Positions 1-38,040 are shown, counted from the first letter of the stretch. The stretch: 38,040 bases of DNA from an uncultured Fidelibacterota bacterium (GCA_937888365.1 CALBFA010000007.1:1-38040), one strand, 5' to 3'. Notes: generated by a model not told the origin, from the letters alone. Program-made: numbers and translations.

Positions 1-2
1 AC

Positions 3-182
3 TTTATTTACAGACAAGTTAGAGTGATTTTGGACCTTTTTCAGCAGCGACTAAACTACCAAGGCCTCAAAGGCTCAGAGCACACGGAGAAAAAGTATTG
101 TAACGTAAGCATCTTGCTTGCGCAAGAAAAAATCTACCACAAAATCTCTCACAAAGAAACGCAAAAAAGCACTACGATATGA
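3..182 (+). pseudogene. possible 3' end of a truncated reading frame
   Basis: The third frame is open from the window edge to a TGA at 180-182 (59 codons). The first 25 or so codons have a protein-like, helix-compatible composition (for example LDLFQQRLNYQG). From about position 81 the frame runs into a dispersed repeat that is also present near 37460, so the C-terminal half is probably not ancestral coding sequence. It could be the tail of a gene starting upstream of the window and disrupted by the repeat, or pure chance. No family recognised. Confidence 0.2.
81..160 (+). repeat. dispersed intergenic repeat, copy 1
   Basis: This stretch has CACACGGAG at 81-89, then GTAACGTAAGCATCTTGC at 100-117 followed by TTGCG, then a TCTACCACA-rich segment with CACAAAGAAAC. 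The same ordered blocks occur in the same orientation at 37460-37560, with 22 of 23 bases identical across the central block (100-122 versus 37483-37505). The function is unknown. Degenerate ACAGAG/ACGGAG-type intergenic repeats are familiar from many environmental bacterial genomes, but I cannot assign a name to this one. Confidence 0.6.
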
Positions 183-204
183 GTGCTAATAATAATTATC
201 CCAT

Positions 205-220
205 TCCGCCAGCTGGCGGA
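205..220. repeat. 16-bp perfect palindrome TCCGCCAGCTGGCGGA
   Basis: The palindrome is perfect over 16 bases and GC-rich inside an A+T-rich intergenic region. It is followed at 249-260 by a small GGGC-TTTA-GCCC stem-loop. Both look like fragments of small mobile or extragenic palindromic elements rather than regulatory sites, because they lie 230 bases or more upstream of the receptor gene and differ sharply in composition from their surroundings. Confidence 0.6.
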
Positions 221-366
221 TCGGGGTCTGAATAACTAGAAAAGAAGGGGCTTTAGCCCAATAATACCGAGTTTATGCCCAATTTGCTGGTAGAATAAAT
301 GACAACGAAAAACACAGAAAATGAGGAATTATTATAAAAATAATTTAGAAATATATAAAACTTTTC

Positions 367-394
367 TTGCCTTTTCGTCTCCATGCTTTATAAT
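367..394 (+). promoter_or_regulatory. predicted sigma70-type promoter of the TonB receptor operon
   Basis: A TTGCCT -35-like hexamer (367-372) and a perfect TATAAT -10 (389-394) are separated by 16 bases. The start codon lies 54 bases downstream of the -10. A short inverted repeat CGAC-N6-GTCG (396-409) sits where transcription would begin and could be an operator, though it is only 4 bp per arm. No classical Fur box was recognised by eye. Confidence 0.5.
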
Positions 395-448
395 CCGACC
401 GATGAGTCGAAAAAATACAACAGCAATCGAAAAAGGTAAAATCAAGTA

Positions 449-2584
449 ATGAAAAGTCGCATCTTCGTTCACATCTCCGTATTAATTATTCTTCCATTTA
501 ATCTCCTTTTTGCTCAAACAACCCTACAAGGTTGCATCTATGACGAGCAAACCGAATACGCACTTTATGGAACGCAATTAGTGCTGAAAACTCAGGAACT
601 TGGTTGTATTTCTGATGCAAAAGGTCATTTCGCATTCGAAAATGTTTCCCTTGATGACACCTTGATGATTTCATACATCGGTTACGATTCAAAAACTATT
701 ATTTTAAGCAATAAAGAATTGGGTGATCTCAATATTTTTCTTTCTCCAAAAAATATTGAGATGAACACCCTCGTTGTGACAGGAACGAAAACAAAACGCT
801 ATTTAAAGGATGTCTCCATCGCGACGCGTGTGTTGCAAAAAGAGCAACTCACCGTATTAGGCGCTGAAGATGCATCTCAAATATTGGGTCAAGTTTCGGG
901 TCTCAATGTTGTTGATAATCAATTTGGTACAGGTATTGAAATAAATGGACTCGGCGACGACCATGTTCTCCTCATGGTTGATGGCCTTAAAGTCATAGGA
1001 CGTATGAACGGTCAGCTCGATATTTCTCAAATTCCTATCGAGTCGATCGAACGCGTGGAAATAGTCAAAGGCGCCAGCTCGGCTCTTTATGGTAGCGAAG
1101 CTTTAGGTGGAGTTATTAATATTATCACTAAAGATACTGAGCAGAAATTTAATCTTAATGCGAATCTTGCAGTGGGTTCGTTTAATAAATTTCACTATGG
1201 CGCCGGACTCCAAGGCAAATTAGGCAAATTAAAAATTCGAGCATCTTACAATCGCCGATCTCAAGATTCTTATCGACTTACGGAGACAATTTGGGAAGAC
1301 GGTGAAAATTATTCAAAATCCGATTTCAACTTAAAATCAAGTTATCAGATATCAAAAAATCAATCTTTTAGTTTAATATCTCACTATTTTGATGAAGATC
1401 AGAATTTTATTGCCAACTCTGTATTTTCAGAAGTTACAGGCAATACAAGACTTTCAAATAAAGTTCAATGGCAAATGAAAGTAGCGAAAAGAGGCAATTT
1501 TAGCCTCAGTATTGAAAGTTCAGACTATTTGCACGTATTTGACCAAGTTGTAACGCAATCGGGTTTCTTAAAGGGACATTCAGAGAGTGGCATGTCGTTG
1601 CGAAAAGGTGACGCAGGATTTTCGAAACAATGGTCGAAATCATCCATTAATTTGGGAGGCGGAATTGAATTAGAGTCCATGACATCAGACCGTATCTCTG
1701 ATGGATTGAGAGAATCGACGCTTGATTTTGCTTACGCCCAACTCGAACATGACTTTAATACAAATTGGAATTTATTCAGCGGTGTTCGTCTCGACTATCA
1801 CTCAATCTATGGGGCCAATATTAGCCCAAAACTTGGACTCATGTTCAAGCCCGAACCGATTTCAAGAATCCGATTTTCGTACGGCGAAGGTTTTAGAGCG
1901 CCATCATTTAAAGAATTATATATAGATTTCACAGAGCTATCAATCAATCTCAAAGTTTTTGGCAATGAGAATCTTGAGCCAGAGGCATCCAAAAATGTTA
2001 CGTTTGATATGGAGAGGTGGCATTTGAACGAGTACCATGGTCACCTCTCCGCATATTTTAATAAAATTACGAATCTCATTGACTATGCCTATGAATATAC
2101 GGATGAAAATGATTTCGTTGTGTATCGCTCTCACAATATTAATGAAGCGATTGTGACGGGATTTAGTGTAGATTTTTCTCGCTATCACAATCATTACCTC
2201 GAAAGTTCATTCAATTATTCTTATTTAAATTCATGGGATAAAGACACCGAAGCATCCCTAAGTTTAAAGGCATCCCATCAGGGACAATTTACACTCACAC
2301 TCAAACCTACAAAATTGCCACATGTCAGCATCATTACAGAATACACTGGGGAGCGTTTCTATTGGGAAGACGCTTTAGAAGGAGAAGGTGGCAAACAACA
2401 TTGGCTATATCCCTATTTCCTCCTCCATATAGGGACTAATTATACATTAAATAACAAAGTGTCATTACTCGCAGGGGTACGGAATGTGCTTGATGTCTAT
2501 GACTTGGAATGGGGACCTGTTCCAGGGAGAGAATGGTACTTAACAGCAAACTATCAACTTAATCCAAACAAGGAAACAAAATGA
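449..2584 (+). CDS. TonB-dependent outer-membrane receptor, probably for haem or a related tetrapyrrole
   Basis: This 711-residue protein is a TonB-gated outer-membrane importer. A signal peptide (about 1-22, ending LLFAQ) is followed by a carboxypeptidase-regulatory-like beta domain (25-100), a plug domain (about 115-235, with VDGLKVIGR and ALYGSEALGGVINIIT signatures) and a beta-barrel to the C-terminus. LVVTGTKTKR before the plug resembles a TonB box. The barrel has a FRAP motif at 482-485 and GNENLEPE at 505-512, the FRAP/NPNL-type loop of haem and cobalamin receptors. Its stop overlaps the start of the HmuY-like lipoprotein (ATGA), indicating translational coupling and a shared substrate. 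Substrate choice is inferred from that partner; siderophore or B12 uptake is the alternative. The same fold is common in Bacteroidota. Confidence 0.9.
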   Translation: MKSRIFVHISVLIILPFNLLFAQTTLQGCIYDEQTEYALYGTQLVLKTQELGCISDAKGHFAFENVSLDDTLMISYIGYDSKTIILSNKELGDLNIFLSPKNIEMNTLVVTGTKTKRYLKDVSIATRVLQKEQLTVLGAEDASQILGQVSGLNVVDNQFGTGIEINGLGDDHVLLMVDGLKVIGRMNGQLDISQIPIESIERVEIVKGASSALYGSEALGGVINIITKDTEQKFNLNANLAVGSFNKFHYGAGLQGKLGKLKIRASYNRRSQDSYRLTETIWEDGENYSKSDFNLKSSYQISKNQSFSLISHYFDEDQNFIANSVFSEVTGNTRLSNKVQWQMKVAKRGNFSLSIESSDYLHVFDQVVTQSGFLKGHSESGMSLRKGDAGFSKQWSKSSINLGGGIELESMTSDRISDGLRESTLDFAYAQLEHDFNTNWNLFSGVRLDYHSIYGANISPKLGLMFKPEPISRIRFSYGEGFRAPSFKELYIDFTELSINLKVFGNENLEPEASKNVTFDMERWHLNEYHGHLSAYFNKITNLIDYAYEYTDENDFVVYRSHNINEAIVTGFSVDFSRYHNHYLESSFNYSYLNSWDKDTEASLSLKASHQGQFTLTLKPTKLPHVSIITEYTGERFYWEDALEGEGGKQHWLYPYFLLHIGTNYTLNNKVSLLAGVRNVLDVYDLEWGPVPGREWYLTANYQLNPNKETK

Positions 2585-3123
2585 ACACATTTAAATTAAA
2601 GTACCTTTTACCTTTGACTGTGATTGCTTTATTCATCTCGTGTGAAGATACGACAGAAGAGCAAAAACAATTCGAAACATTCACTTTTACGAGTGAAAAC
2701 GCAAAAACATTCGATAATCAGTATTTCGCTTTCGCAACAAATATGGCTGATACCACGGAACCTGCTTCTTGGGATATCAATTTTACAGGTGAGTCATTCT
2801 CGCCAGCCCCTGGCGCCCCCGTTATTTTTAATCCGTTTATAAGTTTAGGTGTTAATGTTAGTGTCGCGATTTTAGCCGATTCAACTTTAGCTGATGAACC
2901 AACTGTCACAAGCGCCACCGTCTTTGAATCCGATACCGATTCGACAAAGGTAATTTATGACTGGTATGATATGGACGAGTATCATATTCTTTATCCAAAG
3001 ACCAATGTCTATGTCGTTAAAACAGCTGCTATGGATTATTATGCTTTCGAAATCAAAGACTATTATGATAATGAAGGAAATTCAGGCGTATTTACTATTG
3101 ATTGGGTTCAACTCGATTATTAA
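2581..3123 (+). CDS. HmuY-like surface lipoprotein
   Basis: This 180-residue secreted lipoprotein has a lipobox at 18-21 (FIS-C21). The SWDINF block near 64 and the C-terminal run NVYVVKTAAMDYYAFEIKD followed by YYDNEGNSGVFTIDW match what I recall of the HmuY family (PF14064), surface lipoproteins that capture haem and hand it to a TonB receptor. The coupled start (ATGA overlap with the receptor gene) repeats the hmuR-hmuY style arrangement, in reverse order. Oddly, it has a single histidine, H135, whereas Porphyromonas HmuY uses two; Met ligands, as in some relatives, or a different ligand are possible. Family call moderately sure, ligand uncertain. Confidence 0.72.
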   Translation: MNTFKLKYLLPLTVIALFISCEDTTEEQKQFETFTFTSENAKTFDNQYFAFATNMADTTEPASWDINFTGESFSPAPGAPVIFNPFISLGVNVSVAILADSTLADEPTVTSATVFESDTDSTKVIYDWYDMDEYHILYPKTNVYVVKTAAMDYYAFEIKDYYDNEGNSGVFTIDWVQLDY

Positions 3124-3152
3124 AACGTTCTCCAAGTTATACTTTATGTAAT

Positions 3153-3179
3153 AAAAAAGCCTTCAAAGAAGGCTTTTTT
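3153..3179. terminator. bidirectional rho-independent terminator
   Basis: A perfect 12-bp stem (3153-3164 with 3168-3179, core GCCTTC/GAAGGC) has an AAA loop and A and T runs on the two sides. It lies between the convergent HmuY-like gene and the subtilase gene, so it can end transcription from both strands. Confidence 0.9.
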
Positions 3180-3244
3180 ATTATGTAATTATTTACACAA
3201 ATATTGTTCTGAGAAAAATCAGAACTCCATTGAATGATTGTATA

Positions 3245-5602
3245 TTAACCCAATATTAAATTTATCAATAACACCAAGTCTTGGATATTCGTTGTATTAT
3301 CTTGATTAACATCGGCAGCAACACTTGGAAGCCCTTCTAAAACGGCTGTGCCGAGAAGATGATTGACTAAGATAACGACATCTTGAATATTTATGGTATA
3401 ATCGGCATTCACATCGCCAGGCGTTAGAACCATGCCATTCCCGGAAATCATGACGCTAATGTCATCAATGGCGGCTTCTACTAATGAGCCAGGTGTATTG
3501 TCTTGAGCTACAAATTTAAGCTGTACGGTTGATGCAAAAGTTGAATAATGCGTGCTGAGAAATTGATAATTCACCCATTGACCTGTGCTAAGACTAATGT
3601 TCTCAATCTCGACCCAAGTTCCACTATTAAATCGTGCAAAAACTTGAAAAGGATCATCACCGGAATTACTACCTTCGCTATTGGAATACCATCTCCAATA
3701 TGAAATGATATTTGTATTTCCTGAAATCAGTGGGATTTGAGGTGAAATTAATGTCGTGGTTCCGCCATCAACATCACCAGCGCCAGAATTTGAACCATTA
3801 AACGCTACATTGCCCGTTACATAGCAAGAAACTCCAGAGAGTGTATGATCGTCTTCGGGTTGTACGGGAACGCCAAGCTCAGTGGTTCCAATGGGGTCAA
3901 CGCGTACCCAAACGCCACCTGTCGCATTATCGCCAGGGATGCCCAATTGCCATGCGTTATCAGCTTCTGCCGCATCCGAATAGGTTTGATTAAACGCAGC
4001 AAGAGGACCGACTAAATAGAAAAATGGTTTATTGATACCATCTTCGGGATAGGAAATATTAGAACCATCATTTGATTCGACATTAAAATAATATTCCACA
4101 ATGTTACCGACTTCCTGACCTGGAAGCGTAACTGTCCAAATATTTTCAACAGTGCTAGTCATTGAGATAGCTTCGTAATTAGCCCCTGAAACACGATAAT
4201 AAGCCGTCACGCTTGTAGGTGGAGCAGGCGAGTAAACCAAAAATTCTAAAGGAACGTCTGTGTTCGCGGCGACTAAACCTTCGACAGGAGTGTGGGAGAG
4301 TTGCATACCCGTAAGTGCTTGAAAAGCGTTAACTCTTGCACCCATCAGAACGTTGCCAATATCATCACCATTTTTTAAAATGTCTTCTAATTCAGTAGGC
4401 GTTAAATTAGGGAACCGAGACTTTACCAAAGCCGCAACACCTGCGACTAAAGGCGTCGCCATGGATGTTCCATCCCACGCTTCATATTGATTATTATGAT
4501 ACGGATTCTCTGGATCGACGCAGCTCCAAATCGAGGACCCAGGAGCGCACATATCAACCCAAGAACCGTAATTGGAAAACCATGAACGATTGTCGGATTG
4601 GTTGGTTGCGCCTACTGAAAGTGTACCATCGTTGGCTGCGGGATAATGTGGAGTAGAGCTTCCGTCATTTCCTGCAGCAAATAACACTAAGGAACCCATA
4701 GTATTGCGTGCATATAAAATAGCGGCTTGAATGGTACTTGAACTAGGACCACCACCCCAACTGTTGGAAAGGATATCAGCGCCATTATCGGCAGCATAGG
4801 TTATTGCATTGGCTGTTACATTGTCCCAAGCGTTTGGAAATATTTTTACGGCCATAAGTTTTGAATGTTGCGATGCACCTGCGATACCAATAAAATTATT
4901 CGTTACGCCTGCCGCAATACCGGCGCAATGTGATCCATGGTCCTCGCTATGATAGGAATCCCAGCCCCAATCATGATTAGGGTTCGCATCCGAATTTGAG
5001 AAATCGTATCCATTGACATCATCGATATAGCCATTCCCGTCATCATCAATAAAGTTTCCCGGAATTTCACCTGGATTAACCCAAAGGTTCGCCATTAAAT
5101 CTGGGTGATCTAAATCTATCCCTGTATCAATGATGGCAACTACGACGGTGTCAGAACCTGTTTCAATATCCCACGCTTGTTCACTTTGAATCGTTGCATG
5201 ATGCCATGAATTTGGAAATAGTGCATCATTAGGTGTCATTTGCACGTCATGGATACTACGTAACCAAGCGGGTTCAGCAAAATCGATATCATCAGCATTT
5301 TGCAGTGCTATAATGGCATTTTCTAAATCGTCAGGATTTGAGACATCTGTTTTTAAAATTAAATGAATATCATCAATATGAGAAGCGTTGCCTAAAGGCT
5401 TAATAAATGCGGGACTCGTGAGAGCGAAATCTTGCATTATCACGTTTAGAGCAGGCCTAGCATCGAGTGATAAATTGGAGGACCTCTGACTGACTGCTTC
5501 TGTTTTCACTTTAAATAAAATGGTTGTTGGATGATGTGGCCACGACATATCTATGGCGAAGGACATCGAGATAAATGACAGAAATAATATAAACTTTTTC
5601 AT
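3245..5602 (-). CDS. secreted subtilisin-like serine protease with C-terminal dockerin-like repeats
   Basis: This 785-residue S8 peptidase carries a signal peptide (1-16), a propeptide-like segment (about 25-120) and a catalytic domain with Asp159 (AIIDTGID), His222 (DHGSHCAG), oxyanion Asn312 (FAAGND) and Ser380 (GTSMATP), so the triad is intact. A beta-rich region follows (about 440-725, with a Y-rich module resembling MAM/CUB-like domains). The end (about 728-785) holds two F-hand calcium loops, DVNADYTINIQD and DVNQDNTTNIQD, typical of type I dockerins. AAAGGA lies just upstream of the ATG. It probably digests extracellular protein. No cohesin or scaffoldin is present nearby, so the dockerin pair may act as a sorting or stabilising tail. 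It is monocistronic, with its terminator shared with the convergent operon. Confidence 0.95.
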   Translation of the reverse strand: MKKFILFLSFISMSFAIDMSWPHHPTTILFKVKTEAVSQRSSNLSLDARPALNVIMQDFALTSPAFIKPLGNASHIDDIHLILKTDVSNPDDLENAIIALQNADDIDFAEPAWLRSIHDVQMTPNDALFPNSWHHATIQSEQAWDIETGSDTVVVAIIDTGIDLDHPDLMANLWVNPGEIPGNFIDDDGNGYIDDVNGYDFSNSDANPNHDWGWDSYHSEDHGSHCAGIAAGVTNNFIGIAGASQHSKLMAVKIFPNAWDNVTANAITYAADNGADILSNSWGGGPSSSTIQAAILYARNTMGSLVLFAAGNDGSSTPHYPAANDGTLSVGATNQSDNRSWFSNYGSWVDMCAPGSSIWSCVDPENPYHNNQYEAWDGTSMATPLVAGVAALVKSRFPNLTPTELEDILKNGDDIGNVLMGARVNAFQALTGMQLSHTPVEGLVAANTDVPLEFLVYSPAPPTSVTAYYRVSGANYEAISMTSTVENIWTVTLPGQEVGNIVEYYFNVESNDGSNISYPEDGINKPFFYLVGPLAAFNQTYSDAAEADNAWQLGIPGDNATGGVWVRVDPIGTTELGVPVQPEDDHTLSGVSCYVTGNVAFNGSNSGAGDVDGGTTTLISPQIPLISGNTNIISYWRWYSNSEGSNSGDDPFQVFARFNSGTWVEIENISLSTGQWVNYQFLSTHYSTFASTVQLKFVAQDNTPGSLVEAAIDDISVMISGNGMVLTPGDVNADYTINIQDVVILVNHLLGTAVLEGLPSVAADVNQDNTTNIQDLVLLINLILG

Positions 5603-5707
5603 TATTGTTTTCCTTTAAGTTCCATGGCTCGCAAAGTGATTCTTCACTTACACATGAACAAACTATTTTAATGTACGAAATGATTACAAAATGATATTAT
5701 TTGGGAC

Positions 5708-6184
5708 TTATTTTATTTTTAAAGACAGTGTTAATGTAAATTCAGCGACAGGCTCCCTCCCAAATTTTTCTGGAACAGTTGTCGTTATTTTGAGCGGCAA
5801 GTAAACACGTTCACCTGTTTTGATAGCTTCATTCACTAAATTGGTAATGGCGACGCCATCTTGACAGGTAAAGAATGCATCACCTTCGACGCGTTTGAGA
5901 AAATCAACGTTCATGTCTTTGAAAATTAAGCTAATTTTGTGACCACTTGTCTTAATTGCATCCATGGCCATCAATCCACCTGATAAATCAGCGCCAATGG
6001 CTAAAACACCAAAATACATTGATTTAAGGTGGTTCTTCGTACGCCGTTTTAAAGGAATTTTTATGACACATTCCGTTGAGCACATTTCAACTATTTGGGG
6101 GCGAACAAAAAAAATGAGGGGGATTTTGGTGAATCCAAATTTCCAGAGTCCTAAAGTGGCTAAAAGACGTTTTTTAGTTTTCAT
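5708..6184 (-). CDS. DUF4442 / PaaI-like hotdog-fold putative thioesterase
   Basis: The 158-residue protein begins with FGFTKIPLIFFVRPQIVEM and contains RTKNHLKSMYFGVLAIGADL, the pattern I recognise as DUF4442 (YiiD C-terminal-like hotdog fold related to acyl-CoA thioesterases). The long helix after the NHLKSMYFG strand is the usual active-site helix; the N and H there are the likeliest substrate-contacting residues. The length is normal for the family. AGGAAAT lies just ahead of the ATG. It stands alone and divergent from the VOC gene, so the substrate cannot be read from context. Family assignment is fairly firm; enzymatic activity is inferred. Confidence 0.78.
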   Translation of the reverse strand: MKTKKRLLATLGLWKFGFTKIPLIFFVRPQIVEMCSTECVIKIPLKRRTKNHLKSMYFGVLAIGADLSGGLMAMDAIKTSGHKISLIFKDMNVDFLKRVEGDAFFTCQDGVAITNLVNEAIKTGERVYLPLKITTTVPEKFGREPVAEFTLTLSLKIK

Positions 6185-6481
6185 GATTATTTCCTGTTAT
6201 TTTAATATTGTGATGCTCTATTTCCATGCGTTGTGAATGTAGTCAGAATTTTAAAAAGGGAAAAAGCTAAAAAGGCTTGTTTATTAACTTTATAAAAAAC
6301 GGAGAATTTGCTTTTCGCGATGAAAAAACTAGATAGGCAAAAAACCACTTTGTTTTGGCGTAGATTTTGACGAAGTTAATTAAATAAAAGAGTGAGGTTG
6401 GTTTTGAAAATCAGTTTTTTAATAACGTATAAAAAGGACTTAGCAAATAACGAAAAGTTCACGACTGAAGTTGATATATAG
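6185..6481. other. intergenic region between divergent genes
   Basis: These 297 A+T-rich bases separate the divergent DUF4442 and VOC genes and must hold both promoters. I see no convincing -35/-10 pair, stem-loop, repeat or short coding frame. Confidence 0.5.
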
Positions 6482-6907
6482 ATGCAATCGACGCAGCAGA
6501 AAAAAAAACCAGAAATTCAAGCCCCTAATTTTAAACAAATTGAACCCGTTATTTTTGCAGATAATTTTCATGCTTTGATTGATTGGTATGTACGCATTCT
6601 CGGATTTGAAATTTCTCAATTAGATGAAGAGAATCATCATTATTGTAAACTTCATCATAAAAGTGGCATGTTTCTTGGGATTGCCGATGCTAAAGAACTG
6701 GCCGTAACCCTAGTGGATCGATCCAATAGCGCGATAGTTCTGCAATTACAAGTTCCTGATGTCCAATCCTTCTTTAAATATCTTGAGACATTGGAAAGCC
6801 ATATTGCATTCGGTCCTTCTTTTGACTCAAAATGTGGATTTTGGTATGGAGGATTTCACGATTTAGAAGGCAATTCATTTTGGGTTGTCGATGAAAATTG
6901 TCCTTAA
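6482..6907 (+). CDS. VOC-superfamily (glyoxalase/bleomycin-resistance-like) protein
   Basis: The 141-residue protein has the paired beta-alpha-beta-beta-beta layout of the vicinal oxygen chelate fold: PVIFADNFHALIDWYVRILGF in the first half, then LQLQVPDVQSFFKYLE and a closing FHDLEGNSFWVVDE in the second. Such proteins bind a metal or small electrophile and act as lyases, dioxygenases, or drug or fosfomycin-binding proteins. The closing D-x-EGN-x-F-W motif is the usual second-half signature. No strong ribosome-binding site precedes the ATG. A specific substrate cannot be inferred; the neighbours are unrelated. Confidence 0.8.
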   Translation: MQSTQQKKKPEIQAPNFKQIEPVIFADNFHALIDWYVRILGFEISQLDEENHHYCKLHHKSGMFLGIADAKELAVTLVDRSNSAIVLQLQVPDVQSFFKYLETLESHIAFGPSFDSKCGFWYGGFHDLEGNSFWVVDENCP

Positions 6908-7230
6908 TTAAATACTTGGACGGGAGTCAAATATTGAATACCGTAAGGACAAACTTATTCTTGCGTAATGTGGTTCAAAGCCTACCTTTGAAAAATATTT
7001 ACTGAGGAGTTGTTTAATTTGAGAAAGAAATTTATATTATTTGACTCATGGAATTGGCTTTCACTTAGTTAAAAATGGTTTCTTCTGTGGTTTTTTATAA
7101 TGAGATATTTCGAACGTTTTTTGTGTCATAATACCTGTAAGAAAGTGAAGTTTTTTTGCATAAATGATTGAATAAGAAATCCTGTTGGATTGCGAAATAC
7201 AACGTTGTTTCTATGAAAGGAGTTAGAAGA
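6908..7230. other. intergenic region without recognised feature
   Basis: These 323 A+T-rich bases contain a TATAAT at 7096-7101 without a matching -35. A TTG-started extension of the next gene would begin at 7168 but lacks a Shine-Dalgarno sequence. No repeat, terminator or RNA structure was noticed. Confidence 0.45.
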
Positions 7231-7644
7231 ATGAAAGATTTGGGGAAAGAAAGAATCGATAGGGATTACGTTTTTATTAATCCAAATGACCTCACATTTC
7301 GTGAATGGAACGTTATTGTTTTTAATTATTTTTGGCGCAGTCTAGTCGTCGCTAGCTTAACAATTTTTTCAATGATTATTATAAGTTTTATCCTAGCCGT
7401 TTTCCTCCTGCCCCTTGGAATTGAATTATGGCAAGATTTAACAGGGCTTCTCATCCTTGTTTTGGGCTTTGGTTTCTTCGTTGTTTTTCCCATGACCTGG
7501 ATTGTTATTAAATGGGTGTTACGCTCGAAAATGGGACATTATCGTACCGCTTTATTAAGAGACACCGTGGATTTTAAGTTTGGTGAGAAATTTCAAAAAG
7601 TAATGCAGGAAGAAACTCAAGAAGAACCAATTGAAAATTCTTAA
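7231..7644 (+). CDS. small two-helix membrane protein of unknown function
   Basis: The start at 7231 (MKDLGKERID) is preferred because AAAGGAG (7216-7222) lies 8 bases ahead. An upstream in-frame TTG at 7168 has no such site. The 137-residue product has a charged N-terminus, a NPNDLTFREWN segment, two strongly hydrophobic spans (about residues 32-58 and 68-91) with a short Trp-containing turn, and a charged cytoplasmic tail rich in Gln and Glu. No family recognised. It lies alone, 155 bases ahead of the TetR gene, and may be a membrane accessory protein. Confidence 0.6.
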   Translation: MKDLGKERIDRDYVFINPNDLTFREWNVIVFNYFWRSLVVASLTIFSMIIISFILAVFLLPLGIELWQDLTGLLILVLGFGFFVVFPMTWIVIKWVLRSKMGHYRTALLRDTVDFKFGEKFQKVMQEETQEEPIENS

Positions 7645-7763
7645 TAGGATTTAATCTCAAGACTATTTAATTTTTAAATACGATATCAATCGGATTCTTA
7701 CTTACGAAAAAAATGATGAAGTAGCATAATATTCTTGTAGTCGTCTTCTTCGATATTAGATTA

Positions 7764-7781
7764 TGACCGACCAGTCAGTCA
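7764..7781. promoter_or_regulatory. TetR-type operator palindrome
   Basis: TGACCGACCAGTCAGTCA is a near-palindrome (14 of 18 positions symmetric) with GAC/GTC blocks every 4 bases, the look of operators bound by TetR/AcrR repressors. It ends 18 bases before the regulator's start codon and would overlap the transcription start or early leader, a position suited to autorepression of the whole downstream operon. It was seen directly in the sequence; binding is inferred. Confidence 0.65.
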
Positions 7782-7799
7782 ACTTAGCGAAAGGACTCT

Positions 7800-8429
7800 A
7801 TGACTCCGCTTCCAAAACACCCCGAAAAAGCACAACTCATTCTCCATGCAGCCCTCAAAGTATTTAGCGAAAAAGGTATTGAAAAAGGAACGATTGCTGA
7901 GATAGCAAAAGAAGCTGGCCTTGGCAAAGGGACGGTTTACCAATATTATAATTCAAAAGCCGATATTTACTTCGCCATCGAAGTTTCTAAGGCTGAAACC
8001 TGGGATCTACTTTTCCAAACGACTATGGCAAAACCCATTTCATGTTCTCAAAAACTGGAATTATTAATCAGCGAAGGCGTCGCTCAAACAATTCACGCAG
8101 GTGATGCTATTCTCGTGATATTTGAAATATGGTCTCATACTATTCGAGGTCTTGTAGATGAAAATAGTTTTTCACCCATGACAATTATGTATGAAAAATT
8201 CCATTCCGAGCTGGTTGCACTTTTGGAGCAAGGTATCGCTAAAGGCGAATTTCGTGAGATGCAACCATCAGGTGTTGCAACGATGATTATTGCGTTTATG
8301 GATGGCATTTCCATACAAATGTTGATGTTAAAGGATCAATTTGAAAAAAATAATTGGGTCGAACAATCGATACAATCTCTATTGAATGGTTTAATTTCAA
8401 AACCAAGTAAGGATAAGGAAATCCAATGA
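7800..8429 (+). CDS. TetR/AcrR-family transcriptional regulator
   Basis: The 209-residue protein has the N-terminal TetR DNA-binding domain: helix-turn-helix at about 31-50 (TIAEIAKEAGLGKGTVYQYY), preceded by AALKVFSEKGIEKG. The C-terminal domain is all-helical and should bind a small hydrophobic ligand and mediate dimerisation. AAAGGA lies a few bases ahead of the ATG. The stop overlaps the start of the LolA-like gene (ATGA), so it is the first gene of the exporter operon. The palindrome at 7764-7781 is its probable target, giving negative autoregulation relieved by the ligand the system exports. Ligand unknown. Confidence 0.93.
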   Translation: MTPLPKHPEKAQLILHAALKVFSEKGIEKGTIAEIAKEAGLGKGTVYQYYNSKADIYFAIEVSKAETWDLLFQTTMAKPISCSQKLELLISEGVAQTIHAGDAILVIFEIWSHTIRGLVDENSFSPMTIMYEKFHSELVALLEQGIAKGEFREMQPSGVATMIIAFMDGISIQMLMLKDQFEKNNWVEQSIQSLLNGLISKPSKDKEIQ

Positions 8430-9163
8430 GTGTAAAGAATATTCTTTTCATTTTATCGCTGCTTTCGTCCTTCATCATGGCTCAGGAAGCCAGTGAAATT
8501 TTGGACAATATGGAAAAAGCGATGACGCAAATATCCTCAAAAGGGATTATGAGTCAAACGATAAAGACGAGTACTGGAAGTTTGCGAGAACTTGAATATG
8601 AATATTACAGTGGTGAAAAAGGCAAGCACACGCTGATGCGTTATCTCAAGCCGAGCCGCTCTAAAGGTATGGCCATTTTAATGCGCGATAATTCATCTCA
8701 AATTTGGATGTATAATCAACGGACTCGCCGCGCTCGCATGTTGGCCTCATCAGCGAAAAATCAGAATTTCGAAAATAGCGATTTTACCTATGAAGATATG
8801 GGAGGCAGCGATTCTTGGACTGATAAATATGACGCAACACGACTCGAAGATGACAAAGACGGCCATTATATGCTTGAGCTCAAACCAAAGAAAAGTGCCG
8901 ATGTTTCCTATACGAAACTCATCATGCAAATCCGAAAAAGTGATAATCATCCTTTAAGTATTGCCTATTTTAATGATGAGTCGGATGCATTTAAAACACT
9001 CTATTTCGATGATATTCGCATTATCGAAGGCGTCCCGACGGCATTTTTACTTACAATGAAAAATCATCGCACGGGTTCAAATACGATTATGAAAATAATC
9101 AGCATCACCTACGATGTTGAATTTGATGATGATTTCTTTTTCGAAAATAATTTGAGGAAATAA
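8426..9163 (+). CDS. LolA-like outer-membrane lipoprotein-sorting protein (COG2834 type)
   Basis: This 245-residue periplasmic protein has a signal peptide ending FIMAQ (about 1-20) and then a LolA-like half-barrel: EASEILDNMEKAMTQIS, a SLRELEYEYYSG strand, LKPSRSKGMAILMRD, QIWMYNQRTRRARML and DFTYEDMGG. The positively charged MYNQRTRRARML strand and the DFTYEDM lid are hallmarks of the COG2834 subgroup, which sits next to RND exporters in many genomes. The known fold carries a lipid or lipoprotein acyl chain through the periplasm. It overlaps TetR at its start and the barrel gene at its end (TAATG), so all are translated together. It is not the housekeeping LolA: the regulator and exporter context point to a dedicated cargo. 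Confidence 0.85.
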   Translation: MSVKNILFILSLLSSFIMAQEASEILDNMEKAMTQISSKGIMSQTIKTSTGSLRELEYEYYSGEKGKHTLMRYLKPSRSKGMAILMRDNSSQIWMYNQRTRRARMLASSAKNQNFENSDFTYEDMGGSDSWTDKYDATRLEDDKDGHYMLELKPKKSADVSYTKLIMQIRKSDNHPLSIAYFNDESDAFKTLYFDDIRIIEGVPTAFLLTMKNHRTGSNTIMKIISITYDVEFDDDFFFENNLRK

Positions 9164-10434
9164 TGAAAACAAAATTTTTTATCCAATTCATTTTAATACT
9201 TAGCATTATATCATCCGCTAACAGTCAAATCGCACTCAATGGGTATTTAGAAAGCGAGCTCTCCACTCAAATTATGGCAGATGAAGGCATCAATCTTGGA
9301 CATTATAAAATGCGATTTGATATGGAAGCCGACGCGCTGGAAAATGTGCGAATATTTTTCAATGCCGAAAATCAAAGCTACTTTGGTCAGACCTTCTTTG
9401 ATTTATCAAAATTTTACCCTGGAACCCTAGATTCACTGAACAGAGCGATGCTGACCATGATGCCTTACTTCATGAGAGACTCATTGTCCATAATGAATAT
9501 GTATGGCATTTATAATACCAAAAAGATCGAGCTTACTTTGGGTCGCCAACCTTTAGCGTTTGGTACGGGCTATGCATGGAATCCTGTCGATGTTTTTAAT
9601 CATAAGGATTTCCTCGATCCATCCAGTGAGCTACGAGGTGTTGATGCCGTTCGTTTACGCTGGCAAATACTAAATCGATTATCTTTAGACGGCGTTTATC
9701 GACTCGGCAGTATCCCCGATAATTCTGATGCCTTTTTAGAAATGAAATGGGGCATTGGGTCTTTGGACATCTCAGTGCTTGCAAGTAATAATTTGATTCA
9801 TTCTTTACGGTATCAAGCTGTAAGCAGTTCATTATTTGATCCCTCAATGTTTGAATTTCCAGTTCTTGATTCGTCAATTTTTAACAATCTATTCCCAATA
9901 TTTTATTATCCAAAAATCAATTTCCAACTCGTCGAACGCAAACAATACGGACTGACATTTTCCACCGAACTGATGGGTATGGGCATCCATGGTGAGTATG
10001 GACATAACACCGAATTAAACCGAATCGATGATACGAAAAGGACCTATCAGCAATGGTTGCTCGGTCTCGATTATACGTTTAATAACGGCTTGTATTTTAT
10101 GTATGAATGGATGAAAAATGAAAATGGATTGTCCTCAATCGACGATTTAGATATCCAACGCTATTTACAATATATGTCCGGCGAACATCTTTCTCTTTTC
10201 CGAAATTATAGTTTTATCAATCTAAGTTATGGTTTAAAAATCCCTGTTGTTCTCAATACTTTCGCCATTTTTAATCATGACGATATAAGTTTTACCATTA
10301 CACCAAGTGCGCAATGGACGCTCAATGATTACCTCGTATTTAATGGATTTGTTGGTTTTAATGGTGGCGATGCAAAGAGTGAATTTGGACTCTTCAAAGC
10401 CTATTCTCGCTTTCAAATCACGGGATATTTCTAA
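9163..10434 (+). CDS. outer-membrane beta-barrel protein of the RND/LolA-like cassette
   Basis: The 423-residue protein has a signal peptide (1-22, ending SANSQ) and then alternating amphipathic strands throughout, including LNGYLESELSTQIMA, YKMRFDMEADAL, TLGRQPLAFGTG and YGLTFSTELMGMG, closing on a C-terminal Phe (FQITGYF) as expected for a BAM-assembled barrel. The GRQPLAFGTGYAWNPVD segment recalls DUF1302-like or phosphate-selective-porin-like barrels that define a periplasmic constriction. It overlaps the LolA-like gene by 1 base and lies 37 bases before the RND gene. Role inferred: outer-membrane acceptor or exit channel for whatever the LolA-like protein carries. No enzymatic motif seen. 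Confidence 0.75.
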   Translation: MKTKFFIQFILILSIISSANSQIALNGYLESELSTQIMADEGINLGHYKMRFDMEADALENVRIFFNAENQSYFGQTFFDLSKFYPGTLDSLNRAMLTMMPYFMRDSLSIMNMYGIYNTKKIELTLGRQPLAFGTGYAWNPVDVFNHKDFLDPSSELRGVDAVRLRWQILNRLSLDGVYRLGSIPDNSDAFLEMKWGIGSLDISVLASNNLIHSLRYQAVSSSLFDPSMFEFPVLDSSIFNNLFPIFYYPKINFQLVERKQYGLTFSTELMGMGIHGEYGHNTELNRIDDTKRTYQQWLLGLDYTFNNGLYFMYEWMKNENGLSSIDDLDIQRYLQYMSGEHLSLFRNYSFINLSYGLKIPVVLNTFAIFNHDDISFTITPSAQWTLNDYLVFNGFVGFNGGDAKSEFGLFKAYSRFQITGYF

Positions 10435-10471
10435 ACCATTGTCAATTATTATCAAAGATTAGGAGCATAAA

Positions 10472-13201
10472 ATGAGATTAAAATTTCTAAATCAATTGAG
10501 CTATTGGATAACAGAAAAAACCTGGCAAACAGGCATTGTTCTTCTATTCATCACACTTCTTATGGGATGGATGTCCAGCCAACTGACACTCTCCATGTCT
10601 ATGACAAATTTATTACCAAGCGACGACCCAAAAGTTGAAGCCTTTGATACCATCATTGAAGAATTTGATGGCGCTTCCACATTGATTGTTGTTGCAGAGG
10701 GAGAAGAGGTAAACATCAAAGCATTTATGGATGCCTTGGTAACGGCACTTGATGTTCCTGAACTTGATGAATATATCAAAACCATCGATTATAAGGTACC
10801 TCAAGATTTCATTCGCGAACATGGCCTTATGCTTGTCAAATCAAAAAATCTTGAGAATCAGGTTGGGATATTTGAGTCAAATAATTTGAGCTCGTTAACA
10901 ACGGCTCTCAATGATAATTTTGAAAAAGAATACACGCAAAGCGACGAAAAACTATCGAGTAAAGAACAAGAAACGCAAGCAACCCAATTTATTGATGGCT
11001 TAAATACGTGGGTCGAGGGTTTGGCGAGTGGTTTATCTAACGACAATCTTTTATGGGCAGAAGATGCAAATGATGCTTTAACCTTAGGTGATCCCTACTA
11101 TATGAGTTGGAGCAAGCGCATGGGCATTATGCAAATTATTCCGACTTTTACGATGTTTGATATCGAGCCCAGTATTTTTACCGTCAACACAGTTGAAGAT
11201 ATTGTGGAAAAATTAGCACCGCAATACCATGTTGAGGCAGGAATTACAGGTTCCGTTGCTTTAGGTCGTGACGAAATGGAAGCAATGGAAGGTGATAGTA
11301 TGATTATCACATCCCTCGCGCTTCTGGGGATTCTCATCCTTTTTATTCTCGCATTTCGGATGGTTACCGCCCCATTTCTGGCAATATTGTCATTAATAAT
11401 CGGTGTGATTTGGGCAATGGGAATTGCTTGGTTACTCGTCGGCGAACTGAATATGATGACGTCAATGATGGCCGTTGTCTTGATTGGACTTGGTATCGAT
11501 TTTTCCATCCATATCATAAGTTTATTTACAGAAAGACGTCGAGCCGGGGACACAATCACTGAATCGGTTCGCCAAACTTTGGCACAAACAGGTCCTGGCA
11601 TTTTAACGGGTGGTCTGACGACTTCATTAGCATTCTTTACCATCATCATTTCTAAAACGGCAGGGATGCGAGAATTTGGAATTGTTCTTGGGGTCGGTAT
11701 TATCATGACGATGTTGACATCCATGACGGTGATGCCCTTGCTTTTGGTTTTTGTAGAAAAGTTTATGAAAAAATTCAGAAAAGAGGGCAAGGTTCGAAAA
11801 GTTGTCGATTTGAGATATCTATGGCTGGGAAGCGTTGCCAAAAAAGCAGCTCAATATCGTGTATTTACCTTAGCGGGCAGTGCGATATTTTTAATTTTTC
11901 TTGCTTACAAAGCGACGAATTTAAAATTTGATTACAATTATCTCAATATGGAACCCGTGGGACTAACGTCAATTATTCTTCAAGATAAATTGATTGAAGA
12001 ATTCGATATGAGTACGGATTTCGCCATGCTCACGGTAAAAACGATGGAAGAAGCTGAGTTGTATAGTAAAAAAGCCAAAGAGATGGAAACTGCGAGTATG
12101 GTTCAATCCATTTCTGACTACTTACCCTCGGAAGATGAGCAGATTAAACGGCAACATTATATTGAAGAAATTCAAACGCATCTTGTAACGTTAAAACTTG
12201 CCTCAATTGACAAGGCGACGTTCCTTGATGAACTCTATCGACTCGAAGCCAATATTATTGAAATGCAAGACATGGCGTTTACAGGCGGTCAGGATAAATT
12301 ATTTCTAAAAACTGCCTTTCTTGTTGGTGTGAAAGATGTACCAGAAACCGACATGGCGCCTGAGGAAATAAAGTTAATTCATAAACTTAAATTACTCAAA
12401 GGTGATGAAATATTTTCAGGTTCGTTGACATCTTTTATCCAAACGGTGGAAAATGCCAATGATGATAATTTATCGGATTTGAGCAACGAATATAGCCAAC
12501 TCTTCATGGCGAGAGCCAAGTCCATGGCGAATCCTGAAAAACTGACGATCGCATCTTTACCGACGTCTATTAAAAATCAAATGGTTGGGAAGTCGGGCGA
12601 AGATTTTCTCATTACGATATTTCCTCGGGAAAATGTGTGGGATACGAATTATATCAAACGATTTTCGGCAGAAATGGAAAGTGTAAACCCAAGTATTACG
12701 GGGATGCCTCTCGTGTTCAATCGTCTTATTCCTCTCATCGCTGAAGACGGAAAAAACGCGACATATCTAGCCATTGTCGTCATATTTTTGCTGTTACTTT
12801 TGGATTTTCGGAGATTGTCTGACGCCTTATTAGCGATGCTTCCCCTTATCGCTGGCGTTATTATGATGCTTGGTATTATGGAAATGACGGGACTGATGCT
12901 TACAATGTTAAACATCATGGCGGTGCCGATGATTATTGGAATTAGTATCGATGATGGCGTTCATATTCTTCATCGTTACCGCGGAGATGGCAATAGTGAC
13001 CTTTACGGCACATTTGCATCAACAGGTCGTGCGGTATTGCTAACAACCCTAACAACAATGATTGGATTTGGAAGTCTTTGGTTTGCAACGTATCGCGGAC
13101 TTGGTTCCATGGGGATTGCTTTATTTATTGGAATCGGGGCAAGCTTTGTCGCCACCGTCGTTTTATTATCGGCACTCTTGAAGGCGAAAAAATCTCAATA
13201 A
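10472..13201 (+). CDS. RND-superfamily (MMPL-type) exporter
   Basis: The 909-residue inner-membrane transporter has the duplicated RND architecture: one N-terminal helix (about 17-36), a large periplasmic loop, a five-helix bundle with GLGIDFSIHIISLF, a second helix and loop (from about 470), and a second bundle with GISIDDGVHILHRY. The Asp residues in these two motifs are the usual proton-relay candidates. The two-loop, roughly 900-residue size is that of MMPL/COG1033 lipid exporters such as HpnN-like or MmpL-like proteins, not of the longer drug-efflux AcrB type; no membrane-fusion protein is present. GGAG (10461-10464) lies ahead of the ATG. It ends the TetR operon with a strong terminator. 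Substrate unknown; a hydrophobic lipid is likely. Confidence 0.9.
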   Translation: MRLKFLNQLSYWITEKTWQTGIVLLFITLLMGWMSSQLTLSMSMTNLLPSDDPKVEAFDTIIEEFDGASTLIVVAEGEEVNIKAFMDALVTALDVPELDEYIKTIDYKVPQDFIREHGLMLVKSKNLENQVGIFESNNLSSLTTALNDNFEKEYTQSDEKLSSKEQETQATQFIDGLNTWVEGLASGLSNDNLLWAEDANDALTLGDPYYMSWSKRMGIMQIIPTFTMFDIEPSIFTVNTVEDIVEKLAPQYHVEAGITGSVALGRDEMEAMEGDSMIITSLALLGILILFILAFRMVTAPFLAILSLIIGVIWAMGIAWLLVGELNMMTSMMAVVLIGLGIDFSIHIISLFTERRRAGDTITESVRQTLAQTGPGILTGGLTTSLAFFTIIISKTAGMREFGIVLGVGIIMTMLTSMTVMPLLLVFVEKFMKKFRKEGKVRKVVDLRYLWLGSVAKKAAQYRVFTLAGSAIFLIFLAYKATNLKFDYNYLNMEPVGLTSIILQDKLIEEFDMSTDFAMLTVKTMEEAELYSKKAKEMETASMVQSISDYLPSEDEQIKRQHYIEEIQTHLVTLKLASIDKATFLDELYRLEANIIEMQDMAFTGGQDKLFLKTAFLVGVKDVPETDMAPEEIKLIHKLKLLKGDEIFSGSLTSFIQTVENANDDNLSDLSNEYSQLFMARAKSMANPEKLTIASLPTSIKNQMVGKSGEDFLITIFPRENVWDTNYIKRFSAEMESVNPSITGMPLVFNRLIPLIAEDGKNATYLAIVVIFLLLLLDFRRLSDALLAMLPLIAGVIMMLGIMEMTGLMLTMLNIMAVPMIIGISIDDGVHILHRYRGDGNSDLYGTFASTGRAVLLTTLTTMIGFGSLWFATYRGLGSMGIALFIGIGASFVATVVLLSALLKAKKSQ

Positions 13202-13221
13202 ATCCATAGATAAGTAAATGT

Positions 13222-13262
13222 AAAAAAAGCGCTCTTTAATAATGTTGGAGAGCGCTTTTTTT
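13222..13262. terminator. strong rho-independent terminator, likely bidirectional
   Basis: A 14-bp stem (13222-13235 with 13249-13262, core GCGCTCT/AGAGCGC) with a 13-base loop is flanked by A and T runs. It separates the RND gene from the convergent small lipoprotein gene. Confidence 0.92.
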
Positions 13263-13300
13263 AACTATCTAAATTTTCAGATATTTAATGACTAGATGCA

Positions 13301-13633
13301 TTATTCAACGCGATGGAAACCCAAGGATTCGATTAAATTGGCATCGGATTCTTCAATCCAGACATTAATCGAACGCCCCGTAGGGCAAATACTGCAAGCA
13401 GTGCAAACGGGATCAGTTGATACCGTAACTTGAATATCAATGACATTTACACCTTCCGTCGTTAAATAGGTTCGTGCGTCGTCACTCCATTCTGTTTCCA
13501 ATTGAGCATTTCCCCAGCTATTTTCCTCACATTGCATTTCATAATATCGAAAAATTATGCTATTAACCGCATCACATTGAAATAATAGAAAGCTGACGAA
13601 AAAAACTAAACGGAGTTGAGTTATTTTTTTCAT
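13301..13633 (-). CDS. small Cys-rich secreted lipoprotein
   Basis: The 110-residue protein has an N-terminal hydrophobic helix and a lipobox-like LLFQC with Cys20 as the lipidated residue. The mature part contains Cys35 and a compact CTACSIC motif (Cys77, 80, 83) followed by PTGRSINVWIEESD. The CxxCxxC cluster in a periplasmic or surface lipoprotein could form disulfides or bind a metal. The protein has no recognised family, but similar small lipoproteins ending in PTG-type motifs occur in FCB bacteria. It is 24 bases from the CCA transferase gene on the same strand and downstream of it, so probably co-transcribed without an evident functional link. Confidence 0.65.
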   Translation of the reverse strand: MKKITQLRLVFFVSFLLFQCDAVNSIIFRYYEMQCEENSWGNAQLETEWSDDARTYLTTEGVNVIDIQVTVSTDPVCTACSICPTGRSINVWIEESDANLIESLGFHRVE

Positions 13634-13657
13634 GATATATTAAATTAGTTAAAAGAT

Positions 13658-15055
13658 TTAAATAAACGAGTCTTTAATCGTAAAAAAATATGATTTTGCC
13701 GATTCGTAATCGTTTTCAATTTCACCTTCTAGAATGGCTTCTTCGATGACTTTTTTAATCTGTCCGATGAGGGGGCTCGGCTCTTTCCCGAGGAGCGCCA
13801 TTATTTCATCTCCGCGTAGAGGCGATTGAAACGCACGAAGTTTGTCTTTTTCATAGACTTCTGTTATATGTTTCTCGACATTATCAAAATTGCTATAATA
13901 TTTTTTTATCTTTGCAGCATTTTTCGAGGTGACGTCGGCGCGGCATAGCAACATGAGTTCGGGCAAATAATCTTCTGCTTCTACCACGAGCCGGCGAATA
14001 GCAGAATCACTCACGCCGTCTTGAGCGAGTGCGATAGGTCGGAGATGAAGTCGCGTCATTTTCTTTAGATATACGCGTAATTTTCGTGATAATCGCATCC
14101 TTTCACTCACGACGGTTAGCATGCGCCGTCCAACTTCTTCATGGCCATGATAGCTCCAACCTGTTCCGGGAATAAATTTTTTGGTGGATGGCTTTCCAAT
14201 ATCATGAACCAAGGCAGCGAATCGCAATCGCATAATGGGCGAAAGTTTTGCGACATTATCCATGACTTTTAAGGTGTGATGAAAGACGTCTTTATGGCGT
14301 TGCCCATCCAAATCTTCCACGCCACCGAGGACAGAAATTTCGGGAAAGACGAGCGGTAATAGTTCGACTTCTTGTAAAAGATAAAAAGCAATAGATGGGA
14401 CATCAGTCGCGAATATTTTTAAAAATTCTTCGGTGATTCTTTCTTGCGAAATGATAGAAATCCGTGGCGCAATTTCTTTCATAGCGACTAAGGCATCATC
14501 GTGAATATTAAACTTAAGTTGGGCTGCGAATCGCACGGCTCGCATCATACGAAGGGGATCTTCCGAGAAAGTCTCTTTCGCATCGAGAGGGGTGCGTAAG
14601 ATTTTGTTTTTTAAATCTTTGGCGCCACCATAGACATCAATAAATGCCCCAAAATCAGGTCCATTTATTGCGATGGCCATTGCATTGATAGTGAAGTCTC
14701 GCCGTGCTAAATCACCTTTTAAATCGGTGTAAGTAATTTCCGGTTTTCGAGAATTTTCATCATAGATTTCAGTCCGAGCGCTGGCGACTTCGATAAGCAT
14801 TTCTTTGCGTGGAATCAATGCCGTTCCAAAGCTTGGATACTCGACGATCTCGTCAACATTGAGAGCTTTCGCAAGTATTTTTGCATATTCAATACCATCG
14901 CCAATCACCATAATGTCTAAATCTTTGCTCACCTTTTTCAAGAATAAATCTCTGACGAAGCCTCCAACGGCATAAGCTTCGATTTGAAGATTGTCGGCAA
15001 TTTTGCCAGCAGTTTTTAATATTTCGAGTGTCGAATTTTGGACGGAATCAAGCAT
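13658..15055 (-). CDS. CCA tRNA nucleotidyltransferase / poly(A) polymerase family protein with HD domain
   Basis: The 465-residue class II nucleotidyltransferase has the GGFVRD start (31-36), catalytic carboxylates in DLDIMV (Asp45, Asp47), the RRDFTINAMA motif and DPLRMMRAVRFAAQ for tRNA and nucleotide recognition. The central helical domain leads into an HD phosphohydrolase domain with HHTLKVMDN and LVHDIGKPS. The product adds CCA to tRNA 3' ends, or only part of it if the organism splits CC- and A-adding. Both lineages share this domain order and cannot be told apart here. The length is normal. It is divergent from the PorD-like gene with an 80-base gap. Confidence 0.9.
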   Translation of the reverse strand: MLDSVQNSTLEILKTAGKIADNLQIEAYAVGGFVRDLFLKKVSKDLDIMVIGDGIEYAKILAKALNVDEIVEYPSFGTALIPRKEMLIEVASARTEIYDENSRKPEITYTDLKGDLARRDFTINAMAIAINGPDFGAFIDVYGGAKDLKNKILRTPLDAKETFSEDPLRMMRAVRFAAQLKFNIHDDALVAMKEIAPRISIISQERITEEFLKIFATDVPSIAFYLLQEVELLPLVFPEISVLGGVEDLDGQRHKDVFHHTLKVMDNVAKLSPIMRLRFAALVHDIGKPSTKKFIPGTGWSYHGHEEVGRRMLTVVSERMRLSRKLRVYLKKMTRLHLRPIALAQDGVSDSAIRRLVVEAEDYLPELMLLCRADVTSKNAAKIKKYYSNFDNVEKHITEVYEKDKLRAFQSPLRGDEIMALLGKEPSPLIGQIKKVIEEAILEGEIENDYESAKSYFFTIKDSFI

Positions 15056-15135
15056 GGTAGTAATAAAAATGGAGCAGGGGGAAAACCAAGCTCATTCTTG
15101 TTGTTCAAAAGCTCGTTCTAGATATATTTACAATT

Positions 15136-15984
15136 ATGAAAAATATACTAGTGAAAGTGAAAAAAATGCTATTCTTAATAATGCTTTTACCAACATTATT
15201 AAGTGCTCAAAAGATAAAAGCGGACATTCAAATCAATACGGATGTATTAGATGCTGCACCCAAACAAGCCATCAGTTTCTTGCCTGATGCAATTAAATGG
15301 TACATAGAATCACAAAAATGGGTAAGAACGGATATTGAAGAAACATTCAATATTTCGCTTAGTATTCATATCAAAGGATTTACTGAATCGGGATATCAAA
15401 ATTTATACACGGCTCAAGTTGTCTTGACGAATGGCGTTGATCAACGCTATTTTGATACGAGTTGGCAATTCCCTTATAATTTTGGACAACAATTAAGTCG
15501 CTCGTCGAGCTATAATGCACTGACGAGTTTTCTTGATTATTGGGTGCTATTCATTTTAGGGAATGATTTAGATACGTGGCAACAATTTGGCGGGAACACA
15601 GCTTTTGCCGATGCGCAACAAATTGCCAGCGTTGCTAACTCAGTGAGCGGAAAAAACTGGGAAAAGCGATTTGATAATATCAATCAAATGATGCAGCTTT
15701 CGGACTATCGGAAATTACGTTTCTCTTATTATGAAGCCATCTATCTTTGGGATGCGGGAAACGAAAAAGATGCTAAACTCCAAGTTGATGCCTTTATGCG
15801 CTCATTAGAGCTGTCACTCAAAAACCGATATTCTAAAATATATACAAGAAGTTTTATGGAATCGAAGCATGTTGAATTTGTGGACATTCTCTACGAAATG
15901 GAGAGAAAAGTCGATTTGAAAAAACTGATTAAAATCGATGAAGAACGAGGCGATTACTATAAAAACAGATTGAGTAATTTTTAG
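15136..15984 (+). CDS. DUF4835 / PorD-like protein (type IX secretion-associated family)
   Basis: The 282-residue secreted protein has a signal peptide ending LLSAQ (an alternative start at 15166, MLFLIML, is equally possible). The central FLDYWVLFILGNDLDTWQ followed by FGGNTAFADAQQIA is the strongest match to what I recall of DUF4835, which includes PorD of the gliding/type IX secretion apparatus of Bacteroidota. The C-terminal region also follows the family's SYYEAIYLWDAGNEKDA and YTRSFMESKHVEFVDIL course. The family is usually about 290-300 residues, so this is full length. It is next to the CCA transferase, not to other por genes. Family call fairly good; a role in type IX secretion here is inference. 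Confidence 0.72.
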   Translation: MKNILVKVKKMLFLIMLLPTLLSAQKIKADIQINTDVLDAAPKQAISFLPDAIKWYIESQKWVRTDIEETFNISLSIHIKGFTESGYQNLYTAQVVLTNGVDQRYFDTSWQFPYNFGQQLSRSSSYNALTSFLDYWVLFILGNDLDTWQQFGGNTAFADAQQIASVANSVSGKNWEKRFDNINQMMQLSDYRKLRFSYYEAIYLWDAGNEKDAKLQVDAFMRSLELSLKNRYSKIYTRSFMESKHVEFVDILYEMERKVDLKKLIKIDEERGDYYKNRLSNF

Positions 15985-16084
15985 AGATTGATTGCATTTA
16001 AAATAAATAATCTTGTTTTAAACACATCGATAAAATGACTCAATTTTATAATGAGGTTTAATCCCCACTTGAAAAGAGTAAATA

Positions 16085-17023
16085 ATGGTGCAAAAGAACA
16101 ATAATAAATATCTCTTCAAATTAAAGAAGAGTCTCCTCTTAATAGCGATGGCGTTTTTATTTTGGATGTGTACAGCAAACACGTCGAAAGAAATGAAAGC
16201 AAACCCAGATAATTCAAATTCTAAACCAAGGTATCAATATATTGACACGGATTGGCTGCAATCAATTCCAAATCCATGGACATTATCCGAAACGCAATTT
16301 GATACGATTTTACCACAATTTCAACAGCATTATCCTGATTTTCAAAACCGACTCTATGCTTTTGCAAAATGGCGCATCGGAACGCCGTATGAAATCTTTA
16401 AACTTGGCGAAGGAACAGGTGTCGATACAGACCCAATTATTCGTTATGATGTCTCTGACTGCACGGGTCATATTTTGACGTCTCTTGCGGCAGTTGAATC
16501 CATTTCGTGGAACGATGCTCGTAATAGAATGATTGATTTGCATTATAAGCCTGATTCAACGGGGAATGCCGTCCCTGACTATAAACATCGCTGGCATTAT
16601 ACAACGGATCGCCTGCTGCATAATGCTTCAACTCGGAATATTACATCGAATTTGATCAAGCCAAGTTTCCTTGATACGGTTATCATTTCACTCAATCAAA
16701 AAGACGATAAAACGCAATTTTTAGATTTAGACTGGACGTCTCCTGTCGAGGTAATGTACATCCCAAATGACCAAATTAATGAAGCATTACTTCAAAAACT
16801 TCCCCAAATATGTGGCGTGGCTTTTGTCAAAAAATCGTATTTCAAAATGGGCATCATCATAGGTCATGAAGGTATGATTTTGGACGGTCAAAATCTTTTG
16901 CACGCATCACAACTAGCCAAAGAGACCGTTATGGTAAATTTTCTAGACTATTATTTTCCTTTTGACGCAAAACCTCGTTTCGATGGCATTATGATTTCAG
17001 AGTTTCATCCTATTGGAGGCTAA
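16085..17023 (+). CDS. DUF1460 family NlpC/P60-like putative amidase, lipoprotein
   Basis: The 312-residue protein has an N-terminal hydrophobic segment ending WMCTAN, a possible lipobox. AKWRIGTPYEIFKLGEG and YDVSDCTGHILTSLA place Cys126 as the thiol nucleophile of an NlpC/P60-type fold, and MGIIIGHEGMI with His261, or LLHAS with His273, supplies the base. This is the DUF1460 arrangement, a peptidoglycan-cleaving (muramoyl-alanine or gamma-D-glutamyl-diaminopimelate) enzyme group common in Bacteroidota. The protein is probably anchored in the periplasm. The ATG is preceded by AAGAG about 7 bases upstream, and YjbQ follows 2 bases after the stop codon, in an operon. Confidence 0.78.
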   Translation: MVQKNNNKYLFKLKKSLLLIAMAFLFWMCTANTSKEMKANPDNSNSKPRYQYIDTDWLQSIPNPWTLSETQFDTILPQFQQHYPDFQNRLYAFAKWRIGTPYEIFKLGEGTGVDTDPIIRYDVSDCTGHILTSLAAVESISWNDARNRMIDLHYKPDSTGNAVPDYKHRWHYTTDRLLHNASTRNITSNLIKPSFLDTVIISLNQKDDKTQFLDLDWTSPVEVMYIPNDQINEALLQKLPQICGVAFVKKSYFKMGIIIGHEGMILDGQNLLHASQLAKETVMVNFLDYYFPFDAKPRFDGIMISEFHPIGG

Positions 17024-17025
17024 TA

Positions 17026-17424
17026 ATGTATCATATTCATATCGCTACAACGCATCACAATGAGTTTTTAAATATCACTCACCTTGTTTCAAATATGGTT
17101 CGCGAAAAAGGTTATAAAGACGGAGTTGTCACTGTCTTTGTGCCCCATACAACGGCTGGAATCACGATTAACGAAAATGCTGACCCCGATGTTACCACGG
17201 ATATGATGGGCGTTTTAAACTCATTGGTACCATGGGATTCTCCCAAATATCGACATTTTGAAGGCAATACCTCGGCTCATGTTAAAGCGAGTATAATGGG
17301 CAATTCGACTCACATTATTCTTGAAGATGGGAATTTACAATTGGGTACGTGGCAAGGCATTTATTTTTGTGAATTTGATGGCCCACGGCAACGAAAAATT
17401 TGGGTTCAAGTAACATGTTCATAA
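17026..17424 (+). CDS. YjbQ/UPF0047 family protein
   Basis: The 132-residue protein shows the compact YjbQ beta-barrel pattern: VFVPHTTAGITINENADPDV with the conserved His and Asn, HFEGNTSAHVKASIMGNS, and GTWQGIYFCEFDGPR near the end. Members have been linked with thiamine-phosphate synthase-like activity in vitro, and Escherichia coli YjbQ suppresses thiamine auxotrophy, but a physiological role is not settled. The length is typical. It follows the DUF1460 gene after 2 bases and precedes the peptide-binding lipoprotein gene by about 30 bases, so it is likely within one transcript. No thiamine gene is nearby. Confidence 0.9.
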   Translation: MYHIHIATTHHNEFLNITHLVSNMVREKGYKDGVVTVFVPHTTAGITINENADPDVTTDMMGVLNSLVPWDSPKYRHFEGNTSAHVKASIMGNSTHIILEDGNLQLGTWQGIYFCEFDGPRQRKIWVQVTCS

Positions 17425-17455
17425 ATTGATTTTTTCAGATTTTAAAATAAGTGAG

Positions 17456-19033
17456 ATGACTCGTCCCATCAAAACAATCCTTTATCTCATCATAATTTTA
17501 TTGTCTTTAAATAGCTGTTGTAAAGAATCACCTTATATCAATTATTTAAAATTATATATGGACACAGAGCCCAAATCACTCGATCCCGCCATGTCGTCAG
17601 ATTTGACAACGGGACAAAAGATATCCTTCATGTACGATAACCTTGTGACGTTTGGTCGTGGCGCGGATATTCATCCAGGGATAGCCAAACGTTGGAACAT
17701 TTCCGATGATGGCAAAACTTATACATTTATCCTCCACAAAAATTTCAATTTTTGGAATGGACGCTCGATAAGGTCTCAGGATGTGTCTTATTCATTTACG
17801 CGGATTATGGACAGAAACACATTGTCACCTATGACGTGGCTGTTTGCTCCTGTAAAAGGAGCACGAGAATATTTGGATGGGAATGCATCTACGATTACAG
17901 GTTTTTCGACTCCGAATGATACAACTTTTATTATTGAACTTACGAATGAACTTTCGCCATTTCTCGGTTTTTTAGCGATGCCAGCAGCGGGAATTGTCCC
18001 GAGGGAAGCTGTTGACGATGAGGCAATCGATTTTGGACGACATCCTCTTGGGTCAGGACCATGGATTTTTGAAGAATGGCGACCTGATAACTTCGTCAGC
18101 CTGAAAAAGAATGGACATTATTTTTATGGACCACCAAAAATGGACGGTATTTACATCCGGACTATACACGAGAGTCTGACGGCTTCTATAGAATTTGAAT
18201 CCGGGAATTTGGACATTTTTGATGTCCCAACAGCCGAATTCGATTATTGGATGCATTCCAAAGTATGGGCGCCTTATACGCAATCATTGGACGAATTGGC
18301 CACGTATTTTATTGGCTTAAATGTGGAGCGGAAACCCTTCGATAATCCGCGTATCAGGTTGGCTGCTGCCATGGCTATTGATCGAGAGAAAATCATTAAG
18401 CAAGTTATGCATGGATCGGTTAAAATTGCGAATGGAATATTGCCACCAGGTTTACCGGGATATGATTCGACAGCCACGCCGATTCCCTTCAATCCCGATT
18501 CGTCGCGTCAAATATTAATTGAAGAAGGGTATGGTGATGGCTGTGAATTTGATTTATGGGCGGACCAAAAATCCGGCGTTTCCCAATTATTAGAAGCCAT
18601 TCAAGCCTATTTAAACGAAGCTGGATTCAAGTGTCGCATTATCCGAAATGACTGGAATATGATGCGAGACGCCATGCGCCAAGGATCGACGGATGCCTAT
18701 TGGGGAAATTGGTGGGCCGATTATGCAGACCCCGAAAATTTTATGACACCGCTGTTTCACAGCTATCAAGCAGCCCGAAGAAATCGATATTCTAATCCTG
18801 AGGTTGATCGATTGATTGTGAAACTTCAAGGGGCGAATCAGGACTCGTTAAAAAGTAAAATTGCCCATCAATTGGATGCTCTTCTCATGAAAGAAGTGCC
18901 GTACATTTTTCTTTGGTACCCCACAACTTATACCGTTCAGCAAGCAAATATAATAGGCTATGAACGCTGTTTAATGCCGAATGCAAACCGCTATTTAAAC
19001 ACTGAGAGAACCCATGGAAAAAATAACAAATAG
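17456..19033 (+). CDS. oligopeptide/dipeptide-binding lipoprotein of an ABC transporter (SBP_bac_5)
   Basis: The start at 17456 gives MTRPIKTILY and a lipoprotein signal with Cys21 in LSLNSC. An upstream TTG at 17426 would put a polar decapeptide before the signal and is less likely. The 525-residue product follows family 5: LDPAMSSDLTTGQKISFMYDNL, the RWNISDDGKTYTFILHKNF segment, FGRHPLGSGPWIF, LAAAMAIDREKIIKQV and the closing PYIFLWYPTTYTV. Typical ligands are di- or oligopeptides or nickel. No permease or ATPase genes are adjacent, so it is an orphan binding protein. The small membrane protein overlaps its 3' end by 20 bases. Confidence 0.92.
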   Translation: MTRPIKTILYLIIILLSLNSCCKESPYINYLKLYMDTEPKSLDPAMSSDLTTGQKISFMYDNLVTFGRGADIHPGIAKRWNISDDGKTYTFILHKNFNFWNGRSIRSQDVSYSFTRIMDRNTLSPMTWLFAPVKGAREYLDGNASTITGFSTPNDTTFIIELTNELSPFLGFLAMPAAGIVPREAVDDEAIDFGRHPLGSGPWIFEEWRPDNFVSLKKNGHYFYGPPKMDGIYIRTIHESLTASIEFESGNLDIFDVPTAEFDYWMHSKVWAPYTQSLDELATYFIGLNVERKPFDNPRIRLAAAMAIDREKIIKQVMHGSVKIANGILPPGLPGYDSTATPIPFNPDSSRQILIEEGYGDGCEFDLWADQKSGVSQLLEAIQAYLNEAGFKCRIIRNDWNMMRDAMRQGSTDAYWGNWWADYADPENFMTPLFHSYQAARRNRYSNPEVDRLIVKLQGANQDSLKSKIAHQLDALLMKEVPYIFLWYPTTYTVQQANIIGYERCLMPNANRYLNTERTHGKNNK

Positions 19034-19346
19034 TGAAGACAAGTTATCGATTCTCAATAAAATTTTAACGAGGCGTGGAAGAGATGATATCACGATTCCA
19101 ATCTTACGGGAATCGATTCAATTGGAACGCACGTTTTTTATAAAATCAAATTTTATCACCGTAGGCATTGCCTCGCTGGCCCCCCTTACGATGTTATTTT
19201 TCGCAGAATCGATTGTTCAATATACTGTCATCATTATTACGGTTCTTGCCTACATCGGTGTATCCATTCGATTTAAAAAAGAAATTAAAATTTACGATTT
19301 TACTGACGAAGAATTAGAAGCTTTTATAAAAGAAAATACTAAATAA
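19014..19346 (+). CDS. small two-helix membrane protein, unknown
   Basis: The 110-residue protein overlaps the preceding gene by 20 bases and so is probably translationally coupled to it. It has a charged N-terminus, then two hydrophobic segments (about 47-65 and 66-86), followed by a basic turn and an acidic EELEAFIKENTK tail. No family recognised. An assembly or anchoring role for the adjacent binding lipoprotein is possible but unsupported. Confidence 0.6.
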   Translation: MEKITNSEDKLSILNKILTRRGRDDITIPILRESIQLERTFFIKSNFITVGIASLAPLTMLFFAESIVQYTVIIITVLAYIGVSIRFKKEIKIYDFTDEELEAFIKENTK

Positions 19347-19357
19347 AAAATATCAGG

Positions 19358-19402
19358 ACGAGGGGAAAAAGCAATTCAATTAGAATAGCTTTTTAGCCCC
19401 GT
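19358..19402. terminator. imperfect bidirectional terminator hairpin
   Basis: Arms 19358-19372 and 19388-19402 pair at 12 of 15 positions (AAAAAGC/GCTTTTT next to the loop, GGGG and CCCC further out). It lies between the convergent small membrane protein and LPP20-type genes. The mismatches make termination strength uncertain. Confidence 0.5.
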
Positions 19403-19413
19403 TTAGTTTACCT

Positions 19414-20787
19414 CTATTTCAATGATTCCATGACTTGCGCAAGCAGGGCTGATTTGGCTTTATCGGTTGCGGCTATAAGCGATTTTTGCCGCGCTTTTTC
19501 AAAATCCAGATCGATGCCTTTAATATGAGTGAGAGACATTGCGCCGACTGTTTTATCAGACGTCGTATTCGCTTGATTTATATTAACCGAAACATCAGCA
19601 AACGCTGTGTACAAGTTTTTATAGTTGGAACCATCCGTAATATTGAATTCTATTTTCATCACCCAGTCTGATTTATTAATATCATCACTAAAGCGAAATC
19701 CTTTTTCAGCAAGAGCCTCTTGAAGACGAGCTGAAGCAATCGTTTCTAAAGCTTTTGTCGAGTTTGATTTCACACGGACATTGATGACAGGTAATACGGT
19801 TGCGACTTGAAAACTCGTCGTTGCTTTGGCAAATGAACCAAAAACTTTATTCATAAAAATGTCATCCGCCAATTCGGGAATCATTGCATTTAAATCAGCT
19901 TGAACTTGAATCGTATAATCGCTTAAAGAAACTGGAATTTGATTTTTCGCTAAAGTTCCTATACCATCAGAATTTGTCATTATGGGCGGGAAAATAGTTT
20001 CTGGTTGGTCAATATTCGTAAATATAAGGGGCACATTTGTTAAGGGTTTTTTATTGAGTGATGCATTTATCGTGATGTTTTGTAGCGAATCAGATCCTAG
20101 TTTTAGGACAAATCTCTCTTGAGTGGGCGTTAAAGAAATATCAACTAAAGCTTGTTGAGAGAGGCGAATGATTTCATTTGCAACTGAAATATTTTGTCCA
20201 TTAAAACGAGATGTTAGATTTTCGCCGAGATAGGGAATAATTGGAAGAAATGCCTGATAAAGGGAGTGAAGGGAAACGGCAATATTCCCTTTAGATAATT
20301 CATTTTGAGAGATATTAATAAACCCGGTACTCTTCACAATTGCCTCAGACCGTTTCCGTGCTTGTATTTCGGCATAGAGCGCCTTTGAAAGTTGATAATA
20401 GACATACTGTGTTTGACCGTCACTCCAGCTATCAACAAGTGTATAGCCTTCTAAATCAGCCTGAGTTGAGCTTTTAAGTTTTGATTGATAAGACTCCGCT
20501 ATTCCTTCATTATTTTCAATAAGAGACGAAACGACATCGGATTTAATATTAACCATAATTTGAGTTGATATTTGGGAGAGAGCATTTTGCTGAGCCGTCT
20601 CTAAATAGCCATCATTCGCCCTAGAAGCACTGCCAATACCAATATAAAATCCAGGTGTTACAGGTTGTTGCAGAACCCAACTCGGGAGCTGGGGAGTTGA
20701 ATTTGAAGGTGAGTTTGATGCACAAGACATCAAAAATAATAAAGAAATAAAAATTAAAATAGCATGCATTGATTTTAAAATATTCAT
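19414..20787 (-). CDS. LPP20-family lipoprotein
   Basis: The start at 20787 (MNILKSMH) is chosen because GAGGA precedes it by about 6 bases; a start 39 bases further upstream adds a polar leader. The 457-residue product has a lipobox ending LMSC and the LPP20-family N-terminal module LPSWVLQQPVTPGFYIGIG with the downstream YQLSKALYAEIQARK. The C-terminal half has beta-rich repeats and a VMKIEFNIT segment, resembling regulator-like or penicillin-binding-protein-activator-like domains. It is probably an outer-membrane-anchored envelope protein. It is divergent from the tyrosine autokinase gene by 225 bases. Family moderately certain, function unknown. Confidence 0.72.
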   Translation of the reverse strand: MNILKSMHAILIFISLLFLMSCASNSPSNSTPQLPSWVLQQPVTPGFYIGIGSASRANDGYLETAQQNALSQISTQIMVNIKSDVVSSLIENNEGIAESYQSKLKSSTQADLEGYTLVDSWSDGQTQYVYYQLSKALYAEIQARKRSEAIVKSTGFINISQNELSKGNIAVSLHSLYQAFLPIIPYLGENLTSRFNGQNISVANEIIRLSQQALVDISLTPTQERFVLKLGSDSLQNITINASLNKKPLTNVPLIFTNIDQPETIFPPIMTNSDGIGTLAKNQIPVSLSDYTIQVQADLNAMIPELADDIFMNKVFGSFAKATTSFQVATVLPVINVRVKSNSTKALETIASARLQEALAEKGFRFSDDINKSDWVMKIEFNITDGSNYKNLYTAFADVSVNINQANTTSDKTVGAMSLTHIKGIDLDFEKARQKSLIAATDKAKSALLAQVMESLK

Positions 20788-21012
20788 AAATGTCCTCGCC
20801 TGTAAAAAAAATATTTCTGTTACCATAGCGTCTAATATGTGACACGAAAAGTACTAGACTAGTTCTTTTTAGCGATTTAATACACTATATCACATAGTTC
20901 TTAATAAGAATAGACTAAGGAGTTTTGTTGATTATTTTGTCAGGCTCTTATAGCATTTATTTGATAATTATGAGATAAAATAAATTAAAGAATTATAGAA
21001 AGAAACTGCTGA

Positions 21013-23391
21013 ATGAACGATTTAAATCAAGAGAATCAATTTCAAGAAGAAGAAATAAACTTACAAGATATTTGGCGAGTGATCCGCAATAGTAGATGGC
21101 TCATATTATGGACGGCGGGGATTATATTTTTTATTACGATTATTATTACGATTATTACGCCTCCTGTTTACAAAGCGACAACAACCGTCATGCTAAAAGA
21201 AAGTGCAGCGAGTGCAGGTAGTTTTGTTTTTGATTTAGTCGGAACACAAAAAATGCAAGAGCTGAAGAATGAGACTGAAGTTTTAACAAGCTATTCATTA
21301 AATAATGCCGTGTTAAGAGAGCTTATCCATTCTGGAGAAGCAGATTCCATGATGCTCTTTAATAACAAATATATCCGGAAACGTTACAGAGTGAGAGATG
21401 CATTAATGCCAGAATGGCTTCAAGGTGAACCTGAACCTCCAATAGCACCTAAGGATTTATCCTTTGTTCAACTGATTAGAATTACGGAAAATTTAAAATT
21501 GAATACGGATGTATCAACGGTCCGTGATGCTGACATCTTAAAAATAGCCGTATCATCCAATGATTCGGTTGAAGCCATCACATTGTCAAACGCTATCGCT
21601 GATAAATATCGTTTATGGGATATGGCTGGCGGTCGTGGCGAGATTCAATTCATATTAACATTTCTTGATTCTCAAATTCAAAAATACGAAAAAAAGTTGA
21701 TTGTATTAGAAGAAAAATTGAAGACTTTCCAAATTAAAAATCAAATATACGCTCTAGAGGGTCAAGCCCAGCTACTCTTAGAGGAATTGACGAAATACGA
21801 AGGTGTTTACTATACAAATCAAGCGGAACTTGAGGTCACGAATAAACGACTTGAATATTTAAAAAGCCAACTAAGTGATAGCGAAAAAGCGCTTATGGAT
21901 GAATTGTCCAACACCAATAATCCTAAAATTATGCTGCTCCGGCAAAAAATTGCGGAAGTTGAAACTCAAAGAGTTGAAAATATTTATGTTGGGGGAATAC
22001 CCGAAAACTCGCCTCAGATTAAAGGACTTGATAAACAAATTAAGGACTTAAAAGCTCAGCTGGTTTCAATAACAAGCACATTGGTCATTTCGGGTTCAAG
22101 TGAAAATAACCCATTTCAAGCCTCACAAGAGCTTTATAATAAAATTATAGAGCAAGAAGTGAATTATTACGCCCTCGAAACGGGTACAAAACAATATAAA
22201 TTGCTTGTCGAAAAATTTGACCAACGTTTAGAAACCTTGCCCAATAATGTTCTGGATTATGCACGCTTAGAAAGAGAACGGAAACTCAACGAAAATCTCT
22301 ATTTAACCATGAAGCAAAAATATGAAGAATCGAGAATTACGGAAGCAGGTCAAGTCGGAAAAGTTCGTATTCTTGATGCTGCCATTGTCGCACCTAAAGA
22401 GAAACCGAATGTTAAATTAAATCTGCTGTTAGGTATCGTACTTGGGTTTGGTGCTGGTATCGGCCTCGCTTTTGTCCGAGAGTTTTTTGATGACTCTGTA
22501 AAATCAGTTGAGGAATTAGAGAAGAAACACTTAACTATTTTAGGCATTATTCCAATCCTTGGTGCTGCGGGGACAGATAGACGAGGGAATAAAAAAGAAG
22601 CTATCAAAAAAACCAAAGGTGGGCAAAATTTTAAAGAGCGTCTTATTACACATCTAGATCCACGATCACCAATTTCTGAAGCCTATCGCTCATTAAGAAC
22701 AAATGTTACGTATTCCTCCGTCGATAAGAAAATCAAAAGTCTTGCGATTTCGTCAGCTCAACCAGGCGAAGGGAAATCCACAACAATCGCAAACCTAGCC
22801 ATAGCTTTTGCGCAACTCAAGAAAAAGACATTATTGCTTGACGGCGATTTACGACGTCCTATACAGCACAATGTTTTCGAAGTAGAGCGCGTCCCAGGAT
22901 TAAGCGAATATTTAACGGGAGACGATGCAAGTTTTGATTCCTTTGTACAAAAAACGGACATTGATAATCTTTGGATTTGTACGGCGGGGAATATCCCACC
23001 GAACCCTTCTGAGCTTTTAGGCTCCCAAAAAATGTCTGCATTAGTTGATAAATTAGAACATGAATGGGATATGATTCTCATTGACTTACCACCAATTATT
23101 GCCGTAACAGATGCCGCCATGATTTCGAATGAAATTGATGCATTGATCCTACTTGTACGTTCAGGGCATACATCCAAAGGAGCCATTGACCGTGCCCTAG
23201 ATGCTTTGAAAAATGTCAATGCGCCTTTAACCGGTACGATTTTGAATGGAGCAGAACCTGAAAAAATGGGTGGTAAATACGGTTATTATTATAGCTACTA
23301 TTACTACTATTATTATGGTGATGACCATGGCAAAAAGAGAAGGAAGAAAAAAGGCGATAAGAAAAAGTTAAGAGATTATTTCCGCTATTAA
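21013..23391 (+). CDS. polysaccharide-biosynthesis tyrosine autokinase (Wzc-like BY-kinase)
   Basis: The 792-residue inner-membrane protein controls exopolysaccharide or capsule chain length. It has an N-terminal Wzz domain with a helix at about 30-50, a long periplasmic coiled-coil region (about 200-440), a second helix (about 468-488) and a cytoplasmic kinase domain. Walker A is PGEGKST at 584-590 (Lys588), Walker A' is DGDLRRP with Asp610 and Asp612, and Walker B ends at Asp691 (MILIDLPP). A C-terminal tyrosine cluster (756-768, 11 Tyr of 13, plus Tyr789 and Tyr792) is the autophosphorylation tail, followed by a basic stretch. The fused domains are the proteobacterial/FCB type. RfbC follows 6 bases after the stop codon. 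No phosphatase partner is in the window. Confidence 0.93.
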   Translation: MNDLNQENQFQEEEINLQDIWRVIRNSRWLILWTAGIIFFITIIITIITPPVYKATTTVMLKESAASAGSFVFDLVGTQKMQELKNETEVLTSYSLNNAVLRELIHSGEADSMMLFNNKYIRKRYRVRDALMPEWLQGEPEPPIAPKDLSFVQLIRITENLKLNTDVSTVRDADILKIAVSSNDSVEAITLSNAIADKYRLWDMAGGRGEIQFILTFLDSQIQKYEKKLIVLEEKLKTFQIKNQIYALEGQAQLLLEELTKYEGVYYTNQAELEVTNKRLEYLKSQLSDSEKALMDELSNTNNPKIMLLRQKIAEVETQRVENIYVGGIPENSPQIKGLDKQIKDLKAQLVSITSTLVISGSSENNPFQASQELYNKIIEQEVNYYALETGTKQYKLLVEKFDQRLETLPNNVLDYARLERERKLNENLYLTMKQKYEESRITEAGQVGKVRILDAAIVAPKEKPNVKLNLLLGIVLGFGAGIGLAFVREFFDDSVKSVEELEKKHLTILGIIPILGAAGTDRRGNKKEAIKKTKGGQNFKERLITHLDPRSPISEAYRSLRTNVTYSSVDKKIKSLAISSAQPGEGKSTTIANLAIAFAQLKKKTLLLDGDLRRPIQHNVFEVERVPGLSEYLTGDDASFDSFVQKTDIDNLWICTAGNIPPNPSELLGSQKMSALVDKLEHEWDMILIDLPPIIAVTDAAMISNEIDALILLVRSGHTSKGAIDRALDALKNVNAPLTGTILNGAEPEKMGGKYGYYYSYYYYYYYGDDHGKKRRKKKGDKKKLRDYFRY

Positions 23392-23397
23392 TCACGT

Positions 23398-23946
23398 ATG
23401 AAATTCATTCCGCAAATAATTCAAGACCTTATTCTCGTTCAGCCTGATGTCTTTCCCGATAGTCGCGGTTATTTTTTCGAATCGTACCAACAAGAAAAAT
23501 GGTCTGAAGCAATGGGCAATATTCGATTTGTTCAAGATAATGAATCAAAATCGAGTTATGGCGTCTTGAGAGGGTTGCATTTTCAGCAAGGTGAGATGGC
23601 GCAATCCAAGTTGATTCGAGTTATAAAAGGCAGAATATGGGATGTCGTTGTCGATTTGCGCATAGATTCGCCAAGTTATAAAAGTTTTGTTGGAGTAGCA
23701 TTAAGCGATAATAATAAGCATCAATTATTTATCCCAAAAGGTTTTGCTCACGGATTTTTAACGCTAAGTGAGGAAGCTATCATTAGTTATAAAGTCGATG
23801 CATATTATTCAAAAGAACATGATGGTGGAATTCTGTATAATGACAACGACCTCGGTATTTCTTGGCCAATGGATGCAAAAGACATCATCGTGTCAGAAAA
23901 AGATGCCGCGCTTCCATTGCTTAAAAATGTATCACTTCGCTGGTAA
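23398..23946 (+). CDS. rfbC: dTDP-4-dehydrorhamnose 3,5-epimerase
   Basis: The 182-residue cupin-fold epimerase converts dTDP-4-keto-6-deoxyglucose to dTDP-4-keto-L-rhamnose in rhamnose synthesis. It shows GVLRGLHFQ with the catalytic His, VIKGRIWDVVVDLR, LFIPKGFAHGFLTLSEEA, YKVDAYY and the C-terminal DLGISWPM, all RmlC/RfbC signatures, at full family length. It starts 6 bases after the tyrosine autokinase stop, consistent with surface-polysaccharide assembly. The other rml genes (A, B, D) are not in the window. Confidence 0.95.
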   Translation: MKFIPQIIQDLILVQPDVFPDSRGYFFESYQQEKWSEAMGNIRFVQDNESKSSYGVLRGLHFQQGEMAQSKLIRVIKGRIWDVVVDLRIDSPSYKSFVGVALSDNNKHQLFIPKGFAHGFLTLSEEAIISYKVDAYYSKEHDGGILYNDNDLGISWPMDAKDIIVSEKDAALPLLKNVSLRW

Positions 23947-24024
23947 GAACTCACATGTGGAAAAATATTCGGCGAGAAATACAAAAAGGTTTCATGACAC
24001 TCCCCTCATTATTGTGTCATAAAA

Positions 24025-24840
24025 ATGCAGAATATTAGAAACATGAATTGGGTTTCCTTATTAATAAAATATTTTCCAGTTTTCATAATGTTTTCCTTTT
24101 TGCTCCTGTGCTGTGGTAAAAATGTGGAGGATGCTTTTCCACCAGATTTCCCCGTATGGGTCGAAAAATCTGAAGCCACAACTTGGCCTGAAAAAGGCAT
24201 CGATGCAACGGAGACGGGGGACATCCTTTTACAATGGATTCTCTCAGATGAAGACGATATTGCAAAGTATTTAATTTTCAGAGGCGTCCTTAATGATAGC
24301 AGCCTGGAAATAGATTTCGAGAAAATTGACATCATTGATCTTAACAATCCATTTGAGTCTCCAGATCAGTATTTAGATGAATCCGCCGTCGTAAATCAAC
24401 GGTATTATTATTATCTATTGGCGGAAGATTCAGGCGAGAATCTTTCTGATCCATCGGATACCCTTGATTATATGCTATTGCCAAGTGTGTATCCCAGTGT
24501 AATGATACCGTCATCATTAAATGATATTGTCAGTGCTACTCCTGACTTAACTTGGAGTTATAACTATGGTACCGCCATGGAAGATTATGTCATCACACTA
24601 TTGGATTACGATTCCAAGGAGTTCATTGTCCGAGATTGGTTTCAACCCGGTAATTATGTAGGAAGCGGTGAAGATTGGACATTTACGCCTTATTGGCGTG
24701 TTGTGAATGGTGATTCAACATGGATGGAATTGCTATCTATGCATCGATACCAATGGCGAATTGATCAACATGCTGATTATGAAGGCAATATTGAAAAGAC
24801 TGGATCCGAATCAGCATGGGCTTATTTTACAGTCGAATAA
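24025..24840 (+). CDS. lipoprotein with fibronectin-type-III-like segments
   Basis: The 271-residue protein has an N-terminal hydrophobic helix ending LLLCCGKN, a lipobox. The mature part contains ILLQWILSDEDDIAKYLIFRG followed by RYYYYLLAEDSGENLSDPSDTL, a pattern of fibronectin type III-like domains, then TPDLTWSYNYGTAMEDYVITL and a second beta-sandwich-like stretch ending with an SAWAYFTVE strand. It is probably surface-exposed. An alternative start 18 bases downstream (MNWVSL) is possible; neither has a clear ribosome-binding site. It lies between polysaccharide and PFL genes and its role is unknown. Confidence 0.6.
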   Translation: MQNIRNMNWVSLLIKYFPVFIMFSFLLLCCGKNVEDAFPPDFPVWVEKSEATTWPEKGIDATETGDILLQWILSDEDDIAKYLIFRGVLNDSSLEIDFEKIDIIDLNNPFESPDQYLDESAVVNQRYYYYLLAEDSGENLSDPSDTLDYMLLPSVYPSVMIPSSLNDIVSATPDLTWSYNYGTAMEDYVITLLDYDSKEFIVRDWFQPGNYVGSGEDWTFTPYWRVVNGDSTWMELLSMHRYQWRIDQHADYEGNIEKTGSESAWAYFTVE

Positions 24841-24871
24841 TGCATTATTCTAGAGAGGACGAATGTAGCGT

Positions 24872-26233
24872 ATGACGAATCAATTGAATGAAGTTCTTGA
24901 TTTACTTCGAATGACGGAAGTTGAGCATTTAGATATTCGCACAACGACGCTGGGCATCAGTTTAAGAGATTGTGTCTCTGAATCTATCAATGGAACGACG
25001 GAAAAAATATATAATAAAATTACGCGAATAGCTGGGAAATTGATTGAAACTGCGAATCAAGTTGAACGCGAAGTTGGTATTAAAATCGTCAATAAACGAA
25101 TTTCAATTACGCCTGCAGCGATTATTGGTGACCGATTTGGACCTGAGGAGTTTGTTAAAATCGCTCAAGCATTAGATCGTGCTGCCGAAGCAGTTGGTGT
25201 TGATTATATCGCTGGCTTTGGTGCTCTTGTACAAAAAGGGATGACAATTGGCGATCGAGCTCTCATTGAATCCATACCTGAAGCCATCGGAATAACAACG
25301 CGCGTTACGAGTAGTATTAATGTCGCGACGACGAAAGCAGGAATCAACATGGACGCTGTCGCCAAAATGGGACGTGTTATCAAAGATTTGGCGGAACGTA
25401 CAAAAGAAAATGGCGCAATTGGATGCGCAAAACTAGTCGTTTTTGCGAATGTACCGGAGGATAATCCTTTTGTGGCCGGCGCTTTTCATGGCATATCAGA
25501 ACCCGAAGTCGCGCTTAATGTTGGTATTAGTGGTCCCGGAGTTGTATTGGATGCGATTAAAGCGCATCGCGGTGCATCATTTCAAGAATTGGCCGAAGCT
25601 ATCAAAAGAACTGTGTTTCGAATAACCCGAGCTGGAGACCTAATCGGTAGAACCGTTGCGAGTCGAATGGGTGTAGAATTCGGAATTATAGACTTGAGCC
25701 TTGCACCAACGCCTGCCGAAGGAGACAGTATCGCGGACATACTAATCGCATTTGGTCTCGAAGATGTTGGCGCGCCAGGTACAACAGCTGCCTTGGCCAT
25801 GCTCAATGATGCCGTTAAAAAAGGCGGCATTATGGCGGCTCCATCTGTAGGCGGAATGAGTGGAGCATTTATTCCTGTGAGCGAAGATCAAGGTATGATT
25901 CGAGCCGCCCAAAAGGGACATATTTCATTGGCAAAGTTAGAGGCCATGACGGCGGTATGTTCCGTCGGTTTGGATATGATAGCCATTCCAGGCAAAACAA
26001 GCGCCGAAACAATTTCAGCAATTATCGCCGATGAATGTGCTATCGGCGTTGTCAATTCGAAGACGACCGCGACGCGTATTATCCCTGTCCCGGGAAAAGA
26101 TGTCGGTGATATGGTACATTATGGTGGGTTATTGGGATCTGCGCCCATTATGCCCGTGAGCGAATTGAGTTCAGTTGACTTTATTCGACGTGGAGGTAGA
26201 ATACCGCCACCCATTCAAAGTTTTAGAAATTAA
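24872..26233 (+). CDS. PFL family protein (UPF0210/DUF711)
   Basis: The 453-residue protein matches the UPF0210 course of about 450 residues: [19 protein letters not shown] at the start, a glycine-rich [57 protein letters not shown] and a C-terminal [13 protein letters not shown]. The family is distantly related to pyruvate-formate-lyase-like folds but lacks a demonstrated biochemical role, and a conserved Cys-rich segment (AECAIG-like, here [10 protein letters not shown]) is present. GAGAGGA lies upstream of the ATG. Its 3' end overlaps the convergent hydrolase gene by 11 bases. Confidence 0.9.
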
Positions 26234-27200
26234 TTTTAATATTTTCTTTAATAAATTCGAGAGTCCGTGTTTCAGACCAATATGTTTTACTACTATCTGC
26301 GTTCGTAAATCCAACATGACCGCCTGATTTAGGCATCTCTAAAAATATATTATAGGATGCCTTTGCGCATTCAATTGGATAACATCGACGCAATAAAAAT
26401 GGATCATTTTTAGCATTAACGATTAGCGTTGGGATGCCGATATTGTTTAAAACGACATCGCTTGAGCACGCGTCCCAGTAATGTTTTGCGCTACTAAATC
26501 CATGAATTGGCGCTGTGTATCGACCATCAAAGTCAGCAAAGTTTTTTAACTTATCATAACCATTGTCATTAATTAGAGTTGGGAATTGTTCCATCTTCAT
26601 TCGCACTTTTTGATGTAATTCGCGTAAAAATCGTTCCATATAAATCTTGGATGACCATTTATCCAACGCAATGGAACTGTCACTTAAATTACAGGGTACG
26701 GAAAAAACGATAGCGCCTTTTACAGTTTTGGAGAGTTGTTGACCTTTTTGTCCCAAGTACAATAAGGTCATATTTCCACCCATGCTAAAACCAACGAGAA
26801 TAATATTTTTATAATTATAGTTTTGCGCCATGTAGTTTACGATACTTTCAACGTCGTCTGTTGCACAATTATGATAAAGGCGAAATTGTTTATTTGGCAC
26901 GCCCGAACATCCACGAAAATTCCAGGCTAAAGCGTCAATATTGGCATTATTTAAGGCATGAACCATTCCTCTTATATATTTACGTTGAGAATGTCCTTCG
27001 AGCCCATGGGAAAGAATAGCGAGGGTATCACTGCCATTCCCAGAAAAATCGCCGTGAAGAAAATCGTTATCTTCAGTAGGAATTGTAATCCGCGTGTATT
27101 TTACAGATGAAACCGTTCTGAACAAGGACGGATAAATGGTTTGTAAATGACCGTTGAATAAGAAGAAAGGTGATTTGTAAGTTGATGTTACTAAGGGCAT
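26223..27200 (-). CDS. YheT-type alpha/beta hydrolase (COG0429)
   Basis: The 325-residue alpha/beta hydrolase has a catalytic triad readable as Ser139 (LVGFSMGGN), Asp266 (VNAKNDPF) and His295 (SGGHVGF). The N-terminal [17 protein letters not shown] is the signature of the YheT/embryogenesis-associated (COG0429) branch, which handles acyl esters or lipids. The central cap (about 175-250) is helical. It is downstream of argS on the same strand with 85 bases between, and its 3' end overlaps the convergent PFL gene. Substrate unknown. Confidence 0.88.
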
Positions 27201-27284
27201 TATATCGCTAGATGCATTTTAACCAAATATTTTTTAGGGTGATTACTTAATAAAGTTGACGAGATTTTTACGATTCATCTACTT

Positions 27285-28910
27285 TTACATTGATTCGGGG
27301 GCGGTGACTCCTAGAATTGCTAAACCATTTTTAAGCGTTAATTGAGCGGCCTTTAGCAATTGCAATCGTGCATGGGTTAGAGCGATGTCATTGCTGAGAA
27401 CTTTATGGTCTGAATAAAATTTGTGTAATGATCCAGCTAAATCATATAAATAATTTGGCAAATGATGCACTTCTAAGGTTGAAAGGCATTTTTTTACGAC
27501 ATCAGGGAAAAATAATATTTGGTTTAACAATGCAATTGTCGATGGTTCATCAAGAAGAGCATAATCGATATTTTCGTTGGGAAGTAGATCCCGCTGTTTT
27601 GCGCGTCTAAAAATACTAGAAACCCTAGCATGAGCGTATTGGAGATAGAATACAGGATTTTCTTCCGTTTGACGTTTCGCTAAATCTAGATCAAAATTAA
27701 GGTGAGAATTGGCGGAACGCATGATGTAAAAATATCGAACAACATCAATCCCAACTTCATCGATAAGTTCATCAAGCGTAACAAACTCTGCCTTACGTGT
27801 TGACATTTTTACCATCTCACCATTTTTTAACAATGTAACAAATTGATGGATAACAACACTAATGGCGCTGGTTTCTGTCCCCAAGGCATTAAGTGCGGCA
27901 AGGACGTCTGGATACGTGTCCATATGGTCGGCACCAAATATGTCAATGATTAAATCAAACCCCCGTCTAACTTTCTCACGATGATAGGCGATATCGGGGA
28001 GGCGATATGTCGGCTCGCCAGTAGATTTTATAAGCACCCTATCTTGATCAAACCCAAGTTCAGTTGTTTTAAACCAATGGGCCCCATCTTTTTCATAAAC
28101 AAGTTCTTTTAATCTCAATTCATCAATGACAGCATCAATTTTGCCTTCGTCATAAAGCGATTTTTCATTGTAAAAGACATCATGTTGAACATGAATACGC
28201 TGTAATGTTTTTTTAATTAAGTTGAAAATATTCTCTTCTGCATAGCTTTTGAATATTTCAATATCAGAGTCATTATCTAATGTGGGCTTTTCGGAGAGTA
28301 ATCTTTTGGCAATTTCAATAATATAATCACCTTCGTAACCGCCATCAGGTAATGACAATTTGTCACCTTTTAAATTGAGATAACGAACTTTGAGGGATTC
28401 GCCAAGCATTCTCATCTGGCGACCCGCATTATTAAAATAATATTCACGCGTAACGTCATAGTGGCTCCATTCCAGAATATTGGAAATGGTGTCACCTAAT
28501 ATCGTTTGACGTCCGTGACCGACAGTAAGAGGTCCAGTTGGGTTCGCGCTTACAAATTCAACTTGTGCTGTTTTCCCAAGGCCAATATTATTTTTACCAA
28601 AATCAGAACCCAACACCAGAACATTTACTAATTGTTCGTGTAGATTACTTTGAGCTTGGAAAAAATTGATAAATCCAGGGTTTGCTATTTCATATTTGGA
28701 GACGATGGATTTGTCAAAATTAATCCCAGATAATAATTCGTCCGCTATTGTAATCGGCGATTTCTTTAAAGTTCGGGCTAACGTTAAGGCAATATTTGTA
28801 GATGCATCGCCGTTAATGCTATCATTTGGACGACTTAATCTTAATGTTTCAGTAGGCCAGCCTAGAGAATTAAGTCTTTCAGATAAGACTTCAAGAAGAT
28901 AATGATTCAT
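27285..28910 (-). CDS. argS: arginyl-tRNA synthetase
   Basis: The 541-residue class I synthetase charges tRNA-Arg. Its N-terminal additional domain leads into EFVSANPTGPLTVGHGRQ, the HIGH-region motif, here T129-V-G-H132 in place of HVGH. The KMSKS-like motif is KMSTRKAEFVTL. The C-terminal anticodon-binding (DALR) domain includes QYAHARVSSIFRRA and a closing NGLAILGVTAPESM. It follows RsfS after 3 bases, and the intact length shows it is the housekeeping enzyme. The Thr at the first HIGH position is unusual but this position is known to vary in ArgS. Confidence 0.97.
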   Translation of the reverse strand: MNHYLLEVLSERLNSLGWPTETLRLSRPNDSINGDASTNIALTLARTLKKSPITIADELLSGINFDKSIVSKYEIANPGFINFFQAQSNLHEQLVNVLVLGSDFGKNNIGLGKTAQVEFVSANPTGPLTVGHGRQTILGDTISNILEWSHYDVTREYYFNNAGRQMRMLGESLKVRYLNLKGDKLSLPDGGYEGDYIIEIAKRLLSEKPTLDNDSDIEIFKSYAEENIFNLIKKTLQRIHVQHDVFYNEKSLYDEGKIDAVIDELRLKELVYEKDGAHWFKTTELGFDQDRVLIKSTGEPTYRLPDIAYHREKVRRGFDLIIDIFGADHMDTYPDVLAALNALGTETSAISVVIHQFVTLLKNGEMVKMSTRKAEFVTLDELIDEVGIDVVRYFYIMRSANSHLNFDLDLAKRQTEENPVFYLQYAHARVSSIFRRAKQRDLLPNENIDYALLDEPSTIALLNQILFFPDVVKKCLSTLEVHHLPNYLYDLAGSLHKFYSDHKVLSNDIALTHARLQLLKAAQLTLKNGLAILGVTAPESM

Positions 28911-28913
28911 AAC

Positions 28914-29297
28914 TTAATTGGATGAAAAAGGGATTTCTTCATCGAAGAATTCTTTTACTTCGGCATCTGGCCACAGTTTCTCTAAGTCGTAGAATTGGTG
29001 CGCTGCTTTTTGAAAAACATGGACGACGACATTTACAAAATCGAGTAAAATCCACTCTCGCACGTCATAGCCTTCTTTGCTCATAGGTTTTTCATCAGGA
29101 GCTAAACTATCTAGGATATGGTCTGCGATGGCGCGGGTTTGAACGTCTGTTTGTCCCGTACAAATGACAAAAAAATCAGTCAGTGACGTTTGGTTACTCA
29201 CATTAAGTGTTTTCACATCGTCTGACTTCATTTCTAACGCCAACTCGGCTATTCGTTCTGCAAGTAATTTAGAGTCGTTTACATTGTTTAAGGTCAT
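28914..29297 (-). CDS. rsfS: ribosome silencing factor RsfS
   Basis: The start at 29297 (MTLNNVNDSK) is chosen because AAGGA lies about 6 bases ahead; an upstream in-frame ATG at 29336 adds 13 residues with no site. The 127-residue protein has LKSDD-to-VSNQTSLTDFFVICTG and ADHILDSLA, then YDVREWILLDFVNVVVHVFQ and YDLEKLWPDAE, all diagnostic of the RsfS/YbeB/Iojap family. It binds uL14 and blocks subunit joining in stationary phase or starvation. It lies upstream of argS by 3 bases and downstream of the LytR_C gene by 74 bases. Confidence 0.95.
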   Translation of the reverse strand: MTLNNVNDSKLLAERIAELALEMKSDDVKTLNVSNQTSLTDFFVICTGQTDVQTRAIADHILDSLAPDEKPMSKEGYDVREWILLDFVNVVVHVFQKAAHQFYDLEKLWPDAEVKEFFDEEIPFSSN

Positions 29298-29371
29298 AAG
29301 TTTCCTTGGTAACAAATGGAGAAAAAATTCCACCATTTGTTTAAAATTTAGGTGTTTAAATAAGTTTCAAT

Positions 29372-29935
29372 TTAAAAAAATGTTTTAAACGCAGGAATAT
29401 TTTGATAATCTTTACCTAAAATTAAGGTAATGTCCACTCGTCTTGTTTCATCTTTTTGGATTAGGACAGTTGATTCAGACATCCCAAGCTCTTTCGCCAA
29501 TAAATAGGCAGCGGGTGTGTTATCAGAGCGCGCAATAATTTGTGTCGTTTCAAAATTAAAATTAGGGGCATTCCCTGTCAATTGAACATCAAACGTTTTT
29601 TCACGAATAATATTTTTATACTCTGCAGCTATTCCGCTAATCCCGCATCCGTTTAATATCTCGATTTTAATATGAGGATATTTTTTAACGGCGCTCAAGG
29701 TCTCAGGCAACGAAAAATCGGGTTGCTCTGCAACAAGTGCAAGTTCTTGGGAAACAAGCGTATTCGTTGTATGTCTTGTCCAAAATGACCAAATAAAAGA
29801 TAGAACTAAGGCAGAGAGTCCTAGAGTCAGTAAGTTGACAAACCAGTCACTTCCTTCTTCGGGTCTTTTTTTTCGATTTTTTTTGCTAGCGCGACGAGAT
29901 TGTTTGGTGGTTTTGGAATTAAAAAATGCGGCCAT
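29372..29935 (-). CDS. LytR C-terminal-domain membrane protein
   Basis: The 187-residue protein has a Lys/Arg/Ser-rich cytoplasmic start (SRRASKKNRKKRPEEG), one membrane helix (about 32-50, VNLLTLGLSALVLSFIWSFW) and a periplasmic domain with IKIEILNGCGISGIAAEYKNI, then TQIIARSDNTPAAYLLAKELG and TLILGKDYQ, the LytR_C (PF13399) fold. In Firmicutes it is attached to LytR-CpsA-Psr ligases; as a stand-alone protein with one helix it is common in FCB and Chloroflexi genomes. It often lies beside rsfS, as here. Function unknown; an envelope-attachment role is plausible. Confidence 0.82.
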   Translation of the reverse strand: MAAFFNSKTTKQSRRASKKNRKKRPEEGSDWFVNLLTLGLSALVLSFIWSFWTRHTTNTLVSQELALVAEQPDFSLPETLSAVKKYPHIKIEILNGCGISGIAAEYKNIIREKTFDVQLTGNAPNFNFETTQIIARSDNTPAAYLLAKELGMSESTVLIQKDETRRVDITLILGKDYQNIPAFKTFF

Positions 29936-29938
29936 AGT

Positions 29939-30424
29939 CTATCGTAGAAATCCTGGAGAATAAAAATTTGAATAATTGCTGTAATAATTATAAGGATTTT
30001 TCTCAAAGCCAATTGTAATGAAAGAATTTTTAGTTGGTTTGTATGTTACTAAACCCTTGAAAATTAGATTGTCTTTATTGAAGCTTGAGTAGCTGTTGAA
30101 TTCATTTGAAAATGACGAAAAGGGATTGTGAACAAAACCAATTTCACCCGAAAAACTCAGACTAGGATTTGCTTGATAAAAAACCCGACTGCTTAAGATT
30201 CCCATAGAAATCATATTCCCACCTAGAGTAACAGTGGAAAGCGAATATCCATAATTGACATCAAATTTTGAGATATCAATTCCAAAGATGCTACCAGACG
30301 ATTGTGTCCGATTGCCTAATGCACCGATGGCCGTTTTCCATGGAGCTTTTTCCTGAGAAAATAGTCCTGTACACAATAGCAAGCTGGCTAGGATGATGGT
30401 GAAAATCTTTTTTTGGAAACGCAT
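29939..30424 (-). CDS. secreted protein of unknown function, probably beta-rich
   Basis: The 161-residue protein has a signal peptide ending LLLCTGLFSQ and a mature part rich in Ser, Asn, Tyr and Phe with short amphipathic strands (SLSFSGEIGFVHNPF, LIFKGLVTYKPTKNSFITIGFEKNPY). This pattern suggests a small outer-membrane barrel or barrel-like protein, though it is short. It lies 3 bases ahead of the LytR_C gene and 11 after the GlmU-like one, so it is inside the operon. No family recognised. Confidence 0.65.
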   Translation of the reverse strand: MRFQKKIFTIILASLLLCTGLFSQEKAPWKTAIGALGNRTQSSGSIFGIDISKFDVNYGYSLSTVTLGGNMISMGILSSRVFYQANPSLSFSGEIGFVHNPFSSFSNEFNSYSSFNKDNLIFKGLVTYKPTKNSFITIGFEKNPYNYYSNYSNFYSPGFLR

Positions 30425-30435
30425 GTAGAACCTCT

Positions 30436-31179
30436 TTATTTCAGTTTTAATATGCTTTCAACTTCTTTCAAATCGTCAACGGTGTTGACCCCGATAATCT
30501 CATTAAAATTAGGTGCAATTTCAACCCCTACCTTTTTTCCTTCTTGCTGAAAAATAGAGAGCACATCAGGCAAATAAAACTCACCTTGTGCGTTATTGTT
30601 TCCCACTTTTGGTAGAGCAGAAAAAAGGGCTTTTGCATCAAAAATATAGATACCTGAGTTGATTTCTTTAATTGCTCGTTGTGTCAAATCGGTATCTTTT
30701 TCCTCTACGACGCATTGAAATAAATTCCCTTCTGTACGCAACACACGACCGTAACCATGGGGGTTTGGAGCCATTACAGTCAGAACCGTTGCCTTAAAAT
30801 TATTGGACTTATGGGTCTCAATGAGGTGTAATAATGTAGTCTCTGAAAGCAAAGGAACATCCCCCGAAAGGACAATGATATCGCCATTAAAATTACGGAA
30901 AAATTCTGCAGTTTGAAGTACAGCGTGACCCGTTCCGAGTTGTTGTTCTTGAAATGCAAATTCTATTTTTTCTTCTGATAATATCTCGATGACCTTCTCT
31001 TTTTGGTGACCGACAATGACACTGATGATGTCCGCCTTTAAAGCTTTTGCTTGATCGACGACATATTGAATAAGCGCTTTCCCTAAAACGAGATTAGCAA
31101 CTTTTGGAATATCGTCCCGCTTCATCCGTGTGCCTTTTCCAGCAGCTAAAATGACAACTCCAAGTTTACGATTTGGCAT
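30436..31179 (-). CDS. GlmU N-terminal-type UDP-GlcNAc pyrophosphorylase (single domain)
   Basis: The start at 31179 (MPNRKLGVV) is preferred because AAGGAAAT lies 7 bases ahead of it. An upstream ATG at 31194 would put a pentapeptide before the enzyme. The 247-residue protein has LAAGKGTRMKRDDIPKVAN with the GxGTRM-PK nucleotidyl-transfer motif, GTGHAVLQTAEFF, VLSGDVPLLSE, GYGRVLR and EINSGIYIFDA, all from the GlmU uridylyltransferase domain. The usual C-terminal hexapeptide acetyltransferase domain is absent. It would make UDP-GlcNAc or a related sugar nucleotide. Its 5' end overlaps the 3' end of mnmA by 14 bases. Confidence 0.88.
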   Translation of the reverse strand: MPNRKLGVVILAAGKGTRMKRDDIPKVANLVLGKALIQYVVDQAKALKADIISVIVGHQKEKVIEILSEEKIEFAFQEQQLGTGHAVLQTAEFFRNFNGDIIVLSGDVPLLSETTLLHLIETHKSNNFKATVLTVMAPNPHGYGRVLRTEGNLFQCVVEEKDTDLTQRAIKEINSGIYIFDAKALFSALPKVGNNNAQGEFYLPDVLSIFQQEGKKVGVEIAPNFNEIIGVNTVDDLKEVESILKLK

Positions 31180-32353
31180 AGATATTTCCTTCATCTTTTT
31201 TTATTGCAAATTCATCCAAGATGACTGATTTAATATTGCCTCCACCAAGAACATTATCGCCTTGAAAAAATACGGCTGACTGGCCAGGTGTAATGGCGGA
31301 TTGAGGCGAGTCAAAAATGACAAGCAATTCACTATTTTCTCGTTCGAATATTCTAGCCGGTTTCGCATCACTATTATATCGAATCATGACATCTCTTTTT
31401 TGGCCAATCAAATTCGCCAGTGATGTGAACAAATTGATTTTGTGAACGATAAACGATGAGAAAAGCGTTTCTTCCTTGCTCCCCACATAAATATTATTTG
31501 TTTCGACATCAATGCGATTAACAAAAATTCGTTCGCCTGTTGCAATGCCAAGACCCTTGCGTTGACCGATTGTATATTGATGTATTCCCTCATGTTGACC
31601 CATAATTTTACCGCTACCATCAACAAAATTTCCTTTGGGTATATCTTTCACTTCATCAGGATATTTTTCATTTAAAAATCGACGATAATTGTCATCAGGG
31701 ACGAAACAGATTTCTTGGCTTTCTGGTGTGTCAGCCGATTTTAAATTCGATTTGGCGGCCATCTGACGCACTTCTTTTTTGGTCAAAGTCCCAAGTGGGA
31801 AAAGCGTCCGCGAAAGCGCTTCTTGACCAACGCCCCATAGAGCATAAGATTGATCTTTACTCGAATCTTTACCTTTCGAAATCATCCATTGACCCGATTC
31901 TGAATCTCGAACTTTGTTGGCATAATGCCCTGTTGCAATATAATCAAAACCAAGTTCATCGACTTTATCCAGCAAGGATTCCCACTTAATTTTTGTGTTG
32001 CAAACGATGCAGGGGTTTGGCGTTCGGCCGTGTTTATACTCATCAACAAAATTTGTGATGACGGTATCGCGAAATTTTTCGCTAAAATCTAGGGTGTAGT
32101 GGGGAATACCAAGTTGGGCGCAGACATCTTTTGCATTATAGATATCATCAAGAGAACAGCATCGACTCTCTTCTACGATATTTCCACCTGTGTCCACATA
32201 TCCCCAAAGTTTCATTGTGATACCCATTACTTTGTAGCCTTGATTTACCAAAAGTGCCGCCGCGACAGAGCTATCAACACCACCACTCATGGCAATAATG
32301 ACGGAGCCTTTTTCAATATTTACTGATGTGATATTTGATTCTATTTCAGTCAT
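31166..32353 (-). CDS. mnmA: tRNA-specific 2-thiouridylase
   Basis: The 395-residue enzyme thiolates U34 of tRNA-Lys, -Glu and -Gln. It has the PP-loop SGGVDSSVAA (23-32), catalytic Cys118 in the CIVCN motif (with Cys115 preceding), and the second active-site Cys216 in ICFVPDD. The RCCSLDD motif at 64-70 is characteristic of one MnmA branch. The C-terminal half carries the tRNA-binding beta-barrel region with GQRKGLGIATGERIFV and TPGQSAVFFQGDNVLGGG. It follows the cysteine desulfurase gene by 9 bases, a natural sulfur-donor pairing. Confidence 0.96.
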   Translation of the reverse strand: MTEIESNITSVNIEKGSVIIAMSGGVDSSVAAALLVNQGYKVMGITMKLWGYVDTGGNIVEESRCCSLDDIYNAKDVCAQLGIPHYTLDFSEKFRDTVITNFVDEYKHGRTPNPCIVCNTKIKWESLLDKVDELGFDYIATGHYANKVRDSESGQWMISKGKDSSKDQSYALWGVGQEALSRTLFPLGTLTKKEVRQMAAKSNLKSADTPESQEICFVPDDNYRRFLNEKYPDEVKDIPKGNFVDGSGKIMGQHEGIHQYTIGQRKGLGIATGERIFVNRIDVETNNIYVGSKEETLFSSFIVHKINLFTSLANLIGQKRDVMIRYNSDAKPARIFERENSELLVIFDSPQSAITPGQSAVFFQGDNVLGGGNIKSVILDEFAIKKDEGNIYAKS

Positions 32354-32362
32354 AATTCAGGG

Positions 32363-33484
32363 TTAGTCTATAATATTTTGAAGGGCTTTTGCAAAGCTAT
32401 TTATTTCATCAATTGTCGAAAATCTGCCCCATGACATCCTGATAGAAGATTGAGCTTCTTCGTCAGATTTTCCTAATGCTTTCAAGACATGAGAGGGTTT
32501 TTGTGCACCTGAAGAACATGCGGCCCCGTTTGAAACAGCGAATCCCAGCATATCTAAACGCATAAATAGGGATTCACCATCAATGTTTTTAATCGTAAAA
32601 TTAAGGATGTGATTACTTCTATTTTCAAGGTTTGTATTGATGCAAATTTTGGGATTATTCTTTAACAATCCCAGAGCGTGAATGAATAATCTTTCACTAT
32701 GTTCCTTATCCTCTAATCTATGTGATTCCAACTCGGTTAGGGCAATTTGAAAACCATGAATCCCGAGCAAATTCTCTGTTCCGCCTCGTAAATTCCAGTT
32801 TTGATGTCCACCAAAAATCAAAGGTTTTAGAGGGACTCTGGTTTTTACGATAAGTGCACCAATTCCTGAGGGGCCATAAATTTTATGGGAGGAAATACTC
32901 AACATATCAATATTTAAATGATCGAATTGAAAATCTTCATAACCAAGCGCTTGAACCGCATCACAGTGAAAAATTATGTTTTTATCGCTACATAACTGGG
33001 CAATTTCATGGATTGGATTGTTATTGCCAATCTCATTATTAGTCCACATTATGCTGACTAAGGCCGTATTCTTTTGGATGGCTTTCGCTACGGAATCGGG
33101 TGTAATACAGCCACTCGACTGAGGCGAAAGGTATGTGACTTCATGTCCAAGAGATTCGAGGTACTCAAAAGCCGATAAAACAGAAGCGTGCTCTATTTTA
33201 GACGTAATAAAATGCTGTGTTTTATCATGTGATTGAGATTGAGCAAATCCTAAAATTGCAAGATTATTTGCCTCTGTCCCTCCACTTGTAAAAATAATTT
33301 CCTTCTCTTTAGAATGAATTATGCTCGCAAGTTGGCTTCGTGCTTTTGATAAAATATGATGCGCTGCTTGTCCTGCCTGATGGACACTTGAAGCGTTCGC
33401 TGGCCCGGAATTTAAAAAAAGATAAATACCTTCTTTAACAAGTGGCGTAATAGGAGTTGTCGCAGCATAATCAAGGTAAATCAT
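32363..33484 (-). CDS. cysteine desulfurase (NifS/IscS family)
   Basis: The 373-residue PLP enzyme releases sulfur from cysteine as a persulfide. The PLP-binding lysine is Lys201 in SSHKIYGPSG, with His99 (KIEHASV) and Asp175 (FHCDAVQ) near the ring, and the persulfide-forming Cys323 lies in GAACSSG. The GGTEANNLAILGF helix and RGGTENLLGI loop are standard. It is full length and encoded directly upstream of mnmA, so it most likely feeds tRNA thiolation and perhaps Fe-S assembly. No IscU scaffold is adjacent. Confidence 0.95.
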   Translation of the reverse strand: MIYLDYAATTPITPLVKEGIYLFLNSGPANASSVHQAGQAAHHILSKARSQLASIIHSKEKEIIFTSGGTEANNLAILGFAQSQSHDKTQHFITSKIEHASVLSAFEYLESLGHEVTYLSPQSSGCITPDSVAKAIQKNTALVSIMWTNNEIGNNNPIHEIAQLCSDKNIIFHCDAVQALGYEDFQFDHLNIDMLSISSHKIYGPSGIGALIVKTRVPLKPLIFGGHQNWNLRGGTENLLGIHGFQIALTELESHRLEDKEHSERLFIHALGLLKNNPKICINTNLENRSNHILNFTIKNIDGESLFMRLDMLGFAVSNGAACSSGAQKPSHVLKALGKSDEEAQSSIRMSWGRFSTIDEINSFAKALQNIID

Positions 33485-33538
33485 TTATATGTAATACTTA
33501 TAATTATAATTAAAACCCGATTTTCTTTTATAAAAAAG

Positions 33539-34336
33539 CTAGTCGTTGCGAATGGATGCGTTGATGATAGTCGAAATTAAATTTTTATAAAAGGGAGGTT
33601 TATTTCTTTCTAAAGTTGCGATTGTTTCATTAATATCATAATCAAAGCGAACTTGCTCCCAATCGATAGTCCCATCACCGATTGTTAGAAAGCCAAGTGC
33701 GCCTTTTTGATTTTCATCAAAGGGCATACCTGTTGATCCAGGGCAGGCTATTTTTAGGTTTCCATATTCTTCATAACGTGGAAGGTGCGTATGTCCGTGA
33801 ACAAGCGCAAAATTTTTATACCCCGGGTGTTTATTTTGAGCGTGATTTCTCCACTGGTGAGCTTCTTCAAGTGTCGGAGGAATATCGTCTCGCGTAAACC
33901 AGGCATGCGTAAATTCAACAAAACAATTATTTAATTTCTCAATATGTGAAATCTTCATTTCTCGTATGAATTCTTCGCCTTCATCACCGATTTGTTCAAA
34001 AGTCCATTTTTGATTTGCGACGATATCCATACAAACAGGGTCATCTGGATCCATCCCTTCAACGGTTGGACGATCATAATCCCATATTTTTTCAATAAGA
34101 TATCGATCATGATTTCCCCGTACAAAAACGGCATTTGGAATTTGTTTTAGTCTTGTAAGTGTACTTTTAGGGTCACCACCAATTGAAAAAGAGTCTCCAT
34201 TAACAACAATACTTTTAACATTCTCTCTTTTATCGATGAGCTCTAATGCCCTTTCAAGAGCTGGGATGTTTGCGTGAACATCTGTTATAAAAGCGAGTGT
34301 TGTTATTTGTGGCTTGGAATCTTGCAGCATTGGCAT
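33539..34336 (-). CDS. calcineurin-like metallophosphoesterase
   Basis: The 265-residue phosphoesterase has the metal-ligand motifs in order: DVHAN (Asp19, His21), NGDSFSIGGDP, RGNHDRYL and VHGHTHLP near the C-terminus. This is the calcineurin-like fold of YfcE or nucleotide/phosphoprotein phosphodiesterases, with Mn or Fe as likely cofactors. Length and order are typical. It lies 54 bases upstream of the desulfurase gene on the same strand and may head the long operon. Substrate cannot be told from the sequence. Confidence 0.92.
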   Translation of the reverse strand: MPMLQDSKPQITTLAFITDVHANIPALERALELIDKRENVKSIVVNGDSFSIGGDPKSTLTRLKQIPNAVFVRGNHDRYLIEKIWDYDRPTVEGMDPDDPVCMDIVANQKWTFEQIGDEGEEFIREMKISHIEKLNNCFVEFTHAWFTRDDIPPTLEEAHQWRNHAQNKHPGYKNFALVHGHTHLPRYEEYGNLKIACPGSTGMPFDENQKGALGFLTIGDGTIDWEQVRFDYDINETIATLERNKPPFYKNLISTIINASIRND

Positions 34337-34585
34337 TCTTTTTTTGTGTGGGGCAAGATTAACATTTTCTCATGCGAAATGCTAATATTAAATGTCTAAA
34401 AATATTACATATTTATGTGGATTCCTGAAATATAATATCGACAATATATTAAGTACTTCATCAAAAAATCGTTTTGGGAACAGCTCAAAAAACTTGGAAA
34501 CATATGAGTCGCCGAATACATTCGCATCCGCATGAATATGATAAAACGTACACATTTAGCAATTATAATTAAAGGAGAATCTTAA
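34337..34585. other. divergent promoter region
   Basis: These 249 A+T-rich bases lie between the phosphoesterase gene (minus) and the TPR lipoprotein gene (plus). TATGAT at 34537-34542 is a plausible -10 for the TPR gene but has no good -35. AAAGGAG at 34571-34577 is a strong ribosome-binding site for it. No repeats or stable stem-loops were noticed. Confidence 0.45.
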
Positions 34586-35632
34586 ATGTTAAAACGTATC
34601 CTAATTGGCCTCACAGTGATAGTCGCTGTTATTGGTTTTACGGCCTGTGATAGTCAAGAAGTCACGTCAGCAAAAGTCTATATCCAACAAAGTAATTTAG
34701 AAAAGGCTGAAGAATTACTCTTGGTTGCATTTGAAAAAGAACCTATGAATTCTAACATCGGTTTTTTACTCGGAACAGAAATTTACAGTAAAAAAGAAGA
34801 CTGGAAAAATATGTCAAAATATTTTCAAGCTTCATTGGCCATTGATAGCAAGTTCAAAGATAAAATTGATCAGTTTAATAACAAATATTGGGTTGATAAT
34901 TTTAATGCCGGCGCAAAATATTACAATGCTCTCATTAACGATGAGGCAGAAAACCCAGAAAAGGTGACAGAAACGGCCATTGAAGCCTTCAATAATGCAA
35001 TTATGCTTGTACCTGAAAAAGCTGAAGCATACTCTGTATTGGCCCAAGTATATATTTTTTCGGATAAGATAGCTGAAGCAACAGAGGCCATGCAAACAGC
35101 CGTCGAGTTGAACCCTAAAGACATTACATCACTGGTTAATCTGGGGAATATACTTTACCAAGATAACAAGTATGAAGATGCAATTGGTTTCCTCAAAAGG
35201 GCTTTAGACGTTGATCCTCAAAACCTTCTTGCAATCAAACAAATAGCATTCATTTATGACAAAATGGGTCAAAAAGCAGAAGCGACTCAAGCCTATAAAG
35301 ATGCGATTGTTGCGGATCCAGAAAACGCTGATTTACACTATAATTTAGGCGTTCTATATCATCAACAAAAAGATTACAAAAATGCTGCTGTTGAATTTGA
35401 ATTAGTTATAAAATTTAACCCTGAATCAATAGATGCCATGTATAACGCGGGATTATCTTACTCAGCTTTAGAAGATTTTAAAAATGCAGAAAAACTGCTA
35501 AAACTTGCATTTGAAAAAGACCCAGAGAGTATAGATGTTGTTAAGCAATTAAAACTCATTTATTACAACCTATACGGTTTTAATGACAAACGTTTTACAG
35601 AGATGGATAAATTAGCCAAAAAGCTTAAATAG
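34586..35632 (+). CDS. TPR-repeat lipoprotein
   Basis: The 348-residue protein has a lipoprotein signal (MLKRILIGLTVIVAV, lipobox GFTAC with Cys21) and then consecutive tetratricopeptide repeats: EEPMNSNIG-type units near the start, then AEAYSVLAQVYIF, ALVNLGNILYQDNKYEDAI, AIKQIAFIYDKMGQKAEA, LHYNLGVLYHQQKDY and AMYNAGLSYSALEDF. Such lipoproteins act as protein-protein scaffolds in the envelope. It is preceded by AAAGGAG and followed by a clear terminator, so it is monocistronic. Specific partners unknown. Confidence 0.9.
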   Translation: MLKRILIGLTVIVAVIGFTACDSQEVTSAKVYIQQSNLEKAEELLLVAFEKEPMNSNIGFLLGTEIYSKKEDWKNMSKYFQASLAIDSKFKDKIDQFNNKYWVDNFNAGAKYYNALINDEAENPEKVTETAIEAFNNAIMLVPEKAEAYSVLAQVYIFSDKIAEATEAMQTAVELNPKDITSLVNLGNILYQDNKYEDAIGFLKRALDVDPQNLLAIKQIAFIYDKMGQKAEATQAYKDAIVADPENADLHYNLGVLYHQQKDYKNAAVEFELVIKFNPESIDAMYNAGLSYSALEDFKNAEKLLKLAFEKDPESIDVVKQLKLIYYNLYGFNDKRFTEMDKLAKKLK

Positions 35633-35644
35633 TTATAAATTCTC

Positions 35645-35678
35645 AAAAAAAAGGTCATTTTCGAATGACCTTTTTTTT
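35645..35678 (+). terminator. rho-independent terminator
   Basis: A perfect 15-bp stem (35645-35659 with 35664-35678, GGTCATT/AATGACC core) with a TTCG tetraloop and a run of eight T follows the TPR gene by 12 bases. Confidence 0.95.
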
Positions 35679-35873
35679 GATTTAAATTTAGACAATCCAA
35701 ATGTATAAATTGAAAAAACATTATTTAAGTGTATTTTAAAAATATTGATTCGAATTCTGATAATTTAGCAATCAATACATTTTAAGGAAATATCGCTATT
35801 GCGAGAATTATGTTTAAAAAACATCAAAAGAATTACAAACATCTCTGTAAAAAAGATTAAGGACTGATTCCCT

Positions 35874-37358
35874 ATGAAAAGAATTTATATCAATTTTTTA
35901 CGGGGACTGTCCGTAAATTTATATGGTAAAATAGGTGTCATTTTAGCGACCTCAATGTTTCTGTCGTTCATTGTCTTGGAGACATTGAGTTTTATGGGCG
36001 TTTACAATAATGCCTATATGGGACTCATCACATATCTTGCCTTTCCGAGTTTATTCATTTTGGGTTTAATTTTAGTTGTTATTGGTTGGAAAAAATTTCA
36101 GAAGCAGCAGGGGAGGTCAACGAGGGAATTACTTATCCAACGTGTTGGTACAGGAGAAGCACGCGCCAAATTGATGGGATCAAGAGTTTTTTTAATGTTC
36201 CTTGGATTATCGGCTGTCAATGTCATTTTTGTAGTGGGCGCTAGCTCACGGATGTTGCATTTTATGGATTCATCTGAATTCTGCGGTATGGCGTGCCATA
36301 GTATTATGGGACCCGAATATTTGGCGTATCAATCGTCTTCTCATGCTCGTGTTCCTTGCGTGGAATGTCATGTGGGTCACGGAATTTCGGCACTTATCGA
36401 ATCTAAAGTCGCTGGCACTCGCCAGATGATTAAGGCATCAATGAATACCTACAATAGACCCGTGCAAACCCCTGTTCATAACCTTCGCCCATCTAATGAA
36501 ACTTGCGAAAAATGTCACTGGCCTGAAAAATATTATGGCCGAACTCTCAAACATATTGTCCATTATGAACAAAACGAAAAAAATACACCTCTTTATACGA
36601 CCTTAAGTCTAAAAGTTGATGCACAAGCTGGTATTAAAACAGGTATTCATTGGCATATTTCAAAAGATAATGAAGTGCGATATGCTTCTGTTGATAACCA
36701 ACGAGAGCAAATTATTTGGATTGAAACAAAGGATAAAACGGGCACCACCAAGCGTTATCAAAATAAACTCCTCGATGCATCCTTACAGCAACAAACTGAG
36801 AATCGTTTAATGGACTGTGTTGACTGCCATAACAGAGCGACACACCATTTTCAGAGCGCCGAAGATGAAATTGACCAAGCCATTAAACAGGGACAAATTG
36901 ATCATAATTTACCGTTTATTAAGCGTGAAGGTCTTGCGGTATTAAATAATAATCTTACGACAAAACAACAAGCATTCGATTTTATAGAAACGCATATTAC
37001 TAATTTCTATTCACAAAAATATTCAACGGTTTCGATGAAAAGAGTTGACGAAGCCATTCGAATCTTGCAAAAAATTTATAATCGCAACATCCATCCAGAA
37101 ATGAAAATTACGTGGAATACCTATGTTGATCATAGTGGTCACAAAAAAAGCACGGGTTGTTTTCGTTGCCATTCGGAGAGTTTAGTGGATGAAAATGGTG
37201 AACATTTAGCGAATGATTGCACAATGTGTCATTCAATTTTAGCCGATAGCGAATCCGATCCATTTGCCTATCTAAATCCTCTAGACCCAAATGAACCCGA
37301 AATGAAAAAGCATCTTTATCTGCAAGAGGAATTCAAGAATTCGTATCAATCACACTAA
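35874..37358 (+). CDS. NapC/NirT-type membrane-bound multihaem cytochrome c
   Basis: The 494-residue protein is a membrane-anchored, periplasmic multihaem c-type cytochrome that probably carries electrons from the quinone pool to periplasmic or extracellular reductases. There are three predicted helices (about 17-42, 50-73, 103-127). Haem-binding motifs are CVECH (162-166), CEKCH (211-215), CVDCH (315-319), CFRCH (429-433) and CTMCH (449-453), plus an unusual CX3CH, CGMACH (137-142), so probably six haems. The sequence MGPEYLAYQSSSHARVPC around the first two is the NapC/NirT signature. No reductase gene is nearby. The terminator at 37388 closes the unit. Confidence 0.9.
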   Translation: MKRIYINFLRGLSVNLYGKIGVILATSMFLSFIVLETLSFMGVYNNAYMGLITYLAFPSLFILGLILVVIGWKKFQKQQGRSTRELLIQRVGTGEARAKLMGSRVFLMFLGLSAVNVIFVVGASSRMLHFMDSSEFCGMACHSIMGPEYLAYQSSSHARVPCVECHVGHGISALIESKVAGTRQMIKASMNTYNRPVQTPVHNLRPSNETCEKCHWPEKYYGRTLKHIVHYEQNEKNTPLYTTLSLKVDAQAGIKTGIHWHISKDNEVRYASVDNQREQIIWIETKDKTGTTKRYQNKLLDASLQQQTENRLMDCVDCHNRATHHFQSAEDEIDQAIKQGQIDHNLPFIKREGLAVLNNNLTTKQQAFDFIETHITNFYSQKYSTVSMKRVDEAIRILQKIYNRNIHPEMKITWNTYVDHSGHKKSTGCFRCHSESLVDENGEHLANDCTMCHSILADSESDPFAYLNPLDPNEPEMKKHLYLQEEFKNSYQSH

Positions 37359-37387
37359 AAACCATTCTTAATAGTTCATTTAAAAAG

Positions 37388-37420
37388 AGGCTGTCCCAAA
37401 ACATGAGGCGGCCTTTTTTT
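37388..37420 (+). terminator. probable terminator after the cytochrome gene
   Basis: AGGCTGTC (37388-37395) pairs with GGCGGCCT (37407-37414) over 8 bases, including two G-U pairs, with an 11-base loop and a run of seven T after it. It starts 30 bases downstream of the cytochrome stop codon. Confidence 0.7.
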
Positions 37421-37459
37421 ATTTTGGATGCTGATTAACGCAGATATTAAAAAAAGCCG

Positions 37460-37560
37460 CACACGGAGGCACGGAGAGAAGAGTAACGTAAGCATCTTGC
37501 CTGCGGTTAAAAAGCTTTACCACAGAGTTGCACGGAGAGTCACAGAGAAACACAAAGAAA
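37460..37560 (+). repeat. dispersed intergenic repeat, copy 2
   Basis: CACACGGAG (37460-37468) is followed by GTAACGTAAGCATCTTGC at 37483-37500 and a TTTACCACAGAG segment with several ACGGAG/ACAGAG units. It matches copy 1 at 81-160 in the same orientation, with one mismatch in the central 23 bases, though the flanking parts are more diverged. Confidence 0.6.
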
Positions 37561-37572
37561 AAAACAAGTATT

Positions 37573-37621
37573 GTCATGCTGAGCAATCCCGACTCTTTTG
37601 TTGAGATGACCGTCGAAGCAT
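37573..37621. repeat. split GTCATGCTGAGC ... GTCGAAGCAT element
   Basis: GTCATGCTGAGC (37573-37584) and GTCGAAGCAT (37612-37621) are the two halves of a palindromic dispersed motif that I recall from other environmental genomes, in which they are nearly adjacent. Here 27 bases separate them. A diverged or interrupted copy is the simplest reading. Confidence 0.4.
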
Positions 37622-37665
37622 ACTCATTATCCGAACTTGTTATTAAATCGTTTTGTCACTGCAAC

Positions 37666-37701
37666 CACCCCGCCCCGACCCAAGCGTCGGGACACCCCGC
37701 C
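37666..37701. repeat. GC-rich hairpin between direct repeats
   Basis: CCCGAC (37674-37679) and GTCGGG (37686-37691) form a perfect 6-bp stem with a 6-base loop. It lies between two copies of CACCCCGCC (37666-37674 and 37693-37701). The layout resembles a tiny palindromic insertion. Confidence 0.45.
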
Positions 37702-37811
37702 TTAAAAAAGGATGGGAATTTGTCTCGTGGGTTTTCATTATTTTTAATTATGAGACCCACGCTAGCAATTAATTCTCACAGATAAGTATTCATCAAACCC
37801 GCTCATCAGCT

Positions 37812-37832
37812 CCCCTCCTTTGTAAGGAGGGG
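37812..37832. repeat. perfect 9-bp hairpin CCCCTCCTT/AAGGAGGGG
   Basis: CCCCTCCTT (37812-37820), loop TGT, AAGGAGGGG (37824-37832), followed by CAGGGGTGGT. This is a recurring extragenic palindrome type in many bacterial genomes. It lacks a T run and lies far from any gene, so a terminator role is unlikely. Confidence 0.6.
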
Positions 37833-37869
37833 CAGGGGTGGTAGGGTTGCTAATTAGCAATTACAAATG

Positions 37870-37981
37870 ACTCGGCAACCCTAATGCGGTTATCGTGCCT
37901 CGATACATCCACCAACCAGCGGACACTCGGCAACCACATACAGCTCATCGAGTGTTTTCGTGCATGCGAAAATGTATCGAG
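37870..37981. repeat. inverted and direct repeat unit at the 3' edge
   Basis: CTCGATACAT (37899-37908) and ATGTATCGAG (37972-37981) are perfect 10-bp inverted repeats 63 bases apart. Inside them TTTTCG (37955-37960) and CGAAAA (37967-37972) form a small hairpin. ACTCGGCAACC occurs twice (37870-37880 and 37925-37935). Terminal inverted repeats of this size suggest a very small non-autonomous element, but no target duplication was found. Confidence 0.45.
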
Positions 37982-38040
37982 ATGAACTGGAGTTGCAACA
38001 ATAAAATGGACATAGCGAGAAGTTAGGCTGCATCATTTTT

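Follow-up and report, generated by a model that had tools for sequence, protein, structure and literature searches.

For most HAE3 RND transporters it is an open question how lipid-like molecules get from the inner membrane to the outer one when no membrane-fusion protein is involved. The kind of system described here is already known. AmeABCD of Castellaniella defragrans combines a DUF1302 protein, a protein of the DUF1329/LolA superfamily, AmeC and a HAE3 RND transporter, and deletion of ameABCD lowers monoterpene tolerance and raises the influx of Nile Red (PMC6394551). In P. putida, the DUF1302 and DUF1329 genes PP_0765 and PP_0766 are required for growth on Tween 20, a requirement that would fit uptake as well (PMC10866462). 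In Porphyromonas gingivalis, the operon PG1175-PG1181, which has similar counterparts in Prevotella intermedia, is strongly induced by iron shortage (PMC10434189). HpnN, another HAE3 transporter, has been described as acting without periplasmic or outer-membrane partners. PF17131 proteins, for their part, carry a name taken from lipoprotein sorting for which we know of no direct evidence.

Results

The window, by which we mean the whole stretch of 38,040 nucleotides analysed from an uncultured Fidelibacterota bacterium, contains a cassette of four genes set between a putative operator and a terminator-like stem, with the following features:

7764..7781, no strand assigned: putative operator palindrome TGACCGACCAGTCAGTCA, 18 bases 5' of the regulator start codon
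7800..8429, + strand: TetR-family regulator, 209 aa; PF00440 (TetR_N), E=1e-15
8426..9163, + strand: LolA-like periplasmic carrier, 245 aa; PF17131, E=6e-44; Sec-type signal, no lipobox by reading
9163..10434, + strand: outer-membrane beta-barrel, 423 aa; signal peptide, C-terminal Phe; DUF1302-related by indirect evidence
10472..13201, + strand: HAE3/MMPL-type RND inner-membrane transporter, 909 aa; PF03176 (MMPL), E=3e-40, two stretches
13221..13263, no strand assigned: terminator-like stem, 15-bp perfect inverted repeat; -24.1 kcal/mol, z=-7.1

The initial annotation had described four genes packed with overlaps and a 37-base gap ahead of a strong terminator, and we found the open reading frames, their coupling and the stem all in place. 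The regulator and carrier genes overlap by 4 bases (ATGA, 8426-8429), the carrier and barrel genes have 1 base in common (TAATG, 9163), and the barrel is separated from the RND gene by 37 bases. Because A and T runs lie on either side of the region 13221-13263 and a convergent gene comes next, the stem at the end of the cassette is probably a bidirectional terminator; a T run lies inside the stem, and for this reason a simple terminator scan overlooks it. Also in agreement with the earlier description, no membrane-fusion protein was matched by Pfam in the cassette or the flanking ORFs, and the locus differs from a classical tripartite (HAE1) system in having neither an adjacent membrane-fusion protein nor a TolC-type channel.

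The transporter displays the characters of the HAE3/MMPL type, namely MMPL repeats, two large periplasmic loops (by hydropathy) and acidic residues in TM4 and TM10. Residues D343 (TM4) and D827-D828 (TM10) were invariant in 18 homologues, which fits a proton-driven pump, and D343 lines up with HpnN's Asp in TM4. In line with the parallel to HpnN that had been drawn, HpnN (TIGR03480, 356.6 bits) was the nearest named family, together with BstA (NF045600, 282.9 bits), but both scores fell below the respective cut-offs of 751.85 and 1400, placing the protein outside HpnN as well as outside the BstA sterol transporters.

The PF17131 match of the carrier spans residues 67-245 and scored 150 bits (cut-off 30). 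The AlphaFold2 model (pLDDT 93.7) was closest to the solved folds 3bk5, 9tp6 (P. gingivalis LolA3) and 4z48 (DUF1329), with TM scores of 0.79-0.82, while classical LolA was more remote (TM about 0.4-0.47). A profile score above the curated cut-off combined with a predicted LolA fold assigns the protein to LolA_like (PF17131); against the DUF1329 model it scored 22.5 bits, with a cut-off of 23.1.

The barrel model (AlphaFold2, pLDDT 89.6) has 18 strands and, by Foldseek, a porin/AlgE-like fold (alginate exporter AlgE), though with TM scores of just 0.4-0.57; many invariant residues fall within the stretch 127-162. The barrel of the window had no match in Pfam, DUF1302 (PF06980) included, and barrel-profile sequence searches of Pfam and the PDB gave nothing useful. 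A barrel paralogue in the same genome (contig C67) matched DUF1302 at E=8e-9 (35.5 bits versus a cut-off of 23.2), and iterative searches started from three barrels converged on one set of 77. The link of the window barrel to DUF1302 is indirect, through the match of the paralogue, the converged family and the fold comparison.

Among NCBIfam models the nearest to the regulator was FadR, but the score of 57 bits was under the cut-off of 200 and this identity was not assigned. The 18-bp palindrome reported by the initial annotation is present (one exact copy of TGACCGACCAGTCAGTCA in the genome, symmetry 7/9), although by symmetry alone it is unexceptional, that of positions 7764-7781 lying within chance expectation (about 0.2 in shuffles). 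What makes it convincing is its conservation 5' of homologous regulators: the consensus TGACYGACCRGTCRGTCA, with up to 3 mismatches, was found 5' of 27 of the 40 regulators of the TetR-LolA-barrel-RND order (8 exact), 6 of 33 in the RND-first order and 0 of 5 in the ABC order, compared with 0.5% of 1058 upstream regions of other genes. Some RND-first regulators (L013, L153, L141, L150, L137) have a different, TTAGTGAnnnnTAACTAA-like palindrome, and differ in the recognition helix as well (SEPAxYRHF versus GKGTxYEYF); operator and helix differing together is what autoregulation with a matched operator and helix predicts. The conservation of a predicted site at the regulator's own promoter (27/40 versus 0.5%) supports the proposal that the cassette is self-regulated through the palindrome. 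A genome-wide regulon was rejected, as the genome's other matches carry 2 mismatches and a reversed-pattern control matches equally often.

The cassette lies on contig C7 of a 2.5-Mb genome that is 95% complete and contains 4 PF17131 genes. Two further sets, on contigs C67 and C74, have the order TetR-RND-LolA-barrel. The fourth PF17131 gene, at the right end of contig C104, comes after an ATPase and two FtsX permeases, and the left end of contig C9 bears a matching TetR and barrel in the correct orientation. Because the two ends are collinear with the complete sets L142, L148, L152, L154 and L157, we infer that they are one ABC-driven set divided by the assembly. In the split set an FtsX/ATPase (LolCDE/MacB-type) ABC transporter stands in for the RND protein, and LolA, barrel and TetR belong to the families seen in the cassette. 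A shuttle distinct from LolCDE, as first suggested, is an oversimplification, since the carrier, barrel and regulator families are shared with sets that have a LolCDE/MacB-type ABC engine, one of them in this genome. A canonical TetR-TolC-MFP-HAE1 pump on contig C15 indicates that the organism also owns ordinary efflux machinery. Further FtsX pairs are present in the genome, as is a separate but weak LolA candidate (PF03548), and no squalene-hopene cyclase was found in this 95% complete assembly.

Gene maps of about 80 loci revealed three recurring gene orders:

Order A: TetR-LolA-barrel-RND, with an RND protein of about 910 aa
Order B: TetR-RND-LolA-barrel, with an RND protein mostly of about 765 aa
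Order C: TetR-barrel-ATPase-FtsX-FtsX-LolA

The neighbourhood survey proposed along with the initial annotation was strongly positive for the claim that carrier, barrel and RND transporter are paired across genomes. When anchored on the RND gene in named public MAGs, it placed a LolA-like gene and a barrel gene beside 33 of 37 fully flanked homologues, with a TetR gene too in 20. The RND-anchored loci came from at least 10 phylum-level lineages by the labels of the MAG records, including Neomarinimicrobiota, Zixibacteria, Calditrichota, Cloacimonadota, KSB1, WOR-3/Stahlbacteria, TA06, Aminicenantes, Fermentibacteria and FCPU426. Four fully flanked homologues (L195, L223, L239, L240) were without carrier and barrel, which implies that the RND protein is able to manage without these two. 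When anchored on the carrier (40 loci), the survey found an engine in 39 (31 RND, 8 FtsX ABC) and a barrel in 36, in a sample made up mostly of fragmented MAGs and with some MAGs in both surveys, so that the counts cannot be treated as independent. Pfam models used by themselves gave a concordant picture: 34 of the 40 best DUF1302 matches in 149 genomes lay no more than 2.5 kb from a PF17131 match. LolA and barrel genes overlapped in 61 of 94 adjacent pairs. Within the phylum, whose relatives are labelled Neomarinimicrobiota or Fidelibacterota, PF17131 was found in 128 of 149 genomes and an RND protein resembling that of the window in 65; all 13 listed streamlined genomes, which belong to one family of the phylum, had no PF17131 match.

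Distance matrices of the LolA, barrel and RND proteins from 65 long-RND cassettes were correlated (r=0.70-0.77 versus a shuffle maximum of 0.32), which at the level of sequence shows joint inheritance, to which shared species history contributes, and is not proof of contact. Mapped onto a tree of 99 carriers, architecture required 7 changes compared with 41 when shuffled, and the ABC-driven carriers formed a single clade (support 99/92). The window carrier was sister to carriers of another family in the same taxonomic order (96/92), and not to those of the neighbouring genus of the organism's own family.

Discussion

We propose, with a probability of about 0.6, that the cassette is a ligand-inducible, envelope-spanning exporter that would move an amphiphile outward. 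TetR bound to the 18-bp operator beside the promoter would repress the operon, and with it its own gene, until displaced by a small hydrophobic ligand, when the operon would be switched on. The molecule would then travel from the RND (or ABC) transporter to the carrier, which may take the role of a membrane-fusion protein by ferrying it or by bridging across the periplasm, and would hand it on to the DUF1302-type barrel for entry into or passage through the outer membrane. Carrier, barrel and regulator would form a module able to couple to an RND protein, in two gene orders, or to an ATP-driven FtsX/ABC transporter. The two engine classes, RND and FtsX-type ABC, both work on substrates at the periplasmic face and power their export. 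This, together with the export of hydrophobic compounds by AmeABCD (PMC6394551), which is the relative studied best, favours an outward direction.

In 7 loci, which between them represent all three architectures, the set is followed on its own strand by a gene for a patatin-like phospholipase, and one for a phospholipid methyltransferase lies within one set; by guilt by association, these neighbours favour a lipid cargo over a pure xenobiotic. Together with the lipid-moving activity of the closest characterised transporters (HpnN, BstA) and the canonical TolC-MFP-RND pump that the genome already has, they make it rather unlikely that the cassette serves detoxifying efflux, in which a foreign hydrophobic compound (solvent, terpene or antimicrobial) would be both the cargo and the TetR ligand and no physiological lipid would be moved. 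Such efflux would nevertheless account for the presence of a TetR regulator and a conserved operator, for several copies with different regulators and operators in one genome, and for the monoterpene tolerance that AmeABCD provides (PMC6394551).

Lipoproteins, which the initial annotation had offered as a possible cargo, found no support. A side branch of lipoprotein sorting, in which an RND or ABC transporter would extract a subset of lipoproteins into a variant of the Lol route, matches the LolA fold of the carrier, the LolCDE-like build of the ABC variant (FtsX, FtsX, ATPase, LolA) and the comparable MacB, LolA-like and Omp85 cluster of Borrelia BBJ23-29 (PMC13078400). We consider it improbable, because the set is inducible under TetR control, multi-copy and dispensable (PF17131 being unmatched in the 13 listed streamlined genomes), because housekeeping has the other FtsX pairs and the weak LolA candidate (PF03548) available to it, and because LolA3 of P. 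gingivalis and lolA3 of F. johnsoniae, both related, behave unlike the main LolA. We see equally little chance of an uptake or retrograde system, in which barrel and carrier would import fatty acids or other lipids and the RND protein would handle overflow, given that RND and FtsX-type ABC transporters, exporters by family knowledge, both occur with the same carrier and barrel and that the AmeABCD data are outward (PMC6394551); the growth of P. putida on Tween 20 through its DUF1302/DUF1329 genes (PMC10866462) and the iron-responsive relative operon of P. gingivalis, which would fit acquisition (PMC10434189), lean the other way. A hopanoid or sterol transporter belonging to HpnN or Bst, the nearest named families, is highly improbable, since the scores are far under the cut-offs (357 versus 752 bits for HpnN, 283 versus 1400 for BstA), a squalene-hopene cyclase was not found in the 95% complete genome, and HpnN is described as operating without partners in the periplasm or outer membrane.

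Similar sets occur in many little-studied phyla, some with an ATP-driven motor in place of the proton-driven one, which gives carrier and outer-membrane channel the appearance of a module that can be exchanged. It is conceivable, at somewhat less than even odds, that such sets make up a general class of envelope-spanning lipid exporters in which one module of carrier, barrel and TetR regulator works with interchangeable RND or ABC engines, and in which several versions per genome have their own regulators and probably their own cargo. The conserved gene sets point to a LolA-like carrier and a DUF1302-type barrel as likely partners of HAE3 transporters, and would supply a function for the DUF1302 barrel family and for the PF17131 'lipoprotein-sorting' proteins. 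The swap between RND and ABC is a natural experiment, in which the constant parts should mark out the steps in the periplasm and outer membrane and the changing part the energy source.

Compared with known systems, the cassette is like AmeABCD in its DUF1302-type barrel (a link that is indirect here), LolA-superfamily periplasmic protein and HAE3 RND transporter, and in being inducible with no classical membrane-fusion protein, which upholds the parallel drawn earlier with DUF1329-DUF1302-RND sets (PMC6394551). It differs in gene order, in having its own TetR gene first and a shorter, PF17131-type carrier, and in that none of the four genes is AmeC-like (COG4447). In the P. putida set of PP_0765/PP_0766 with PP_2018/PP_2019, binding is predicted between the DUF1302 barrel and the DUF1329 protein, and between the latter and the RND transporter with its partner (PMC10866462); unlike the cassette, that set is spread over two loci, has DUF1329 instead of PF17131, and has no dedicated TetR described. 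PG1175-PG1181 resembles the RND-first order, with a TetR regulator, an MMPL transporter, an outer-membrane lipoprotein-sorting protein and a hypothetical protein, but responds to iron, has extra ABC genes, and the gene after LolA is annotated just as hypothetical.

HpnN (TIGR03480; 5khn, 6wu0) is likewise a HAE3 protein of about 880-910 aa, aligns with the transporter over both halves and has the TM4 Asp in common, whereas the TM10 Asp pair is not shared and the transporter has a dedicated carrier and barrel, no hopanoid pathway and a score below the family cut-off. LolCDE-LolA shares the carrier fold and, with the ABC variant, the FtsX-FtsX-ATPase-LolA make-up; the cassette lies outside the Lol pathway in having an RND engine for the ABC, a barrel for LolB, TetR control, dispensability, and a carrier of PF17131, the weak PF03548 candidate being encoded elsewhere. 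Borrelia BBJ23-29 is like the ABC variant in clustering a MacB-like ABC extractor, a LolA-like carrier and an outer-membrane barrel (PMC13078400), but its barrel is Omp85, it has TPR proteins and no TetR, and its engine is ABC only. The literature searched, with most subscription journals outside it, contained no description of one carrier-barrel-TetR module common to RND and ABC engines, and nothing on LolA with MMPL and aryl polyene or on LolA-like proteins with RND and phospholipid. Relative to the described relatives, the engine swap and the conserved operator, as read from the sequences, appear to be new.

Genes associated with the cassettes

A patatin-like phospholipase gene was found 3′ of the cassette and on the same strand at seven surveyed loci (L013:4243-6462, L141, L153, L150, L152, L107 and L183), with all three architectures being represented, namely type A (TetR-LolA-barrel-RND), type B (TetR-RND-LolA-barrel) and type C (TetR-barrel-ATPase-FtsX-FtsX-LolA). 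In some cassettes, other genes separate the barrel from the RND gene. A UbiE-type methyltransferase lies there in 2 type A cassettes (L103:4994-6810 and L111:4606-6419), and this interval in L103 also encodes a protein with a CdhD domain and 4Fe-4S motifs, a pairing reminiscent of HgcA/HgcB. In 4 cassettes, the interval holds a saccharopine-dehydrogenase-like NAD(P)-binding protein:

L086:3891-5000
L087:2743-3900
L111:3370-4470
L163:6210-6677

The LolA-like ORF of L111 (667-2217) is about twice the usual length at 517 aa; its LolA_like domain spans residues 104-285 and is followed by a long C-terminal part. Some type B sets carry a small membrane protein of 110-136 aa, either between RND and LolA or after RND, and neither the L122 protein nor its relatives in L124, L132, L134, L139, L138 and L129 had a Pfam match:

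L122:3763-4092, small membrane protein

Operator variants, and other genes of the window's genome

The type A regulators of L228, L233 and L234 (WOR-3/TA06/Stahlbacteria) are associated with a near-operator of shorter spacing (AGACCGACCGTCGGTCTA-like), and their recognition helix also differs. Within the window, positions 3245-5602 appear, from the sequence, to encode a large secreted subtilisin-like protein with C-terminal dockerin-like repeats. The same genome carries, on another contig (L018, contig C15), a canonical TetR-TolC-MFP-HAE1 RND set, whose membrane-fusion protein provides a useful contrast to the cassettes lacking one.
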